Shown one piece after another: positions 1 through 64,000 of a stretch of 64,000 nt of DNA (positions are counted from its first letter, which is position 1; the number at the start of each line of letters is the position of its first letter). The position numbers were made by a program, and so were the translations under genes. The notes beneath the pieces are model-generated. The model saw nothing but the letters and a program-made list of their open reading frames with translations, searched no databases and was not told the DNA's origin. The DNA comes from Magnetospirillum sp. (GTDB lineage Bacteria; Pseudomonadota; Alphaproteobacteria; CACIAM-22H2): contig JAPZUA010000002.1 in the NCBI GenBank assembly GCA_027532905.1, forward strand, positions 124,001 to 188,000. Direction: 5' to 3'.

Positions 1-1
1 A

Positions 2-706
2 AAGCGCCTGCGCGAACCCCAAACGGCCAATGTCGTGCTTGTGAGCGCTTCGCAGGCCATCATGGCGCGCTGGCTGGTGCCGGGGCTGCCGGATTTCTGC
101 GAACGCTATCCGCAGATCGACATACGCCTTGACGTGACCGATCGCGTCGTCGATATCGCGGGCGGGGCGGCCGATATAGGCGTGCGCTGCGGCCCGGGAC
201 ATTGGTCCGGCGTTACGGCCACACGCCTGATGTCCGAAGAACTCGTCGCCGTGTGCAGCCCGCGCCTTGTCGGGGCGCGCGGGGTTATACCTTCGGCCGA
301 CTGGCTGTCGCGGCAAACTTTTATCAACGACACGTCGGTAGCGGCGTTTCCCGATTGGGCAGCCTGGCTGCGGCGCGCAGGGTTTGGCACTTCTGTCGTC
401 GCAAAGCGGCTCGACATCAATTCTTCGTCTTCTGCCATTCAGGCCGCAATTCGCGGCAGCGGCGTGGCTTTGGTTCGGCTGGGCTTGGCCGCGCCGGAAG
501 TCGAGCGCGGCATATTACTGCGTCTTTATCCGAAAATTAGCCTGCCGCTTTCCTGGGCCTATTACGTGGTGGCCGCACCCGCTGCCTTGCGCCGCCCGGA
601 GATCGCAGCGTTCCGTGCTTGGCTGATCGCGCATTGGCGCAGCCAGCGTTCGGATCCTGCGGCGGCGATCAGTAAAACGCGAGCGCGTAGTCGGCGACGG
701 GTTTGA
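2..706 (+). CDS. LysR-family regulator, substrate-binding domain (5' end outside window)
   Basis: The frame is open from the left window edge, so the winged-helix DNA-binding domain and true start lie outside. What is visible is a GcrA-unrelated, GcvA-like LysR substrate-binding domain: the 'ARWLVPGLPDF' start of the effector domain, a central 'ADIGVRCG' strand and a C-terminal 'WLIAHW' helix are typical of this family. LysR proteins bind a small effector and activate or repress an adjacent, often divergent, gene, which here is out of view. The 3' end overlaps the convergent acetyltransferase gene by 38 bp. The target and effector cannot be told from the sequence. Confidence 0.85.
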   Translation, partial: KRLREPQTANVVLVSASQAIMARWLVPGLPDFCERYPQIDIRLDVTDRVVDIAGGAADIGVRCGPGHWSGVTATRLMSEELVAVCSPRLVGARGVIPSADWLSRQTFINDTSVAAFPDWAAWLRRAGFGTSVVAKRLDINSSSSAIQAAIRGSGVALVRLGLAAPEVERGILLRLYPKISLPLSWAYYVVAAPAALRRPEIAAFRAWLIAHWRSQRSDPAAAISKTRARSRRRV

Positions 707-1511
707 AGCCGAGGGCTTGGCTGCTGCGCAAAGCAGCCACGTTGGCTTCTGCCGCAAACAGCACGGCGCGTGCGACACCCTTCGCGCGTGCGGCCAGCAA
801 AGCGCCGTGCAGCACGATGCGCCCGTAGCCGAGGCCGCGTTCCTCGGGCGGGCAATAGAGGCCGCCGACTTGCACGATCTCGGGCAAGGTCGCGTTGAAG
901 GCAGCCGTCGCCAGCGCATTGTCGCCCATGCACAGGAGATAGAGGCGGCCCGCATCGATCGCGCGGTCGATTTCGTCTTGCGCCTGCGCAAGCAAAGCCG
1001 GACTTTCCTGCGCCCCCAGCGTTTCGCACAGATAGGCGTGGCGCCACGCGGCGACCGCGTCGCGGTCTTTGAGATTGGCGGGGCGCACGCGCGCGGTGTG
1101 CGCCGTGGGCGCGGGCAGGTGTGCGAGGTCGCAGGCGAGCAGCACCTGGCGGGCGGCCACGCGCAGATGCCGGTCGGCGAAGGCGGGCAGGCGCAGCACC
1201 TCGGCGACCGCGTCGGGTGCGCCCAGCACGCCCTGGCAGCTGCGCGTCGGCCGAGCGGCGAGGGCGGCGGCGGCCAATTCGGCCGCATGGTCCGTGGGGG
1301 CGTGCAGCATTACATTGCCGTTCCAGCAGAACGCGGCCACACCCACCAGCGCGTTGCCGTCGAAAGCGCCGACATAGGTGGCTTGATAGGGCTGGTCGTT
1401 GTCGGCAAGGCCGGCGGCCGCCAAATTGGAGCGCAGGAACATCGCCGTTTCCGGCGTCTTCGCCAAAAACGCCGACAGGGTCGCTTCGTCTTCGGGAGCC
1501 AAGATGCGCAT
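669..1511 (-). CDS. GNAT-family N-acetyltransferase
   Basis: A 280-residue protein starting MRILAPEDEA. The C-terminal half carries the GNAT fold, with the acetyl-CoA-binding motif A region around 'PPEERGLGYGRIVLHGAL' (an R/Q-x-x-G-x-G/A variant) followed by 'ANVAALRSSQALGFKPV', the usual motif B. The N-terminal half looks like a degenerate second GNAT-like lobe. The start was chosen at the ATG at 1511; an upstream in-frame ATG at 1583 adds a low-complexity, unconserved stretch. It acetylates an unknown amine substrate. It lies 31 bp downstream of livM on the same strand and could be read through from the liv operon, but no functional link is evident. Confidence 0.82.
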   Translation of the reverse strand: MRILAPEDEATLSAFLAKTPETAMFLRSNLAAAGLADNDQPYQATYVGAFDGNALVGVAAFCWNGNVMLHAPTDHAAELAAAALAARPTRSCQGVLGAPDAVAEVLRLPAFADRHLRVAARQVLLACDLAHLPAPTAHTARVRPANLKDRDAVAAWRHAYLCETLGAQESPALLAQAQDEIDRAIDAGRLYLLCMGDNALATAAFNATLPEIVQVGGLYCPPEERGLGYGRIVLHGALLAARAKGVARAVLFAAEANVAALRSSQALGFKPVADYALAFY

Positions 1512-1542
1512 GCGGCCTATACTACCGCCGCAAGCACCTTCG

Positions 1543-2505
1543 CTACAGCGGCTTTTTGAGCTTGGCCGCGATCTCGCCCACAATACCGCGGCGGAAGGCG
1601 AGCACGCACACGACGAAGATCACGCCCTGTACGACCGTAACCCACGAACCCAATTCCGCCAGATAGTTCTGCATCGCGATGATGACGGCAGCCCCCACGA
1701 TGGGGCCGAACACGGTGCCGAGCCCGCCCACGAGCGTCATCAGCACGACTTCGCCCGACATGGTCCAGTGCACGTCGGACAAGGAGGCGAGCTGGAATAT
1801 CTGCGATTTGACCGCCCCTGCGAGCCCGGCAAGAGCTGCCGACATCACGAAGGCGGCGAGTTTGTATTGGTCGACGCGGTAGCCGAGCGACACGGCGCGC
1901 GGTTCGTTTTCGCGGATGGCTTTGAGCACCTGGCCGAACGGCGAATGCACGATGCGGTAGATAAGCATGAAGGCGGCGAGGAAAATCGCCGCGACGACGT
2001 AGTAGAGCACGAGGTCGTTGCGCAGATCCAAGAACCCGAACATCGTGCCGCGCGGGACCCGCTGCAGCCCGTCTTCGCCGCCCGTGAAGGGCGCTTGCAG
2101 GGCGAAGAAATACGCCATCTGCGCAAGCGCCAGCGTGATCATCGAGAAATAGATGCCCTGGCGGCGGATGGCGAGTGCGCCCACCACGAGGCCGAGTACG
2201 GCACCGCACGCCATCCCCGACAGGATCGCGAGTTCCGGCGGAAAGCCCCAGATTTTGGCGGCGTGCGCCGAAACATAGGCGGCCCAGCCGAAAAACAACG
2301 CGTGCCCGAACGACAGGAGGCCGACATAGCCGATCAGCAGATTGAAGGCGCAGGCGAACAGCGCGAAGCACAGCACCTTCATCACGAACACGGGATAGAG
2401 CAGATGCGGCAGCACGAGCAGGACGGCCACCATCGCGACGACGATCGCGCGCTGGTGCGCGGGCATGCCGGTTTCTTTGGTGTGCGGGGCGGGGGAGCCT
2501 GCCAT
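1543..2505 (-). CDS. livM: Branched-chain amino-acid ABC transporter permease LivM
   Basis: A 320-residue inner-membrane permease with about eight to ten hydrophobic segments. The family signature 'NLLIGYVGLLSFGHALFFGWAAY' region near residues 45-65 and the conserved 'IRENEPRAVSLGYRV' cytoplasmic loop (EAA-type, docks the ATPase) near residue 205 identify it as LivM. It pairs with LivH to form the channel. Its ATG shares one base with the livH stop (TGATG), so translation is coupled. A much longer open frame continues upstream, but that part is antisense-like arginine-rich sequence and overlaps livH. Confidence 0.93.
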   Translation of the reverse strand: MAGSPAPHTKETGMPAHQRAIVVAMVAVLLVLPHLLYPVFVMKVLCFALFACAFNLLIGYVGLLSFGHALFFGWAAYVSAHAAKIWGFPPELAILSGMACGAVLGLVVGALAIRRQGIYFSMITLALAQMAYFFALQAPFTGGEDGLQRVPRGTMFGFLDLRNDLVLYYVVAAIFLAAFMLIYRIVHSPFGQVLKAIRENEPRAVSLGYRVDQYKLAAFVMSAALAGLAGAVKSQIFQLASLSDVHWTMSGEVVLMTLVGGLGTVFGPIVGAAVIIAMQNYLAELGSWVTVVQGVIFVVCVLAFRRGIVGEIAAKLKKPL

Positions 2506-3392
2506 CAGCGGGCCCTCCCGAACAGACCGGCGGGTTTGATCAGCAGCACGATTACCATCACGACAAAAATCACCGTGGACGAGGCTTCCGGATAGAACAC
2601 TTTGGTGAGCCCTTCGACGATGCCGAGCCCGAAGCCCGTGAGGATGGAACCCAGGATCGAACCCATGCCGCCGATTACGACGACCGCGAACACGACGATG
2701 ATGATGTCGGCCCCCATCAAGGGACTCACCTGGTAGATGGGGGCGGCGAGCACGCCCGTGAAGGCGGCAAGGCCCACGCCGAAGCCGTAGGTCAGCATTA
2801 CCATGCGCGGCACGTTGATGCCGAAGGACTGCACGAGCGCCGGGTTCTCGGTCGCGGCGCGCAAGTACGAGCCGAGCTTGGTCTTCTCGATCACGAACCA
2901 GGTGCCGAAGCACACCACGAGCGACACGACGACGACCCAGCCGCGATAGTTGGGCATGAACATGAAGCCGAGATCGGTGCCGCCGCGCAGTTCGGCCGGG
3001 ATGCGGTAGGGCAGGCCTGTCGAGCCGAACTGGTCGCGGAACAGGCCCTGCACGATGAGGGCGATGCCGAAGGTGAGCAAGAGACCGTAAAGATGGTCGA
3101 GCTTGTAGAGATGGCGCAGCATCGTGCGCTCGATGAGGATGCCGAAGGCGCCGACGACAACGGGGGCGACGAGAAGCGCCCACCAATAGCCGAGGCCGAG
3201 CCAGTTCAGCAGCATCCAGGCGACGAAAGCGCCCATCATGTATTGGGCACCGTGCGTGAAATTGATGATGTTCAGCAGCCCGAAAATGATCGCAAGCCCA
3301 AGGCTCAGCTGCGCGTAGAACGCGCCGTTGATGAGGCCCAGCAGAAGCTGGCCGAACAGGGCTTGCGGCGGGATACCGAAAATGTCGGGCAT
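2505..3392 (-). CDS. livH: Branched-chain amino-acid ABC transporter permease LivH
   Basis: A 295-residue inner-membrane permease. The N-terminal 'GLINGAFYAQLSLGLAIIFG' helix, 'LNIINFTHGAQYMMGAF' and the loop 'AATENPALVQSFGINV' (equivalent to the 'RAcaqd...aGInv' loop of LivH) are diagnostic. It forms the transmembrane pore with LivM. It is the second gene of a livK-H-M order on the minus strand. A 65-bp gap to livK contains a hairpin that could reduce read-through so that the binding protein is made in excess. No good ribosome-binding site is visible upstream of its ATG. Confidence 0.93.
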   Translation of the reverse strand: MPDIFGIPPQALFGQLLLGLINGAFYAQLSLGLAIIFGLLNIINFTHGAQYMMGAFVAWMLLNWLGLGYWWALLVAPVVVGAFGILIERTMLRHLYKLDHLYGLLLTFGIALIVQGLFRDQFGSTGLPYRIPAELRGGTDLGFMFMPNYRGWVVVVSLVVCFGTWFVIEKTKLGSYLRAATENPALVQSFGINVPRMVMLTYGFGVGLAAFTGVLAAPIYQVSPLMGADIIIVVFAVVVIGGMGSILGSILTGFGLGIVEGLTKVFYPEASSTVIFVVMVIVLLIKPAGLFGRAR

Positions 3393-3424
3393 GAAGCGGG
3401 GGATCCGGAGGGGGAGAAAGAAGA

Positions 3425-3447
3425 GGGGGCGACCGGCGGCCGCCCCC
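3425..3447 (-). terminator. GC-rich hairpin between livK and livH (attenuating terminator)
   Basis: A perfect 7-bp stem (GGGGGCG at 3425-3431 with CGCCCCC at 3441-3447) and a 9-nt loop lie 10 bp after the livK stop. On the minus-strand transcript it is followed by a pyrimidine-rich tract (TCTTCTTTCT), not a pure U run. It is best read as a partial terminator or an mRNA-stabilising hairpin that lets livK be expressed above livHM. Confidence 0.45.
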
Positions 3448-3457
3448 CTTTAGGCGA

Positions 3458-4666
3458 TCAGCTGCCGGCGATCGGGCACTTGCCTTCGGCCAGCGGACGG
3501 AAGGCTTCGGCGGCCGGGATCGTGGCGCGTAGCTTGTAGTAATCCCACGGGCCTTTCGATTCCGACGGCTTTTTCACTTCGTAGAGATACATGTCGTGGA
3601 TCTTGCGGCCGTCGGCACGAACGGTACCCTTGCCGAACAGCGGATCGTCGGTCGGCATGGCCTTCATGCGGTCGACGGTGGCTTTGCCGTCGGCGGCCGA
3701 TTTGTTGGCCTCGACCGCCTTCAGATAGTGCGTGACCGCACTGTATACGCCCGCATGCACCATCGTGGGATGGATGCCGCGATTGGCAGCCGCCTGCCGG
3801 CGGGCAAAAGCGCGCGTGCCGTCGTTGGCGTCCCAGTAGAAGGCGTTCGTGAAGACGAGGCCTTGGGCGGCTTCGAGGCCGAGGCCGTGCACGTCGCTGA
3901 TGAAGATCAGCAGACCCGCGAGGCTCTGGCCGCGGCGCACGATGCCGAACTCACCGGCCTGCTTGATCGTGTTGATCGTGTCGCCGCCGGCATTCGCCAC
4001 GCCGATGATCTTGGCGCGGCTTGCCTGCGCCTGCAGCAGGAACGAGGAGAAGTCGCTGCCGTTGAGCGGATGGCGAACGCTGCCCACCACGCGACCGCCG
4101 AGCTTGTTGACGACGGCCGACGTGTCGGCTTCGAGCTGGTGGCCGAACGCGTAGTCGGCCGTGAGGAAGAACCACGTGTCCCCACCCTGCTGCACGATGG
4201 CTTTGCCCGTGCCGTTGGCAAGCGCCCACGTGTCGTAGGTCCAGTGCACGGTGTTGGGCGAGCATTGCTCGCCCGTCAGCGCCGAGGTGGCCGCACCCGA
4301 CACGAGGAACGCCTTGTTCTTTTCGCGCGCCACGCCGTTGACGGCGAGGGCCACGCCCGAGTTCGGCACGTCGACGATCACGTCCACGCCGTCGCGGTCG
4401 AACCATTGGCGCGCGATGTTGGAGCCGACGTCCGCACGGTTCTGGTGGTCGGCCGACACGATTTCGACGCGCATGCCCTTTGCAGCCGCGTTGAAATCTT
4501 CGATCGCCAGGCGCGCGGCTGCGACCGAGCCCGCCCCGCCGAGATCGGCGTAGAGCGAGGACATGTCCGACAGCACGCCGATCTTGACGTTGACCTGCGC
4601 TGCCGCAGGCAGCGCCAAGCTTGCCAGTGCGACCGCACCCAGCAGCATCGATTTAAGGTTTCTCAC
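3458..4666 (-). CDS. livK: Periplasmic branched-chain amino-acid-type binding protein LivK
   Basis: A 402-residue type I periplasmic binding protein (Peripla_BP_6 family). It begins with a Sec signal peptide (about 23 residues, ending ALPAAAQ) and continues 'VKIGVLSDMSSLYADLGGAG', typical of Liv/amide-type receptors. The GTG start at 4666 was chosen because a strong GGGAGG site lies 8 bp upstream and the signal peptide follows directly. It captures the substrate in the periplasm and delivers it to LivHM. The subgroup resembles receptors whose ligands range from leucine to amides and aromatic acids, so the exact substrate is uncertain. Confidence 0.92.
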   Translation of the reverse strand: MRNLKSMLLGAVALASLALPAAAQVNVKIGVLSDMSSLYADLGGAGSVAAARLAIEDFNAAAKGMRVEIVSADHQNRADVGSNIARQWFDRDGVDVIVDVPNSGVALAVNGVAREKNKAFLVSGAATSALTGEQCSPNTVHWTYDTWALANGTGKAIVQQGGDTWFFLTADYAFGHQLEADTSAVVNKLGGRVVGSVRHPLNGSDFSSFLLQAQASRAKIIGVANAGGDTINTIKQAGEFGIVRRGQSLAGLLIFISDVHGLGLEAAQGLVFTNAFYWDANDGTRAFARRQAAANRGIHPTMVHAGVYSAVTHYLKAVEANKSAADGKATVDRMKAMPTDDPLFGKGTVRADGRKIHDMYLYEVKKPSESKGPWDYYKLRATIPAAEAFRPLAEGKCPIAGS

Positions 4667-4692
4667 GTTTGTCCCTCCCGGTTTTTGGGTTT

Positions 4693-5409
4693 TCAGACGC
4701 CCAGATATTCGTGCAGCTTGTCCATGTTCGCGTCGAGATCGCGGTTGGCGAACTCGTCGACGATATGGCCGTGTTCCATCACGTAGTGCCGGTCCGCGAC
4801 GGTGGCCGCGAAGCGGAAATTCTGCTCGACCAGCAGAATGGTGAAGCCGTCTTTCTTGAGACGGCGAATGGTGGCGCCGATCTGCTGCACGATGACGGGG
4901 GCAAGCCCTTCGGTCGGCTCGTCGAGCAGCAGGAGTTTCGCACCCGTGCGCAGGATGCGGCCGATAGCGAGCATCTGCTGCTCGCCGCCCGAGAGCTTGG
5001 TGCCCTGGCTCGACAGGCGCTCGCGCAAATTCGGGAACAATTCGAAAATCGTGTCGACGCTAAGCCCGCCCGGGGCCACTTGCGGCGGCAGCATGAGATT
5101 CTCTTTGACGTCGAGCGAGGCGAAGATGCCGCGCTCTTCGGGGCAGAAGGCAAGGCCCAGGCGCGCGATCTTGTGCGACGGCATCCCGATCGTCTCGGTT
5201 CCTTCGAACGCGATCTTGCCTTTGCGGTTCGAAACGATTCCCATGATCGATTTCATGGTCGTGGTCTTGCCGGCCCCGTTGCGACCCAGCAGCGTGACCA
5301 CTTCGCCTTTGGCGATGTTGAATTTCACGCCGTGCAGGATATGGCTCTCGCCGTACCACGCGTGCAGATCGTCGACCGCAAGCATCGGCGCCACCATCGT
5401 CTCAGCCAT
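4693..5409 (-). CDS. livF: Branched-chain amino-acid ABC transporter ATPase LivF
   Basis: A 238-residue ATP-binding subunit. Walker A (GRNGAGKTT), the LivF-type 'CPEERGIFASLDVKENL', signature 'LSGGEQQML' and Walker B 'LLLLDEPTEGLAP' are all intact. It powers import through LivHM together with LivG. The start at 5409 overlaps the livG stop by 8 bp, implying coupled translation. Unusually for the classical livKHMGF order, livGF lie upstream of livK (order G-F-K-H-M), but all five genes are on one strand with short gaps and are probably one operon. Confidence 0.93.
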   Translation of the reverse strand: MAETMVAPMLAVDDLHAWYGESHILHGVKFNIAKGEVVTLLGRNGAGKTTTMKSIMGIVSNRKGKIAFEGTETIGMPSHKIARLGLAFCPEERGIFASLDVKENLMLPPQVAPGGLSVDTIFELFPNLRERLSSQGTKLSGGEQQMLAIGRILRTGAKLLLLDEPTEGLAPVIVQQIGATIRRLKKDGFTILLVEQNFRFAATVADRHYVMEHGHIVDEFANRDLDANMDKLHEYLGV

Positions 5410-6154
5410 GGCCGGCCCCCATGTAGGCCTGGACGACGTCAGGGTTCTTCGAAACCGTTTCGTAGTTGCCTTCGGCCAAAACTTCGCCGCGCGCAAGGAC
5501 GGTGATCGTGTCGGAGAGATCGGCCACGACCGAGAGATTGTGCTCGACCATCAGCACCGTGCGTCCTTGCGCCACGCGCTTGATGAGAGCGGCGATGCGG
5601 CCGACGTCTTCGTGGCCCATGCCGGCGGTGGGCTCGTCGAGCAGCATCATTTCGGGATCGAGGGCGAGCGTGGTCGCGATCTCGAGCGCGCGCTTGCGCC
5701 CGTACGGCATTTCGACGGCGATCGTGTCGGCAAATTCCGAGAGGCCGACCCAGTCGATCAATTCGCGCGCGCGGTCGTTGTACTGGTCGAGCACGCGCTC
5801 GGAGCGCCAGAAATCGAACGAGCTGCCGCGCTGGCGCTGCAGCGCCACGCGCACGTTTTCGAGCACGCTCAGATGCGGGAAGACGGCCGAAATCTGGAAC
5901 GAGCGCACGAGGCCTTGGCGCGCAATGTCGGCGGGTTTGAGACGCGTGATGTCGCGGCCGTTGTAGCGGATGACGCCGCGCGTGGGATCGAGGAATTTGG
6001 TGAGCAGGTTGAAGCAGGTGGTTTTGCCGGCCCCGTTTGGGCCGATCAGCGCATGGATCGAATTGCGCTTCACCTGCAAGGAGACGCCGTTCACGGCGAC
6101 GAAGCCGCGGAATTCCTTGGTCAAGGCTTCGGTTTCGAGAATGAAGTCTGCCAC
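5402..6154 (-). CDS. livG: Branched-chain amino-acid ABC transporter ATPase LivG
   Basis: A 250-residue ATP-binding subunit with Walker A 'GPNGAGKTTCFN', the LivG-specific insertion after 'GLVRSFQISAVFPHLSVLENV', a degenerate signature 'PYGRKRALEIATTL' (usual for LivG) and Walker B 'MMLLDEPTAGM'. The C-terminal 'VVQAYMG' tail is the standard LivG ending. It is the first gene of the liv operon and is divergent from the radical SAM gene at 6368; the intervening 213 bp must hold the operon promoter. Confidence 0.93.
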   Translation of the reverse strand: MADFILETEALTKEFRGFVAVNGVSLQVKRNSIHALIGPNGAGKTTCFNLLTKFLDPTRGVIRYNGRDITRLKPADIARQGLVRSFQISAVFPHLSVLENVRVALQRQRGSSFDFWRSERVLDQYNDRARELIDWVGLSEFADTIAVEMPYGRKRALEIATTLALDPEMMLLDEPTAGMGHEDVGRIAALIKRVAQGRTVLMVEHNLSVVADLSDTITVLARGEVLAEGNYETVSKNPDVVQAYMGAGHG

Positions 6155-6367
6155 GTGGGGGGCGTCCGTTTCCCTGTGTGTCGTCCGCGCTTGCCTGTTA
6201 TCCCGCGCGCGGTCCCATCGTGGTATCAGATGGCGGGGGCGCCATGCAATCGTGATAGACGCCTAAAAAATGGACAATCTTTCAAGCTGTAAAGAAGATT
6301 TGCGGCAAATTAATCTAATTTTAGACTTTTTGCGCTATTTGACGTTTAGACTGTCCTGATTCTTGGA
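6155..6367. promoter_or_regulatory. Divergent intergenic region, livG / radical SAM gene
   Basis: This 213-bp gap separates the divergent liv operon and the radical SAM gene. Its 6260-6365 half is clearly AT-rich compared with its surroundings, as expected for back-to-back promoters. I could not fix convincing -35/-10 pairs: a TTGACG at 6339-6344 is too close to the ATG at 6368 to serve that gene in a normal way. Confidence 0.4.
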
Positions 6368-8371
6368 ATGGCAAAGGGAAACGAGGGCATGCCGCCGCAG
6401 TTCGAGACTTGCCGCGTCGGGCTGGTTCAGATCAACAACAGCTTCTCGGGCCAGAATTATCTGCCCTATGCGGCGGGGTTGCTCGAGGCCTATGTGCGCA
6501 AATATGCGCGCGCACCCGAACGTTTCGAATTCATGTTGCCGCTCTACAAGCGCCAGCGTGTGGAAGAAGCGGTCGATGCGCTGATCGCGGCCGACGTAAT
6601 CGGTTTCTCGACCTATGTCTGGAACTTCAAATTGTCGCTGGCGATCGCCAAGCGCCTCAAGGAACGCAAGCCTTCGATCTTGATCGTGTTCGGCGGTCCG
6701 CACGTGCCCGATCGCTGCGAGCCTTTCTTGCGCGAGCATCCTTACGTCGACGTTGCGGTGAACGGCGAGGGCGAGCTTGCGTTCTTGAAGCTGCTCGAAG
6801 CCTGGCCCGCGCGCGAATGGGCCGGCATCGCCAACCTCTCCTACATCGCCGACGGCAAATTCACGGTCCAGGCCAAGGGCCCGCGCATCCGCGAATTGGC
6901 GGACGTGCCTTCGCCCTATCTCGAGGGCACGTTTGCGCCGCTGATGAAGGCCAAGACCGACGAGAACTGGATCGTGCTGTGGGAGACCAACCGCGGCTGC
7001 CCGTTCCAATGCACCTTCTGCGACTGGGGCTCGGCTACACAGGCCAAAGTGTTCCAGTTCGATTTGGCGCGTCTCGAAGCCGAGATCGCGTGGTTCGCCG
7101 AGGCCAAGATCGAGTTCATCTTCTGCTGCGACGCCAATTTCGGCATCCTCGCGCGCGACATCCAATTGGCCGAAGCCTTGGCGCGTTCGAAAGCGCAAGT
7201 GGGCTATCCCAAAGCCGTGTCGGTGCAGAACACCAAAAACGCGACGGATCGCGCGTATCTCACGCAGAAAATCCTGTCGGATGCGGGCATGAACAAGGGC
7301 GTCACGCTGTCGATGCAGTCGCTCGATCCGGGTACCCTCAAAGCCATCAAGCGCCAGAACATCGCGCTCGACACCTACGAAGAATTGCAGCGCCGCTTCA
7401 CGCGCGACCGCGTCGAAACCTATTCGGATTTGATCCTGGGCCTGCCCGGCGAGACGTTCGACAGCTGGGTCGACGGCATTGTGTGGCTGATGGACAACGG
7501 CCAGCACAACCGCATCCAATTCAACAATCTCTCGATCCTACCCAATGCCGAGATGGGCGATCCCGCCTACCAGGCCAAGTTCGGCATGCGCACGGTCGAA
7601 ACGCGCATCGTGAACATCCACGGCGCACTCGAAGTCGATCCCGACGGCATCTACGAAGTGCAGGATCTCGTCGTCGAGACCGGTGCGATGCCGGCGGCCG
7701 ATTGGCGGCGCGCGCGCAGCTACGCCTGGATGACGGCCCTTGTTCACTACAACAAGCTGCTGCAGATCCCGATCCTGGTTGCGCACGAAAAATGCGCGGT
7801 CCCCTATCGGCGCCTGCTCGACGCGTTTTTCGAGGCCGACCGCGGTCTCTACCCGACCTTCGGCGCCATCCGCGCCTTCTTCGACGATTACGCGCTGCAG
7901 ATCCAGAACGGCGAGGTCGAATACGTCTATTCGGCCGAATGGCTCGGCATCCATTGGCCGGCCGACGAATTCGTGTTCATCGACCTCGTCAAAAACGGCA
8001 AGCTCGACGCGTTCTACGAGGAGGCCGAGCGGCTGATCTTTGCGGCGATCGCGGGCAACCGCGCCCTTGTGCCGCGCGAGACGGTCGCCGATGCGCTGCG
8101 CCTCAACCGGGCCCTCGTCAAAGAACCCGGCGCGCTCGCCGACCTCGATGTGCGCCTCGCGAGCGATCTCTATCCCTATTACCGCGCGATCCTTGAAGGA
8201 CGGCGCGAGGATCTTGCGGACGAGGCGGTCGTCTACCGCATCGCGCGCTCGCAGGAAACGTGGCCGCGCTTCGAAGATTGGTGCCGCGAGGTCGTGTGGT
8301 ACGGCAACAAGAAGGGTGCTTATCTCTACGGCAACAAGGCGATGGCGCGCCATTTGGCAGGACATTTCTGA
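6368..8371 (+). CDS. B12-binding-domain radical SAM protein
   Basis: A 667-residue protein. Residues about 15-150 form a cobalamin-binding-like Rossmann domain ('ADVIGFSTYVWNF', 'IVFGGPHVP', 'VNGEGE'). The radical SAM core follows, with the iron-sulfur motif C211-x3-C215-x2-C218 ('RGCPFQCTFCDWG'), then a long C-terminal region. Such proteins use SAM cleavage and often methylcobalamin for methylations or rearrangements on lipids, hopanoids or peptides; the substrate here is unknown. The ATG at 6389 is an alternative start, with an AAAGGGA upstream. It is translationally coupled (TGATG) to the next gene. Confidence 0.85.
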   Translation: MAKGNEGMPPQFETCRVGLVQINNSFSGQNYLPYAAGLLEAYVRKYARAPERFEFMLPLYKRQRVEEAVDALIAADVIGFSTYVWNFKLSLAIAKRLKERKPSILIVFGGPHVPDRCEPFLREHPYVDVAVNGEGELAFLKLLEAWPAREWAGIANLSYIADGKFTVQAKGPRIRELADVPSPYLEGTFAPLMKAKTDENWIVLWETNRGCPFQCTFCDWGSATQAKVFQFDLARLEAEIAWFAEAKIEFIFCCDANFGILARDIQLAEALARSKAQVGYPKAVSVQNTKNATDRAYLTQKILSDAGMNKGVTLSMQSLDPGTLKAIKRQNIALDTYEELQRRFTRDRVETYSDLILGLPGETFDSWVDGIVWLMDNGQHNRIQFNNLSILPNAEMGDPAYQAKFGMRTVETRIVNIHGALEVDPDGIYEVQDLVVETGAMPAADWRRARSYAWMTALVHYNKLLQIPILVAHEKCAVPYRRLLDAFFEADRGLYPTFGAIRAFFDDYALQIQNGEVEYVYSAEWLGIHWPADEFVFIDLVKNGKLDAFYEEAERLIFAAIAGNRALVPRETVADALRLNRALVKEPGALADLDVRLASDLYPYYRAILEGRREDLADEAVVYRIARSQETWPRFEDWCREVVWYGNKKGAYLYGNKAMARHLAGHF

Positions 8372-8688
8372 TGCCGCATCTCGATCCCGAACAGGCCCTG
8401 CATCTCTTGGGCAAAGCACCCGAGGCCGAGGCCCTGCTCGATCTGCGCGGCCTCGAACTGCCCGAAGCGCTTGAAAAACTGCAGCGCCTCATCGTCGAGC
8501 CGGTCGCACCGGGGCCTACGCGCTTTGCCGTGCGCATCGATCCGCCGGTTCCGGGGGCGGGCGAAACGCTGTTCCTGCCGGTCGGTCGCTATCTGCTCGA
8601 GGCCAAACGCGCGGGCCGGATTTTCGCCTTTTCGCCGCTTGCGGAACCCGCCGGCGGTGGCTTTTTCGTCGATTTGGGTTTGGGGTGA
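8371..8688 (+). CDS. Small protein with an Smr-like N-terminal motif
   Basis: A 105-residue protein whose ATG overlaps the stop of the radical SAM gene by one base, so the two are co-translated. Residues 22-41 ('LLDLRGLELPEALEKLQRLI') resemble the first strand and helix of Smr domains (LDLHGLtxxEAL), but the rest of the domain is not recognisable. The remainder is a short beta-rich stretch. No function can be assigned; coupling suggests a partner or accessory of the radical SAM enzyme. Confidence 0.7.
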   Translation: MPHLDPEQALHLLGKAPEAEALLDLRGLELPEALEKLQRLIVEPVAPGPTRFAVRIDPPVPGAGETLFLPVGRYLLEAKRAGRIFAFSPLAEPAGGGFFVDLGLG

Positions 8689-8740
8689 GTTTGGGGAAAG
8701 TTTAACCACGGCGCATTCGGGTGTATGCTGCGCGCCGACC

Positions 8741-9859
8741 ATGCCGACCGACACGCCGCTCCACGCGCTAGTTGCGCCCGAGATTCTAGCCGAGCTCAAC
8801 CGCACGCTCTATTCGGTGTGGCGCTTCGGCTCGAACGCGCTGGTGGCGTGGCGCCCGACCTCCACGGGCTTTGAAATTCTGACGGTTCCGAAAATCCGCC
8901 TGTTCGAGGTCGCCGAGCCGCCGCGGCGGCTCTATTTCGGCGACCGGCGCATGGGCGACAAAGCGTTCGACGAACTGGCCGAACTTTTTCAGGCGCACCC
9001 GCTCGACGTGCGATTGTCCCAACCCATCGGCGACGGGCCAGGCATGACGCCGATGGCGCTTGTCGAAGCGTTGTTTGAGCCGTTTGCGGTCACCAAGACC
9101 GACCAGCGCGCGGTGCTGCTGCTCGACATCATCGGATTTTCGAAGCTGTTGCCCGAGCAGCAGGCAAGCCAGCTTGCCACGCTCGAATTCGCGCTCAACA
9201 TCGCGGCCGAAACCGCCAACGCGCACGGCATCAAATTCGATATGCGCCGCTCGACTACCGGCGACGGGTTCTACGTGTGGAACAGCCGCGAAGGCCTCGA
9301 GGCCGATGTCGATCTCGTGCTGGGCTACGTGCTGTTTGCGATTTTCCATGCCGCCCTCAAGCGCACGGTTGCCTCACCCGTGGCCGTGCCCGAATTGCGC
9401 GCCGCTATAGGTATTGGCAGCCACTACAATTACGGCCAGCCCGAGCGCACCGGCGGCAGCCGCAACGATTTCATTGTCGGCGACGTAACGATCCAGGTCG
9501 CGCGCCTGGTCGCACAGTGCCGCACGCACCAGATACTGCTCGGCGCTTTCCATCGCTGGGACGCCGAGAACAATGTCTGGCTCGACGAGGAGCAGTTCGT
9601 CGAACGCGTGGCGACGGGCCTGCAGAAGCTGATCGGGCTGCCGGTCATGGGCAAGCGCATCGAGCGCACCGCGCTCTATCTCACCGGCCGTCGCCAGCCC
9701 GAGGGCCGCTTCCAGCGCCAGAAAATCCGCATCGTCGACAAACACGGTTTCGAGCATTTCTGCTTCAATTTGAAGATCAATGCGTTCCTCGACGGCGTCG
9801 AGCCCTATTTTTGCGGGCTGCAGCACATGGAACTGATGCCGGCCAAACCTGCGGGCTGA
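8741..9859 (+). CDS. Class III nucleotidyl cyclase-like protein
   Basis: A 372-residue protein. The central region (about 123-310) resembles a class III adenylate/guanylate cyclase catalytic domain: 'AVLLLDIIGFSKLL' supplies the first metal-binding Asp (D129) and 'TTGDGFYVWN' the second (D175), followed by 'RAAIGIGSHYNYG' corresponding to the 'GIhtG' strand and 'IVGDVTIQVARLVAQC' corresponding to the 'GdtVNvAARl' helix. There is no membrane segment or obvious sensor domain. It may make cAMP/cGMP or be a degenerate signalling homologue. The start is the ATG at 8741; it lies 52 bp after the previous gene in the same direction. Confidence 0.72.
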   Translation: MPTDTPLHALVAPEILAELNRTLYSVWRFGSNALVAWRPTSTGFEILTVPKIRLFEVAEPPRRLYFGDRRMGDKAFDELAELFQAHPLDVRLSQPIGDGPGMTPMALVEALFEPFAVTKTDQRAVLLLDIIGFSKLLPEQQASQLATLEFALNIAAETANAHGIKFDMRRSTTGDGFYVWNSREGLEADVDLVLGYVLFAIFHAALKRTVASPVAVPELRAAIGIGSHYNYGQPERTGGSRNDFIVGDVTIQVARLVAQCRTHQILLGAFHRWDAENNVWLDEEQFVERVATGLQKLIGLPVMGKRIERTALYLTGRRQPEGRFQRQKIRIVDKHGFEHFCFNLKINAFLDGVEPYFCGLQHMELMPAKPAG

Positions 9860-9898
9860 CGCAAGCGCGTCTTCGGCCTTGATTGCGCGCCATGCGCG

Positions 9899-10288
9899 AT
9901 GTATCGATGGCCAATGCACGGATTGCGACGCCGTATTCCGATTCTGCTGGCTCTTCTCCTGGCTTTTCAAGGTACGCTTCTGTCCTTGAACTACCCGGTG
10001 CTTTCGTCGCCGTTGCAGCATCCGATTCTCGACTATTCGGTCTGCGTTTCCGATCCCGACCAACCGCCGCTTGTCGCCGACGGCACCCAGCCGGCGCACG
10101 ACAGCCGTCTCGACGTCGCCGGCTGCTTCGACTGCCATGGTTTGCCCGGCGGTCCCGTTCCGGTTCCGCCGACGGTCGGACTGCGCGTGGCCGTCGTTGT
10201 ACGCGTCGCGGCCGTCGACGCTTTGCTGCTCGCACCGCACGCACCGCCGGCGGCCTACGCTTCGCGCGCTCCTCCCATCCTGGCCTGA
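9899..10288 (+). CDS. Small exported protein with a CxxC motif
   Basis: A 129-residue protein with an N-terminal hydrophobic stretch (about 13-30) that may be a signal peptide or anchor, followed by a proline-rich region with 'CFDCHG' at residues 76-81. Such short Cys/His proteins (DUF2946-like) are often found beside metal uptake genes, which matches the binding-protein/FecCD/ATPase cluster directly downstream. An internal ATG at 9914 is an alternative start. No ribosome-binding site stands out. Metal or redox involvement is inferred from context only. Confidence 0.55.
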   Translation: MYRWPMHGLRRRIPILLALLLAFQGTLLSLNYPVLSSPLQHPILDYSVCVSDPDQPPLVADGTQPAHDSRLDVAGCFDCHGLPGGPVPVPPTVGLRVAVVVRVAAVDALLLAPHAPPAAYASRAPPILA

Positions 10289-10302
10289 ACGCATACCGTG
10301 TT

Positions 10303-10326
10303 CGCGGGTGCGTTCTGGCACCCGCG
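10303..10326 (+). terminator. Hairpin between the CxxC gene and the ABC importer
   Basis: A perfect 9-bp stem (CGCGGGTGC at 10303-10311 with GCACCCGCG at 10318-10326) and a 6-nt loop lie 14 bp after the stop at 10288. It lacks a T run, so it may be an attenuator or a processing hairpin. No cobalamin-riboswitch core could be recognised here. Confidence 0.4.
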
Positions 10327-10391
10327 TGTTGCCCGTTCAATCGCGCGCGTCGCCCAGAGTGCGGCACGCCCGTCGCCAGGAGTCCCAATTC

Positions 10392-11501
10392 ATGTCCATG
10401 ACCCGTCGCCACCTGCTCGGCGCCGCCGCCGCCGCGTCTTTCGCCGCACCCGCAATCGCCCAGTCGCCGCGCATCGTTGATGTGCTCGGCCGCGAGGTGC
10501 GGCTTACCGCACCGCCGCGCCGCGTCGTGACGATGTTCAACTACGAGGAATTCACCGCGATCGCCGGCGTCGAAGGCTGGCGGCGCGTCGTCGGCATGAA
10601 CCGCTTCGTGTGGGAAGGATGGCGACCCGCGATATTCTCGCGCTACAGCGCCGTCATTCCAAATCTCGGCGGCCAACCCGACGTCGGCAGCACAGACGAG
10701 GGCACGTTCAGCGCCGAGAAGGTGATCGCATTGCGCCCCGATCTGCTGATCGTGCCGCAATGGAGCTGGGCGTCCATGGAAACCGCGCGTGCACAGATCG
10801 AGGCGGCCGGCATCGCGATCCTCGTCATCGACTACAACGCGCAGATTGTCGAGCGCCATGTTGCATCGACCTTGGCGATTGGGGCTGCGATGGGAACGCC
10901 CGAGCGCGCAGCAGCCTTGGCCGAGCGCTACCGCCGGAACATGGGCGACATCCAGACCCGCGTCGCGCGCGTCAACACCGGCGCCAAGCCGAAGGTCCAT
11001 TTCGAGCTTGGGCAGGCGGGAGCGGAGATCATCGGCAATTCCTACGCCGGAACGATGTGGGGCAAGCTTGCAACCGACATCGGCGCCCAGAACATCGCCG
11101 AGGGCAAGCTCCCCGGACCTTGGGGGCCGCTCGCTGCCGAAACGACGCTCGCGGCCAATCCCGATTTCATCTTCATCGCCGGTTCGTCGTGGGTGAACCG
11201 CCCGAATGCGGTCAAGACGGGCTACGACGTGGCGCCGGAGGAGACGCGCCGCAGCCTCGCACCCTATGCAGCACGGCCGCTGTGGCAGAATCTGGCGGCG
11301 ATCCGTCGCGGCGAGATCCATGCGATCGAGCACGGGCTGTGCCGCACGCTCTTCGACGACACGGCTGCGCTCTATATCGCCAAGCGGATCTGGCCAGGGG
11401 CCTTCGAAGGCATGGATCCAGTCGCGGTCTTTGCCGACTACCATGCCAAGTATCTGCCGGTCGCGTTCTCCGGCACGTGGATGCTGCCTTGGCGCGCCTA
11501 G
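10392..11501 (+). CDS. Metal-chelate/cobalamin ABC transporter substrate-binding protein (FecB/BtuF type)
   Basis: A 369-residue type III periplasmic binding protein. It opens with a twin-arginine-like signal (MTRRHLLGAAAA ... APAIAQ) and continues 'RIVDVLGREVRLTAPPRRVV', the standard beginning of FecB/FepB/BtuF proteins. An AGGAG site at 10378-10382 sits 9 bp before the ATG. It binds an iron-siderophore, haem, cobalamin or similar chelate for FecCD/FecE-type import by the next two genes. No TonB receptor is in view, so the ligand cannot be assigned. Confidence 0.85.
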   Translation: MSMTRRHLLGAAAAASFAAPAIAQSPRIVDVLGREVRLTAPPRRVVTMFNYEEFTAIAGVEGWRRVVGMNRFVWEGWRPAIFSRYSAVIPNLGGQPDVGSTDEGTFSAEKVIALRPDLLIVPQWSWASMETARAQIEAAGIAILVIDYNAQIVERHVASTLAIGAAMGTPERAAALAERYRRNMGDIQTRVARVNTGAKPKVHFELGQAGAEIIGNSYAGTMWGKLATDIGAQNIAEGKLPGPWGPLAAETTLAANPDFIFIAGSSWVNRPNAVKTGYDVAPEETRRSLAPYAARPLWQNLAAIRRGEIHAIEHGLCRTLFDDTAALYIAKRIWPGAFEGMDPVAVFADYHAKYLPVAFSGTWMLPWRA

Positions 11502-12541
11502 AAGGGGCGAGCGCGGCGCGTGCGGCTTGGCGCGCTCTCGCGCTGCGCCGCACGGGGTTCTTCGCCGCCGGTGCGGGTGCGCTGGCGGCGAGTTTCCTGC
11601 TCGACGTCGCAACCGGTCCTGCGATGCTGTCCGTCAGCGACGTGGCGGCATCGCTGCTGGGCGCCAGCGCCGACCCTACCGCGAACGCGATCGTCTGGAC
11701 GATCCGGCTCCCAGTCGCGGTCATGGCGCTGCTGGTCGGGGCGGCGCTCGGCATGACGGGTGCGGTCATGCAGACCATCCTCAACAACCCGCTTGCATCG
11801 AGCTACACGCTCGGCGTGTCGGCGGGTGCGGGCTTTGGTGCCGCCTTGGTGATCGTGATGGGCGCTTCTTTGCCGGTGCCGGAAGCCTACGCCGTACCGG
11901 TCTCGGCCTTCGTGTTTGCGGGCGTTGCGTGCGCGTGCGTGTGGCTGCTCGGCGGCATTCGCGGTGCGACACCCGAAACGCTTGTGCTGGCCGGGATTGC
12001 GCTCATGTTCCTGTTCCAAGCGCTCCAGTCGCTCCTGCAGTTCCTCGCGTCGCCCGAAGCGCTCCAGCAGATCGTGTTCTGGCTGTTCGGCAGCTTACAG
12101 CGGTCGAACTGGCAGAAGCTCGCGATCGTCGGTGCGACGCTCGCCGTGGCCGCACCGCTGCTGATGCGCGACGCGTGGGCGCTCACGGCTTTGCGCCTCG
12201 GCGACGAGCGGGCGGCCGCACTCGGCGTCGATGTGCGCGGCGTGCGGCTGCGCGGTTTCCTGTTCGTGTCCGTGGCGACCGGAATCGCCGTCGCGTTCGT
12301 CGGCACGATCGGGTTTGTCGGGCTCGTGGCGCCGCACGTGGCGCGCATGCTGCTGGGCGAGGATCAGCGCATCTTCCTGCCGGGTGCTGCCCTTGTCGGC
12401 GCCATCCTGCTTTCGGCCGCTTCGGTTGCGAGCAAGACGGTGTCGCCGGGCGCACTGTTTCCGATCGGCATCGTCACAGCTTTGGTCGGCGTGCCGTTCT
12501 TCGCAGCCCTGATCTTGACCGCGCGACAGGCCAGGTTGTGA
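11477..12541 (+). CDS. FecCD-family ABC transporter permease
   Basis: About 354 residues and 9-10 membrane helices. Family landmarks include 'IRLPVAVMALLVGAALGMTGAVMQTILNNPLASSYTLGVSAGAGFGA' in short succession and the C-terminal 'GTIGFVGLVAPHVARMLLGEDQR' loop that contacts the ATPase. The GTG at 11477, overlapping the binding-protein gene by 25 bp, was chosen; a TTG at 11489 is possible and the start is not certain. It couples to the ATPase gene by a one-base TGATG overlap. Confidence 0.85.
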   Translation: MDAALARLEGASAARAAWRALALRRTGFFAAGAGALAASFLLDVATGPAMLSVSDVAASLLGASADPTANAIVWTIRLPVAVMALLVGAALGMTGAVMQTILNNPLASSYTLGVSAGAGFGAALVIVMGASLPVPEAYAVPVSAFVFAGVACACVWLLGGIRGATPETLVLAGIALMFLFQALQSLLQFLASPEALQQIVFWLFGSLQRSNWQKLAIVGATLAVAAPLLMRDAWALTALRLGDERAAALGVDVRGVRLRGFLFVSVATGIAVAFVGTIGFVGLVAPHVARMLLGEDQRIFLPGAALVGAILLSAASVASKTVSPGALFPIGIVTALVGVPFFAALILTARQARL

Positions 12542-13317
12542 TGGCGGACGCCTTCGCCGCGCGCCTGCATCTCGAAGCGGTCGGCGTTCGCTACGGCGCC
12601 GAACGCGCGGTCGATCGCGTCGATTGCACGGCGCGCGCGGGCGAGTTCGTGGTGCTGGTCGGGCCCAACGGCTCGGGAAAGTCGTCGCTGCTGCGTGCCG
12701 TAGCCGGGCTGCAGCGGCACGAAGGCCTTGTTCGGCTCGAGGGCGCGCCTGCTGCCGCGATCGGCTTCATGCCGCAGGACAACGGCGCGCACGCAGCGCT
12801 CACCGTGCTGGAGGCGGCGTTGCTCGGCCGCCTGCGCGCGCTCGGCCTCGCGGTTCCGCCGGCCGAACTCGACCGCGCGGTCGCCTCGCTCGACCGGCTT
12901 GGGATCGCGCATCTTTCGGCACGCCGCTTGACGGAACTCTCGGGCGGTCAAAGACAACTCGTGTTTCTCGCGCAGTTGCTTGCGAGCGAACCAGCCGTTC
13001 TGCTGCTCGATGAGCCCACAAGCGCGCTCGACATGCGCAACCAGCTGTTGCTGCTGGACATGCTGGCGAAGCTTGCGCACGCGAACGGGCTCATCGTCGT
13101 CGCCGCCTTGCACGATCTGAATGCCGCGGCGCGATTTGCCGACCGGGTACTGGTGCTCGATCGGGGCCGCCTCGTTGCCGACGGTCCGCCGGCTGCGACG
13201 CTGACTTCGGAACTGATCGCGAGAACGTACCGTGTGCATGCAGAAATAGCGCGATTGCCGGGTGACGGGATCGCGATCATTCCTGTTGCGGCACTCGATG
13301 GGAGCGAACCGCGCTAA
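12541..13317 (+). CDS. FecE/BtuD-type ABC transporter ATPase
   Basis: A 258-residue ATP-binding subunit with Walker A 'GPNGSGKSSLLRA', signature 'LSGGQRQLVFLAQ', Walker B 'AVLLLDEPTSALD' and switch His 'ALHDLNAA'. It drives the importer formed by the two upstream genes and overlaps the permease stop by one base. The unusually short helical part (glutamine loop in 'GFMPQDN') still contains the required Gln. Substrate: iron chelate or cobalamin, unresolved. Confidence 0.88.
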   Translation: MADAFAARLHLEAVGVRYGAERAVDRVDCTARAGEFVVLVGPNGSGKSSLLRAVAGLQRHEGLVRLEGAPAAAIGFMPQDNGAHAALTVLEAALLGRLRALGLAVPPAELDRAVASLDRLGIAHLSARRLTELSGGQRQLVFLAQLLASEPAVLLLDEPTSALDMRNQLLLLDMLAKLAHANGLIVVAALHDLNAAARFADRVLVLDRGRLVADGPPAATLTSELIARTYRVHAEIARLPGDGIAIIPVAALDGSEPR

Positions 13318-13346
13318 CCGGGCCTGCGTGCCGGCGCGTCGTTAAG

Positions 13347-14555
13347 TTAAGGCAGCCGCGCGCCTTCGGTCGCGGCTTGCGACATGTCGAAGCCTTTGAC
13401 CTTTGCGCCGGTCATGTCGGCGCCGACGAAGCTCGTGGGCTGCATGCGTGTCGAACTCGAGCCGTCGGCATTGGCGATCGGCAGCGGCAGGGCTTTGGCG
13501 CCTGCGAATTCGACCTCGCGTAGCTTCGCCCCGTCGAACATGGTGCCGTGTAGCTTGGCGCCGCTCAGATCGGCATGGAACATGTCGACGCCGCGCAGGT
13601 TGGCGAGCAGCAGCACCGCCCCGGCAAGATTGGCGCCGACGAATTTGGCGTTGCGCAAAACGGCGCCCGACAGGTCGATGCCGGAGAGGTCGAAATAGCT
13701 GAAATCGACTCCTTCGAGCAAGGCTTGGCAGCCGCTGCGCCCGACGCTTGCAAGCCACGCCGCATGGCCGTCGAGCGCGGTTTTCAGATTTGCGGGCAGC
13801 TGGTTGCGGCCCAGCAGCGGGGGCTTGGCCGACATGATCGAGCGCGCGAGATCGAAGCTTTTAGTGTCGACGTTGGTCATGTTGGCGCCGGAGAAATTGG
13901 CGCCGTCGGCTTTGGCGTTCGCGAATTTGGCGTTGGAAAGATCGGCGCCGATCAGCGAGGTTTTGCCGAGCCGCGCATCCGACAAGTCGGCCCCGCGCAG
14001 ATTGGCGTAGGCGAGATTCGTGTTGGCGAGATTGGCGCCGAACAGGATCGCCCCTTCGAGATTGGCGCCCTGGAAGCTCGCCCCCGACAGATCCACACCC
14101 GTCATCTGCGCGCGCGAGGCGGTGGCGTAATCGGCAAGGCAATCGGTGAGGTCGGTGATTTCAAGCCCGACGCGCCCCGTACCCGATTGGCCCATCATCA
14201 CGCCGCCGCGAAAATCGGCACCGGACAAGTTGGCGCCGTTCATGTTCGCGCCGCGCAGCGACGCGCCGCGCAGCACCGCATTCTGCAGATTGGCGCCGTT
14301 CATGTCGGCGTTGGTGAGATTGGCGCCGAACAGATCGGCCTCGAGCAGATCGGCGCGCGCCATGCGCGCCTCCGAGAGGTCCGTGCCCATCAGGCGCGCG
14401 CGCGCCATCGAGCGCCCTTCGAAATTTACTTTGGCAAGATTTCGGTGCGACAGGTCGTGCGGCTTGTTGGGCGCGCCGACCAATGCCTTTTTCGTCGCCG
14501 CGAGATATTTCCGAACGTCTTCGAGTTCGGTCTCCGAGCTCGGCGTGGAGGACAT
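13347..14555 (-). CDS. Pentapeptide-repeat protein
   Basis: A 402-residue protein. After about 40 N-terminal residues it consists of A(D/N)LXX pentapeptide repeats in at least three blocks (about 40-125, 150-235 and 280-345), separated by 'TGRVGLEITDLTDCLADYATA' and a Cys-containing linker around residue 260. These fold as right-handed quadrilateral beta helices that act as protein-interaction scaffolds or DNA mimics. There is no signal peptide. It stands alone, convergent with the ABC ATPase gene 29 bp away. Function unknown. Confidence 0.88.
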   Translation of the reverse strand: MSSTPSSETELEDVRKYLAATKKALVGAPNKPHDLSHRNLAKVNFEGRSMARARLMGTDLSEARMARADLLEADLFGANLTNADMNGANLQNAVLRGASLRGANMNGANLSGADFRGGVMMGQSGTGRVGLEITDLTDCLADYATASRAQMTGVDLSGASFQGANLEGAILFGANLANTNLAYANLRGADLSDARLGKTSLIGADLSNAKFANAKADGANFSGANMTNVDTKSFDLARSIMSAKPPLLGRNQLPANLKTALDGHAAWLASVGRSGCQALLEGVDFSYFDLSGIDLSGAVLRNAKFVGANLAGAVLLLANLRGVDMFHADLSGAKLHGTMFDGAKLREVEFAGAKALPLPIANADGSSSTRMQPTSFVGADMTGAKVKGFDMSQAATEGARLP

Positions 14556-14765
14556 AACGCTTTAACTTCCGAATCTGGCAATGAAGAAGTGTAGATTGCC
14601 CTTGTTGCGCTGCACTGTCACGCACATTGCGTTCGCAAATCGCGAATCTATCGAGAATGTAGCGATATCGGGCGGCGATTTTTGCGCCTCCGGCAACGGG
14701 CAAAAAGGGGCCATTCAGCGGCCTGAATTTCGGTCACGCCCTAGGGGCGCGTTTGCGCAAGAATC

Positions 14766-15422
14766 TTAGGCCGCACTCGCACCGGTGCCGATCGGGCAGG
14801 AAACGCCCGTGCCGCCGAGCCCGCAATAGCCGTTCGGGTTCTTGGCGAGATATTGCTGATGGTAGGCCTCTGCATAGTAGAATTCGGGGGCGGACAGAAT
14901 TTCGGTCGTGATTGCGCCGAAACCGGCTTTGGCCAGCACGGGTGCGAATGCCGCCTTGGCACGCTCGGCTGCCGCCTGCTGGGTCGGCGAATAGGTGTAG
15001 ATGCCCGAGCGATACTGGGTGCCCACGTCGTTGCCCTGGCGCATGCCTTGGGTCGGGTCGTGGCTTTCGAAAAAGACCTGCAGCAGCCGCTCGTAGGCGA
15101 TGCGCGCCGGGTCGAACACGACATGCACGACTTCGTTGTGGCCGGTCGCCCCGCTGCACACTTCTTCATAGGTGGGGTTCGGCGTGTAGCCGGCGGCATA
15201 GCCCACGGCCGTGACATGCACGCCCGGCAATTGCCAGAATTTGCGCTCGGCCCCCCAAAAACAGCCGAGACCGAACATCGCCGTCACGCTCCCAGCCGGA
15301 TAGGGCGGCTCGAGCGCTTGGCCGTTCACGAAGTGCTTTGCCGGCACTTTCATGCGCGTGTCGCGCCCCTTGGGGGCTGTGTCGGGCGACGGCATTTCGG
15401 CTTTTTTGCGCGTGAAAAACAT
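14766..15422 (-). CDS. msrA: Peptide methionine-(S)-S-oxide reductase MsrA
   Basis: A 218-residue enzyme with the catalytic 'GCFWGAER' motif (nucleophile Cys54) and '[24 protein letters not shown]', followed by '[26 protein letters not shown]' as separate conserved blocks. A further Cys in the C-terminal 'GVSCPIG' may be a resolving cysteine. It repairs oxidised methionine with thioredoxin. The first 40 residues are an extension with no clear signal peptide, so it is probably cytoplasmic. It is a single gene preceded by an unremarkable 86-bp gap. Confidence 0.94.
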
Positions 15423-15508
15423 GGAGCTGCCCCCTCGGGTCGGCGTGTGACTTCGAGTTCGAAGTTGGGGCGGTCGAGGTTACGCGTCAAGCGCCAAGCG
15501 CCGGGTGC

Positions 15509-15790
15509 TCAGACCCGCAAATGGCGCTCGATGCACATGCGGTCGCCCGGGGTCAACGTGACTTCCAAGCCATGGCGAATCTGCATCATCGTTTCGAGCT
15601 GCTTGAGCGAAAAGAACAACCGCCCGCCGGTCAGTTTGCGGGCCACGATATTCATCTGTTTGGGCGCATCGACGAACACCTGATGAGCGATCAGGCACGG
15701 TTTTCCCTCGGACTGGCCCAAGGTCAAAAACCATTGGGCGACGGAATTGGACCCGATATAGATGCGGTCATTGATCAGTGTTTCGGACAT
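15509..15790 (-). CDS. Small conserved hypothetical protein
   Basis: A 93-residue protein starting MSETLINDRIYIGSN; it is rich in beta-strand-like segments and ends 'MCIERHLRV'. It has no signal peptide, membrane segment or recognised motif. Its shape (a short basic beta protein) recalls single-domain regulators such as FlbT or PilZ-like proteins, but no diagnostic residues are visible and I do not assign it. The start at 15790 was preferred to the in-frame ATG at 15847, which adds an arginine-rich stretch. Confidence 0.6.
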   Translation of the reverse strand: MSETLINDRIYIGSNSVAQWFLTLGQSEGKPCLIAHQVFVDAPKQMNIVARKLTGGRLFFSLKQLETMMQIRHGLEVTLTPGDRMCIERHLRV

Positions 15791-15913
15791 TGTGGGCGAC
15801 TCGCTGGCTGTTCGACGCAGTGATCTTCGCCGATAGGGGTGAATCATCGGTTAACTCGAAACAGAAAAATTTGCGGTGTTTAGGCGCGCCAGCTCGAAAT
15901 TGGAGTAAAGCCG

Positions 15914-16585
15914 ATGAAAGAGCCTGTAAAAGCCTGCGTTTTCGACGCATACGGAACATTGTTCGACGTCCACGCGGCAGTGCGCGCGTACGCGGGCCGC
16001 GTCGGTGCAGCGGCCGAGGCGGTTTCGGTCCTGTGGCGCACCAAGCAACTCGAATACACGTGGGTGCGCAGCCTCATGGGCCGCCATGCCGATTTTGCGC
16101 AAGTGACCGGCGAAGCGTTGGACTATGTGCTGGCCCGACACGCCATCGCCGATCCGGCCTTACGCGCCGATCTGATGGCAGCCTATCGCCGCTTGGCCGC
16201 GTATCCAGAAGTCGGCGCAAGTCTCGACGTTCTGGCAAAAGGCGGGCGGCGGTTGGCGATCCTGTCGAACGGCACACAAGCTTGGCTTGAAGATGCGGTT
16301 TCGGCCGCACGGCTCGGCGGGCGCTTTGCGGCCGTTTGGTCGGTCGAGGCGGTCGGCATCTACAAACCCGATACGCGCGTCTATCGCCTGGCGACCGATG
16401 GGTTCGGCTTGGACGCAAACGAGATCGGCTTTGTGTCGTCCAACCCGTGGGACGCGGCGGGGGCCGCCAATTTCGGGTTCCGCGCCGTGTGGGTAAACCG
16501 CACCGGCTTGCCCGGCGAATATGCGAGCGTTGCCGCCGTCCCGCAGGTCGCAAGCCTTACGGACTTGCAGGCGCATTTCGGCTAG
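15914..16585 (+). CDS. Haloacid dehalogenase, type II (HAD superfamily)
   Basis: A 223-residue enzyme. The HAD motifs are all present: 'VFDAYGTLFDVH' with nucleophile Asp11, 'ILSNGTQ' (motif II Ser/Thr), 'YKPDTRVY' (motif III Lys) and 'VSSNPWDAAGA' (motif IV). The 'DAYGTLFD' and 'SSNPWD' forms are specific to L-2-haloacid dehalogenases, which hydrolyse 2-haloalkanoates to 2-hydroxyalkanoates. A ribosome-binding site is weak. It is the last chromosomal gene before the prophage. Confidence 0.88.
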   Translation: MKEPVKACVFDAYGTLFDVHAAVRAYAGRVGAAAEAVSVLWRTKQLEYTWVRSLMGRHADFAQVTGEALDYVLARHAIADPALRADLMAAYRRLAAYPEVGASLDVLAKGGRRLAILSNGTQAWLEDAVSAARLGGRFAAVWSVEAVGIYKPDTRVYRLATDGFGLDANEIGFVSSNPWDAAGAANFGFRAVWVNRTGLPGEYASVAAVPQVASLTDLQAHFG

Positions 16586-16756
16586 CAATCGACCGCCGAA
16601 GATTGCTTTCGCGGCCGAATACCCCGACTTCGTATCCACGTTTTTTCACATATCTTCGGAATCAAGCTGGGGACGCCATGTCGCGATCGCCGATAGGTGC
16701 GATTGTCGCGTGCCTATTTTTCGATTGCGCCGCCGCGGCAAAGTGGATTCTAGGGG

Positions 16757-16804
16757 GGATGGTGGGCGCTGTAGGGATTGAACCTACGACCCCGGCCGTG
16801 TGAA
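16757..16804. repeat. attL: 48-bp duplicated tRNA-Val 3' segment
   Basis: Identical to 58730-58777. It contains the tRNA 3' end with CCA, T arm and anticodon loop but diverges immediately after (GGG versus AGC), so no functional tRNA is encoded here. The intact tRNA is at the right end. Confidence 0.93.
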
Positions 16805-16844
16805 GGGCGCGGGCTTGCGCCGCAAGGTTTTGTTTTTGCGCGCA

Positions 16845-17993
16845 TTATCCGTTTGCGCGGAACGGCTGCACGGATGCTGCACGGGTCGCGGCGTGGTCGG
16901 TCTCCCACATGTCCGGGTGTGCAGCGCCCCACACTTGCGCAATCGCGGGCACGATCTCGGACGTCGCCAGATGCGCGTAGCGCTCGACCAGCTGCAGGCC
17001 CGACCAGTCGCCGCGGTGCATCAAGCGCAGCGCATCGCGCGTCGTCGCGTAGTACCAGGTCGCCCAGGTGTGGCGCAGCCCGTGCGGCGTGATCGCGGGC
17101 CGCCATTTGACGGCCGTAAACTCCGCACCCGCCGCCGCTGCAACGAGATCGGCCGAGGGCACCGCACGGCGCCAGCCGCCGAGGCCCGCGCGCCTGCACG
17201 CCCCCCGCCACGCGGTTTTGAACTGGCCGCCCTCTTGCCGCTCTTTGTCGGCATAGGGCTCGCCGTCCGGCCGGCGGAAAACCGCCCCCTTGCGGCCGTC
17301 GAGATTGGCGAGGGCGGCGACTGCGGCTGGGGCCAGGCGCACGATGCGGTCACGGCCGTTTTTGGTTTCGCGCAGCACGCAGGATCCGCGCTGCAGATCG
17401 ACGTCGGCCCAATCGAGCTCGAGCGCTTCGGCCACGCGCGCACCCGTGCAGACCATGAACATCACGAGCGGGCGCAGCGCTTCGCCGGCGGCATCGTGCA
17501 GCCGCGTGGCTTCGTCGGGCGTGAGCCACGCCGTGCGGCCCTTGGGCTGGCGCGGCCGCTCAAAGCCGGGCCGGTCGCACCAGCCGCGCTTGGCGGCATA
17601 GGTCAAGATCGCGGTGAGCGGAATCAGCACGGCGCGAAGCTTCGTGCCCGGGGCCGCGTTCGGCCGGCAGATCGAAGCGACCGCGCGATCGGCGGCGACT
17701 TGGTCGATCTTGTGCAGCATCACGCCGCGGAAATGTTCGACGAGCCGCGCCACGCGCTTGGCGTCGCGCGGGCCCGGCGTGCGGTGCTCGAGATAGCCTA
17801 AGGCAGCTTGGGCGAAGGGGATTGCCGCGCGCTCGCCAAAGACAGCACGTTGCCACAGCTCGTGCTCGCGTTTCGCGCGGTACGCCTCGGCAAGGTCGCG
17901 CGCACCAGTGCCTGCACTTTCGTAAACAGTCTGGCCTCGGACGGTGCCGCGCACGTACCAGACGGCGCCGCGGCGCTTGAGCGTGAGGGGCAT
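16845..17993 (-). CDS. int: Phage tyrosine integrase
   Basis: A 382-residue tyrosine recombinase. An N-terminal arm-binding region (1-60, 'RRGAVWYVRG') and a core-binding SAM-like domain (60-150) precede the catalytic domain with Arg186 ('CTGARVAEALEL'), His304-x-x-Arg307 ('TPHGLRHTW'), His326 and nucleophile Tyr339 ('LVERYAHLA'). It lies 40 bp from attL and is the last gene of the leftward operon, so expression follows the leftward promoter. It should recombine tRNA-Val attB with phage attP. Its start region overlaps the xis-like gene by 196 bp. Confidence 0.96.
   Translation of the reverse strand: MPLTLKRRGAVWYVRGTVRGQTVYESAGTGARDLAEAYRAKREHELWQRAVFGERAAIPFAQAALGYLEHRTPGPRDAKRVARLVEHFRGVMLHKIDQVAADRAVASICRPNAAPGTKLRAVLIPLTAILTYAAKRGWCDRPGFERPRQPKGRTAWLTPDEATRLHDAAGEALRPLVMFMVCTGARVAEALELDWADVDLQRGSCVLRETKNGRDRIVRLAPAAVAALANLDGRKGAVFRRPDGEPYADKERQEGGQFKTAWRGACRRAGLGGWRRAVPSADLVAAAAGAEFTAVKWRPAITPHGLRHTWATWYYATTRDALRLMHRGDWSGLQLVERYAHLATSEIVPAIAQVWGAAHPDMWETDHAATRAASVQPFRANG
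16866..16886 (+). repeat. Putative integrase arm-type sites, left pair
   Basis: Two direct copies, CTGCACGGAT (16866-16875) and CTGCACGGGT (16877-16886), lie 11 bp apart (one helical turn) within the 3' end of the int gene. The same tandem pair with the same spacing and orientation occurs at 58618-58638 near attR and nowhere else that I noticed. Confidence 0.6.
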
Positions 17994-18193
17994 GGAGCGG
18001 ATGTCTCCGAAAGGCTGACCTTGAGGGCAGCGATGTGATCGGCATCGAACCGATAGACCCGGCCGACCCGGCGATAGTGCGGGTGCGCGGTCAGGTGTTC
18101 AAGCAGCTTCGTGCGCCCGCAGCCGAGCGCGCGGCAGGCCTCGGCGAGGCCGAGCGGGGCGGTAGGTGGCGGCGATACGGGCGCGGCAGGCAT
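17798..18193 (-). CDS. Excisionase-like helix-turn-helix protein
   Basis: A 131-residue protein. Residues about 15-65 form an excisionase/MerR-type winged helix: 'GLAEACRALGCGRTKLLEHL' then 'RRVGRVYRFDADHIAAL'. The remaining 65 residues are Ser/Ala/Arg-rich and overlap int in another frame for 196 bp. The start at 18193 shares one base with the preceding gene's stop (TGATG), which fixes it. By position it should be the directionality factor for excision. The tail may be poorly constrained because the same DNA encodes the integrase N-terminus. Confidence 0.72.
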   Translation of the reverse strand: MPAAPVSPPPTAPLGLAEACRALGCGRTKLLEHLTAHPHYRRVGRVYRFDADHIAALKVSLSETSAPCPSRSSAAAPSGTCAAPSEARLFTKVQALVRATLPRRTARNASTSCGNVLSLASARQSPSPKLP

Positions 18194-18324
18194 CACATTC
18201 CAAACAGCATAGCGATGAAACGCGCGGCCCCTGCAATCGCAGCGCAGCACGCGGCGGCGCACACGACGGAAAAGAAAATGGACCAAAGATAGTTCTGGTG
18301 CGCCGATAGCTCGTCGTCGGTCAC
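18193..18324 (-). CDS. 43-residue single-pass membrane protein
   Basis: A short gene between two translated neighbours: a GTG start at 18324 with a strong GGGAGAGGG site just upstream and a TGA overlapping the next ATG. The peptide has a polar start (MTDDELSAHQ) and one hydrophobic segment (about residues 13-34, rich in Ala and with three Cys). It is probably a real small phage membrane protein. Function unknown. Confidence 0.6.
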   Translation of the reverse strand: MTDDELSAHQNYLWSIFFSVVCAAACCAAIAGAARFIAMLFGM

Positions 18325-18337
18325 GTTCCCTCTCCCG

Positions 18338-18433
18338 TTATCGCATTTCATAAAACAGTTTCCGCTCTTTAAGAGACCATGGCCAATTCGGGTGCGACAG
18401 CGGGTTAGGCACCCATTTGATCTTGTTGGTCAC
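18338..18433 (-). CDS. 31-residue phage peptide
   Basis: The GTG at 18433 overlaps the upstream gene's stop (GTGA), and the frame ends TAA at 18338. The product is basic and aromatic (start MTNKIKWVPNPLSHP, four Trp/Tyr/Phe in the last 15 residues). The coupling to its neighbour is the main support. Function unknown. Confidence 0.45.
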   Translation of the reverse strand: MTNKIKWVPNPLSHPNWPWSLKERKLFYEMR

Positions 18434-18696
18434 GGCAAAACCTCGACCTGTTCGACCTCGATCGCGATCGGCGGGTGCGCTGTGCCCCAAACCGAAACGC
18501 GGACGCAGGCGCCGGCGGCAAGGGCCGCCAACTCGGCCGGGGTCGGCTTCCACATCGACTGCAGCAGCGCGCCACCGTCTGCATCGCGCGATGCGCGGAT
18601 CGGCAAGCCGCCACATTGAACCTTGTCGGCGCTCTCGTTGAAGCCGCGTGGCGGGCCGAAATGGTGGGTCTGCCCGGAAAACTCGACGGGCCTCAT
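18430..18696 (-). CDS. Hypothetical phage protein (88 aa)
   Basis: A soluble 88-residue protein of the leftward early operon with no recognised domain. It begins MRPVEFSGQTHHFGPP and has a C-terminal beta-rich stretch ('ACVRVSVWGTAHPPIAIEVEQVEV'). ATGA overlap with the ASCH gene upstream and GTGA overlap with the next gene downstream fix both ends. Confidence 0.65.
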   Translation of the reverse strand: MRPVEFSGQTHHFGPPRGFNESADKVQCGGLPIRASRDADGGALLQSMWKPTPAELAALAAGACVRVSVWGTAHPPIAIEVEQVEVLP

Positions 18697-19307
18697 GCTG
18701 CGACCTCACGTTGGTCAATTATCTTGTCAATATTGCCGCGCACCACGCGGAACGACACGGCGACGACCCACGGGTTGAAGTAGGTCGCACCTTCGCCGTG
18801 CAGACTGTCCCACAGCTGCATGAAGGCCGCGTAGTGCCGGTCAAGCGGAACGCCAGGCGTTCCCAGGACGGGCTCGACGCCCTCGGCCTGCGCATCGGCC
18901 TCGCTGATGTCGGTGAGACGTTCAACCTTCACGGCCTCGACGATCAGCGTGAGGCGGCTCGCCCAGCGCGGCATGTGGATCGATGGACAACTTTTAAAAG
19001 ATTCTCCATCGGGCGATTGAAAGCCTTTTCCCGATTGCTCGTTGCCCACCGACGGCACGAAGGCGGTCTTTGTTTTAGAAATCCAGCCGCTCTCCCGCAC
19101 CCACAGCCGGTCGCCGGGGGCGTAGCGCAGTTTCACATGTCCTTCGCCTGCAAAGCCTGGCTTGAAGGCAAACACTGTTCCGTCGATGATCTCGCGGACA
19201 TCCCAAGTCGAGGGCAGATTGGGTAGAACGCGCCGGGTTTGCGTCTTGCGGCCGTCGAGCAGGGCGACGATCATCGGCGCGGAGAAAAGGATCGGTCGAT
19301 CAGTCAT
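18693..19307 (-). CDS. ASCH-domain-like phage protein
   Basis: A 204-residue protein starting 'MTDRPILFSAPMIVALLDGRKTQTRR', the typical opening of phage ASCH-like proteins, followed by 'RYAPGDRLWVRESG' and a C-terminal 'EGVEPV...YAAFMQLWDSLHGEG' block. ASCH folds are related to PUA domains and are thought to bind RNA or modified nucleosides. A GAGAGG site lies 6 bp before the ATG at 19307. The start codon lies head-to-head on the start codon of the divergent gene at 19306. Confidence 0.75.
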   Translation of the reverse strand: MTDRPILFSAPMIVALLDGRKTQTRRVLPNLPSTWDVREIIDGTVFAFKPGFAGEGHVKLRYAPGDRLWVRESGWISKTKTAFVPSVGNEQSGKGFQSPDGESFKSCPSIHMPRWASRLTLIVEAVKVERLTDISEADAQAEGVEPVLGTPGVPLDRHYAAFMQLWDSLHGEGATYFNPWVVAVSFRVVRGNIDKIIDQREVAA

Positions 19308-19572
19308 GGCACGCCTCTCGGAAAATGCGCTTGCGACGCTGGACGATCTTGCCGCGACGGGCACGACCGGGCTGCGCGTGCGCTGCTTGGCCTGCGCGCG
19401 CGAGACGATCCTGCCAATGGCGGATCTGCTGGTGCAGCACGGCGGGGCCGCGACGGCCGTGCGGGTTGCCGAGCGCATGTGCTGCGCCAAATGCGGCGGC
19501 CGCCCGGCCTGGTGGTGGGAGCGCAAGACATCGAGCGGCACGCAGCAGGCCTACGGCTATCCGAAGGGCTAA
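19306..19572 (+). CDS. Small zinc-ribbon-like protein
   Basis: An 88-residue protein with two CxxC pairs ('RCLACARE' near residue 27 and 'CCAKCGGRPAWWW' near 59), suggesting a zinc ribbon. It is the only rightward gene inside the leftward early operon, and its ATG overlaps the divergent ASCH start within the palindrome CATG (19305-19308). Its ribosome-binding site is weak (AAGGA about 14 bp upstream). Proteins of this pattern occur in alphaproteobacteria without a known function. Confidence 0.6.
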   Translation: MARLSENALATLDDLAATGTTGLRVRCLACARETILPMADLLVQHGGAATAVRVAERMCCAKCGGRPAWWWERKTSSGTQQAYGYPKG

Positions 19573-19574
19573 GG

Positions 19575-19757
19575 TCATGCTTTCACGTCCTTCGGTTTCT
19601 TGAACCAATGCAGCGAAAAGCCGAGCAGCTTGATCTGCGCCTCTTTCGGTGCCGTGACTGGCGACCACGGGGTGTGCAGCACAAAGCCGAACGGCACAAA
19701 ATAGACCAGCAGCCAGCCGGGATGCCGCAGGCCGCCGAATACGCTCGGCCACTTCAT
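19575..19757 (-). CDS. Small hydrophobic phage protein (60 aa)
   Basis: A 60-residue protein with a central hydrophobic stretch (about 11-32, 'GWLLVYFVPFGFVLHTPW') and a basic C-terminus. ATGA overlap with the upstream gene fixes the start. It may be a peripheral or single-pass membrane protein. Its stop is 2 bp from the convergent zinc-ribbon gene. Confidence 0.55.
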   Translation of the reverse strand: MKWPSVFGGLRHPGWLLVYFVPFGFVLHTPWSPVTAPKEAQIKLLGFSLHWFKKPKDVKA

Positions 19758-20056
19758 GGGCACACATAGGTGTCTGGGGTTGCGGGTGCAGCATCGTCCG
19801 GGGCGGCGGGGCGTTTGGCGGCGAGGGCTTGCGGCTGGCCGCGCGCGTCCCAGACGATCTCGACGTCGGCCCAATCGTGAGGGGCGCCGGCGGCATCGAG
19901 CGGCCAGGGCAGTACGCGCAGCAGCCCCGCCTTCTGCTTGGCGCGATCCCACTCGGCGAGTGCATGGCCCGGCGGGCATTTGGCGTAGATCGACCAGCCG
20001 TTGTTCTCTTCGCGGTTCTGCCGCAAGACATGGCCGGTCCAGAGGGCGGTGCTCAT
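19754..20056 (-). CDS. Hypothetical phage protein (100 aa)
   Basis: A soluble 100-residue protein (start MSTALWTGHVLRQN) with several Trp residues and a proline/alanine-rich C-terminal tail. ATGA overlaps on both sides place it firmly in the leftward operon. No domain recognised. Confidence 0.65.
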   Translation of the reverse strand: MSTALWTGHVLRQNREENNGWSIYAKCPPGHALAEWDRAKQKAGLLRVLPWPLDAAGAPHDWADVEIVWDARGQPQALAAKRPAAPDDAAPATPDTYVCP

Positions 20057-20493
20057 GCGGCCGCACTCTCGGCCAAAGCCTCGATCACTTCGTCGAACGA
20101 ACCGCAGATATGGTTCGCCATCAGCGCCATCAGCTCGGGCTCTTCGTGGTCGCGCGTCAGGATGATCAAACGCTTGCCGCGACCGGCAAACCATCCGGCC
20201 TCAAGATGCGCGCTGCGCCCGCACGGCAGCACCAGCACGCATGTGTCGGCCCACTCCATTGCGCGGAAGTCCGACAGATACCCGGCCGCTGCGACCGGGT
20301 GCGCGAGCATTTGACGGTACTCTGCCAGCGTCGGCTGCCGATCCGCCGGCCCGCCGACTTGCTTCCAACTGAAGCCGGTGCGGCCCTCGGGGTTGCGAAA
20401 ATCGTAGACGGCATGATTGCGTGCCCGCAGGCCGGCGACGATCTCGGGCTGGTAGGGGTTGCGCCACGACGACGCGACGTAAATGCGAGCCAT
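20053..20493 (-). CDS. Nucleoside 2-deoxyribosyltransferase-like protein
   Basis: A 146-residue protein. The opening 'MARIYVASSWRNPYQPEIVAGL', the middle 'EWADTCVLVLPCGRSAHLEAGW' and the late 'RLIILTRD' match the NDT/DUF4406-like flavodoxin fold, in which an Asp/Glu pair cleaves or transfers N-glycosidic bonds of deoxynucleosides. A GGGAG site lies 6 bp before the ATG. With the HD phosphohydrolase further upstream in the operon it suggests adjustment of the nucleotide pool during infection. Catalytic activity is not proven. Confidence 0.72.
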   Translation of the reverse strand: MARIYVASSWRNPYQPEIVAGLRARNHAVYDFRNPEGRTGFSWKQVGGPADRQPTLAEYRQMLAHPVAAAGYLSDFRAMEWADTCVLVLPCGRSAHLEAGWFAGRGKRLIILTRDHEEPELMALMANHICGSFDEVIEALAESAAA

Positions 20494-20527
20494 TTCATTC
20501 TCCCACGTGTTCGATTGGGTTGCAGGT

Positions 20528-20812
20528 TCAAATCCCGACCGCTTGGCGGTACAGGTCGAGCAGTTCGTCCTGTTCCTTGCGGTCGGGTTCTTCGAGCTTT
20601 TTGAGGGCAATGATCTTTTTCATGATCTTCGTGTCGAAGCCGTTGCCCTTGGCCTCGGCATAGGTCTCGCGGATGTCGGTCGCGAGGTCGGCCTTCTCGG
20701 CTTCGAGCCGTTCGATCTTGTCGATGAACGCGCGTAGCTTTTGGGCCGCGATGCCGCCGACTTCGACGGGCGGCGGCGGTGCCGCCCCGCTGTTGTGGCC
20801 GATGTCGCTCAT
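20528..20812 (-). CDS. GapR-family DNA-binding protein (DUF2312)
   Basis: A 94-residue protein whose residues 20-94 match the GapR domain: 'QKLRAFIDKIERLEAEKADLATDI', 'EAKGNGFDTKIMKKIIALKK' and a C-terminal 'LLDLYRQAV'. GapR is an alphaproteobacterial nucleoid protein that clamps overtwisted DNA ahead of replication and transcription and stimulates topoisomerases. This copy is phage-encoded, in the leftward early operon, coupled by ATGA to the gene upstream. It may assist phage replication or compete with the host protein. Confidence 0.88.
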   Translation of the reverse strand: MSDIGHNSGAAPPPPVEVGGIAAQKLRAFIDKIERLEAEKADLATDIRETYAEAKGNGFDTKIMKKIIALKKLEEPDRKEQDELLDLYRQAVGI

Positions 20813-21492
20813 TCCTCGTGTTCCGGATAGGACAAATCGAAATCCGTCGTGTCGATTTCGATCTTGGTGCCAGCGGCGCGCATCATGAAAAGCTGCCGTT
20901 CGAAACCATAGACATGCCCGAAAAACAGCGTCTTTTTGTCGCCGATTTGAGCGATGCGCAGGCCGTGGACGGCGCCGTCGTCGGAAAGGTGAATGCGAAA
21001 TTGGCACTCGTATTTCGACTTGTTGGCGCGCGGGTCCAGATGAAGCCAATAGGACCCGTAAGAGCCTTTTTCCAAATCGACGGTGATTTCGTGGTCGCTG
21101 TCGCGGCGGTCGATATCGCACGCTTGTTTTTTGAACTGCTCGACCAGATCGCTGATCTTGATCGTCGCGGGCACGTCGCCGCCCAGCAGCTTCTGCACTT
21201 GCTGCGACAATTCGGTGCGCGCGACCTTGTCGACGATGCCGGCGATTTGGCTTTCGAGAACTTCGAGCACGATATCGTTGTAGCTCCGCAGATTGGCGGT
21301 CTCGAAATCGATCGCCAGCTTCTGCTGCAGATGCGCTTTGAGCGACTTGCCGAAGTCCGAATACGGTTGCAGCAGCTCGCTCACCGTCCGCGTGACCGTC
21401 TCGGTCAACTGCTTTTCGATTATCGCGGCGCCTTTGCCGTTGGTGTGCAGTTTCGCGTAAGCGGTGTCGATCGCCGATTTGAAGTCTTCCAT
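20809..21492 (-). CDS. Hypothetical phage protein upstream of GapR (227 aa)
   Basis: A soluble protein whose N-terminal half is predicted helical (lysine- and glutamine-rich, 'KQLTETVTRTVSELLQPYSDFGKSL') and whose C-terminal half is beta-rich. The ATG at 21492 follows a GTG codon that could also start. It overlaps GapR by ATGA, so they are made together. I recognise no domain. A role with GapR on DNA is a guess from coupling. Confidence 0.7.
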   Translation of the reverse strand: MEDFKSAIDTAYAKLHTNGKGAAIIEKQLTETVTRTVSELLQPYSDFGKSLKAHLQQKLAIDFETANLRSYNDIVLEVLESQIAGIVDKVARTELSQQVQKLLGGDVPATIKISDLVEQFKKQACDIDRRDSDHEITVDLEKGSYGSYWLHLDPRANKSKYECQFRIHLSDDGAVHGLRIAQIGDKKTLFFGHVYGFERQLFMMRAAGTKIEIDTTDFDLSYPEHEE

Positions 21493-21540
21493 CACTCGGT
21501 TCTTTCCGGGGTTAGGGTTGCGGGGTGGTTTGCACGCCGC

Positions 21541-22209
21541 TTATGCGAGCCGCCTTATTTCGCGCGCGAGTTTGTCGGCGACGGCACTCGGGTTCGGATA
21601 GGCCATGCCGATTTCGTTCATCAGGCGCATCGCCTGCGGGCGGTTGAAAGCCGCTTCGGCTTCGGGCACGCCCAAATCCTGCGGGCGTTCGAACAGCACC
21701 GAGGCTTCGAACACGAGCGCCAGCCGGTCGATCTTGGCCACGGTCGCGACGATCGGCGTTGTGGGCATCGGGATGCGAAACGACGTGCAGATCGCCGCAT
21801 CCCAGCGCGCGGCCAGGGCGGCGCGCACCTGGCGGAACGCGTCGGCCGGCAGGCCGGGGAATTTTTCGGCAAGCACGATGTCGAAAGCGTATTGCTGCGG
21901 CGTGGTCTGGTCGCCAATGAGCGCTTCGTGCGCATCGTGCAAACCAATGTAGAGATCGGCAGCGGGGTCCGCGTCGATCGCGCGCGCGATGCGCAGGCAC
22001 AAGAGCGTGTGCTGGGCAACCGACCAGCACGCGCGGCCGAGCCCGTTGTAGCGGTTGATCGACGCCAGGGCTTCGCAGATTTCGTTGAGATTGATGTCGC
22101 CGGGGCGCGGGTCGGCGAGATTGTAGAGCCCGCCGCGCCACGTGGCGGTTTTGCCCTGGCGCGGTGTCGACAAGGGGATTGCGGCGAAGGACGAAAGCGG
22201 GCCGCTCAT
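21541..22209 (-). CDS. HD-domain phosphohydrolase (YfbR-like)
   Basis: A 222-residue protein with the HD metal-binding pattern: 'SVAQHTLLCLRIA' (first His), 'IGLHDAHEALIGD' (His-Asp) and a later Asp in 'KIDRLALVFEA'. This arrangement matches YfbR/5'-deoxynucleotidase-type hydrolases, which release deoxynucleosides from dNMPs. ATGA overlap with the gene upstream fixes the start at 22209. It probably alters nucleotide pools together with the deoxyribosyltransferase-like gene. Confidence 0.8.
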   Translation of the reverse strand: MSGPLSSFAAIPLSTPRQGKTATWRGGLYNLADPRPGDINLNEICEALASINRYNGLGRACWSVAQHTLLCLRIARAIDADPAADLYIGLHDAHEALIGDQTTPQQYAFDIVLAEKFPGLPADAFRQVRAALAARWDAAICTSFRIPMPTTPIVATVAKIDRLALVFEASVLFERPQDLGVPEAEAAFNRPQAMRLMNEIGMAYPNPSAVADKLAREIRRLA

Positions 22210-22442
22210 GCGCGCACCCACATCGGCTCAAGCGCCGGTTCCCAGCGATAGCCGTTGCCGACCAAAAAGGCGTGCGCATCGCGCAAGCCCAGGGCGGCGA
22301 TCGGCTGCCTTGTGCCCGCATCGCGCAGCTCGACGCCGAGGCGCTGCGTGCGCGTGGCGGGGTCGTGCGCTTGCGCATCGAAGAACAGCACGATCGCCGC
22401 GGGCAAACGCTTGGCATCGGGCAAGGCGAACAGGCGGGTCAT
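22206..22442 (-). CDS. Hypothetical phage protein (78 aa)
   Basis: A soluble 78-residue protein (start MTRLFALPDAKRLP). It is beta-rich and ends 'GYRWEPALEPMWVRA'. ATGA overlaps at both ends support it. No function can be assigned. Confidence 0.62.
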   Translation of the reverse strand: MTRLFALPDAKRLPAAIVLFFDAQAHDPATRTQRLGVELRDAGTRQPIAALGLRDAHAFLVGNGYRWEPALEPMWVRA

Positions 22443-22849
22443 GCGGACTCCTGATCGGTTTCGAGTGCTGCGTGCGACCGTGAAGCATGGGTGGGGGCAG
22501 CATGATTGGGGGCGGGGCCGCGCGTGGTGTGCGTGCAGCCCGCATAGGCGGGCGTGCCGGCAAGGGCGCGGGCCATGTCGGCGGCCTGGGCGCCCGCCAG
22601 GCGCGGCGGCTCGCCGTGGCGGTCGAGCAGCAAGCGCACCTGCTCGTAGGAGAGGTTGAAGGCCCGCGCGAGCTCGTCGAAGGTGCGGCCGATCGCGCGA
22701 TGCACCAGAAAGCGCGACAGCTGCTGGCCGATATCTGGGCAGGGCGGGTCGTTGGGATCGGTTTCGGAATCGGGGTCTGCGAGAAGCGTCTCCGTGCGAC
22801 CGTCTGCGGCGGTCCACCAACGTCCCGGCGTCATTTTCGAGGCGCTCAT
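22439..22849 (-). CDS. Helix-turn-helix-like phage protein (136 aa)
   Basis: Residues about 55-80 ('RTFDELARAFNLSYEQVRLLLDRHG') resemble a sigma-factor/LuxR-type helix-turn-helix. The C-terminal 50 residues are Ala/Pro/Thr/His-rich and look disordered. ATGA overlap on both sides. It may be an early transcriptional regulator. Confidence 0.6.
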   Translation of the reverse strand: MSASKMTPGRWWTAADGRTETLLADPDSETDPNDPPCPDIGQQLSRFLVHRAIGRTFDELARAFNLSYEQVRLLLDRHGEPPRLAGAQAADMARALAGTPAYAGCTHTTRGPAPNHAAPTHASRSHAALETDQESA

Positions 22850-23118
22850 GCGCGCACCTGTCGGGCCGCGCGCAATTGAGGCTGGCGCGGCTGCAGTTCG
22901 CGCGCTTGGGTTTGGCGGCGGGCGGCTTCTTCGCGGGCGTCGTCGCCCAGATGCTCGATCTCGGCGCGCGTGAAACCTTCGCGCTGCAGATCGGCTTCGC
23001 TGCAGGACCCGAGCTCGGCCGCGATGCGGCAGATCGTGTCGGCCATCTTTTCGCGCCGGTCGGCCATTGTCCGGGGGGCCTGGGTTCGGGGGGCAGGGGT
23101 GTGCGGAGAGCTGCGCAT
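22846..23118 (-). CDS. First gene of the leftward early operon (90 aa)
   Basis: A 90-residue protein with a proline-rich start, then a helical segment ('MADTICRIAAELGSCSEADLQREGFTRAEI' split around a possible recognition helix) and a basic Gln/Arg-rich tail. A near-perfect GAGGTGA site lies 5 bp before the ATG at 23118, and the predicted leftward promoter starts about 25 bp upstream of it. By position it may be a small regulator. Confidence 0.62.
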   Translation of the reverse strand: MRSSPHTPAPRTQAPRTMADRREKMADTICRIAAELGSCSEADLQREGFTRAEIEHLGDDAREEAARRQTQARELQPRQPQLRAARQVRA

Positions 23119-23149
23119 CGGATCACCTCGTGGGGTTGCGATGCGGCGT

Positions 23150-23178
23150 ATCTAAAGATAAATCTGTAATGCCGTCAA
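23150..23178 (-). promoter_or_regulatory. Leftward early promoter (PL-like)
   Basis: On the minus strand TTGACG (23178-23173), a 17-bp spacer and TTAGAT (23155-23150) make a near-consensus sigma-70 promoter. Transcription would begin near 23143, 25 nt before the first leftward gene. An operator-like site fills the spacer. Confidence 0.7.
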
Positions 23179-23192
23179 TAGAAAAATCTGTA
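23153..23192. promoter_or_regulatory. Left operators OL1 and OL2
   Basis: Read on the minus strand, TACA-GATTTATC-TTTA (23168-23153) and TACA-GATTTTTC-TATT (23192-23177) have centres 24 bp apart. They match the sites in the repressor-cro region. OL1 lies between -35 and -10 of the leftward promoter and OL2 covers its -35 edge. They also lie within 95 bp of the start of the rightward accessory block and could control it. Confidence 0.65.
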
Positions 23193-23244
23193 GAGCGCTT
23201 TTTGGCGCATTTTTGCTAAGGTTTCATCTCAAGCGAGGTAGCGA

Positions 23245-23463
23245 ATGATCGTTGTGCTGCGGATTCTTGGAATGTGTCTGCTCGGGCTCGGCCTAATGGC
23301 GTCGCTCGGCATGTTCTTGGGACCAAGCCAATCCACCGTATTTGCTGAGACCGCCTCGATTTCGGCGATCGGCTTCGGCGGGTTGCTGTTGGCCGCAGCA
23401 AGCGCGCTCGGTCGGCTCGACGGCATCGCGGCAGCGCTCCGCGCGCGCGACTCGTCGACCTAA
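23245..23463 (+). CDS. Small two-helix membrane protein
   Basis: A 72-residue protein with hydrophobic segments at about 4-26 and 38-57. A GAGG site lies 6-7 bp before the ATG. It starts the rightward accessory block, divergent from the leftward operon. No homologue is recognised. It could work with the two following genes. Confidence 0.62.
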   Translation: MIVVLRILGMCLLGLGLMASLGMFLGPSQSTVFAETASISAIGFGGLLLAAASALGRLDGIAAALRARDSST

Positions 23464-23519
23464 TCGGCGCATGGCAGATGCGCATTGAATGTTCTGTTTA
23501 ACCAACTAGGACACCACGA

Positions 23520-24596
23520 ATGATCCCTCGGGTCGACTCGCGCGAAGTTTTGATTTTTTCGCTTTCCACGGGTGCAGTGCCGGAGCCGGACGCAAACGAA
23601 GCCGCGCATGATCTTTCGTTGCGGAGCTATATGGCGCTGTTGCAGGCAGCAGTCTCGCGCGGCGAGGCATCTTCATCTCCGACCGACGGAGAATTGATGC
23701 GCGATCCGGAAGGCGGTGAAGAAGCGGACGATCGGGCCGCACCTCCTGAAGACGGGAAAAAGCGCAATATTTTGCTGCTCAAAGCAGTCGTCGAAGAAGA
23801 CGATCATTTTGAGCTTTTCTTTCAGTCCGGCGACGCGCATGGCTCTGTGCCCGATTTTCTTGATCCGGAAACAGGTCGCGTCCGCCCTGCCGCCCGGCGC
23901 GGGCGCGAGTTGAACGCCTACTCTGCGCACCTGCTCCTGCGGAAGCAGCCACGTGTGCGGGGCAGCTATCCGGCTTTGCTGGAGCGGACCCATTTGCTCA
24001 GCCGCTCGATCGTGGTGCCCTTTCTTGCGCGCCTGATGCGGCAGCAGCTGCGCCGCATGCGTCAAAGTCCCGCCAACACGAGCGAAACCGCGCTCGCATC
24101 CCGTTTTACATTTCTAGACCCCGATCAAGTTCGCAAAAAGTTCAGGCCGCGTTTGTCGGCCACGATTCAGCAGTCGTACTCGCTCCAGCAGGCGCTGGCT
24201 GGCAACGAGGTGCAATACATCGAATTGCTCGACGACGATCCCGACGATGCCTTCGACTCCATCAACTTCACAGCTGCGCGCCGGACGATTAGGCTTGAAA
24301 TCGCGCCGCGGCGGAATTGGGGCGAGGTTTTTGCGCAAGCGTTGGCCTTTGGAAGAGAGAAGGGGTATAAATCCGCGCAAGTGAGGATCCGCCGGAGCGT
24401 CACCGGCAAAGAGGAGTCCTCAAGTCGAATCCCGCTTGAGAGCGAAAATGCGGCGGAATGGCTCTTCGGTGGTCATGAGACGATCTCTGGTTTTAGGGAG
24501 GATCTGAAGCAATGCGCGGACGAGCCGCACCCCGAAACGATCGCGAAAATGCTGAGGCTGTTGCGCCGGCAGGCGCTGTGGCGCGCGCCGGGCTGA
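23520..24596 (+). CDS. Accessory-block soluble protein (RexA-position), unknown function
   Basis: A 358-residue soluble protein with no recognised domain. The first 90 residues include an acidic segment ('EGGEEADDRAAPPEDG'); the middle has 'NAYSAHLLLRK' and a basic helix 'PFLARLMRQQLRRMR' (about residues 163-177) that could bind nucleic acid; the end is basic ('KMLRLLRRQALWR'). AGGA sits 8 bp before the ATG. It overlaps the next gene by 85 bp. Codon use is less GC-biased than that of its neighbours, suggesting recent acquisition. Its place between the left operators and the repressor equals that of lambda rexA. Confidence 0.75.
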   Translation: MIPRVDSREVLIFSLSTGAVPEPDANEAAHDLSLRSYMALLQAAVSRGEASSSPTDGELMRDPEGGEEADDRAAPPEDGKKRNILLLKAVVEEDDHFELFFQSGDAHGSVPDFLDPETGRVRPAARRGRELNAYSAHLLLRKQPRVRGSYPALLERTHLLSRSIVVPFLARLMRQQLRRMRQSPANTSETALASRFTFLDPDQVRKKFRPRLSATIQQSYSLQQALAGNEVQYIELLDDDPDDAFDSINFTAARRTIRLEIAPRRNWGEVFAQALAFGREKGYKSAQVRIRRSVTGKEESSSRIPLESENAAEWLFGGHETISGFREDLKQCADEPHPETIAKMLRLLRRQALWRAPG

Positions 24597-25201
24597 CGCC
24601 GACCGCAATCGTCGAGGCTTTCGAACTCCTCGCCCGACCTTTCGGTTATCTGCGGATTCGGCATCGCGCCAAATGGGCGGTCGATATTTGGTTTCCTGCG
24701 GCTGCCGCCGTCGTCATGACGGCACTTTACGTCTTCAGCCCTGCTCCTCCGGGCATTCTGGGCGATGGCGGCTTGCTCAAGGAGATGCGCGACGTCATCG
24801 CAATCATGGTCGCGTTCTATGTTGCTGCACTCACGGCAATCGTCAGTATCCAAAGTCCGTTTCTCGATGCCGCCATGGACGGTAAGACACCGCCCCGGAT
24901 GCCGCGCACGTATCACGGCCATACCACTTGGGAAATACCGATTCGTCGGCAGTTTCTCGGTGCGCTGCTGGGCTATCTTGTCTGCGTTCAGATACTGGTA
25001 ATCGTTGCGTCGTTCGGCATTCGCTTCGTAGCACCTTTGGCTGTCGCCGCGTTGCCGGATGTGTGGCTACTCGTATCCAAGGCGTTTGTCGTCTTCATCT
25101 GCGTGTTCGCGTTTGCGCAGGTTTCGCTAGGCACGATGATCGTGGTGCATTATCTCGGCTCTCGGCTCAATTCGCCACAGCGCGCAGCGCCACAAGATTG
25201 A
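24512..25201 (+). CDS. Four-helix membrane protein (RexB-position), unknown function
   Basis: A 229-residue protein: a soluble N-terminal 50 residues, then transmembrane helices at about 55-75, 93-113, 148-168 and 187-214, and a short polar tail. A strong GGGAGGA site 10 bp before the ATG at 24512 lies inside the upstream gene, so the two are co-translated with an 85-bp overlap. The pair (soluble protein plus four-helix membrane protein) is like lambda RexA/RexB or Kiwa-type defence in plan, but I see no family signature of either. It converges on the repressor gene 59 bp away. Confidence 0.75.
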   Translation: MRGRAAPRNDRENAEAVAPAGAVARAGLTPTAIVEAFELLARPFGYLRIRHRAKWAVDIWFPAAAAVVMTALYVFSPAPPGILGDGGLLKEMRDVIAIMVAFYVAALTAIVSIQSPFLDAAMDGKTPPRMPRTYHGHTTWEIPIRRQFLGALLGYLVCVQILVIVASFGIRFVAPLAVAALPDVWLLVSKAFVVFICVFAFAQVSLGTMIVVHYLGSRLNSPQRAAPQD

Positions 25202-25260
25202 CTGTCAGCCGGTCAATCCTCTTGCGCTGATCTTCGTATAGAGCGACTTCTTTTCGAGCG

Positions 25261-25875
25261 CTACGGCACGATCGCGCGCACGCGCGCGGCCCAATCGAGA
25301 CGCACATCCTCGCGCGGGCTGGCGTTGTGGCTCACCAAGCGCCAGAGGTTCTTCCGGCGGCCGGGTTCAAGTTTTTTCACGAGCAGCGGGCCGTCGTGCA
25401 CCTGCACGACCGACAGCCGATTGACCGCATCTTCCATCACGCCGGCCGATTGATCGACGGCGTAGTAGAGGGTCCAGCCGTCTTCGAGCTGCGGCAGCAT
25501 GGAGTCGCCGCGCACGCGCACGGCATTGACAGGACCGTCTTGGCCGGGAAACGGCGGCACGTCGTCGATCCGTTGTCCTTTGGAGAGGTCGTCGACGAGG
25601 AATATCTCGGCGCCGGCCCCGACATATCCCACGAGGGGCACGACCGATTGCATCGATTCGAGCGCCAGCTTTTGGCCTATGCCGGTTGCGAGCCAATCCG
25701 GGTTCACGCCCAACGCGCGCGCGATCTGCGGCGTGAGGCCGGATTTCTGCGCTTCCGGCTGCAGCAGATGCCAAATGCTTGCCTGCTTCACGCCGACGCG
25801 GCGCGCGAGATCGGACTGCGTGACGCCGCCCGCGTTCTTCATCGCCCAGTTCAGCCTGTCGGCATATCGTTCCAT
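25261..25875 (-). CDS. CI-like repressor with S24 peptidase domain
   Basis: A 204-residue repressor. Residues 1-60 are an XRE-type helix-turn-helix ('TQSDLARRVGVKQASIWHLL'); 80-204 form a LexA/S24 peptidase domain with a likely Ala87-Gly88 cleavage site ('GYVGAGAE'), nucleophile Ser125 ('RGDSMLPQLEDGW') and Lys167 ('LLVKKLEPG'). RecA-stimulated self-cleavage would induce the prophage. It is divergent from cro across an 84-bp switch with three operators, and its start lies 10 bp from the first of these, implying autoregulation. Confidence 0.93.
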   Translation of the reverse strand: MERYADRLNWAMKNAGGVTQSDLARRVGVKQASIWHLLQPEAQKSGLTPQIARALGVNPDWLATGIGQKLALESMQSVVPLVGYVGAGAEIFLVDDLSKGQRIDDVPPFPGQDGPVNAVRVRGDSMLPQLEDGWTLYYAVDQSAGVMEDAVNRLSVVQVHDGPLLVKKLEPGRRKNLWRLVSHNASPREDVRLDWAARVRAIVP

Positions 25876-25885
25876 TGTTTTAAAC

Positions 25886-25949
25886 TACAAAAGTCCCTGT
25901 AGATGGGCTCTACCGAATTACCTGTTGACGAGCTACAGGTTTGTCTGTA
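25886..25949. promoter_or_regulatory. Right operators: three sites between repressor and cro
   Basis: Sites TACA-AAAGTCCC-TGTA (25886-25901), TACC-GAATTACC-TGTT (25911-25926) and TACA-GGTTTGTC-TGTA (25934-25949). Centres are 25 and 23 bp apart. The outer two are perfect at the four-base arms; the middle one is degenerate. The arrangement is that of lambda OR1-OR3. Binding by the repressor and Cro is inferred from position. Confidence 0.72.
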
Positions 25950-25953
25950 AATC
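25925..25953 (+). promoter_or_regulatory. Rightward early promoter (PR-like)
   Basis: TTGACG (25925-25930), a 17-bp spacer containing the perfect operator 25934-25949, and TAAATC (25948-25953). The -35 is identical to that of the leftward promoter. The expected start point is within a base or two of the cro ATG at 25960, so the cro mRNA may be leaderless. Confidence 0.62.
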
Positions 25954-25959
25954 GGGGGC

Positions 25960-26193
25960 ATGGAGACGACATCGCCCCTGGAACGCGCCGTCCAAAAGCT
26001 CGGCGGCCAAAGCGCCACCGCCCGCGCGCTCAATGTGAGCCAAGCGTCGGTTTGGTATTGGCTCAAACACGGCAAGGTATCGGCGGAATACACGCCAAGG
26101 CTTGCCCAGCTTGCGGGCCTTGCCGCGCACGAGCTGCGCCCCGACATTTTCCCGCCGCCGGTCGCGCAATCCGAAAAAGCAGGTGCCGCATGA
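25960..26193 (+). CDS. Cro-like (YdaS-type) regulator
   Basis: A 77-residue protein with a helix-turn-helix at about 10-45 ('AVQKLGGQSATARALNVSQASVWYWL'), the YdaS/Cro form. It is divergent from the repressor and first in the rightward early operon. It should repress the repressor gene and commit to lytic growth. There is no conventional ribosome-binding site (only a G run directly before the ATG), in line with a leaderless message. Confidence 0.88.
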   Translation: METTSPLERAVQKLGGQSATARALNVSQASVWYWLKHGKVSAEYTPRLAQLAGLAAHELRPDIFPPPVAQSEKAGAA

Positions 26194-26591
26194 GCGTCGA
26201 AAACCGCGTTGCCGCGGCGCTGCCCCTGGACGGTGTGTCCCGCTGCATTTTCGCGATCACCGAGAAGATGATCGCCGAAGATCAGGCCAAATCGCGCAGC
26301 ACGCGTGTTCGGATTTCGGCGGGCATGACGTCGGCTGGCATCGATTCGGCGATCGCGCGAGCTGCCTGCTTGATTTCGGCGATTGCCGACTCCGGCAGCA
26401 TTCCGTCGTCCACCAAGCGCAGTATCAAAGCGTTTGTGAAGCAGATGGCCACGGTCGATTGCACCATCGATTTTACAGCCAAGGTCGATACGTCGGAAGG
26501 CGTCATTGAAAGCGTCTCCTTTGTGGTTAAACCCGCAAGGATTGCACGCGGGTCGGTTCTCGGCAAATCGCGCAAAGAGGCCGGTCAATGA
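26190..26591 (+). CDS. Hypothetical early protein (133 aa)
   Basis: ATGA overlaps with cro before it and the next gene after it make this frame part of a continuous coupled series. The N-terminal 30 residues are helical ('CIFAITEKMIAEDQ') and the C-terminal part is beta-rich ('TIDFTAKVDTSEG'). No domain recognised. A second open frame with a strong ribosome-binding site lies antisense inside it (26282-26506), so which strand codes in the middle is not fully settled. Confidence 0.6.
   Translation: MSVENRVAAALPLDGVSRCIFAITEKMIAEDQAKSRSTRVRISAGMTSAGIDSAIARAACLISAIADSGSIPSSTKRSIKAFVKQMATVDCTIDFTAKVDTSEGVIESVSFVVKPARIARGSVLGKSRKEAGQ
26282..26506 (-). CDS. Possible antisense gene (74 aa) inside the cro-distal gene
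   Basis: On the minus strand an ATG at 26506 is preceded at about 9 bp by an excellent AAAGGAGA site, followed by 74 sense-like codons. The product has a helical C-terminal half ('MLPESAIAEIKQAARAIAES'). It opposes the early operon. Either it is a real nested antisense gene or the ribosome-binding site is a coincidence; the coupled plus-strand frame is preferred. Confidence 0.33.
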   Translation of the reverse strand: MTPSDVSTLAVKSMVQSTVAICFTNALILRLVDDGMLPESAIAEIKQAARAIAESMPADVMPAEIRTRVLRDLA

Positions 26592-26860
26592 AGGTTCCTC
26601 CGCTGCATCCGTTGCCGGGCCACAAGCTTCACCCGATCGCCAAGCTGTCGCAGCGCTATCGCCCGACGGCGCGCGGCATCGAGGCCCGGGTCTTCGAGGC
26701 CAAGCTCGTCGCCAGGCTCGGAAGTTCGAACATCGATTGCATTGCCGCGTCTGCGGTTTTTCGCGCGTGCAAGGCGTTCGAGATCGAGCGTTTTTTTGGT
26801 CATGCGCGCTACTATGCGCCGCACAACCCCGCCAATTCCGTCCGCGCGGGGGCCCGCTAA
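26588..26860 (+). CDS. Hypothetical early protein (90 aa)
   Basis: A basic, soluble protein (start MKVPPLHPLPGHKLHP) with AGAGG 8 bp before the ATG. It overlaps both neighbours (ATGA before, TAATG after). The middle ('SNIDCIAASAVFRACKAFEIERFF') looks helical. Function unknown. Confidence 0.62.
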   Translation: MKVPPLHPLPGHKLHPIAKLSQRYRPTARGIEARVFEAKLVARLGSSNIDCIAASAVFRACKAFEIERFFGHARYYAPHNPANSVRAGAR

Positions 26861-27831
26861 TGGCCGATACGGTCGCCGCGTTTTTCGCTGCCCTTGCCAA
26901 GCGGCGGCTCAATCTCAAAACCGCTGCCTATCTGGGCGACGGGCATCCCAAGATGCTTGAGCGGCTGCAGCGCGGCGAAACGCGCACGCTCGATGCGGCG
27001 TTTGTGGCGCGGTTGGCGGCGAAGCTTGAGGATGGTGCTGCGTTTGTTGGCGAGATTTTCGCCACGCCGAAGGCCGATCCGCTCGCCGCACTCCGCGCCG
27101 ATTTGGCCGCGATCAAACAGGCCGTGGCACCGGGCGCACCGGCCGCGTGCTGGTGGTTCGACGAACACGGCCGGCGTTTTGCCGCGGTGCCGGATCTGGA
27201 AACCGCCGCACGGCTTGCCCTCAATCTGCCGCCGGCCATCGGTGCTGCCGCATTTGCCCAGCGCAATCTCGGCTGGGTCGCGGTGCAAAACGGCGCCCTG
27301 GTGCCGAATGAAGCTGCTGCCGAGGACGCCGCGCAAGCGGCGCGCGCGTTTTTGGGTGCCAGCACCCCTGATGCCTTGCCGCGCGGCTGGCGGGCAGATG
27401 CCGCACCGATCGGCAGCGATGCACGCCCCGAGATAAGGCGCCTCGTCTCGGCCGCCGGGATAGGCGACATCCGCGATGCGCTGCAGGGTGCGCAGCTGCT
27501 GGACCGGGCGAGCGTTTACGCCGTCGAGCCCGACCGCATCACCACGATCTGGCTGGGTGCGGCCCTCAAAACCTCGGCCGATGCGATCGGCAGCACGCTC
27601 GCCGCGCGCAACGACCGGCCCTTTGCCGGCATGCTCGAGCGCCAGATCCGCAACACGGCGGCGGTCGGCGCGCAGCTGTGGCACCTCGCCGACATCCAGA
27701 CCTGCGGCGTGCGCGCCACCTACGACCGGTTTGCCGTGCCCACGCAAGATCGGCGCTTTGTGGCGCATGTGGTCGCGTTCAAGGCGATCGAGCGCGCGCC
27801 CGCGACCATGCCGACAGGGGTGAAAGCATGA
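26860..27831 (+). CDS. Early protein with HTH-like N-terminus and PAS-like C-terminus (323 aa)
   Basis: The first 70 residues ('AKRRLNLKTAAYLGDGHPKMLERLQRG') resemble a short helix-turn-helix. Residues about 215-315 ('DIRDALQGAQLLDRASVYAV', 'TIWLGAAL', 'DRRFVAHVVAFKAI') could form a PAS-like fold. Alanine-rich linkers join the two. Neither match is strong. Its position after cro suggests a regulatory role; this is inference. Confidence 0.55.
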   Translation: MADTVAAFFAALAKRRLNLKTAAYLGDGHPKMLERLQRGETRTLDAAFVARLAAKLEDGAAFVGEIFATPKADPLAALRADLAAIKQAVAPGAPAACWWFDEHGRRFAAVPDLETAARLALNLPPAIGAAAFAQRNLGWVAVQNGALVPNEAAAEDAAQAARAFLGASTPDALPRGWRADAAPIGSDARPEIRRLVSAAGIGDIRDALQGAQLLDRASVYAVEPDRITTIWLGAALKTSADAIGSTLAARNDRPFAGMLERQIRNTAAVGAQLWHLADIQTCGVRATYDRFAVPTQDRRFVAHVVAFKAIERAPATMPTGVKA

Positions 27832-28544
27832 TTGCGCTGCCGCAGGGCGCCGTGCTTTGGGGCAATGCGCTGGACCTTTCGGCCTGTCCGCAGGTCTCGC
27901 GCGATCATGCCGGGCGTGCGGCGGCCGCCTATCTTGCGCGCGCGGCCGAGTGCGGCTGCGACGTGCACTGGACCAACGATCTTGACTGGCTGCAGACGCT
28001 GCACGTCAAGACCGATCTGCCGCATCTGTGGGCGCCGATGCGCGCGCAGCATTGGCCGAACTTCCGCAATACCACATCGATCCTGGTGCTCACGCCTGCC
28101 GGCAGCCGCCAGGCCGTGGCCACGATCTGCGTGCGCCGCCTGTGGGTGGAAGGGCCGCTCGACAGCTGGCTGCTCGCCGCGTTTGGCACCTACAGCTACA
28201 ACGAAATCCTGTCGTTCGGCGGCGATCTGGCGGCCGATGTGGCGGACTGCCATGTCGCCTGGGCTTGCGGCCTGTGGCGCGCCGACCAGCTGCGCGGCCA
28301 GCGCATCGGGCGCGATCTCGTGAGCATGGCGGCGATCGACGCGCTCGCCCGCTGGCATTGGTCCTGGTTCATGGGGCTGCGCCGCGACCAGGCGCACGAG
28401 CGGCTCGGCCTTGCCCCGTTCGACCGGCTCGAAGCACCCGTGCTGCTCGAAGAGGGCAAGAAAATGCTTGCCTGCCTGATGCTGGTCTCGGCCCGCCGCG
28501 CGCGCATCCGCCATATCCAGGCCGAAACGGCGGGTGCGGCATGA
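27828..28544 (+). CDS. Hypothetical early protein (238 aa)
   Basis: A soluble, tryptophan-rich protein (about 10 Trp) with ATGA overlaps at both ends. It has a region 'AVATICVRRLWVEGPLDSWL' and 'WACGLWRADQLRGQRIGRDLVSMAAIDAL' reminiscent of a GNAT acetyl-CoA loop (RGQRIG), but the remaining motifs are not convincing. No function assigned. Confidence 0.6.
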   Translation: MIALPQGAVLWGNALDLSACPQVSRDHAGRAAAAYLARAAECGCDVHWTNDLDWLQTLHVKTDLPHLWAPMRAQHWPNFRNTTSILVLTPAGSRQAVATICVRRLWVEGPLDSWLLAAFGTYSYNEILSFGGDLAADVADCHVAWACGLWRADQLRGQRIGRDLVSMAAIDALARWHWSWFMGLRRDQAHERLGLAPFDRLEAPVLLEEGKKMLACLMLVSARRARIRHIQAETAGAA

Positions 28545-28753
28545 GCAAGACCATGGGCATTGTCTGTGAGCGGTTGCGCCATCGACGGCCCTGGATGCCG
28601 CATCGCGAAGTGAGCGTCGGTGCGGTGCGCGAAGCGGCCGCGCGCGGCCTGCGCCTGGGCGAGATCGCCGATTATTTCAATGTCGAGCGCATCTGCATGG
28701 CCGAATTCTGCGCGCACCATCGCATCGAAGTTTCCGTCGGGGGTGTCGCATGA
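28541..28753 (+). CDS. Hypothetical early protein (70 aa)
   Basis: A small basic protein. 'VGAVREAAARGLRLGEIADYFNVERICMAEF' looks like a helix-turn-helix that could contact DNA. ATGA overlaps on both sides, directly upstream of the GcrA-like gene. Confidence 0.62.
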   Translation: MSKTMGIVCERLRHRRPWMPHREVSVGAVREAAARGLRLGEIADYFNVERICMAEFCAHHRIEVSVGGVA

Positions 28754-29331
28754 TTCGCAACCGCGCCGGGCATCGCATTTGGACGCCCGAAGACGATGCG
28801 ATTCTGCGCGCCGGTTGGGCGGCCGGGCGGCCCGTGCGCGCGATCGCCGAAGAGATCGGCATCACCAAGAATGCCGCCATGGGCCGCGCGCATAGGCTCA
28901 AGCTTGAAGGGCGCCCCAGCCCGATCAAGCGGGCGCGCCCGTCGAGCGCATTCAATCATTCTGCAGCCGCCGTAAGGCGCGGTTTGCAGCAACAAGCTTC
29001 GCCGCGCGTGTCGCCGGCGAAGACGGCACGCGCGCCAGAGGCCGCGCGTGCCGGGGGCGTTTCCTCCCTAAACTTGCCGACGCCGCCGGGCAGTCCCCCG
29101 CTCGGCGGTGTCGGCGTTCTTTTTGGGGAAGCGAAATCGACCCAGTGCGCCTATCCGCTGTGGGGCTCGGAAAAGCCCATGGGCGGTGTCGTCGTCAAAA
29201 GATACACCTGCGGCCAACCCACGACGCGGTGTGTCGACGGCAAGCCTTCGCCCTATTGCGCCGGGCATCATGCCCGGTGCTTCGTGCGGCGTGCGGCACC
29301 GGCAGCTTCATCCGGGGCAGCGGCGGCATGA
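28750..29331 (+). CDS. GcrA-like cell-cycle regulator homologue
   Basis: A 193-residue protein. Residues 11-55 match the GcrA DNA-binding domain ('WTPEDDAILRAGW', 'IAEEIGITKNAAMGRAHRLKLEGRP'). A long Ala/Ser/Pro linker leads to a C-terminal Cys/His region ('CAYPLWG', 'YTCGQP', 'SPYCAGHHARCF') like the GcrA tail that contacts sigma-70. In alphaproteobacteria GcrA activates sigma-70 promoters marked by CcrM adenine methylation. This phage copy overlaps an adenine methyltransferase gene by ATGA, suggesting a linked methylation-dependent control. Confidence 0.85.
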   Translation: MIRNRAGHRIWTPEDDAILRAGWAAGRPVRAIAEEIGITKNAAMGRAHRLKLEGRPSPIKRARPSSAFNHSAAAVRRGLQQQASPRVSPAKTARAPEAARAGGVSSLNLPTPPGSPPLGGVGVLFGEAKSTQCAYPLWGSEKPMGGVVVKRYTCGQPTTRCVDGKPSPYCAGHHARCFVRRAAPAASSGAAAA

Positions 29332-30233
29332 ACGGCGAGCTTTTTCCAGATATCGATCGAAGCCCCGCGTCGCGCACCGGCTATGCTTCGCCGGTCGCCT
29401 GGCGCAGCTGGCCGTTCGGCGATCTTGCGCCCGCAAGCTTCGGCATGATCATGGCCGATCCGCCCTGGGCCTATCGCATGCGCGGCAAAACCGGCTACGG
29501 CAAAAGCCCGCAGGCGCACTACGATTGCATCGACATCGACGATCTTTGCGCCTTGCCCGTGGATCGGTTGGCGGCGACGGATTGCCTGCTGTTCATGTGG
29601 ACGACGTGGCCGTTTTTGGCGAACGGTGCGGCGCACAAGTTGATCAAGGCTTGGGGCTTTGAGCCCAAGACCGGCTTTCCGTGGAAGAAGCTGACCAAGA
29701 AGGGCAAGATTGCCTTCGCCACAGGCTATATCCTGCGCAGCTGCACGGAAGTGGTGATCGTGGCGGTGCGCGGCGCGCCTGCCTACGACGATTTCTATCG
29801 CGCGCGGACGCGCGGGCTGATCGAGGCCCAGGCGCGCGAGCATAGCCGCAAGCCCGATTGCGTCTACGAGATGGCGGAACGGCTTGTGCCCGCCGCCCGG
29901 CGGCTCGATCTGTTTGCACGCGAGCGGCGGGCGGGTTGGTCCGCGTGGGGCAACGAAACGACCAAGTTCCAACCCCCGGTTCCAACCCCTGCCAACCCCT
30001 ACCAACCCCTTCCAACCACGCGCGCCCTCGCTTGCGAGGCCGCTTCCCGCCCGGACGATTCCGTCGCAGCGAATCGATCGCGGGAGAGTGCTGCAGCGAG
30101 CCCGGTCAGCTGCAGCGTTTCTTTGCCGAGCGACGACGATCTGTTGGAGATCCCGCGCTTTCTGAAACGCGGGCCCGACGGGCGGCTGCTCTATCCGCAG
30201 GATACGGCCCCAGCAGGTCGGGTGTTTCCGTGA
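29328..30233 (+). CDS. MT-A70-family DNA adenine methyltransferase
   Basis: A 301-residue protein with catalytic DPPW at residues 44-47 ('GMIMADPPWAYRM'), 'CLLFMWTTWPFL' and 'SCTEVVIVAVRG' of the MT-A70 fold. It probably makes N6-methyladenine in phage or host DNA, either for protection against restriction or for regulation with the GcrA-like protein. The last 95 residues are Pro/Ser-rich with a 'PANPYQPLP' repeat-like tract and look unstructured. ATGA before, GTGA after. Confidence 0.87.
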   Translation: MNGELFPDIDRSPASRTGYASPVAWRSWPFGDLAPASFGMIMADPPWAYRMRGKTGYGKSPQAHYDCIDIDDLCALPVDRLAATDCLLFMWTTWPFLANGAAHKLIKAWGFEPKTGFPWKKLTKKGKIAFATGYILRSCTEVVIVAVRGAPAYDDFYRARTRGLIEAQAREHSRKPDCVYEMAERLVPAARRLDLFARERRAGWSAWGNETTKFQPPVPTPANPYQPLPTTRALACEAASRPDDSVAANRSRESAAASPVSCSVSLPSDDDLLEIPRFLKRGPDGRLLYPQDTAPAGRVFP

Positions 30234-31228
30234 CCGTCCGCGTACTGGCGCGCGGCGTGCCGCGCATGGATTTTGGAGATATCCATTTTTTGGGCGACGC
30301 ACCGCCGCATGGCGAAAGCCTTTCGGGGGCTTCGGCGACTTCGCTGCTGCTCGCCGACTATCGCCGCTGGCTGCGCATGCTCAAGCACCGGTTGAAGCGC
30401 AAGCGGCTGGCGACGGCGCGGGCTTATCGGTCCGAGCTGTTCGCGATGACGCCGGTCGAAGCGTTGCGCTCGCGCAGCACGGATCCGCGGTCGCTGTTTC
30501 TGGGCTATGCGCCGCGCGGGCTCGATGCTTTGGCGGCCGAAGCGCATTGCAATGCGTTCTTCGCACCCGCCGTGGCGCAATGGCTCGATGCCGCGATCGG
30601 CACGCCCGCCTGGCGGGTGGCGGGCTGCGGCATTGCGCGCGCGGACACGTTTGCCGACGGCACGTGGGACCATTGCGCCACGCACGATATCGACGGGCCG
30701 AAGGCGGGCACGGCCGTGCTGACCATTCCGGCGTTCGACGGGCCGGATATCGTCGAGCTTTTTGCGCTCGAGCTCGCCCCGCAGGCGACGCAGCGCCGCG
30801 CGGGCCGCGTCTATCTGCGCACGGGCCATGCGGTGGGGCTCGGCACGCACAGTTTCGAGGCGCGCGAATGGCGCGAAAATTCGACCAGGCTCGCTCTCGT
30901 GGCGCATCCGCTCGACTGGCTGCGGCGCTTTGCCGTCGCCCCCGAGACGGGGGCCTGCGTGCCGCTGCTCGACGGGCAGCCCTGTGCGTGGATCGCCGGG
31001 ATCGATCCCGCACAAGGGATCGCGCTCGACACGCATTTGCAGCGGGAGGCCGACGATCTTTTGTGCGCGGCTGCACCGGTTCTGGCCGACGGCAGTGTCG
31101 ATCCCGATTTTCCGCTGTGCGTGCAAGCGGCCCTCGATCGCGCGCGGCGCCGGCGCATGCCGCCCAAGCCCGAGGTGCTGCTGTGGACGCCGGACACGCA
31201 TTCAAACAAAGAGGAACAAGCGGCATGA
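30230..31228 (+). CDS. Replication-region protein, unknown (332 aa)
   Basis: GTG start overlapping the methyltransferase stop; an ATG at 30266 is an alternative. The N-terminal part is basic and helical ('RRWLRMLKHRLKRKRLATARAYR'), the centre is beta-rich with 'GTAVLTIPAFDGPDIVELFALEL' and 'YLRTGHAVGLG'. The layout and position before the D5-like helicase are compatible with a primase or Toprim-like partner, but I see no definite catalytic motif. Confidence 0.62.
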   Translation: MTVRVLARGVPRMDFGDIHFLGDAPPHGESLSGASATSLLLADYRRWLRMLKHRLKRKRLATARAYRSELFAMTPVEALRSRSTDPRSLFLGYAPRGLDALAAEAHCNAFFAPAVAQWLDAAIGTPAWRVAGCGIARADTFADGTWDHCATHDIDGPKAGTAVLTIPAFDGPDIVELFALELAPQATQRRAGRVYLRTGHAVGLGTHSFEAREWRENSTRLALVAHPLDWLRRFAVAPETGACVPLLDGQPCAWIAGIDPAQGIALDTHLQREADDLLCAAAPVLADGSVDPDFPLCVQAALDRARRRRMPPKPEVLLWTPDTHSNKEEQAA

Positions 31229-31476
31229 GCGACGGCGATTTCGAGACGGCGATGCAGGCGGTCGCGGCGCGCCAGGCGGCCGACGTGCCGAAGGGCGAGA
31301 CCGGCATGGGCTGGGTCGCGGTCGAAGCCGTGCAGATCGTCGGGCGGCTTGTGGGCGACGCGGCGTGGTGCCGGCGCGCTTCCGTGCTCGACGGGCTCGT
31401 GCAGCTGGCGGCTTTGGCCAAGGTGGCGCACGCGCACGCCAAGCGGCAGTTCGACAAGCAGACCGGGCGCGGGTGA
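31225..31476 (+). CDS. Hypothetical replication-region protein (83 aa)
   Basis: A small, helical, alanine-rich acidic-to-basic protein (start MSDGDFETAMQAVAAR). ATGA overlap with the gene before; GAGGAA lies about 10 bp upstream. It sits directly before the helicase and may be a loader or accessory; no domain recognised. Confidence 0.62.
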   Translation: MSDGDFETAMQAVAARQAADVPKGETGMGWVAVEAVQIVGRLVGDAAWCRRASVLDGLVQLAALAKVAHAHAKRQFDKQTGRG

Positions 31477-31479
31477 TTC

Positions 31480-32880
31480 TTGCCCGTCTCGAAGCTTGAT
31501 GCGAAATCCGCCCGCGCGAAGGCGCGGCAGAAATCGCCCAAACAGGTTGCCGATCTGATCCTGGAAGAGATGGCCGAGCCGAATTGCTTCGAGCGCGGCC
31601 AGCTTTTTGCCGGGCTCGTGCAGGGGCGCTCGGGCCTCGCCTATGGCTACAATGGGCGCTATTGGGAGCCGGCATCGCCCGCCACGCTGAAGCGCATCGC
31701 GTATCTGGGCGACATTGCTTCGTGTGGCACCACCAAGCGCAGCCGCATCACCGACATCGTCGCCGTGCTCGAGGCTTCCGTGTACAAGCACGATCTCGAA
31801 TTCGTGCGCACCAACGACCACGAGATCCCGGTGCGCAACGGCGTGGTCGATGTGCTGACCAACAAGATCCGGCCGCACCGCAAGGCCGACTGGCTCGACA
31901 GCGTGTTGCCGGTCGATTTCGACCCCGATGCCGTGGCCGAAGACTTCCTCGAAGCGCTCAAGGATTGGTTCGGCAACGCGTTCGGGGCGGCAGACGATCG
32001 CGCGGAAGCGCTGATCGATTTTTTCGGCTATGTGGCCTTGCCGCATGCGCGCTTCAAAAAGGCGCTGTTCCTGCACGGCGAGGGCGACAGCGGCAAATCG
32101 GTGCCGCTGAAGCTGCTGCGCAAATTCGTAGGCGACGAATTCAGCTGTTCGCTCGGCGTCGACGAGATGGACGATCCGGTCAAGCGCGCCGTGATCAAGC
32201 ACAAGCGGCTCAACATCCTGACCGAGCTGTCGAGCGACGCGATGATTCGCGACGGCGGCTTCAAGACCATGGTCTCGACCGAAGAGCCGATCCTGCTCAA
32301 CCCGAAATACGAGAACCCGCACACCTACGTGCCGATCGCCAAGCACGTGATCGCGGCGAACTCGTTTCCGCAGGTCAACGACCGCTCGGCCGCGACCTTC
32401 AACCGGCTGCTGCCGATCCCGTTCACGCGCGTGTTCCAAGCGCACGAGCAGGATGAAGGGCTGTTTGTGCGCCTCACCACGCCCGCGGCGATGAGCGGGC
32501 TCTTGAACCTCGCCATCGTGGGTGCGCGCCGCGTGATTGCGCGCGGCGGGAAGTTCGTCACGCCCAAGGCTGGGCTCGATCTCGCCCAGACCATGAAGGA
32601 AGAGAGCAACCCGTTCTACCAGTTCCAGGCGGCACGCCTCATTGCCGATGCGACAGGCAGCGTGCGCGCGGGCGAGCTCGCCGACGAGTTCAACGCCTGG
32701 CGCAAGGGCGGCAAGAAGATCGACACGCGCACGATCGGCAAGCTGGCGCGCGGGGCCGGGCTGCCGTGGGGCGACATCTGGAACCAAGTCAACGGCGGCA
32801 ACGACAAGGGCATCAAGGGATGGCGGTTGCGCGTGGCATCGGACGGCGGGGAAGACCCGACCGCGGGCGATATCGGCTGA
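31480..32880 (+). CDS. D5/P4-type superfamily 3 helicase (phage replication)
   Basis: A 466-residue protein. Residues about 85-165 resemble the D5_N region; Walker A is 'HGEGDSGKS' (199-207), followed by 'LNILTELSSD' as Walker B-like and 'VIAANSFPQVNDRSAATFNRLLPIPF' as the sensor/arginine-finger region. These are the marks of P4-type SF3 replicative helicases that unwind the phage origin. The start is a TTG at 31480 with no clear ribosome-binding site; an internal ATG would remove 30 residues. No N-terminal primase domain is present. Confidence 0.85.
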   Translation: MPVSKLDAKSARAKARQKSPKQVADLILEEMAEPNCFERGQLFAGLVQGRSGLAYGYNGRYWEPASPATLKRIAYLGDIASCGTTKRSRITDIVAVLEASVYKHDLEFVRTNDHEIPVRNGVVDVLTNKIRPHRKADWLDSVLPVDFDPDAVAEDFLEALKDWFGNAFGAADDRAEALIDFFGYVALPHARFKKALFLHGEGDSGKSVPLKLLRKFVGDEFSCSLGVDEMDDPVKRAVIKHKRLNILTELSSDAMIRDGGFKTMVSTEEPILLNPKYENPHTYVPIAKHVIAANSFPQVNDRSAATFNRLLPIPFTRVFQAHEQDEGLFVRLTTPAAMSGLLNLAIVGARRVIARGGKFVTPKAGLDLAQTMKEESNPFYQFQAARLIADATGSVRAGELADEFNAWRKGGKKIDTRTIGKLARGAGLPWGDIWNQVNGGNDKGIKGWRLRVASDGGEDPTAGDIG

Positions 32881-32968
32881 AGAAAGGGGCGACGGGGCGT
32901 GAGCCCTCTCGCCGGATTTTTTGGGGTGACGCGCTGAACCTGCGTGTCGCCGCCGGGCCCGCGCGCGC

Positions 32969-33023
32969 GGCTCGGCGAGGTTCGGCGCGTGGCGCGCTTT
33001 TCCGCGCTGAACCTCGCCGAGCC
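32969..33023. repeat. 55-bp imperfect palindrome after the helicase gene
   Basis: Arms 32969-32989 and 33003-33023 pair over 21 positions with a single G-T pair, around a 13-nt centre. It sits in the 241-bp non-coding gap (32881-33121). No T run follows. It may be a replication-origin feature, a structured RNA or a processing site; it is the longest inverted repeat I found in the prophage. Confidence 0.7.
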
Positions 33024-33073
33024 TCGGCAAACGCTGGCGAGCTTCTTTTCTTCGCGCGCGCAAGGGCTTGAGT

Positions 33074-33107
33074 GGCGCGCGCGCTAACGCGCCGGTCTTT
33101 TTCTTTT
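33074..33107 (+). terminator. Intrinsic terminator candidate before the 33122 gene
   Basis: A 6-bp GC stem (GGCGCG 33074-33079 with CGCGCC 33088-33093), an 8-nt loop and a T-rich tract (33096-33107). It would end rightward transcripts after the helicase or reduce them before the last early gene. The ribosome-binding site of the next gene follows immediately. Confidence 0.55.
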
Positions 33108-33121
33108 AGGAGTGTAGAAAA

Positions 33122-33751
33122 ATGGCACCAAAAGCGGAAACGGCAACGTCAACAATGGGTGTCAGCGCGGCGCGTGGGCGAGGGGGGCTGGCGACGTCGA
33201 CCGACATCGAGGATTTGCTGGTGTGGGTGTATCAAAAGCAGCAGGCGCACAAGGTGGAACCTGTGGGGCTGCATCGGCCGGGTTGGGGCAGTTCGTCGCG
33301 CGACGGGTGTGCGCGCGTGGCCGAGATCGCGGCGTTGGGCTGTGCCGTGGATGGCGGGGGGTATGCGAACGGGGCGTTGGCCGAGGATGCCGAGATCGTG
33401 CATGGTGAGGTGGTGCGGCTCGATGCGCTCGATGTCGGGCTTGTGATCTCGCATGCGGTCGCGGGCACCAGGCCGGAGCCGCATGTGGGCAAGGTGGCGA
33501 CGCGCGAAGCCGTGATCGAGCGCGGCAAGCCTGTGATTATCTGGACCGATGCGAAGTGTCGCTACGGGTATTGCAAGCTGCGATGGCGCCTGTCCGAAGA
33601 CACGATCGTGCTCGACCGATACCAGTATGTGGTGTGGTGGCAAGCGCTCGACCATCTCGCGCGCGTGCTGAAGGGGCGGCTCGTGGGGCATCGTGTGGCA
33701 CCGCCTTCGGCACCCGCTCAACCATGGCTCTTGACATCTGGGGGCGAATGA
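33122..33751 (+). CDS. Hypothetical phage protein (209 aa)
   Basis: AGGAG 9 bp before the ATG. Residues 30-140 are helical ('IEDLLVWVYQKQQAH', 'GCARVAEIAALGCAVDGGG'), and near residue 142 'TDAKCRYGYCKLRW' holds two cysteines in a basic setting. This resembles small phage late-control or antitermination proteins that precede HNH/terminase genes, but the resemblance is one of position and size, not of sequence. Last gene before a strong terminator. Confidence 0.68.
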   Translation: MAPKAETATSTMGVSAARGRGGLATSTDIEDLLVWVYQKQQAHKVEPVGLHRPGWGSSSRDGCARVAEIAALGCAVDGGGYANGALAEDAEIVHGEVVRLDALDVGLVISHAVAGTRPEPHVGKVATREAVIERGKPVIIWTDAKCRYGYCKLRWRLSEDTIVLDRYQYVVWWQALDHLARVLKGRLVGHRVAPPSAPAQPWLLTSGGE

Positions 33752-33776
33752 TTGACAAAGCTTCGAACGGTGAAAT

Positions 33777-33816
33777 GCGCCTGCGCGAGGGATAGACCCT
33801 CGACGCGGGCGCTTTT
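33777..33816 (+). terminator. Strong intrinsic terminator between early and late regions
   Basis: A 15-bp stem (33777-33791 with 33797-33812) with one bulged A (33803), one G-T pair and a 5-nt loop, followed by TTTT at 33813-33816. It stands 25 bp after the stop at 33751 and ends the rightward early operon. Late genes must therefore be reached by antitermination or a separate promoter. Confidence 0.82.
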
Positions 33817-33833
33817 CGTTTGGAGACGTGCTT

Positions 33834-34121
33834 ATGCCCAGCGCCCCGCCCAAGCATCGGCCGGTGGGGTGGGTGTCGCCTGAAGAGTATGACCGCACGC
33901 GCGGTTCGGCTGCATCGCGTGGCTACGATGCGAAGTGGCGCATCATTCGGGCAGCACATCTGAAGCGGCATCCGGCCTGCGTGTGGTGTGCGGATCGCGC
34001 AACCGAGGTCGATCACATCGACGGCAACGCGCGCAACAACGTGGCAACGAACCTGCGTTCGGCGTGCAAGCCCTGCCATTCGCGCCGCACCGCCCGCGAC
34101 CAAGGCTTCGCCTCGCGCTGA
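33834..34121 (+). CDS. HNH endonuclease
   Basis: A 95-residue nuclease with a zinc-stabilised HNH motif: 'CVWCADRATEVDHIDGNARNN' split by its Asp-His pair, then 'NLRSACKPCHSRRT'. Phages with HK97-type packaging carry such an HNH protein beside terminase, where it aids cleavage of DNA at cos by the large subunit. GGAGA lies 8 bp before the ATG at 33834. The 147 bp after it, before terminase, is a candidate cos region. Confidence 0.9.
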   Translation: MPSAPPKHRPVGWVSPEEYDRTRGSAASRGYDAKWRIIRAAHLKRHPACVWCADRATEVDHIDGNARNNVATNLRSACKPCHSRRTARDQGFASR

Positions 34122-34268
34122 CGACATGCCTCGCCCCTCGGCTCCCGCGTCGCACGCAGGGGGAGGGGGGGGTGTAAATCTCTACAGCCTTTCATCCCTT
34201 AGACCGTTTCGGGCTCAAATTTTGGTGGGCGCGAATTTCGGCGAACTTTTTTTTGCTGGACCGAGAGA

Positions 34269-34844
34269 ATGCCGCGAGGCCCCAAACCCCAATCGGCCGA
34301 GGTCAAGCGCGCCAAGGGCAACCCTGGCCGCCGCCGTCTCGTCGATGCGCCGGCCGTTCTGCCAGGCTTGGCGATCGCACCGCCGCAGCGCTTGGCGCTC
34401 GCCGCGCGCAAGATCTGGGCGCAGCTCGCCCCCGAGCTCGGCCGCCTCAATTTCTTGCGCGAGAGCGACCGCCCGGCCTTTGAGCGCTACTGCGAACACT
34501 TGGCCAAATGGTGGGAGTTGACGCGCGCCCTTCGCAAAGAGGGCATGACGTATTTCTCGAAGTCCGACCACAACCCCGACGGTCTCTACCGCGCCAATCC
34601 GAAATTCCTGATTCGCGAGCGGATCGAAAAGCGCCTCGAAGTTTTGGAAGACCGTTTCGGCCTGTCGCCGGCCGCCCGCCAGCAGATCCTGCACCGCGCC
34701 GCGATGCAAGCACCGCAGCTCCCCCCCGGCGGCCTGTTCGGCGACCAGACCGATCCCGCAAACCCCGACCAGCCGCCGCCGCCGTCGCCCGCCGGCGAAG
34801 CCAGCCCGATCGGCCTCTTGAACCGCTCCGGCGGCCTGCACTGA
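34269..34844 (+). CDS. terS: Terminase small subunit, P27 family
   Basis: A 191-residue protein with the P27-family opening 'MPRGPKPQSAEVKRAKGNPGRRRL' recognisable in pieces (GNPGRR), followed by 'AARKIWAQLAPELGRLNFL' and 'RPAFERYCEHLAKW'. It binds the packaging site and recruits the large subunit. The C-terminal 45 residues are proline-rich. GAGAGA just before the ATG serves as a ribosome-binding site. Confidence 0.9.
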   Translation: MPRGPKPQSAEVKRAKGNPGRRRLVDAPAVLPGLAIAPPQRLALAARKIWAQLAPELGRLNFLRESDRPAFERYCEHLAKWWELTRALRKEGMTYFSKSDHNPDGLYRANPKFLIRERIEKRLEVLEDRFGLSPAARQQILHRAAMQAPQLPPGGLFGDQTDPANPDQPPPPSPAGEASPIGLLNRSGGLH

Positions 34845-34848
34845 TCCC

Positions 34849-36540
34849 ATGACCGCAGCCCTCGCCGCCCCGCCGCCGCCGCACCTGCCGCTGCCGGAAG
34901 CGGCCGCATGCGAAATGCCGCGCGGCGGCGAAAAACACGGCGCCTGGTTCGACGCCAAAGCAGCCCAAGCTGCTGTCGATTTTTTCCACACCTACCTGCG
35001 CCACACCGAGGGCGAATGGTGGGGCCGCCCGTTCCGCCTGTCGCCGTGGCAGGAAAAGATCGTGCGCAGCGTCTTCGGCTGGAAGCGCGCCGACGGCACG
35101 CGCCTGGTGCGCCAGCTCTATCTCGAAGTGCCGCGCAAGAACGGCAAGACCGAATTCGCCGCGGGCCTCGCCTTGCTGCTGCTCGTCGCCGACGGCGAGC
35201 CCGCAGGTCAAGTCTATTCGATGGCCGTCGACAAAGACCAGGCGAAGATCGTCTTCAACAAAGCGGGCGTGATGATCTCGCTCTCGCCCGCCCTCTCGAA
35301 AGCGGTCGAAGTCTACAAAACGGCCCTCTACGTCGCCGAGCTCATGGCGTCGTTCAAGCCCTTGTCGGCGCGCCCCGGCGGCAAACACGGCTTCAGCCCC
35401 TCGGGTGCCGTCGCCGACGAGCTGCACGAATGGCCCGACGGCGAGCTGCACGACGTGGTGCACAAGGGCACGGTCGCGCGCCGCCAGCCGCTCGAAATCC
35501 TGATCACCACGGCGGGCGAGCCCGGCATCGGCTACGGCTGGGACCGCCACGAATACGCCCTTGCCGTGCTGCGCGGCGACGTCGAAGACCCGACCTTTCT
35601 CGCTTTCATCTTCGCGGCCGACGCGGAAGACGATTGGCGCGATCCCGCCACCTGGGCCAAGGCAAACCCGAATTTCGGCATCTCGGTCAAGCGCGACTAT
35701 CTGGAAACCGAAGTCGTGCAGGCCGCCGGCAACCCGGTCAAAGAAGCCGATTTCAAGCGCTTCCATCTGAATATCTGGAACGAGCGCAAGGCCGGCGGCA
35801 TCGACATGGCGGCGTGGGACGACGCACCCAAGCGCATCGTCACGCTCGAAACGCTGCGCGGCCGCCGCGTGTGGGCGGCCCTCGATCTTTCGAGCACGAC
35901 CGACCTCACGGCGCTGGCGCTTGCGGCCGATGCGCCCGACGGCGGCATCGACATGTGGTGGCGCTTCTGGCTGCCGGTCAAGTCCGACCGCGATTTGCGC
36001 GAACGCGCCAAGCGCGACCGCGTGGACTATCCGCGCTGGATCGCCGAAGGCTGGATCGTCGCCACGCAAGGCGACGTCGTCGACTACGACGCGGTGCGTG
36101 CCTGCATCACCGGCAAGGTGGCGCACGAAAGCCATGTCGGCCGCCCGCTTGTGGAAGAAGTGGATATCGTGCAGCTGGCGATCGACCGCTGGAACGCGAC
36201 CGCGACGGCCACGCAGCTGATGGGCGACGGAATCGACGTGGTGCAGTTCGGCCAGGGCTTCGCCTCAATGGCCGCCCCCACCAAGGAGTTCGAGCGCCTG
36301 GTGCTGGGCCGCGCACTTGCGCATGGCGGCAACCCGGTCGCGCGCTGGATGGCGCAATGCGTGAGCTTCATCGCCGACGGGGCCGACAACGTGAAACCCG
36401 TCAAGCCCGACCGCCGCCGCACGCCCAAGCGCATCGACGGCATCGTCGCTGGCATCATGGCGCTCGGCGTCAAGGGCGTGGCGACGCCTGAAACCGGCAT
36501 CACGTCGGATGCCATCCTTGCGCGCGGCGGGTTCGTCTGA
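34849..36540 (+). CDS. terL: Terminase large subunit
   Basis: A 563-residue packaging motor/nuclease. The ATPase part has the variant Walker A 'LEVPRKNGKTEFAAG' (residues about 96-110), 'VYSMAVDKDQAKIVF', Walker B-like 'GAVADELHEW' and coupling motif 'ITTAGE'; the nuclease part contains Asp residues in 'AALDLSSTTDLTAL' and 'DGIDVVQFGQG'. This is the Terminase_1/HK97 type. It is 4 bp downstream of terS and overlaps the portal gene by one base. Confidence 0.95.
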   Translation: MTAALAAPPPPHLPLPEAAACEMPRGGEKHGAWFDAKAAQAAVDFFHTYLRHTEGEWWGRPFRLSPWQEKIVRSVFGWKRADGTRLVRQLYLEVPRKNGKTEFAAGLALLLLVADGEPAGQVYSMAVDKDQAKIVFNKAGVMISLSPALSKAVEVYKTALYVAELMASFKPLSARPGGKHGFSPSGAVADELHEWPDGELHDVVHKGTVARRQPLEILITTAGEPGIGYGWDRHEYALAVLRGDVEDPTFLAFIFAADAEDDWRDPATWAKANPNFGISVKRDYLETEVVQAAGNPVKEADFKRFHLNIWNERKAGGIDMAAWDDAPKRIVTLETLRGRRVWAALDLSSTTDLTALALAADAPDGGIDMWWRFWLPVKSDRDLRERAKRDRVDYPRWIAEGWIVATQGDVVDYDAVRACITGKVAHESHVGRPLVEEVDIVQLAIDRWNATATATQLMGDGIDVVQFGQGFASMAAPTKEFERLVLGRALAHGGNPVARWMAQCVSFIADGADNVKPVKPDRRRTPKRIDGIVAGIMALGVKGVATPETGITSDAILARGGFV

Positions 36541-37799
36541 TGGGCCTGCTCGCGCGCATCTTCGGCCGGGAAAAGCGGGCCTCGCTGCCGCCGCGCGACC
36601 CGCGCTTGGCCGATTGGTTCGGCGGCGCCAACACATCGGCGGGCCTGCGCGTCAGTGTCAAAACCGCGATGCAGTGCCCGGCCGTATACGCGCCCATTCG
36701 CCTTCTCGCAGGCACCATCTCGATCATGCCGGCCGAGCTGTTCCGCCGCCTGCCCGAGGGCGGGCAAGATCGCGCCGACGGCCTGCCGCTCTACGATCTC
36801 GTCAACGCCCGCCCGAACGCCTGGATGACCTCGGCGCAGTTCCGCCGCACGCTCACGGAGTGGATGCTGGGCTACGGCAACGCCTATGCCCGCGTCGTCA
36901 ATCCGGGTGCGCCCACCTCGCTCGATCCGCTGCACCCGCAGCGCGTTATGCCGTTCCGCGACAGCCAAAACCGCGTCTGGTATCGCGTCACGCCGCGCCA
37001 AGGCCCCGTCGCCACGCTCGCCAGCGACGAGATCCTGCATCTGCGCTACGGCCAGATCAAAGACGACATGGCCGAGGTCGAAGCCGAAAGCGTCATCGAA
37101 CTGCACCGCGAAACCATCGGCCTCGCGATGGCCGCAACCGAGTATCTGGGCCGGTTTTTCTCGAACTATGCCGTGCCGAAGGGTGCGATCGAGGTGCCCG
37201 GCGTGCTCGACGATAAAGCCGCCAAGATGCTGCGCGAAAGCTGGGAACGGCGCCATGCCGGCCTCGAAAACGCGCATCGTTTGGCCATTCTCGACGGCGG
37301 CATGAAGTTCCACGAAATCGGCATGACGAACAAAGATGCCGAGTTTTTGGGCCTTTATCGGCATATTTCGTCGGAGATCGCCTCGAAACTGTTCGGAATC
37401 GCCCCGCATCTGGTCGGCGACACCGAAAAACAGACGAGCTACGGCACGGGCGTCGAGCAGCAGAATCTGGCGCTGATCGCCTACACGGTCGGCCCCATCG
37501 TGCAGGAGTGGGAAGAAGCGCTCAACGTCACGCTGCTCACCGACCGCACGCGCCGCCGCTATTTCTTCGATTTCAGCGAAGACGGGCTTCTGCGCGGCGA
37601 TTTCAAATCGCGCATGGACGGTCTGCAGATCGCTGTGCAGTGGGGAATCATGACGCCCAACGAAGCGCGCACGAAGCTCAACCTGCCGCGCATCGACAAC
37701 GGCGATTCGCGCCTGCACCCGCTCAACATGGTGCCCGCCGAGCGCGTCATGGACGTGCTGCTCAAGGGTGCTGCCGCACCCGCAGACCAGAACGCTTAG
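36540..37799 (+). CDS. HK97-type portal protein
   Basis: A 419-residue portal of the HK97 gp3 family: 'CPAVYAPIRLLAGTISIMP', 'EWMLGYGNAYARVV', 'ILHLRYGQIKDD' and 'IGMTNKDAEFLGLYRHISSEIASKLFGIAPHLVG' in separate blocks. It forms the dodecameric DNA channel in the head vertex. TGATG coupling to terL. Confidence 0.95.
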   Translation: MGLLARIFGREKRASLPPRDPRLADWFGGANTSAGLRVSVKTAMQCPAVYAPIRLLAGTISIMPAELFRRLPEGGQDRADGLPLYDLVNARPNAWMTSAQFRRTLTEWMLGYGNAYARVVNPGAPTSLDPLHPQRVMPFRDSQNRVWYRVTPRQGPVATLASDEILHLRYGQIKDDMAEVEAESVIELHRETIGLAMAATEYLGRFFSNYAVPKGAIEVPGVLDDKAAKMLRESWERRHAGLENAHRLAILDGGMKFHEIGMTNKDAEFLGLYRHISSEIASKLFGIAPHLVGDTEKQTSYGTGVEQQNLALIAYTVGPIVQEWEEALNVTLLTDRTRRRYFFDFSEDGLLRGDFKSRMDGLQIAVQWGIMTPNEARTKLNLPRIDNGDSRLHPLNMVPAERVMDVLLKGAAAPADQNA

Positions 37800-37808
37800 G
37801 AGAAAAAC

Positions 37809-38390
37809 ATGGATCGCGAAATTCGCGCCTGGGCCGTTTCGGGCTTGGGGCTGGAAACGCGTGCCGATAAGGCGCCGATGCTGCGCGGCCACGCCGCTTT
37901 GTTCGACACGCTGTCCGAAGACCTCGGCGGCTTTCGCGAGAAGATCGCCCGCGGCGCGTTCGCCGAGGCCGTCGGCCGCGACGACGTGCGCTTTCTCGTC
38001 AACCACGAGGGCCTGCCGCTCGCGCGCACGGCCAGCAAAACGCTGCGCCTTGCCGAAGATGCGCGCGGCCTCGCCTTCGAAGCCGATCTCGATCCGGCGG
38101 ACCCCGACGTCGCGCGCCTGATGCCGAAGATCGCGCGCGGCGACCTCACGCAGATGTCGTTTGCTTTCCACGTGATGCCCGATGGCCAGGATTGGGGCCA
38201 AGACACCGACGGCACGGTCGTGCGCACGGTCAAAAAAGTGCGCCTGTCCGATGTGTCGGTCGTCACCTTCCCGGCCTACACGGCCACCGACGTCGCGCGC
38301 CGCTCGCTCGACGACTGGCGCAAGATCCATGCGCGCCCTTCCGCACCTTTGAACCTTCTGCGCGCCCTGCAGGCGCAAGCCTCAATCTAA
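37809..38390 (+). CDS. HK97-type prohead protease (U35)
   Basis: A 193-residue serine protease. 'GHAALFDTLSEDLGGFREKI' opens the domain; His66 ('LVNHEG') and Ser117 ('TQMSFAF') are the catalytic pair. It cleaves the scaffold delta domain of the capsid protein during maturation. AGGAG 6 bp before the ATG. Confidence 0.93.
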   Translation: MDREIRAWAVSGLGLETRADKAPMLRGHAALFDTLSEDLGGFREKIARGAFAEAVGRDDVRFLVNHEGLPLARTASKTLRLAEDARGLAFEADLDPADPDVARLMPKIARGDLTQMSFAFHVMPDGQDWGQDTDGTVVRTVKKVRLSDVSVVTFPAYTATDVARRSLDDWRKIHARPSAPLNLLRALQAQASI

Positions 38391-38397
38391 CCGAACA

Positions 38398-38416
38398 CCC
38401 GCCGATCCTCGGCGGG
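38398..38416 (+). other. RNA hairpin upstream of the capsid gene
   Basis: A perfect 8-bp stem (38398-38405 with 38409-38416) with a 3-nt loop, 7 bp after the protease stop and 80 bp before the capsid ATG. There is no T run. It may protect the highly translated capsid message after cleavage. Confidence 0.4.
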
Positions 38417-38495
38417 CCGCCCCAAATCGCGCCTTGGGCAAGCGCGCCCTCGCAACGCCGCCACGGCGATGCAATCCAGAGATGGAGCCCCTAAA

Positions 38496-39734
38496 ATGTC
38501 CGAAGCAGTGAAAAAGCACCGCGAAGAGCGCGCGCGGATCGTCAACGAAATGCGCGCTCTCACCGACAAGGCCCAGACCGAAAAGCGCGATCTGACCGGC
38601 GAAGAGCTGGCCCAGCACGAAAAGCTTTTCGGCCAGGCCGAGAACGCGCGCAAGCAGATCGAAGCCGCCGAACGCCAGCTCGAGGTCGAGCGCCAGACGG
38701 CGGCCGCGATCGGCGACGAAGAGGCCCGCAAGCGCGGCAATGGCGCCGAGACGGCGGTCTCGGGCAAGCCGACGGCAACCGAAGAGTATCGCAGCGCGTT
38801 CAACGCCTACATCGCGGGCGGTCGCGCGTCGCTCACTGCCGATCAGGTGCGCGCTTTGTCGGGCGGTGTCGGCAACCAGGGCGGTTTCACGATCGCGCCG
38901 GAGCAGTTCGTCAACCAGCTGATCAAGTTCGTCGACGACAACGTCGTGATCCGCGCGAAGGCGACGAAGCTGCGCGTGCCCGGTGCCATGTCGCTCGGCG
39001 TGCCGGAACTCACGACCGACATCTCCGACGCCGATTGGTCGAACGAGCTCTCGATCGGCTCGGAAGACAACGCGATGGCCTTCGGCAAGCGCAAGATGCA
39101 GCCCACGAAGCTCGCGAAGAACATCAAGATCAGCCGCGATCTGCTGCGCTATTCGGGCCTTGGCATCGAAGCGCTCACGGTTCAGCGCCTGGGCTACAAG
39201 TTCGCGATCACCGAGGAAAAAGCATTCCTCACCGGCCACGGCGCCAACCAGCCGCTCGGCCTGTTCACGGCGTCGGTCGACGGCGTCACGACCGGCCGCG
39301 ACGTCTCGATCGGCAACACCACGACTGCGATCGGCTTCGACGGTCTGATCAACGCCGTCTACGGCGTCAAGGATCAGTATCGCCGCAACGGCGAGTGGCT
39401 CTTCCACCGCGACGCCATCCGCCAGATCGCGACGCTGAAGGACACGACCAACCAGTATCTGTGGCAGCCCTCGAACATCGTCGGCCAGCCCGACACGATC
39501 CTGGGCCGCCCCGTGATCTCGTCGGAGTACGTGCCCAACACGTTCACCACCGGCCAGTATGTCGGTCTGTTCGGCGATTTCAGCTTCTACTGGATCGCCG
39601 ACGGCTTCGACATGGAGATCCAGCGCCTCGAAGAGCTCTACGCCGGCACCGACCAGATCGGTCTGATCGGCCGCATGAGCTGCGACGGCGCGCCGGTCCT
39701 GGCCGAAGCCTTCGCGCGCGTGCGCTTGGCCTAA
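38496..39734 (+). CDS. HK97-type major capsid protein
   Basis: A 412-residue precursor. Residues 1-95 form the charged coiled-coil scaffold (delta) domain that the protease removes; from about 105 the HK97 fold begins ('GGVGNQGGFTIAPEQFVNQLIKFVDDNVVIR'-type N arm in pieces) and ends 'DGAPVLAEAFARVRLA'. The start at 38496 is supported by GGAG 9 bp upstream; an upstream ATG at 38469 is unlikely. Confidence 0.95.
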   Translation: MSEAVKKHREERARIVNEMRALTDKAQTEKRDLTGEELAQHEKLFGQAENARKQIEAAERQLEVERQTAAAIGDEEARKRGNGAETAVSGKPTATEEYRSAFNAYIAGGRASLTADQVRALSGGVGNQGGFTIAPEQFVNQLIKFVDDNVVIRAKATKLRVPGAMSLGVPELTTDISDADWSNELSIGSEDNAMAFGKRKMQPTKLAKNIKISRDLLRYSGLGIEALTVQRLGYKFAITEEKAFLTGHGANQPLGLFTASVDGVTTGRDVSIGNTTTAIGFDGLINAVYGVKDQYRRNGEWLFHRDAIRQIATLKDTTNQYLWQPSNIVGQPDTILGRPVISSEYVPNTFTTGQYVGLFGDFSFYWIADGFDMEIQRLEELYAGTDQIGLIGRMSCDGAPVLAEAFARVRLA

Positions 39735-39772
39735 GCCACCCCCTAAAACCGAACAGAGAAGGATAGCGCGTC

Positions 39773-40165
39773 ATGATTCCCTCCCATCGCGAACAGCTGA
39801 TGTTCCAGCCGGCCATCGCGCCGGCTGTCCGCACGAACGGCACCGTCAACGGCACCGGCGTCGATTTGGCGCCCTGCAGCTCGCAGACCGTCGTGTTCCA
39901 TTTCGGCGCCTACACCGACGGCACGCACACGCCGTCGGTCCAGGAGTCGAACGACAACTCGTCGTGGTCGAACGTCGCCGCCGCCGATCTTGACGGCACG
40001 CTCACGGCCGTCGCGGCGGGCGGCGGCGCCAACACCACGCAGAAGGTCGGCTACATCGGCACGCGGCGTTTCATCCGCCCGGTGATGACGACCGCCGGCG
40101 CCACGTCCGGTGCGGCATCTGCCGCCATGGTCGTGCTGTCCGACATCAAGAAGGCGCCGAAGTAA
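39773..40165 (+). CDS. Head-region protein, possible decoration protein (130 aa)
   Basis: A beta-rich protein following the capsid gene. 'FHFGAYTDGTHTPSVQESNDNSSWSNVAAADLDG' in parts and 'RRFIRPVMTTAGAT' resemble coiled beta domains on phage head surfaces; the 'SVQESNDNSSW' segment is echoed by 'FIFEQSNDG' in the gene at 40477. A capsid decoration role is inferred from position. Confidence 0.6.
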   Translation: MIPSHREQLMFQPAIAPAVRTNGTVNGTGVDLAPCSSQTVVFHFGAYTDGTHTPSVQESNDNSSWSNVAAADLDGTLTAVAAGGGANTTQKVGYIGTRRFIRPVMTTAGATSGAASAAMVVLSDIKKAPK

Positions 40166-40470
40166 TGCGCGTGCGCATGCTCACGCTGATGGCCGGGCCG
40201 GGCGGGACTTTCCCGCCCGGTTCCGTCCGCGATCTGCCCGACGGCGAGGCCTACGAATTGATCGAAGGCCGCTACGCCGAGCAGCTCGATTTCGCCCCGC
40301 CCGCGGTCGAACCGAAGCCGGTCGAACCGCCCGCCCTCGAAACCCTGACCAAGGCTGAACTCGTCGCCTTGGCCAAAGCCGAGCTCGAGCTCGATCTTGA
40401 TCCCGAGGCCAAAAAGGCCGCGATGGTCGCCGCGATCGAAGCCGCGCGCGCCGAAAAGGCAAAGGCCTAA
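40165..40470 (+). CDS. Small head-region protein with HeH/LEM-like C-terminus
   Basis: A 101-residue protein. The first 45 residues are a short beta domain ('GPGGTFPPGSVRDLPDGEAYELIEG'-like phage motif); after a proline hinge, 'LTKAELVALAKAELELDLDPEAKK' fits a HeH/LEM-type helix-extended-loop-helix. TAATG overlap with the previous gene. Confidence 0.65.
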   Translation: MRVRMLTLMAGPGGTFPPGSVRDLPDGEAYELIEGRYAEQLDFAPPAVEPKPVEPPALETLTKAELVALAKAELELDLDPEAKKAAMVAAIEAARAEKAKA

Positions 40471-40476
40471 ACCGCC

Positions 40477-41754
40477 ATGGCGATCGAAGGCATTCTCGTC
40501 AAAGATTCGGACGGTGTCGCCCGGTTGATCTTGGCCGACAAAATCGGCGCCGGCGAGGAATACGCGCAGGTTTTGAAAATCGGCTACGGCGCCGACGGCG
40601 CGTTGACCCTGCTCGACGAGAAGCCTTCGACCGCTGCGGCGCAAGACACCGCCAATGCCGCCCTCGGCGCCCCCGCCGACGCCGAGGCGGGCGGCACGTC
40701 GGACGGCTCGATCGTCGGCCTGCTCAAGCGCGCCCGCACGCTGCTCGGCAATATCGCATCGTTGCTCGCCGGCACGTTGAACGTCGGCGGCACGGTCGCG
40801 ATCTCGAACCTTCCGGCCACGCAGCCCGTCTCCGGCACGGTGGCCGTGTCGAATTTCCCCGGCACGCAGCCCGTGTCGGGCCCGCTCACCGACACGCAGC
40901 TGCGCGCGGCCCCCGTGCCGACCGTCGAAAACGCGACGGTCTACACGGGTGCCGCTGCGCAAACGGCTGTCGTCAACAATATCCTTGAGAGTGTCGCCGG
41001 CGCTGGCTGGACCGATGTCCGCAATCTGCGCGCCGCCTCGGTCCAGGTCGTTTCGACGGGCACGGGCGGCACGTTCATCTTCGAGCAGTCGAACGACGGC
41101 GTGAACGCCGCCACCCTGCCTGTCTTCAACGCCGCCCAAGTCACGGCCGCCCCCACCACGGCAGCCATCACGGCAACCGCCTCGCAGATCGTCTACAGCT
41201 TCCCGATCCGCTGCAATTTCGTCCGTCTGCGCATCGTATCGGCGATCACGGGCGGCTCGATCCAGGCATTCTCGCGCTTCTCGAGCGAGCCTTGGACGGC
41301 GGCAGCCCAGCTCGTCGCCTCGAACACGGCGGCAAACTTCAACGCGACGATCGCGGCGATCCCGGCCGGCGCCAACCTCATCGGCGATTTGGGCGTGCAG
41401 TATCGCGCGAACGCGACGGGTGCGGGCACGCCCGCAAACGTCAACAGCCCGGCCACGCCGGCGGCCCAATCGCTGAAAGCCAGTGCGGGCAAGATCGTGT
41501 CCTACGATCTTGCCAACGTCTCGGCCTCGGCCCGCTACGTCAAAGTGTTCAACACGGCTGCCGCCGTCACCATGGGCACCACGGCCGCCGCGTTCGAGAT
41601 TGCCATCCCGGCCGGCCAGTCGAAAACCATCGGCCCCGCCGGCGGCATCGCCATGACGGCCGGAATCCAAATCGCCGTGACGGGTGGCCGTGGTCTCACG
41701 GACAACACGGCAATCACGCTCGGCGATGTCGTCGGGCACATCGAAACCGCATAA
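40477..41754 (+). CDS. Head-fibre-like structural protein (425 aa)
   Basis: A Ala/Thr/Gly-rich structural protein. Around residue 100-135 two copies of a 'GTVAxSNxPxTQPVSG' repeat occur, a ladder typical of thin trimeric phage fibres. The rest consists of beta-sandwich-like segments with few charged residues. Its position after the capsid genes suggests a head fibre or decoration spike; a tail-related function is less likely. Confidence 0.62.
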   Translation: MAIEGILVKDSDGVARLILADKIGAGEEYAQVLKIGYGADGALTLLDEKPSTAAAQDTANAALGAPADAEAGGTSDGSIVGLLKRARTLLGNIASLLAGTLNVGGTVAISNLPATQPVSGTVAVSNFPGTQPVSGPLTDTQLRAAPVPTVENATVYTGAAAQTAVVNNILESVAGAGWTDVRNLRAASVQVVSTGTGGTFIFEQSNDGVNAATLPVFNAAQVTAAPTTAAITATASQIVYSFPIRCNFVRLRIVSAITGGSIQAFSRFSSEPWTAAAQLVASNTAANFNATIAAIPAGANLIGDLGVQYRANATGAGTPANVNSPATPAAQSLKASAGKIVSYDLANVSASARYVKVFNTAAAVTMGTTAAAFEIAIPAGQSKTIGPAGGIAMTAGIQIAVTGGRGLTDNTAITLGDVVGHIETA

Positions 41755-41766
41755 GGAGCAAGCGCC

Positions 41767-42039
41767 ATGCCGACCGAAACTGTCGCCGTCGACGCCTATA
41801 TCCGCGACGAAAACAACGAGATCGTCACCGTCCAGTCCGCCCAGGGCACCACGGAAGACGGCGGCGTCACCGTCGTCGTGCCGAACGGCACGCTGCCGAA
41901 CATCGACACCGTGCCCGCCGCCGACATCCGCATCATCGTCTCCCCGCCGCCCGTCGAATACCAGCCGGCGGCGTTCGTGGCGCGCGTCAACGACGCCGAA
42001 GCCAATATCTCGACGCTCACCTTCAACCTGGCGCCGTGA
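41767..42039 (+). CDS. Hypothetical head-region protein (90 aa)
   Basis: A small acidic beta-rich protein (start MPTETVAVDAYIRDENNE). It may be an accessory of the head-fibre protein 12 bp upstream. No domain recognised. Confidence 0.6.
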   Translation: MPTETVAVDAYIRDENNEIVTVQSAQGTTEDGGVTVVVPNGTLPNIDTVPAADIRIIVSPPPVEYQPAAFVARVNDAEANISTLTFNLAP

Positions 42040-42045
42040 TGTCGC

Positions 42046-42077
42046 CCCGCCCGCGCGCGATCCGGCGCGCGGGCGGG
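42046..42077 (+). other. 13-bp perfect RNA hairpin in the late operon
   Basis: CCCGCCCGCGCGC (42046-42058) is perfectly complementary to 42065-42077, with a 6-nt loop. It starts 6 bp after a stop codon. It lacks a T run, so it is probably a mRNA-processing or stability barrier between head-accessory and connector genes rather than a full terminator. Confidence 0.5.
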
Positions 42078-42103
42078 CTTCGCGCGCAACAAGGCGCCCC
42101 GCC

Positions 42104-42262
42104 ATGAGCCTGCTTCTGCTGCTGCGCGTCCCGGTTTCGGCGCCTGTCTACCGCCCCGATCCGCCCGCGCGCCCGTCGCGCCCGCTGGCCGCCGAACACG
42201 CGGCCCTGGTCGGCCCCGAAATTCGCCCGGCGCGCCCCGCCGCCGTGGCCCGCCCGAACTGA
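42104..42262 (+). CDS. Small hydrophobic-start phage protein (52 aa)
   Basis: A 52-residue, proline- and arginine-rich peptide that begins MSLLLLLRVP. AAGG lies about 9 bp upstream. Short proteins with this opening recur before connector genes in related phages as far as I recall. Function unknown and evidence modest. Confidence 0.42.
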   Translation: MSLLLLLRVPVSAPVYRPDPPARPSRPLAAEHAALVGPEIRPARPAAVARPN

Positions 42263-42275
42263 GACAAGCGCCCCG

Positions 42276-42902
42276 ATGATCCAGACGCTCACCGTCACGA
42301 CAGCCGCCGCGACGCGCGATTTGACGCGCTTGGCGACCGTCAAGACCGAACTCTCGATCGGCGACACCACGCAGGATGCGTGGCTCACCGATGCGATTCG
42401 CCAAGCGTCGGATGGCATTGCCGCCTATTGCCGCCGCCCCGAGGGGTTCGGGCGCGAGACGGTCGAAGAAACTTTCCGCGCGCGCTATGCCGGCCAGGCG
42501 GTGTCGAGCCTGATCCTCGGCCGCGACATCGCCCCGGCGATCACGAGCGTGGTCGAAGACGGCACAGCGCTTCTCGCCGCCGAATATCTGCTCGACGGTT
42601 CGCTGCTGCGCCGCCTCGAAGACGACCGCCCGACCAGCTGGAATGCCGCAAAGATCGTCGTCGTCTATCAGGCGGGCTACACGCTGCTGTCGGGCCTGCC
42701 CTACGATGTCGAGCGCTGCGCGATCGATCTCGTCGTGCGCGCCTACAATGCGCGCGGCCGCGACCCGGGCCTGCGCAGCGAGCGCATCCTGGACGTGATC
42801 GCGCAAAGCTGGGACACGCCCGGCGGCGACGGTTTCAAAGGCGGCCTGCCGACCGACGTGGCCGACCGTCTCGATCCCTATCGCAAATGGGTGGTCGCGT
42901 GA
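42276..42902 (+). CDS. Head-tail connector protein (gp6-like)
   Basis: A 208-residue protein. 'LATVKTELSIGDTTQDAWLTDAIRQASDGIAAYCRR' in parts is the usual N-terminus of HK97 gp6-type adaptors that attach below the portal. GTGA overlap to the next gene. Confidence 0.83.
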   Translation: MIQTLTVTTAAATRDLTRLATVKTELSIGDTTQDAWLTDAIRQASDGIAAYCRRPEGFGRETVEETFRARYAGQAVSSLILGRDIAPAITSVVEDGTALLAAEYLLDGSLLRRLEDDRPTSWNAAKIVVVYQAGYTLLSGLPYDVERCAIDLVVRAYNARGRDPGLRSERILDVIAQSWDTPGGDGFKGGLPTDVADRLDPYRKWVVA

Positions 42903-43240
42903 GCGGGGCCGCCGCCAAGATCGCCCGCGCGCTCGCCGTCAATGGCCGCCCGATGGTCTTGAAGCGCCGCACCGGCACCACCACCACCACGACCGACGTC
43001 ACGGTCAATGGTGTCGCCCAGAACTACGCGCCCGAAACGCTCGTCGGCGACATCCTGCAGGGCGACGCCAAGGTCACGATCTCGAATGCCGAGATCGCGG
43101 CCGCATCCTGGCCCGGCCCGCCGTCGCGCGGCGACATGATCGCGATCGACAGCCGCACCTGGTCGGTGCGCGGGGTTGAAACGAAATATCTGGGCAGCGT
43201 CGTGCTCGCCCATGTTCTGCATGTGCGGGGCGGCGGCTGA
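42899..43240 (+). CDS. Head-tail joining protein (head closure)
   Basis: A 113-residue protein starting with GTG at 42899. A beta-barrel pattern ('VLKRRTGTTTTTTDVTVNG', 'GDMIAIDSRTWSVRGVE') and the position between the gp6-like adaptor and gp10-like protein match stopper/head-closure proteins. TGATG overlap with the next gene. Confidence 0.75.
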   Translation: MSGAAAKIARALAVNGRPMVLKRRTGTTTTTTDVTVNGVAQNYAPETLVGDILQGDAKVTISNAEIAAASWPGPPSRGDMIAIDSRTWSVRGVETKYLGSVVLAHVLHVRGGG

Positions 43241-43869
43241 TGGGCGCTTTCGCGCAGCAGATCCAAGTGGCGATCGACGGCATCGAAGAACAGGTCCGCG
43301 CGCGCCACGTCGCCGCGGCGCGTGCCGCTTTGGCCCGCGCGGTCGAGCCGCGCGCTTTGCCGCCCGCGATCATCCGCGTGGTCGACGGCAAAATCGGGGC
43401 ACCGCTCGAATCCGTGCGCGTGCCCGGCGTGATCCTGTTTCGCTTGGGCCTGCTGCAGGAGGTCGCGACGTTTGCGCTTGCGGCCGCGCGCGATCTCTCG
43501 CCGGTCAAGTCGGGCCGCTATCGCGAATCGTGGGTTACGCTGGTCGACGGCAAACCGCGCGCCGTATCCGAAGGCCCGATCGGCCCCGACGCAACGGTGC
43601 ACGTGGTCAACACGCAGCCTTATGCGCGCAAGATCCAGGTGCGCGGGGCGCGCTTCTCGGGTGTGGCACCCAAGATCGCCGACCGCCTCGCCAACAAGAT
43701 CCGCGCCGAGTTCGGCACGGCGGCGTTCCGCGTGTCGGTCGCGTTTGTCGAGCTACCGGGCGGCTATGTCACGCGCGGGCGCGGCAAGGGTGCCAAGCGC
43801 GGCGGGACCAACGGCAAGCCGCTGCGCTACCCCGCCGTGCTGATCCGCCAGAAGCGGAGCTTCGACTGA
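43240..43869 (+). CDS. HK97 gp10-like tail-completion protein
   Basis: A 209-residue protein. 'ARDLSPVKSGRYRESW' and 'VNTQPYARKIQVRG' are the conserved core of the HK97_gp10 family. It joins the tail to the head interface. One-base overlaps with both neighbours. Confidence 0.82.
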   Translation: MGAFAQQIQVAIDGIEEQVRARHVAAARAALARAVEPRALPPAIIRVVDGKIGAPLESVRVPGVILFRLGLLQEVATFALAAARDLSPVKSGRYRESWVTLVDGKPRAVSEGPIGPDATVHVVNTQPYARKIQVRGARFSGVAPKIADRLANKIRAEFGTAAFRVSVAFVELPGGYVTRGRGKGAKRGGTNGKPLRYPAVLIRQKRSFD

Positions 43870-44282
43870 TGGCCCGCGCCGATGCCCGCCTTGCGATTCG
43901 CACGCGCCTCACCACGCTCGGGCCCGCTTTGCCGCTCACGCTCGAAAACGAGAACGACGACCGCCCCGATCCGCCGTCGCCCTGGATGTATCTCGAGTTT
44001 CTCGGCGAAGCCCCCGCGGTCGCCGGCATCGTCGCCACGGGCAGCCACGTCAATCGCCTGTTCGGCAGCTTCGCCGTGCATGTATTTGCCCCGCGCGGCA
44101 CCGGCCTGGCCGACATCGAAACCGCCTGCGACGCGATCGCCGACCTGTTCAAGACGATCACGGTCGACGGCGTCTTCTACAACGGCGTGCCGCGCATCGA
44201 TCCCGTCGATCTCGTCTCCGACGATGGCGTGTGGTTCGGCCGCACCGTGACCGTCGATTTCCAGCACGACTGGACCGGCTGA
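43869..44282 (+). CDS. Tail terminator protein
   Basis: A 137-residue protein with the layout of tail-terminator proteins: N-terminal helix ('ADARLAIRTRLTTL'), strand 'WMYLEFLGEAP', 'HVFAPRGTGLADIETACDAIADLF' and a final strand 'GRTVTVDFQHDW'. It caps the growing tail tube. Confidence 0.75.
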   Translation: MARADARLAIRTRLTTLGPALPLTLENENDDRPDPPSPWMYLEFLGEAPAVAGIVATGSHVNRLFGSFAVHVFAPRGTGLADIETACDAIADLFKTITVDGVFYNGVPRIDPVDLVSDDGVWFGRTVTVDFQHDWTG

Positions 44283-44318
44283 CCTCTCGCCCCATTTCCC
44301 GCCAAAGGAGTATCCGCA

Positions 44319-45545
44319 ATGTCCGCAACGATCGCGTCGGGCGTAGCCAAACAGCTGCGCTACAAGAAGGAAAGCACGCTCAACACGGCCCCCGGTGCGA
44401 GCGGCGCGCAGCTGCTGCGCCGCCAGACGAGCGAGTTTTCGCTGGTCAAGCAGACCTACCAGTCGGCCGAAATCCGCCCGGATTATCAGATCTCGGATTT
44501 CCGCCACGGCGGGCGCTCGGTGTCGGGCCAGCTCAACGGCGAATTGTCGTGCTTGAGCTACGCGGATTTCATCGCGGCGGCGCTGCGCGGCTCTTGGGCC
44601 ACGCCGGCCACGACCGGCGCCCTCACGAACGTGACCGCTTCGGCGACGGGCCCGCATTTTGTGCGCCCGTCCGGATCCTTCCTCACCGACGGTCTCAAGG
44701 TCGGCGATGTCGGTCGCTGGTCGGGCTGGACCACCACGGCGGCGGCAAACAATGGCCGCAACTATCGCATCACGGCGCTGACCGCCACACAGATGACGGT
44801 GGCCGACCTCAACACCGGTACGGCAACGGTTGCCGCGAAAGCGTCGGGCGACAGCGTCACCTTTACGGTCGTCGGCAAAAAGGTCCAGGTGCCGCTCACG
44901 GGCCACACGAACGACAGTTTCTTTTTCGAGGAATGGCACCCCGACATCAATCAGTCGGAGCGTTTCGGCGGCTGCCGCGTGGGCCAGCTCGAAATCGGCT
45001 TCCCGGCCTCGGGCATGGCGACGATCGGCGCGCAGTTTACCGGCATCGACATGACCACGGGCACATCGGCCTACTACACCTCGCCCACGGCCGCGACCGT
45101 CACGGGCGTGCTCGCCGCCGTCAACGGCAAATTGCGCGTCGGCGGCAACGACATTGCCACGGTCACGCAGCTGGCCGTCACGATCGGCGCCAATTTGAGC
45201 ACGGCCCAGGTCGTCGGCAGCAATATCAGCCCCGACGTGTTCGTGGGCTCGGTCGTGGTGAACGGCACCTTCTCGGCCTATTTCCAGGACGGGATCTTGC
45301 GCGACAATTTCGTCAACGAAGACGAAATCTCGCTGTTCAGCTACCTCACCGCCGACAATTCGAACGGCTCGCCCTTCATGGGCATCTACATGCCGCGCAT
45401 CAAGCTCGGCCAGAGCCAGAAGGCGGACGGCCAGCAGGGCATCATCCGCAGCTACAATTTCCAGGCCCTGCTGCCGACCTCGGGCGGTGCCGGTACGGCA
45501 ACCGACCAATCGACGATTATCATCCAAGATTCGCAGGTGCCGTAA
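44319..45545 (+). CDS. Major tail tube protein
   Basis: A 408-residue protein. 'LRYKKESTLNTAPGASGAQLLRR' and 'SVSGQLNGELSCLSYADFIAAALRG' are typical of long-form siphovirus tube proteins; the middle (about 95-190) holds an inserted Ig-like domain. It polymerises around the tape measure. AAAGGAG lies 9-10 bp before the ATG. Confidence 0.85.
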   Translation: MSATIASGVAKQLRYKKESTLNTAPGASGAQLLRRQTSEFSLVKQTYQSAEIRPDYQISDFRHGGRSVSGQLNGELSCLSYADFIAAALRGSWATPATTGALTNVTASATGPHFVRPSGSFLTDGLKVGDVGRWSGWTTTAAANNGRNYRITALTATQMTVADLNTGTATVAAKASGDSVTFTVVGKKVQVPLTGHTNDSFFFEEWHPDINQSERFGGCRVGQLEIGFPASGMATIGAQFTGIDMTTGTSAYYTSPTAATVTGVLAAVNGKLRVGGNDIATVTQLAVTIGANLSTAQVVGSNISPDVFVGSVVVNGTFSAYFQDGILRDNFVNEDEISLFSYLTADNSNGSPFMGIYMPRIKLGQSQKADGQQGIIRSYNFQALLPTSGGAGTATDQSTIIIQDSQVP

Positions 45546-45979
45546 TGGATACCGATATCTTCTCGCTCGACGGCCTCGTCTATCGCGACACGCTCGAATT
45601 TGCGCTGTGCGACCAGGACGGCAACGAAACCGCCTGGCGCCTCACGCTCGCCGGGCCCGGCCACGCCGCCACGGTGGCCTTTACCGAAACCCGCGCCAAC
45701 ATCGCCCGCAAGCGCGAGGCCGAGCGTTTGGCGGCCGAGCGCAAGGGCAAGGTTTGGCTGCCGCCGCCTTCTTCCGAGCTCAATGCCGAGTTCGCCGCAC
45801 AGTTCGCACCCCGCATCCTCGGCTGGTCGCCGGTCAAGATCGGCGGCGAAATCTTCGCCTACAGCGCCGAGAACGCGCATCGCGTGATGTCGGAGCCGAA
45901 GCTTGCCTTCGTCGCGTCCCAGATCGTCGAGCAGGCGAACAGGCTCGACGATTTTTTCGTCAAGCCCGCGAAGGCCTGA
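45545..45979 (+). CDS. Tail assembly chaperone, short form (gpG-like)
   Basis: A 144-residue protein in the position of lambda gpG, between tube and tape-measure genes and coupled (TAATG) to the tube gene. Its last codons run over a slippery TTTTTTC and end at TGA 45977-45979, which lies in the loop of a hairpin. The short form is the major product. Confidence 0.85.
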   Translation: MDTDIFSLDGLVYRDTLEFALCDQDGNETAWRLTLAGPGHAATVAFTETRANIARKREAERLAAERKGKVWLPPPSSELNAEFAAQFAPRILGWSPVKIGGEIFAYSAENAHRVMSEPKLAFVASQIVEQANRLDDFFVKPAKA

Positions 45980-46305
45980 TCGCCTTCGCGGAACACGCTT
46001 TCGGCCTCGCCAAGCGCCAGGCCGACGGCGAAACGCTGCGCACGCATCTCGAAGCGGTCGAGCGGTTCACCGGCCGCCGCCCGCCCGAGCTGGACGGGCC
46101 GAAACTGCCCGAGTGCCTCACCCATGTCTGGCTGTGGTTCTGCGAGCTTGCCGGTGCCCGCCAGGGCAGCGGCTTCGGCCCGCTGCCGCTCGCGTGGTCC
46201 GACATTGCGGCGTGGGCGCAGCTCACGGGGGCGAACCCCACGCCCGACGATATCCGCCTGATCCGCAGGCTCGACCAAGCCAACCTCGCCCACCTCGTCA
46301 AATAG
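45545..46305 (+). CDS. Tail assembly chaperone, -1 frameshift fusion (gpGT-like)
   Basis: join(45545..45958,45958..46305). A -1 slip on T-TTT-TTC (45952-45958) changes '...DDFFVK' to '...DDFFRQAREGLIAF' and extends the protein to 253 residues. The added 116 residues resemble rcc01693-like small tail proteins ('FWLW'-type 'CLTHVWLWFCELAGAR', 'PLPLAWSDIAAWAQLTG'). The fusion recruits tube subunits to the tape measure. The second frame has no start codon and ribosome-binding site of its own near 45960, which supports the fusion. Confidence 0.85.
45952..45991 (+). promoter_or_regulatory. Programmed -1 ribosomal frameshift signal
   Basis: Slippery heptamer T TTT TTC at 45952-45958 in the correct phase, a 7-nt spacer, then a perfect 10-bp stem (45966-45975 with 45982-45991) with a 6-nt loop that contains the zero-frame TGA. 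All elements of a canonical -1 frameshift site are present. Confidence 0.9.
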
Positions 46306-46323
46306 AGCCGGAAAACCCCGCCA

Positions 46324-48537
46324 ATGGCCGAACCCGTCACAACCGAAATCGACATTCGGACGGAGAAGTCGGAGGCGGGCCTGCGCCGTTTGGCCGAAGC
46401 GCTCAAAGCGACGGGTGCATCGACCGAAACCGTCACGGCCAAGCTCGACGCGCAGCAGCAGGAATTTGTGCGCCTCACCGCGCGCACCGATGTTGCCTCG
46501 GCCACGCGGCTGTCGTTCGAGCGTGCGGAAAAGCGCTTGGGTGCCGCCCTTGATGCCGGTCGCATCAGCACCGAGCAGTATACGGCCGCCCTCGACCAGT
46601 TCATCGCCAAACAGACCGTGGCGATCCAGCGCTCGCAGGGCTTCGGTGCGGCGGCGGGTGCGGCCGCAGGCGGCACGCGCAATTTGGGCCAGCTTGCGGG
46701 CCAAGCCGGTTTCCAGCTGCAAGACTTTGCCGTGCAGGTGCAAGGCGGTACGAGCGCGCTCACGGCTTTGAGCCAGCAAGGCTCGCAGTTCCTGGGCATC
46801 TTCGGGGCGGGCGGTGCGATCGCGGGTGCCGCTTTGGCGTTCGGTGCCATCGCCACGCAGATCGCCCTCACCACAGGCGCTTTCGATGCGCTGCTCGGCC
46901 GCTCGGCCGAATTGCAGAACCTGCTCAAAATCGCCAACGATTTCATCGACGACCAGGCCAAGGCCGCCGAGCGCGGGGCCGATCCTTACGAGCGCATGGC
47001 CTCGAACCTTGCCAAAGCCCAGATCGAGCTCGCCAAGCTCACCGAGGCCGAGGACAAGCGCCGCGCGCGCGATGCCGCCCGCGTGCAGGGCGAGCAGGAT
47101 CAGGGCTATTTCGACCCCAACCAGATGTCGACCACGGCCGATCCGCGCCTCGGCCAAGCCCAGCAGACCGTCACGCGCGCCGAGCTCGCCCGCGACGTGG
47201 CCGTCATCGACGAGATCGAGAAGGGCCGCGTCGATCGGCAAAAGCAGCTCAACGACCAGACCAAAGAAGCCGCGGACATCGCCGAGCGCGCGCGCACCAA
47301 GGCCGAACGCGACGCCGAACGCGAGGCCGACCAGCAGCGCCGCCGCAACGAGGGCCTCGCCGAGCGCATCGCGAACTACGAGCGCGAGGCGATGCTGGCC
47401 GGCGAAAGCAAGGCCACCAAGGAAGAGGAGCTTCGCCTTGTCGAAGCCCAACGCAATGCCGGCCGCGAACTGACCGAGATCGAAGAGGCGCGCATCCGCA
47501 CGGCCACGCGCATTCGCCAGGAGATCGACGAGCAGACGCGCCTTGCCGACGAGGCCCGCCGCAAGGCCGAGCGCGATGCCGAGCGCGAAGCCGAGCAGCT
47601 CAAAAAACGCCAGGAAGCGCTCGACGATTACATCGTCACGCTCGAGCGCGAGGCGATGCTGGCCGGGCAGACCAAAGAGGTCCGCGCCGAGGAATTGCGC
47701 CTGCTCGAGGCCAAAAAGAAGGCCGGCCGCGATCTCACGCAAGAGGAAGAGGCCCGGATCCGCAACGCCTCGCGCACCAAAGAAGAAAACGAGCGCATGC
47801 GCCGCGAGGCGGACGAAACCGCCAAGACCATCGACCGCAGCTTCGAGCGCGCTTTCGACCGCGTGGGCGATTCGCTGGTCGACATGGCGGTCAAAGGCGG
47901 CAAGGCCTTCGGCGATCTGCGCAGCATCGCCGCCGGCGTGGCCACCTCGATCTATGCCGATTTCCTGAAACTCGCGGTCGCCAACCCGCTCAAGAAATTC
48001 CTGCTCGGCGGCGGCGACGAAGGCGGGGTCGGCGGCATTTTCGGCAAGATCGGCGGCATCTTCGGCAGCGGCGACCAGGGCGGCGGCATGATGAGCGCCG
48101 ATTTCGGCGGCGGGCTCGGCTCCTTGAGCTACATGGCCGGCGGCGGGCGCATCACGGGCGGCACGCCGGGCAAAGACAGCGTGCCCGTCATGGGCATGCC
48201 CGGCGAATTCGTCGTGCAGAAATCCGCCGTCGATTCCGTGGGGCTCGATTTCATGCAGGCGCTCAACGACAACGGCGTGCGGGCCCTCGAAGCCGCCAGC
48301 GCCACTTTTGCGCGCGGCAGCGGCAGCGGCAGTTCCGCGGGCGGCGGCGGCGTCACCATCATCGACCAGCGCAGCGCCGCGTCGCCGCCGATCGAAACCT
48401 CAACCGACAGCGACGGCCGCACGATTGCGATCGTGCGCGGCGAGATCCGCAACGCCACGCCGCGCATCGTCAATCTCTCGGTGTCGGAGGTCGAAAACCG
48501 CTCGGCCCGCGGCGCCCTCAAACTGGCGAACGCCTGA
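46324..48537 (+). CDS. Tape measure protein
   Basis: A 737-residue protein: coiled-coil N-terminus, a hydrophobic segment (about 160-188, 'FGAGGAIAGAALAFGAIATQ'), a long charged alpha-helical rod and a C-terminal part with 'MAGGGRITGGTPGKDSVPV' and 'GEFVVQKSAV'. The rod holds two copies of an 88-residue repeat (the same 18 bp at 47383 and 47647). Tape-measure length sets tail length (roughly 0.15 nm per residue gives about 110 nm). Confidence 0.92.
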   Translation: MAEPVTTEIDIRTEKSEAGLRRLAEALKATGASTETVTAKLDAQQQEFVRLTARTDVASATRLSFERAEKRLGAALDAGRISTEQYTAALDQFIAKQTVAIQRSQGFGAAAGAAAGGTRNLGQLAGQAGFQLQDFAVQVQGGTSALTALSQQGSQFLGIFGAGGAIAGAALAFGAIATQIALTTGAFDALLGRSAELQNLLKIANDFIDDQAKAAERGADPYERMASNLAKAQIELAKLTEAEDKRRARDAARVQGEQDQGYFDPNQMSTTADPRLGQAQQTVTRAELARDVAVIDEIEKGRVDRQKQLNDQTKEAADIAERARTKAERDAEREADQQRRRNEGLAERIANYEREAMLAGESKATKEEELRLVEAQRNAGRELTEIEEARIRTATRIRQEIDEQTRLADEARRKAERDAEREAEQLKKRQEALDDYIVTLEREAMLAGQTKEVRAEELRLLEAKKKAGRDLTQEEEARIRNASRTKEENERMRREADETAKTIDRSFERAFDRVGDSLVDMAVKGGKAFGDLRSIAAGVATSIYADFLKLAVANPLKKFLLGGGDEGGVGGIFGKIGGIFGSGDQGGGMMSADFGGGLGSLSYMAGGGRITGGTPGKDSVPVMGMPGEFVVQKSAVDSVGLDFMQALNDNGVRALEAASATFARGSGSGSSAGGGGVTIIDQRSAASPPIETSTDSDGRTIAIVRGEIRNATPRIVNLSVSEVENRSARGALKLANA

Positions 48538-49160
48538 TGCCGGTATCTTATCCGCTGTCGCTGCCCTCGCTGCCCGCCTCGGTCGAGTGGGGCGGGCGCT
48601 CGGTGGTCGCCATGACCGAAAGCCCCTTTACCTTGAGCCAGGAAACGCAAGTTTGGCCGGGGCAGGGCTGGACCGCGCGCGTGGTGGTGGGGCCCGTCAC
48701 GGGCAATGCCGCGATCGCCCCGTGGCGCGCGTTTTTCATGGGCCTCAACGGCAAGCAGGGCACGTTCCTGCTCGGCGATCCGATCGGCGTGGCCCCGCGC
48801 GGTGTGGCGACCGGAACACCGCTCGTGAACGGGGCGGCCGCTGCGGGGGCGACCACGCTGGCGACCGACGGTTGGACCGCGGGTGTCACCGGCATCTTGC
48901 GCGCGGGCGACTATATCCAGATCGGCAGCGGTGCGACCACGCGCCTGCACATGGTCACGACCGACGCCAATTCGAACGGCAGCGGCCAAGCCACGTTCGA
49001 TATCTGGCCGAACATCCGCCGCGAAGGCATCGCCGACAACGCGGCCATAACGCTGGCCAGCCCGCGCGGCACGTTCCGCCTTGCCCAGAACATCAATCGC
49101 CTGCTGCTCGAAGCGCCGTTCCGCGGCTCGTTCAGCTTCGACTGCGTGGAAGCGGTCTAA
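48537..49160 (+). CDS. Distal tail protein (207 aa)
   Basis: A beta-rich protein directly after the tape measure, overlapping it by one base. 'YPLSLPSLPASVEWGGRSVVAMTESPFTLSQE' in parts and 'WRAFFMGLNGKQGTFLLGDP' mark a minor tail protein family found before DUF2163 genes, in the slot of GTA gene 12 (distal tail). Exact family not fixed. Confidence 0.75.
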   Translation: MPVSYPLSLPSLPASVEWGGRSVVAMTESPFTLSQETQVWPGQGWTARVVVGPVTGNAAIAPWRAFFMGLNGKQGTFLLGDPIGVAPRGVATGTPLVNGAAAAGATTLATDGWTAGVTGILRAGDYIQIGSGATTRLHMVTTDANSNGSGQATFDIWPNIRREGIADNAAITLASPRGTFRLAQNINRLLLEAPFRGSFSFDCVEAV

Positions 49161-49163
49161 CCC

Positions 49164-49727
49164 GTGCCAAGAACATTATCCACCGCCATGCAGACGGCCG
49201 TGTCGGCGGCGGCAAAAAGGCCCGTGCTGCTTGCCGAGATCGAGACCGCGACGGGCTTTCTGCGCGTCTGGACCGGCCTTGGCGATCTGACCTTTGACGG
49301 CGACACCTATGCGGGCGTGGGCGCGCTTGCGAGCGTGTCGGCCCCGGAAGAAACGACCGACCTCAAATCGACCGGGCTCGTCTTTTCGATGACCGGCATC
49401 CCCACCTCGCTGCTCGAGCAGTCGGTCAATGCCGTGCGCCAGAACCTGCCAGCACGCCTGTGGCTCGGGTTCTTGGACATGGGCACCGGGGCGCTGATCG
49501 CCGATCCGGTACTCGTCTTCGAGGGCACGTGCGGCGTGCCGAGCACCGAGGAAACCGGCGAGACCTGCACGATCGCGCTGTCGGCCGAGAACATCATGGC
49601 TTCGCTCAAGCGCCCGCGCGAGATCCGCTACACGCCGGAAGACCAGGCCAATCGCGCCGATGGCGACAAGGGTTTCGACTACAACGCCCTGCTGCAGGAC
49701 AAATCCATAGATTGGGGGAGTTCGTGA
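49164..49727 (+). CDS. Tail hub protein, DUF2163-like
   Basis: A 187-residue protein; GTG start at 49164. 'VLLAEIETATGFLRVWTGLGDLTFDGDTYAG' in parts, 'GIPTSLLEQSVNAVRQNLPARLWLGFLD' and 'RYTPEDQANRADGDKGFDYNALLQDKSIDWG' match the GTA gp13-like hub. Coupled by TGATG to the next gene. Confidence 0.8.
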   Translation: MPRTLSTAMQTAVSAAAKRPVLLAEIETATGFLRVWTGLGDLTFDGDTYAGVGALASVSAPEETTDLKSTGLVFSMTGIPTSLLEQSVNAVRQNLPARLWLGFLDMGTGALIADPVLVFEGTCGVPSTEETGETCTIALSAENIMASLKRPREIRYTPEDQANRADGDKGFDYNALLQDKSIDWGSS

Positions 49728-50140
49728 TGTCGATGCGGCTCGAAGGCTGGGAACTGCGCCTCGCATCGCTCGTCGACAAGTTCGAGCGCAGCAGCTACGC
49801 GCTCGGCAGCAACGATTGCTTCCGCTTCGCATGCGAGACCGTCGCCGCCCTCACGGGGCGCGACGCCTGGCCGCAATTCGAGGGCCGCTATGCCACGCGC
49901 AAGGATGCGATTCGCCTGATCCGTGGCGTCGATCCCGATCTCAAGCGCGCCGTCGAAATCGTGTTCGGCGTCGAGCCGGTCGCGATCTTCGGCGCCGGCC
50001 GCGGCGATCTTTATCTTTTTGTGGACGGTCTGCCGCATCTGGGCGTGGGCCTCGGCGCGCACGTGGCCGTGATGCTCCCCGAAGGGTTGGGCAGCGTGCG
50101 CATCGACGACAAGCGGCTGCAAGCCGCCTGGCGGGTCTGA
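49727..50140 (+). CDS. Tail-tip peptidase-like protein (NlpC/P60-like, DUF6950)
   Basis: A 137-residue protein with a possible catalytic Cys31 ('GSNDCFRFACETVAAL') and His112 ('LGAHVAVML'), in the position of GTA gene 14. It may cut peptidoglycan cross-links during DNA entry. GGGGGAG before the ATG. Confidence 0.75.
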   Translation: MSMRLEGWELRLASLVDKFERSSYALGSNDCFRFACETVAALTGRDAWPQFEGRYATRKDAIRLIRGVDPDLKRAVEIVFGVEPVAIFGAGRGDLYLFVDGLPHLGVGLGAHVAVMLPEGLGSVRIDDKRLQAAWRV

Positions 50141-50143
50141 CAC

Positions 50144-53100
50144 ATGCCGGGCTTTGTCGCCGCCGCCGTCGCCACGGCCGTCTTCTCGGGCTCGACCTTC
50201 TCGGTCGCCGCCGGCCTCACGCTGGGCTTTTCCTGGGGCGCCTTCGCGGGCGCCTTGGTGCTGGGCGGCGTGTCGTCGCTGCTCGCACCCAAGCCCAAAG
50301 GTGGCGGGGCTCTGCCGAGCTTCGATCGCATCGCGCAAGACCGCACCGTCACGGTCCAAGAGGCGGTGGGCAAGGGCAAACTCCATTTCGGCCGGTTGCG
50401 CATCGGCGGCACGCGCACGCTTGTCGAGCAGACCGGCGGCAACAAAGGCACGCTGCACATCCTGATCACGCTCTCGGCGAACCCTCTCAAGGGCATGGAT
50501 GAGCTGTGGTTTGCCGACGAGGTGGTGCCGCTCGACGCAAACGGCGACGCGACAGGCAACTATGCGGGCTACGCAAAGGCGTGGTTTGGCGACGGCACGT
50601 CCTCGGGCGACGCCACGCTGAATGCCAAGCTCAAAGAGGCGGTCCCGGCTTTGTGGACCGACGCGCACAAGCAGACCGGTTGCGCGAAGCTTTATGTGCA
50701 GCTGATCTGGAACGCCGACAAATTCGCAAATGGCGTGCCGAACATGACGATCGTCGGCCCCTGCGAAACCGCGATCGAGGATCCGCGCGACGCATCGACC
50801 GGCTGGACCGACAATGCGGCCCTCGTGCTGGCGCGTTACCTCACGATCCCGCAGAACGCCGGCGGCTTCGGCGCGGCCTGGTCGGAGATCGACGAAGCCG
50901 AACTCGCCGCGGCAGCGAGTATTTGCGACGAGATCGTCGGCTTGCGCGCCAAACAAACGACGTTCACGGCCAATGCCGGGACCGATCTGATCACGCTCGC
51001 CGACGGCGACATGAACCTCGTCACGGGCAGCCGCGTGCGCGTATCGAGTGCGGGCACGCTGCCGGGCGGCCTCACGGCCACGACGGATTATTTTTTCATC
51101 GTGGTCGGCAACCTCACCGGCAAGCTCGCGACGACGGAAGAAAACGCCAAAGCGGGCACGGCGATCGATCTTTCGTCGGCGGGCAGCGGCACGCACACTA
51201 TTCGCGTCGCCACCAACTTTACGGCCGATCCGGCGACCGATCGCATCACGCTTGCCGACGCAAGCGGCCGCCTGCGCACCGGCACGGTCGTGCGGCTTTT
51301 CACCGACGGCACGCTGCCGGGCGGGCTTGCGACGGGCACGGATTACTATTTCAGCGAAACCGGCTCGAAAATCGGCGGCCTCGCAACTACGCTTGCCAAC
51401 GCGCGCACGCGTACGCTGATCGACATCACCTCGGCGGGTACGGGCACGCACCAGATCGCCGCCGTGGGCGAGCCGCGCTACACCGCCAACGGCACGGCCG
51501 CCACGGAATCGGCCCCCGACAAGATCATCGGCGACATGCTCACCGCGATGGGCGGCCGCCTGATCCGCTCGGAAGGCAAATGGATCATTCGCGCGGGCGC
51601 CTGGCGCGCTTCGTCGCGCACGCTCGCCGCAGACGATCTGGTCGAAGGTTTCAAAGTGGCGTGGCGCCGCGAGCCGCGCGACGTGTTCAACGGCGTCAAA
51701 GGCACGTTTGTCGATCCCGATGGCGGCTGGCAGGCCACGGACTATCCCTCGGTCGCTCCGGCCGCGTTCCTCACCGAAGACCAGGGCGTGCGCGCCTGGT
51801 CGAGCGGCTACAATCTCGAATTCACGATTTCGCCGAGCATGGCGCAGCGCCTGGCGCGCATCGAGCTCGAGCGCGTGCGCCGCCAGATCGGCACATCGCT
51901 CGTCGGCAAACTTTCGTGCCTCGATGTGCGCGGCGGCGACACGGTCGCCTTCGACTGGCCGCGCTACGGCTGGACCGGCAAAACCTTCGAGGTCACGCGT
52001 TTCAAATTCGGCCAGCGGTCGGACGGAGACGCGCCCTCGATCGTCTGCGAAATGGAATTGGCCGAGATCGACGCGAATGTCTATGCCTGGAATCCGGCGA
52101 CCGACGAAGCTTCGATGTCCCCGGCCCCGCGCACGAATCTGCCGAGTGCTTCGACCGTCGCCCCGCCGACGGACCTCGTGCTGTCGTCGGGCACGGGCGA
52201 GCTCGACACGCGCAACGACGGCACCATCTTCTCGCGCCTCAAGGCGGCATGGACGGCCCCCGCTGATGCTTATGTCGTCTCGGGCGGCCTGATCGAGATC
52301 CAGTACAAAAAATCCGCCGATGCCGATTGGGGCCCAAGCGAATTCACGCAAGGCAGTGCGACCTCCTATCGCATCCTCGATGTCGCCGACGGTGTCGCCT
52401 ACGATCTGCGCATCCGCAGCCGCAACTATATCGGCGCCACGTCGCCCAATTGGGTCACGGCGACGAACCATGTCGTGCTCGGCAAGACCGATCTGCCGTC
52501 GGACGTGGCGGGCTTTTCGGCCGCCGCAAACGGCTCGGCGGTGGTGCTGCGCTGGCAGGCCGTGTCCGATCTCGATCTCGGCGGCTACGATCTGCGCTTC
52601 TCGCCGCAGACCGTGAACGACTGGAACGCGGCCACGCCCGTGAGCCAGGCGACGGGGGCGACATCTGTCACCACGATCGCGATCCCGCCCGGCGATTGGC
52701 GCTTCTACATCAAGGCTCGCGACAATTCGGGCAATCTCTCGGCCAATGCGGCAACCTCGCTCGCGTCGATCGGCGCCATCCCGGTCAATTCGACGAACAA
52801 GATCGTTTTCGCCGCCCCGCAAGCCCCCGATTGGCTGGGCACCAAGACCGACTGCCATGTGCATTGGACCGGCGTGCTGGTGCCGAACTCGACCAAGCTC
52901 GCCAGCGAGATCACCGAGGAAGAGGCCGCCGCCTCGTTCAACGCGTATCCGGTCGCCGAGGCGATCTACGAAGCGCCCGAGATCGATCTTCTCTACGACA
53001 GCCAGGTGCGCACCTACGCGGGCACGGCCGCGCGCCTGTGCCCCGGCGAAACCGTCGGCGGCGCCATCTGCCAGCTTGAACAGGATTACCGCCTGTCGGC

Positions 53101-53461
53101 CGACAGCTATGACGGTTTCGAGCCCTGGACGATCGGCACCAACGATCTGCGCTACGCCAAGCAGCGCATCAAGCTGCGCAGCGGCGACGGCATCCAGGTC
53201 GCTACGGCCTTCACGCCGACAGCGGACGCAACCTTGCGCACCGAAGAGGGCATCGGGGTCGCGGTGCCGTCGGGCGGCCTCACCGTCACGTTCGCGCGCC
53301 GGTTTTTCAGCGCCCCAAACGTGCAGGTGACGCCCACGGGCGGTGCCGTGCAGCAAGCCTGGGCCGAAAGCATCACCGAAACGGGTTTCGTTCTCAAAAC
53401 CGCAAACGGCAGCGGTGCGGCGACGGCCGGCACCGCCAATTGGCAAGCAATCGGAGTCTAG
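50144..53461 (+). CDS. Tail tip / host-specificity protein (GTA gp15/J-like)
   Basis: An 1105-residue baseplate protein. A hydrophobic N-terminus (5-45) is followed by the tip-attachment region ('LSANPLKGMDELWFADEVVPLDANG' in parts), two tandem copies of an 85-residue beta domain (GTLPGGL at 51053 and 51308), a further core, and fibronectin-III-like domains from about residue 670. It forms the tail tip and probably contacts the host surface. Confidence 0.88.
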   Translation: MPGFVAAAVATAVFSGSTFSVAAGLTLGFSWGAFAGALVLGGVSSLLAPKPKGGGALPSFDRIAQDRTVTVQEAVGKGKLHFGRLRIGGTRTLVEQTGGNKGTLHILITLSANPLKGMDELWFADEVVPLDANGDATGNYAGYAKAWFGDGTSSGDATLNAKLKEAVPALWTDAHKQTGCAKLYVQLIWNADKFANGVPNMTIVGPCETAIEDPRDASTGWTDNAALVLARYLTIPQNAGGFGAAWSEIDEAELAAAASICDEIVGLRAKQTTFTANAGTDLITLADGDMNLVTGSRVRVSSAGTLPGGLTATTDYFFIVVGNLTGKLATTEENAKAGTAIDLSSAGSGTHTIRVATNFTADPATDRITLADASGRLRTGTVVRLFTDGTLPGGLATGTDYYFSETGSKIGGLATTLANARTRTLIDITSAGTGTHQIAAVGEPRYTANGTAATESAPDKIIGDMLTAMGGRLIRSEGKWIIRAGAWRASSRTLAADDLVEGFKVAWRREPRDVFNGVKGTFVDPDGGWQATDYPSVAPAAFLTEDQGVRAWSSGYNLEFTISPSMAQRLARIELERVRRQIGTSLVGKLSCLDVRGGDTVAFDWPRYGWTGKTFEVTRFKFGQRSDGDAPSIVCEMELAEIDANVYAWNPATDEASMSPAPRTNLPSASTVAPPTDLVLSSGTGELDTRNDGTIFSRLKAAWTAPADAYVVSGGLIEIQYKKSADADWGPSEFTQGSATSYRILDVADGVAYDLRIRSRNYIGATSPNWVTATNHVVLGKTDLPSDVAGFSAAANGSAVVLRWQAVSDLDLGGYDLRFSPQTVNDWNAATPVSQATGATSVTTIAIPPGDWRFYIKARDNSGNLSANAATSLASIGAIPVNSTNKIVFAAPQAPDWLGTKTDCHVHWTGVLVPNSTKLASEITEEEAAASFNAYPVAEAIYEAPEIDLLYDSQVRTYAGTAARLCPGETVGGAICQLEQDYRLSADSYDGFEPWTIGTNDLRYAKQRIKLRSGDGIQVATAFTPTADATLRTEEGIGVAVPSGGLTVTFARRFFSAPNVQVTPTGGAVQQAWAESITETGFVLKTANGSGAATAGTANWQAIGV

Positions 53462-53462
53462 A

Positions 53463-55037
53463 ATGGTCGCAGCCTATATCGCCCCCGACAACACGTCGCA
53501 GCTTTGGCCGGTTTGGCGTTCCGGCATCGACGCCGCCATCGTCGCCGGCGCGCGGATCTCGGTCGCCTTCCTGCCGCAAGCCCAGGACACGCCGAACATG
53601 ACGGTGAAGGTGCTCGCCGGCGCTTTGATGATCGGCGGCGTGCTGACCGAGGTCGCGGCGCAGAACACGGGCACGATCACGGCCCCCGTCGGCAATCCGA
53701 GAATCGACCGCGTTGTTCTCAATCCCGCCGACGGCACGATCGCGGTCGTGACCGGCACGCCCGGTGCTTCGCCTGTGGCCCCGGCGATCCCGGCCGACCG
53801 CCTGCCGATCTGCCGTTTCCAGCTGGCGACCAGCACCACCGCGATCGCAAATTCGATGATCATCGACGAGCGCGTGCTGGCGGGCAGTGGTGCCTCGGGC
53901 GGCGGTACGGCGACGATCACCGCCGGCGAAGCGCTGTCGATCCGCGATATCATCTACCAGGATGTGTTTAACCAGCGCGGCGGCGGCGCCGACCGCTGGT
54001 ACCAGGTCGATACCGATGCCATCTCGCCGGTGCGCATCGGCCCGCGCATCGGCATTGCGCTCGCCGCGATCTCGAGCGGTGCGAGCGGAACGGCGCAGGT
54101 GCGCCCCGGCCGCGTCGCAGGCTTTTCGGGCCTCACGGCAGGACAGGCGGTCTTCGCCCACACGACGGCTGGCGGCATCACCCAGACCGCACCGACGCTC
54201 CCGTCGAGCGGCACGCAGAACGCGTCGCGCCTGATCGGCTATGCGGCCAGCTCGACCGAGATCGATTTCGATCCCGAAGACGACACGGTCTTTACGGGGC
54301 GCAATTCTTCGGTTGCGGTCGATGGCACTTTTACCGTCCAGCATTGGCCCGATGCCGGTGCGCGCGAACGCGAGCAGGCGGCGTACATTGTGCAGGCGTC
54401 TGCTGTTTTGACCACAGGCACCTTTGGTGTCGCCACGTCCAGCGCAAAAGCCGTAAGCAACGCGGTCGGGCAAAGTCTCGGGTTTCGATTTGACGCGACC
54501 ACAACCGGCACGCTGACGAGCGCTCGCATTGACGTCAACGCAGTCGTATCCTCCGGCTCGTGGGAAGCGCGGCTCTACACAAACAATGCTGGCAGCCCCG
54601 GAACGCAGATCGGAAGCTCGAGCGGTGCGCAAACGATTAGCGCGGCGGGGGCTGTTACGTTTACCTTCGGCAGCCCGCCGTCGATCACGTCTGCAACGAC
54701 GTATTGGCTCGTCGTTACGCCGACATCTGGCACTCCAAACATCGACGTGAATGCCTGCGCAAATCAAGCTGGTTATGGCTCGGGGCGAAACAATACGATT
54801 ACGTCGATCACGGATACGAGCATCCTCGGGACCGAGGATTGGCGCGTCGAGATTAACCAAAGCGGCTCTGCCCGCGACGAACCGCTCACGATCGGCGGCA
54901 GCGTCGCCAACGCAACCGCCACCGACCGCGTGAATGTGCGCTACGATGACGGCAGCGGTTCGAATGCCGACACGCGCACGACGTTCATAAACCGCACGAA
55001 CGCGACGCGCGATTTGGCCGTGGAGGTGGTGCTGTGA
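53463..55037 (+). CDS. Tail fibre / receptor-binding protein (524 aa)
   Basis: The first 170 residues are a conserved attachment domain ('AFLPQAQDTPNMTVKVLAGALMIGG' in parts); the C-terminal half (about 310-460) resembles a choice-of-anchor R-type beta sandwich ('SLGFRFDATTTGTLTSARI', 'SWEARLYTNNAGSPGTQIGS') and is lower in GC than the rest of the late operon. This is the usual mark of an exchanged receptor-binding module. GTGA overlap to the next gene. Confidence 0.82.
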   Translation: MVAAYIAPDNTSQLWPVWRSGIDAAIVAGARISVAFLPQAQDTPNMTVKVLAGALMIGGVLTEVAAQNTGTITAPVGNPRIDRVVLNPADGTIAVVTGTPGASPVAPAIPADRLPICRFQLATSTTAIANSMIIDERVLAGSGASGGGTATITAGEALSIRDIIYQDVFNQRGGGADRWYQVDTDAISPVRIGPRIGIALAAISSGASGTAQVRPGRVAGFSGLTAGQAVFAHTTAGGITQTAPTLPSSGTQNASRLIGYAASSTEIDFDPEDDTVFTGRNSSVAVDGTFTVQHWPDAGAREREQAAYIVQASAVLTTGTFGVATSSAKAVSNAVGQSLGFRFDATTTGTLTSARIDVNAVVSSGSWEARLYTNNAGSPGTQIGSSSGAQTISAAGAVTFTFGSPPSITSATTYWLVVTPTSGTPNIDVNACANQAGYGSGRNNTITSITDTSILGTEDWRVEINQSGSARDEPLTIGGSVANATATDRVNVRYDDGSGSNADTRTTFINRTNATRDLAVEVVL

Positions 55038-55354
55038 GCGCCGAGCCCAACAATGTCCGTCTGATCCACGTCGACGATCTCAAGACCCTGATGCGCGAGG
55101 CCGCCCAAGAGGGCGTGCGCGATTTCCTGACCGAGCTCGGCATCCCGCGCGACAAGGCGCATCTGCTGCGCAATGCGGTCGAGTTCCAGGTCGCGATCGA
55201 CAAGACCAAGGGCGAGGTCGGCCGCGAGATCACCAAGGCGATCGCCAAGGCGCTGATCTGGGTGTTCGTGCTCGGCCTCGTCGCCGCCGGCGCCAAGGCG
55301 CTTGGCCTCGGCGTGCCCGCGTGGCTCGCCGCCTCGGCCGCCAGCAAACCCTAG
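55034..55354 (+). CDS. Small membrane protein of the lysis region (DUF6127-like)
   Basis: A 106-residue protein; GTG start overlapping the fibre stop. A soluble helical part ('DLKTLMREAAQEGVRDFLTELG') leads to one membrane helix (about 72-98). It resembles DUF6127 proteins. It may be a holin partner or antiholin. Confidence 0.68.
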   Translation: MSAEPNNVRLIHVDDLKTLMREAAQEGVRDFLTELGIPRDKAHLLRNAVEFQVAIDKTKGEVGREITKAIAKALIWVFVLGLVAAGAKALGLGVPAWLAASAASKP

Positions 55355-55363
55355 GAGACCGAC

Positions 55364-56068
55364 ATGGACGAACGGCAAGCCCGCGCGGCGGACGTCGCGC
55401 GCATCGGCGGCGTATTGCCCGAAACCGTCGCGGCCGTGACCGATGCGATCGCGGCGGCCGGTGGCAACGCGCTTGCGTGCACCACATTCGCGGGCCCGCT
55501 CGCCGTGGCGTGCAAGCGCTTCGATATCCTCACGCGGCTGCGCCTGGCGCATTTTGTGGCGCAGCTCGGGCACGAGTCGGGCGGCTTTTCCCGCGTCGAA
55601 GAGAACCTCAATTACACGGCCGTGCGCATCCGCGAAGTGTGGGGCGAGCGCTTCGCCACGAACGCGATGGCCGAGCCCTATGCGCGCAACCCGATCGCCT
55701 TGGCGAATCTCGTCTATGCCAGCCGCAACGGCAACGGCCCGGTCGCCTCGGGCGATGGCTGGACCTATCGCGGCCGGGGCCTGATCCAGCTCACCGGCCG
55801 CCGCAACTATCGCGCCGCAGGTGCCGCCCTCGGCATCCCGCTCGAGGCCGATCCCGAGCAAGCGCGCAGCCCGTGGAATGCCGGGCTGATCGCCGGTTGG
55901 TTCTGGCAGCAGGCCAAATGCAACGCGCACGCCGACAAGGGCGAGGCGGGGCTGGCGGCCGTCACGCGGGCGATCAATGGCGGCCAAACCGGCCTGCAAG
56001 ACCGCGCCAACCGCTACGAGCGCGCGCTGGCGGCCCTCGCCGCACACCCCGAAACCTTGGAGGCCTAG
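55364..56068 (+). CDS. Endolysin, GH19 chitinase/lysozyme type
   Basis: A 234-residue enzyme of glycoside hydrolase family 19: 'LRLAHFVAQLGHESGGF' with catalytic Glu71, 'RVEENLNYTA', and 'YRGRGLIQLTGRRNYRAAG'. It has no signal peptide, so it needs a holin for release. AGGAGA 8 bp before the ATG. Confidence 0.93.
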   Translation: MDERQARAADVARIGGVLPETVAAVTDAIAAAGGNALACTTFAGPLAVACKRFDILTRLRLAHFVAQLGHESGGFSRVEENLNYTAVRIREVWGERFATNAMAEPYARNPIALANLVYASRNGNGPVASGDGWTYRGRGLIQLTGRRNYRAAGAALGIPLEADPEQARSPWNAGLIAGWFWQQAKCNAHADKGEAGLAAVTRAINGGQTGLQDRANRYERALAALAAHPETLEA

Positions 56069-56071
56069 CCC

Positions 56072-56662
56072 ATGCTGCAAGCCCTGATCCCGCTCGCCCT
56101 GCAATTCGTGCCCGGCCTGGTCGGGGCGGCCTTCGGCAAAAACGCCGAGGCCGTCGCCACCGCCGTCGGCGAAACCGCGAAGGCGGTGTTCGGCACCGAC
56201 GACAAAGACCAGATCGAAAAGGCGATCGCGGCCGACCCGAACCTTGCGATGCGCTTCAAGGAAAAGCTGCTCGATCTGCGCGACCGAGAATCCCAGCGCG
56301 CGCACGAAGAGCGCATGGGCGAGCTCAAGGATCTCGAAAACGCGCGCGACCTGTTCAAGAACGGCGGCCAGTCGGTGTCGAGCAATCTCGCCTACGTCAC
56401 GGTCGCGGCGTTCTTCGTGATCAATGCCGCGATGCTGTGGGGCTACTACGCGCTGCTCACGCAGGGCGTGCAGATCAAGAACCCCGAGCTCGTAATCGCG
56501 ATCGCGAACGCGGTAGGCCTGCTCGCCGGATTCATCAATTCGAAGGCCGAGCAGGTCTATGGCTTTTTCTTCGGCTCGTCGGTCTCGGCCCGCTCGAACG
56601 CCCAGGCCGCAGGTGCGGCGCTGGGCGACATCGCCAAGAAAGCGGCGGGGGCGGGGCGATGA
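56072..56662 (+). CDS. Holin, 3-TM phage type
   Basis: A 196-residue protein with an N-terminal hydrophobic helix (about 3-22), a long charged helix (70-105), then two membrane helices (about 108-130 and 142-162). This is the '3TM-type holin' layout. It lies 3 bp after the endolysin. Confidence 0.8.
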   Translation: MLQALIPLALQFVPGLVGAAFGKNAEAVATAVGETAKAVFGTDDKDQIEKAIAADPNLAMRFKEKLLDLRDRESQRAHEERMGELKDLENARDLFKNGGQSVSSNLAYVTVAAFFVINAAMLWGYYALLTQGVQIKNPELVIAIANAVGLLAGFINSKAEQVYGFFFGSSVSARSNAQAAGAALGDIAKKAAGAGR

Positions 56663-56973
56663 GCGAGAAGCTGCGCGCGACCGTCGATGGCCACGGTCAA
56701 TCGAATGGGCATCTGCACTTCTGCCCTGGATGCGACGACATGCACCGGCTGCCGCCCGGCTGGGCTTTCAACGGCGATCTCGTCAAGCCGACCTATTCGC
56801 CGAGCTTCAAGCACACCTGGGGCCGCCACAAGCCGGGCCAGCCGGAGAAATGCTGCCACTACATCCTCACGGACGGCGTGCTCAATTTCTGCGGCGACAG
56901 CACGCATGCGCTCGCGGGCCAAAGCGTCCCGTTGCCGCCGATCCCGGAACGCTATGCGGATTGGGGTCGATGA
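56659..56973 (+). CDS. DUF6527-like phage protein
   Basis: A 104-residue protein with Cys/His pairs ('HFCPGCDDMH', 'CCHYILTDGVLNFCGDSTHALAGQ'), suggesting a metal-binding beta domain of the DUF6527 type. ATGA overlap on both sides. Function unknown. Confidence 0.72.
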   Translation: MSEKLRATVDGHGQSNGHLHFCPGCDDMHRLPPGWAFNGDLVKPTYSPSFKHTWGRHKPGQPEKCCHYILTDGVLNFCGDSTHALAGQSVPLPPIPERYADWGR

Positions 56974-57293
56974 TGAGCGAGAAACTGAAACACCGTGCCG
57001 ATCTAAATGGACCTTGGGGCTCAACAGCCGCCGAGGATTTCGATGCCGACGAACATCTTAAACGTGGCGAGTTCTGTTATCACCGCGACGAGATCGGCGT
57101 CATCAAGTGGATAACGTTCTGGCCCCTTGATTGTGGGACATGGCTTACGGTTTCAATCCTGCCGAACCGGCAAGCCAACGGCCATTCTTGGACGCTGACA
57201 GGCCCAGAGGATGCACCCACGCTCCATCCAAGCGTAAACGCAAACGGCATTTGGCATGGTTTTCTGACGGCCGGTGTCGCCAAAGCCTGCTGA
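56970..57293 (+). CDS. Second DUF6527-like phage protein
   Basis: A 107-residue protein related in pattern to the previous one ('FWPLDCGTWLTVSILP', 'HSWTLTGPEDAPTLHPSV', 'WHGFLTAGVAKAC') but missing most of its Cys/His pairs. Its codon use is less GC-rich, so it is likely a more recent arrival, not a fresh duplicate. Last late gene, 42 bp before the terminator. Confidence 0.68.
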   Translation: MMSEKLKHRADLNGPWGSTAAEDFDADEHLKRGEFCYHRDEIGVIKWITFWPLDCGTWLTVSILPNRQANGHSWTLTGPEDAPTLHPSVNANGIWHGFLTAGVAKAC

Positions 57294-57334
57294 CGAACGT
57301 TGACGACCGATTAAGGGTCTATGTGACCAAGTGT

Positions 57335-57366
57335 AAAGCCCGCCCCGGGAAACCAGGGCGGGCTTT
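57335..57366. terminator. Bidirectional terminator at the end of the late operon
   Basis: AAAGCCCGCCC (57335-57345) pairs perfectly with 57356-57366 (11 bp, 10-nt loop), giving A and T runs on either side so that it works on both strands. It separates the late operon from the convergent M48 gene. Confidence 0.9.
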
Positions 57367-57368
57367 CT

Positions 57369-58460
57369 TCATTTCGGCGGTTCGACCGTCGTGACCGCCT
57401 TTTTCTCGTTGGGCACCAGCGGTGCGCCGGCGGCGCGCTTGGCGTCGATCTCGGCGATCGCGGCCTGCAGCGCCACGAAGCGGTCGTTCGTGGCCGGGTG
57501 CGTGCTGGTGTGCGAGATCCCGCCCGGGTTCTCGACCGCCATGCGGCGCCAGAATTGCGGCGCATTGTCGATCGCGAAACCCGCGCGCGCCATCACATAG
57601 AGCCCCACATAATCCGCCTCGGCTTCGAAATCCGGCGAGTTCGCATTCGCGGCCGCGTTCATGAAGGCCCCGCCCGTGCGCACGCCGGTCAGGCCCTGCA
57701 GCAGCCCGTCCAGAATGGCGCCGATCACGGCGTTGCCCTGCTTGGCGTCGATATGGCCGCGCATATTGTGGGCGAGCTCGTGCGCCACGATCAGCGCCAA
57801 TTCCTCGTCTGTCGACGCAAAGCGCACCATGCCCGAAAACATCACGATCCTGCTGCCGTCCGCGTAGGCGTTGAGCTGCGGGTTCTGCTGGTAGACGACC
57901 TGATAGTCGCAAGACGGCACGCGCTGCAGCGTCGCCTCGAGCGGCGTGCCGTCGCGCGACACGCGCACGGTCACGGCCGGATCCTTGGTCGCCAGCGCCT
58001 TCTCGACGGCCGCCATGCCGTCGCGCCCGGCCGGAATCGGCGTGTCGCCGATGCGCTCGATCACGTCGCCCACGTGCAGGCCTGCAAGGGCGGCCGGGCC
58101 GCCCGCCGTCACGCTGGCCACGGCAACGGCCTCGTTGATGCCCTTGTCGCGCGCGGCTTCGCGCATGGCGCCGGAATACATCGCGGCCGTGCGCAGCGAG
58201 AAGCCGCCGGCGGGCCGCACCCGCGTGCCGCACAGCTCGGCCCCGGCCGACAGCACGCGGAAGGCGACGTCGTTGAGGCGCAGGCGCTGGGTCTCGAGAT
58301 TGTCGAACGCCATGCCGCGCTGCAGCTTGGCCTCGGCCCCCGAGGCGGCCGAATCGACCGTCGGCCGCTCGGTCGTGGGCGCGCACGCGCCGAGCGCGAG
58401 GACGGCACAGAGCGCGAAGACGGGGGCGAGGGCGGCGAGGCGGGAAAGACTACGAAACAT
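57369..58460 (-). CDS. Lipoprotein M48 metallopeptidase with PDZ domain (prophage cargo)
   Basis: A 363-residue lipoprotein: signal peptide and lipobox LGAC (Cys26), a PDZ domain (about 105-175, 'GGPAALAGLHVGDVIERIGDTPI'), then an M48 zinc peptidase with HELAH at 227-231, a third ligand in 'FEAEADYVG' (Glu281) and 'STHPATNDR' near the end. GGGGAG 7 bp before the ATG. It would act in the periplasm at a membrane, in protein quality control or envelope change. It lies inside both att sites and the right arm sites, is oriented against the late operon and is not a usual phage structural gene. The 270 bp before it hold no gene. Confidence 0.9.
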   Translation of the reverse strand: MFRSLSRLAALAPVFALCAVLALGACAPTTERPTVDSAASGAEAKLQRGMAFDNLETQRLRLNDVAFRVLSAGAELCGTRVRPAGGFSLRTAAMYSGAMREAARDKGINEAVAVASVTAGGPAALAGLHVGDVIERIGDTPIPAGRDGMAAVEKALATKDPAVTVRVSRDGTPLEATLQRVPSCDYQVVYQQNPQLNAYADGSRIVMFSGMVRFASTDEELALIVAHELAHNMRGHIDAKQGNAVIGAILDGLLQGLTGVRTGGAFMNAAANANSPDFEAEADYVGLYVMARAGFAIDNAPQFWRRMAVENPGGISHTSTHPATNDRFVALQAAIAEIDAKRAAGAPLVPNEKKAVTTVEPPK

Positions 58461-58617
58461 CGAAAACTCCCCTTGCAAGCGGTTTCTTGATGCCCGCAAT
58501 GCGTGCAGGCGGAACGATGGCAGAAGCGACCCGGCGCGGTCAATGCGCGCGCAGCACCGAGGGGCAGGGCGGGGCGCGGGCAAAGCGGCAGAACGAATCG
58601 GCACAGCCCGAAAGCGG

Positions 58618-58638
58618 CTGCACGGATCCTGCACGGAT
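58618..58638 (+). repeat. Putative integrase arm-type sites, right pair
   Basis: Two identical copies of CTGCACGGAT (58618-58627, 58629-58638), 11 bp apart and in the same orientation as the pair near attL. The location, between the M48 gene and attR, puts the M48 gene inside the mobile unit. Confidence 0.6.
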
Positions 58639-58729
58639 GTTCGCGGATGGTTGCGGCTCGCGGTGGACGATCGCCGCCGCTGCGCGGGTGCCGCCGAAGC
58701 GGCAATAACGCAATAAAATCAGACCCGAA

Positions 58730-58777
58730 GGATGGTGGGCGCTGTAGGGATTGAACCTACGACCCCGGCCGTGTGAA
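58730..58777. repeat. attR: 48-bp repeat within tRNA-Val
   Basis: Perfect copy of 16757-16804. It begins 3 bp beyond the tRNA CCA end and stops in the anticodon stem; the 5' part of the tRNA comes from the chromosome and the 3' part from the phage, so the tRNA stays functional. Confidence 0.93.
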
Positions 58778-58807
58778 AGCCGTGCTCTACCGCTGAGCTA
58801 AGCGCCC
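58733..58807 (-). tRNA. tRNA-Val (anticodon CAC)
   Basis: A complete 75-nt cloverleaf with encoded CCA. Acceptor GGGCGCT pairs with AGCGCCC, D stem GCTC/GAGC, anticodon stem CGGCT/GGCCG around loop TTCACAC (anticodon CAC, reads GUG), T arm GTAGG-TTCAATC-CCTAC. It is the integration site of the prophage. Confidence 0.95.
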
Positions 58808-58946
58808 GAACCGGTTGCCCGAATTCGTCAGAGCAGGGGGTATAGTGCGTCCGCCCCGCCAAAGTCAAGAAAGCGCCACTTGTCGGGGGCCCGCACCCCC
58901 CTATATGCTTCGCAACGCACCCCCAACCCCGTTTTCGGTGACAGAT

Positions 58947-59777
58947 ATGCTGGTTTTGCGCCTCGCAGCCATCGGAGCGGCGTTTGCCGTCGGCGCGGCA
59001 AGCTCGCCGGCGGCCGCCCAGACCGCCTGGGCGCCGCGCGAACGGCTCGAAATGGTCTACGACGTCACGGCCGGGGCGCGCATCGTCGAACTCACGCTCG
59101 AATTCGCGGTGGTCGGCGACAACTACCAGATCGCTAGCCGCCAGGCCTCGGTCGGCGTTGTGCGCTGGGTGTTTCCATGGCAGTCGCGCACCGACGTGAT
59201 GGGACGCTTTCTCGGCGATGCGACCCAGCCCGCCACCTACCGCGTCAAGGGCGAATTTCGCGGCCAACCGCGCAGCATCGAGATGGATTATCGCGATGGC
59301 CAATTGGTGCGCAACGAAGCCGTGCCCGAAAATCGCGACGACGAGCGCGACGAGGTAACGCCCGAACAGCGCGCCGGCGCCATCGATCCGATATCGGCCG
59401 TGATGGCCGTGATCCGCCAGATCAACGAAGGGCGCGGCTGCACCTCGCGCCACGCCGTGTTTGACGGCCGCATGCGCTTCGACATTCTGTTCGAAGACAA
59501 GGGCCAGCGCGAATTGCCGCGCACGGCCGGCTCGATCTTCCAGGGCGTCGCCGAGGTCTGCGAATTCACGTGGGTCCCGATCGCCGGCCGCTCGCGCAAA
59601 GCCACGGCCAACCGCAATCCGGAAGCCGAAAACCGCACCGGACGCGTGTTCATGGCCCCGCTCGGCGAGCGCGGCGTGCTCGCCCCTGCGCGCATTGAAT
59701 TCGAGACATGGTTCGGCACCGTCGTGGGCCATCTGCGCGAGGTGCGCGGCCTGCCGCAGAAGGCCTCGGCCGAATAA
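58947..59777 (+). CDS. DUF3108 periplasmic protein
   Basis: A 276-residue protein with a signal peptide (cleavage after about 23 residues, 'SSPAAAQ') and a DUF3108 domain ('MVYDVTAGARIVELTLEFAV', 'YRVKGEFRGQPRSIEMDYRDGQL' in parts). DUF3108 proteins are beta-rich periplasmic proteins of unknown role. The ATG at 58947 with GGTGA 6 bp upstream was preferred over 58905, which would interrupt the signal peptide. Confidence 0.82.
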   Translation: MLVLRLAAIGAAFAVGAASSPAAAQTAWAPRERLEMVYDVTAGARIVELTLEFAVVGDNYQIASRQASVGVVRWVFPWQSRTDVMGRFLGDATQPATYRVKGEFRGQPRSIEMDYRDGQLVRNEAVPENRDDERDEVTPEQRAGAIDPISAVMAVIRQINEGRGCTSRHAVFDGRMRFDILFEDKGQRELPRTAGSIFQGVAEVCEFTWVPIAGRSRKATANRNPEAENRTGRVFMAPLGERGVLAPARIEFETWFGTVVGHLREVRGLPQKASAE

Positions 59778-59787
59778 GCTGCTCCCG

Positions 59788-60243
59788 CTACTCCAGGTCT
59801 TCCGTTTCGGCGGCCAGGGCGTGGCCCGAAACGCGTACTTCCCAGATGAACAGCGCGAGGGCGACGATCACGGCCACCACTGCCGCCGCAAACAGGGCGA
59901 GCGGCAGAATGCTTTGCGTGTCGCGCGACAGGCCGCCCACGAACAGCGCCAAGATCGCGCAGCACGTGAGAAAGGCCGAAAGTGCGGCAAGGGCGATGGC
60001 GCCGTTGACGATACGCAAGCGCAAGCGTTGCAGCGCCAATTCGCGGCGCAATTGGCGCAGCTCGGGATCGCCGGGGCCGGCGCGCAATTGCACGGCAACC
60101 TTGCGCATGCGATCGACCACGCGCGTAAGCCTGCCGGTGAACACGTTGAGCAGGATGCCGAGGCCGTTCAGCAGAAAGACCGGGGCGATCGAAATCTGGA
60201 TCAGATGCGCGATGGTCTCGTTGTCGCCAATGCCCGGGATCAT
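59788..60243 (-). CDS. DUF2721 membrane protein
   Basis: A 151-residue protein with three hydrophobic segments (about 11-30, 81-105 and 113-137) and the DUF2721 pattern 'LIQISIAPVFLLNGLGILLNVFTGRLTRVVDR' in parts. Function unknown. ATGA overlap couples it to the phosphatase gene. Confidence 0.82.
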   Translation of the reverse strand: MIPGIGDNETIAHLIQISIAPVFLLNGLGILLNVFTGRLTRVVDRMRKVAVQLRAGPGDPELRQLRRELALQRLRLRIVNGAIALAALSAFLTCCAILALFVGGLSRDTQSILPLALFAAAVVAVIVALALFIWEVRVSGHALAAETEDLE

Positions 60244-60899
60244 GCGACGAGGCTCTCGAGTTCGGCAAAATCGCCGATGACGGCGTCGCCGCCGAGGGAA
60301 GCGGGCACTATCGTGGAATAGCCCCAATCGACGACGACGAGTTGCATGCGCGCGGCTTTGGCGGCCGCCGCATCGTTGGGCGAATCGCCGACCATCAGGC
60401 AGTTGCGATGGCTGACGCCGAGCCGTTCGGCCGTCGCCAGCAGATGGCGCGGATCGGGTTTGCGATTCGGCACGTCACCGCCGACGATCGCGTCGAAATA
60501 GCCGGCAAGATCGAGCAGCTCGAGCAGGCGGACGGCCAACGCGTCGGCCTTGTTCGTGCACACGCCGAGCTTGCGCCCGCGCTTGCGCAAGGCCGCCAAG
60601 GTCGACGCCACATGCGGGTAGGGCTTCGAGAAGCTCGCGAGCGACGCGCCGTAGATTTCGAACCAGCGCGCGGTTGCGGCATCGACGTCTGGTGCCGGTG
60701 CGCCGCTTGCCAGAAACGCGCGCTGCACGAGCACGCGCGCCCCGTCGCCGATCAGGCGGCGGCCGGCGTCGAAACCGATCGGCGCGCGGTCGTATTCGGC
60801 GAGCAACGCATCGACAGCGGCGACGATGTCTTGCGCCGTGTCCACGAGCGTGCCGTCGAGATCGAAGATGACGGCGCTGCAATCGAAAATCTGGGACAT
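60240..60899 (-). CDS. gph: Phosphoglycolate phosphatase-type HAD hydrolase (Gph)
   Basis: A 219-residue HAD phosphatase: 'VIFDLDGTLVDTAQD' with nucleophile Asp13, 'GVCTNKAD' (motif II), 'NRKPDPRHLL' (motif III Lys) and 'VGDSPNDAAAA' (motif IV). Typical Gph layout; it hydrolyses 2-phosphoglycolate or a related sugar phosphate. Divergent from glmU across 89 bp. Confidence 0.87.
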   Translation of the reverse strand: MSQIFDCSAVIFDLDGTLVDTAQDIVAAVDALLAEYDRAPIGFDAGRRLIGDGARVLVQRAFLASGAPAPDVDAATARWFEIYGASLASFSKPYPHVASTLAALRKRGRKLGVCTNKADALAVRLLELLDLAGYFDAIVGGDVPNRKPDPRHLLATAERLGVSHRNCLMVGDSPNDAAAAKAARMQLVVVDWGYSTIVPASLGGDAVIGDFAELESLVA

Positions 60900-60988
60900 C
60901 GACGTGCAATTCCTTGCAACATTTTGTGATTTCGCGACCGCTTCAGTGTATGGAATTGTTCCGCCGAATCGCCAGGGGTATCGCATCA

Positions 60989-62371
60989 ATGAACGCGCGC
61001 GACAAGAAGCTTGCCGTGATCGTGCTCGCCGCCGGGCTCGGCAGCCGCATGAAAAGTGCCAAGCCCAAGGTGCTGCACGCCGTCGGCGGACGGCCGCTGA
61101 TCGGCCATATCGCGGCCGAACTCGTTGCCTTGCAGCCGACCAAAATCGTGCTCGTGGTCGCTCCCGGCGACACGGCCGTGCTGGCGGCCGCACGTGCGGC
61201 AGCGCCCGGCCTCGACATTTCGAGCGTGGAACAACGCGAGCGGCTGGGGACCGGCCATGCCGCGCTGCAGGCCAAGGCCGCACTGCAGGATTTCGACGGC
61301 GATATTCTGGTGACGCTGGGCGACGCGCCGTTCGTAAGTGCGGCGACCTTCGCGCGGCTGCGCGCCGAGCTCAATCATGCCTCGAACCCGGCCGTTGCGG
61401 TGCTGGGCGTGCGGCTTGGCGATCCGGGCGCTTTCGGGCGCCTTGTCTGCGACGCCGACGGGAGTTTGGCGCGTATCGTCGAAGCCAAAGACGCCGACGA
61501 GGTCACGCGGCGCATCGAATTCGTGAACACGGGCGTGATGGCGTTTGCGGGCCGCGGCTTCTTCGATCTTCTGGGCCGGATCGCGCCCAACAATGCGCAG
61601 AATGAATTCTATCTGACCGACGCGATCGGGCTGGCGCGCGCAGCCGGCCGGGCGGCGCGCGCGATCGCTGGCGGTGCCGACGAATGGCTTGCCGCCAACG
61701 ACCGTGCGGAACTCGCCGCCCTCGAAGCAGCGTTCCAGCGCAATAAGCGCCACGCGGCGATGCTAGCGGGCGTGACACTTGTCGATCCCGCGAGCGTTTG
61801 GTTCAGCTACGATACGCAGATCGGCGCCGACACGACCGTCTATCCGTCGGTGTTTTTCGGGCCCGGCGTGAAGGTCGGCGCCAATGTCGAGATCAAGAGC
61901 TTCTGCCATATCGAGGGCACGGCGATTGCCGACGGCGCTATCGTAGGGCCGTTTGCGCGCCTGCGTCCCGGCGCCGATATCGCAGCCGGTGCCCATATCG
62001 GCAATTTCGTCGAAATCAAGAATGCGACGGTAGCGGCCGGGGCCAAGATCAACCATCTGAGCTATGTCGGCGACGCCAAGGTGGGGGCGGGCGCCAATAT
62101 CGGTGCGGGGACGATCACCTGCAACTACGACGGCTTCGAGAAATTCACGACCGAGATCGGGGCCGGCGCGTTCGTCGGCTCCAACAGCGCATTGGTGGCC
62201 CCGGTCAAGATCGGGGCGGGCGCCATCGTCGGCGCAGGTTCGGTCGTGACGGAAGATGTGGAAGACGACGCGCTCGTCGTGGCGCGCGGGGCGGCGCACG
62301 CGCGCAGCGGTTGGGCCAAGAAATTCCGCGCGCGTCGCGCGGCCGAAAAAGCGGCGAAGAAAAAGGAATAG
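60989..62371 (+). CDS. glmU: Bifunctional UDP-GlcNAc pyrophosphorylase / GlcN-1-P acetyltransferase GlmU
   Basis: A 460-residue enzyme. The N-terminal uridylyltransferase has 'VIVLAAGLGSRMKSAKPKVLHAVGG' in parts; the C-terminal left-handed beta helix holds hexapeptide repeats and 'NYDGFEKFTTEIGAGAFVGSN' of the acetyltransferase site. It makes UDP-GlcNAc for peptidoglycan and LPS. It precedes glmS by 6 bp, so the two pathway enzymes are co-transcribed. Confidence 0.96.
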   Translation: MNARDKKLAVIVLAAGLGSRMKSAKPKVLHAVGGRPLIGHIAAELVALQPTKIVLVVAPGDTAVLAAARAAAPGLDISSVEQRERLGTGHAALQAKAALQDFDGDILVTLGDAPFVSAATFARLRAELNHASNPAVAVLGVRLGDPGAFGRLVCDADGSLARIVEAKDADEVTRRIEFVNTGVMAFAGRGFFDLLGRIAPNNAQNEFYLTDAIGLARAAGRAARAIAGGADEWLAANDRAELAALEAAFQRNKRHAAMLAGVTLVDPASVWFSYDTQIGADTTVYPSVFFGPGVKVGANVEIKSFCHIEGTAIADGAIVGPFARLRPGADIAAGAHIGNFVEIKNATVAAGAKINHLSYVGDAKVGAGANIGAGTITCNYDGFEKFTTEIGAGAFVGSNSALVAPVKIGAGAIVGAGSVVTEDVEDDALVVARGAAHARSGWAKKFRARRAAEKAAKKKE

Positions 62372-62377
62372 CAGTTC

Positions 62378-64000
<1,623 letters not shown>

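Follow-up and report, generated by a model that had tools for sequence, protein, structure and literature searches.

Two overlapping genes of a Magnetospirillum sp. prophage, referred to here as A and B, are by sequence a real, divergent member of the RexAB-type (PDC-M53) defense family and not a new system. They lie in a 64,000-nucleotide stretch (positions 124,001 to 188,000 of contig JAPZUA010000002.1, assembly GCA_027532905.1; hereafter the window) and very probably constitute an accessory cassette, lodged between the predicted left operators and cI, that protects against phages through abortive infection or growth arrest. PDC-M53 is a candidate defense system in PADLOC-DB, and both window proteins match its models. 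The initial annotation, made from the sequence, called the pair undescribed and a possible new system; this is superseded by the PADLOC-DB listing and by a relative characterized in 2026 (PMC12894663).

Organization of the gene pair

The A gene (23520..24596, + strand) codes for a 358-aa RexA-like soluble protein (PDC-M53A by PADLOC, with an AlphaFold2 model) that is predicted to be a DNA-binding sensor, and the B gene (24512..25201, + strand) codes for a 229-aa four-helix membrane protein (PDC-M53B, by PADLOC, PHROG, and BLASTP) that is the predicted growth-arresting effector. Both frames are intact and overlap by 85 bp, and the coordinates and lengths agree with those first annotated. The early descriptions of the two products also hold: hydropathy identifies no membrane segment in A, which has a basic helix at residues 162-181 with a net charge of +6, and about four segments in B, whose ATG start at 24512 is preceded by a strong Shine-Dalgarno sequence (agggaggatctgaagcaATG) of its own. 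The unusual codon composition noted for the pair is borne out by third-position G+C, which is 0.66 in A and 0.65 in B and ranges from 0.71 to 0.87 in 14 other genes measured, the 72-aa open reading frame (ORF) described below among them. The longest open frame in 500 random samples of the region averages 180 codons with a maximum of 523, compared to the 358 observed, and open frames alone would be weak evidence of genes here; it is conservation in other phages that shows A and B to be genes.

The N terminus of B has an unusual form. The family-like core begins at about residue 33, and most PDC-M53B relatives start where residues 33-37 of the window protein fall; in 152 A-B pairs measured, the window's own two copies excepted, the ORFs overlap by at most 56 bp and gaps are mostly near zero. 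Because of these shorter overlaps and later starts, the N-terminal extension of some 30 residues, which is modeled with low confidence, is on sequence comparison a peculiarity of the window copy. An alternative GTG start at 24578, lacking a clear Shine-Dalgarno sequence, is possible and would give a 207-aa protein.

Upstream of A is a 72-aa ORF (23245..23463, + strand) with about two hydrophobic segments by hydropathy, as the initial annotation had described. Its inclusion in the module is not borne out: it has no family match in Pfam, NCBIfam, PADLOC-DB, or PHROG, and among 293 loci compared its only relatives are the window's own copies (L001 and L006). It was therefore rejected as a conserved part of the module, its relatives being absent from the other loci compared.

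Assignment to PDC-M53

Features of PDC-M53 membership seen in the window are an A profile match, a B profile match, adjacent A-B order, and homology of B to the tested RexBpp (described below). Protein A matches PADLOC PDC-M53A (PDLC04696) at 3.3e-14 over residues 79-348 of 358, and B matches PDC-M53B (PDLC04699) at 1.1e-30 over residues 39-222; two PHROGs of unknown function are also matched, 8257 by B (3.9e-20) and, weakly, 16499 by A (8e-4). Neither protein has a domain named in Pfam or NCBIfam, in agreement with the initial annotation; PDC-M53 is already listed in PADLOC-DB. The name PDC-M53 was found in no paper in a PMC literature search. Divergence of the window pair is considerable: its nearest relatives in a set of 79 non-redundant pairs are 32% identical in B and 24% identical in A, and the window A lacks some of the family glycines.

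A characterized relative in Pseudomonas putida

The tested relative is RexABpp (PP_5643/PP_5644) of P. putida prophage P1, which, in the excerpted text of its description, protects against phages with both genes needed (PMC12894663). RexApp binds DNA non-specifically and resembles RexA in HHpred and, at a Z of 8.8 with 8TWQ, in DALI. Its overexpression leads to a RexBpp-dependent growth arrest, with membrane leakage in a subpopulation; the same excerpts report neither depolarization, nor two-hybrid contact between A and B, nor complementation in trans (PMC12894663). PADLOC and PDC go unmentioned in the excerpted portion of that paper (PMC12894663).

One locus in our collection, L212, links this system to PDC-M53. 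Its B protein, 188 aa long, agrees with RexBpp in residue and number at six of the seven positions named for the latter; in place of T103, the remaining one, it has a threonine at 102. In a control with 554 non-B ORFs, no more than two of the seven residues were matched in any ORF. We take the taxon number of the L212 contig to be that of strain KT2440. The L212 A protein has a computed mass of 36.64 kDa, compared to 37.5 kDa given in the excerpts for His-tagged RexApp (PMC12894663), and the gene order of CI, a HIRAN ORF, a 78-aa ORF, A, and B corresponds to PP_3896, PP_3897, PP_3898, PP_5643, and PP_5644, insofar as the excerpts describe it (PMC12894663). Residue numbering, mass, and gene order together indicate that L212 is the KT2440 P1 locus and that RexABpp is itself a PDC-M53 pair; L212 B scores 2.8e-72 against PDLC04699, and the A protein of a close relative, L145, scores 1.5e-149 against PDC-M53A.

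Direct comparison with the window proteins is clearest for B, which is 29% identical to RexBpp over 187 aligned columns (BLASTP, 1e-15). The A proteins align pairwise over 63 columns only (E 0.003), and with so short an alignment the family link of A rests on the profile.

Predicted folds

Protein A is predicted to have a RexA/RdgC-type fold. Its AlphaFold2 model, built from 31 sequences (pLDDT 85, pTM 0.81), has lambda RexA (8twq) as its best solved match by VIA-align (Z 9.3, rmsd 3.6, 145 aligned), and this is the sole chain among 1000 with a Z of at least 8, below which scores may reflect merely a common arrangement. The next matches are Iml3 (7.1), CENP-N (6.5), and RdgC (5.8), the first unrelated fold has a Z of 5.6, and rmsd is high (7.8-10) for RdgC and for the best alignment to Iml3. 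Structural relatives of RexA given in the available portion of PMC11077077 include RdgC, Iml3, and Chl4, besides an epimerase and Cas2. With Foldseek, no match to the A model had an E below 0.01, and RexA is absent from the best 50 matches listed.

Sequence-level links to the lambda proteins are faint. A comparison of the PDC-M53A profile with a lambda-type RexA profile of seven sequences scores 21.9, a weak result next to a maximum of 18.4 in 30 shuffles and 20.3 for the reversed profile, and the PDC-M53B-RexB comparison by hhalign scores 18.1, with 3 of 30 shuffles scoring higher. The PADLOC RexA and RexB models, which recover the lambda proteins at 9e-110 and 9e-61, give no row for A or B up to E=5, and searches of solved-structure sequences with the A and B profiles gave nothing meaningful (best E of 1.3 and 0.42, respectively). 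The B model consists of four long helices and a small hairpin (pLDDT 89.5), consistent with the helices first annotated; Foldseek found no match for it in the PDB with E up to 0.001, and VIA-align, which is uninformative for B because it is a four-helix protein, returned generic helical bundles with Z up to 9.2 (PA28).

Kiwa, named initially among the defense families against which to compare the pair, combines a four-helix membrane protein, KwaA, with a soluble DNA-binding protein, KwaB, in the gene order kwaA-kwaB. The window pair has this same general make-up, but its gene order is reversed, RexA heads the fold list of A, and PADLOC-DB, which presumably contains KwaA and KwaB models, gives no Kiwa row for A or B up to E=5, with HMMER filters dropping weak matches. 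A KwaB entry is also absent from the structure matches listed for the A model, an absence that proves nothing. A Kiwa-like system is extremely unlikely.

Distribution and co-occurrence of A and B

That the two genes should recur together elsewhere was proposed as a check on the module, and they do, in many prophages. The pair is located between the lysis genes and Q in Shigella phage SfII, ahead of a holin in Salmonella phage F1055, and in two PM2-like Vibrio elements, with one copy beside a recombinase. Relatives of the SfII pair are present in 24 of 5,426 E. coli genomes, with antiterminator Q also under the match in 15 of the 24 rows. An alignment-based scan of IMG/VR confirmed 121 B relatives, of which 80 were kept; single-protein scans of the IMG/VR viral contigs with B and with A gave no relative, nor did tblastn of A against phage records. 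Immediately upstream of B, 96 of 97 loci have an A-matching ORF, which in some of them is short or runs off the contig; the set includes the two window copies and near-identical SfII-type loci, and the single miss begins inside B. A search of a genome collection with one peptide pattern gave a further view, with 68 loci whose titles are mainly of Gamma-, Beta-, and Alphaproteobacteria. A is adjacent to B in 64 of these, and the four misses comprise one cut by a contig end, one with a broken A, and two (L104 and L106) without A.

In the latter two, PDC-M53B genes are present (L106:5986-6534 and L104:5926-6537) with no A detected upstream, the place of A in L106 being taken by two short ORFs (140 and 211 aa). 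In L126, upstream of position 1696, the remains of an A gene with stops lie beside an intact B, a decayed pair.

Distance matrices of A and B are correlated (r=0.73 over the 79 non-redundant pairs; none of 1000 permutations exceeded 0.12), which fits joint inheritance of the two genes. Among a sample of 385 genomes of the host's class, PDC-M53B is found in the window's own genome only, which has one copy of B, and it is present in 5 of 398 Pseudomonas genomes sampled.

Decay could also apply to the window copy, which would then be inactive PDC-M53 cargo. This reading overlaps with that of a RexAB-type module, the odds of the two not being exclusive, and draws on divergence at several positions conserved across the family, in A as well as in B, and on the broken relative noted above, but both window frames are intact, B retains P62, F102, A105, L107, R145, R146, F148, and T208, and A retains H137, E155, and D246. 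We regard decay as unlikely.

The prophage and the cI-proximal slot

The host element is a siphophage-type prophage, with an integrase gene (16845-17993, - strand) to the left of the pair and terminase, portal, capsid, tape measure, and tail fiber genes to its right. A CI-like repressor with HTH and Peptidase_S24 domains (25261..25875, - strand; Peptidase_S24 3e-8, phrog_4 2e-26) is convergent with the pair and is followed by a Cro-like gene (25960..26193, + strand), named by position and with a relative in the same order in another prophage, L289 (tblastn). Two predicted left operators (23152-23169 and 23176-23193; CTACA-N8-TGTAG with two mismatches each) and three predicted right operators between cI and cro (25885-25902, 25910-25927, and 25933-25950; zero, two, and one mismatches, respectively) are 18-bp sites spaced 23-25 bp apart inside each cluster. 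Sites with zero or one mismatch are confined to the right cluster, eight further two-mismatch sites are scattered across the window, and with up to three mismatches there are 88 sites compared to 61.8 expected. The placement of the module between left operators and repressor thus agrees with the initial annotation. Farther left in the window is a 402-aa ORF (13347-14555, - strand) matching several PHROGs of unknown function, with phrog_7713 matched in six stretches, indicating multiple repeats.

The analogy with the lambda rex slot that was drawn initially is right in position and missed the orientation: A and B are on the + strand and cI on the - strand, so that the pair faces cI, unlike in lambda. 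The cI promoter therefore cannot drive the pair, and the cI transcript does not include it. A search of 22900-26000 gave no sigma-70-like promoter; CI might control the pair through the left operators. Tentatively, this arrangement could be a Rex module wired inversely and expressed from a left-operator promoter under or near CI control, such that exclusion would rise upon induction or repressor titration and not be constantly on in the lysogen, and with the same DNA-clamp and membrane-effector module serving both tailed phages and tailless PM2-like elements; we consider this rather doubtful as a whole.

Related prophages have other genes at this position. L289 is the nearest syntenic prophage found, with CI (57.5%), cro, and the first left-operon genes in the same order, and has in the same slot a single ORF with HIRAN and peptidoglycan-binding domains, facing cI. 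L290, from a same-genus genome with CI at 56-60%, has next to cI a 198-aa ORF with no Pfam match, also facing cI. With other genes in both, the slot looks, on these two comparisons, like a site for exchangeable cargo and not for a housekeeping phage gene.

HIRAN genes thus occupy the slot near cI in two distinct prophages (L212:4146-4559 and L289:6585-7406); in P. putida P1 the gene precedes RexABpp, and in L289 it stands in for the pair. HIRAN may be another recurrent cargo of this slot. In L290, a 516-aa ORF (2647-4197, - strand) with a long run of four-residue xAAT repeats adjoins the slot.

A location next to cI, together with the RexA/RdgC-like fold of A, would also suit a prophage regulatory or replication module, in which A mainly tunes the lysis-lysogeny switch or recombination (as RdgC does) and B is secondary; RexA can bias the lambda switch, and its DNA binding in vitro does not track exclusion in vivo, according to the available portion of PMC11077077. 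However, relatives occupy unrelated slots (between SfII lysis genes and Q, before the F1055 holin, and beside a recombinase in one of the two PM2-like Vibrio elements), the membrane partner is nearly always present (96/97 and 64/68), and the slot is filled by different genes in L289 and L290. We consider a regulatory role distinctly improbable as the explanation of the pair, and a defense module of the RexAB type the better one.

Proposed mechanism and significance

RexA and RexB of lambda are a DNA-binding sensor and a membrane protein that stops the growth of infected cells, and RexAB was the first abortive-infection system to be tied to phage defense. Transferring what is described for P. 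putida and lambda, the most likely mode of action is that a DNA-watching A activates a membrane-damaging B. Protein A, with its predicted RexA/RdgC fold, would probably dimerize as a clamp on DNA and sense something produced during infection, whether the DNA of the phage, one of its proteins, or an intermediate of replication or recombination. Once activated, A would switch on B, which may oligomerize, compromise the membrane, and halt growth before the infecting phage is completed. By analogy, we infer that the window copy works like its P. putida homologue.

If RexABpp belongs to PDC-M53, the Rex kind becomes broad, and the trigger of Rex systems could be sought with distantly related pairs, with core residues that the family conserves, and in hosts that are easy to work with. 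One IMG/VR scan each gave 121 relatives of B compared to 17 of lambda-type RexA and 13 of RexB, an uneven comparison in that the lambda-type alignments are small and close. Described Rex-like systems number only five by the count in the excerpts of PMC12894663, and the RexAB-type kind appears to be more widespread than these few examples. The window pair is a further, divergent copy whose arrangement relative to cI is different.

Comparison with known Rex systems

The RexA/RexB analogy was proposed initially from position, and it is strengthened by RexA as the top fold match of A, by homology to RexABpp, and by recurrence of the two genes together. As with lambda RexAB, a soluble protein is paired with a membrane protein and the genes occupy the interval from the left operators to cI; A is also predicted to have the RexA fold. 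The window pair differs in that rexA, rexB, and cI are all on the - strand in lambda, whereas the window pair faces cI; lambda RexA and RexB are 279 and 144 aa long, compared to 358 and 229 aa for A and B, and lambda RexB has no significant sequence link to the window B. The actinobacteriophage Rex-like pairs (Sbash gp30/31, CarolAnn gp44/43, and Butters gp30/31), set beside the window by description only, are also pairs from temperate phages. An inverted Rex pair is also present in Sbash, Butters, and Rubeelu, but in these, as far as the available portion of PMC11077077 describes them, further genes lie between the pair and the repressor, whereas the window pair adjoins cI.

The closest comparison is with RexABpp, which is in the same PADLOC family, has the same A-B order and a B protein homologous over most of its length, and has a CI repressor nearby. 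However, cI and the pair point the same way in P1, with two other genes in between, whereas the window genes face cI. The 85-bp overlap and the N-terminal extension of B are on the window side, and the two B proteins are 29% identical.
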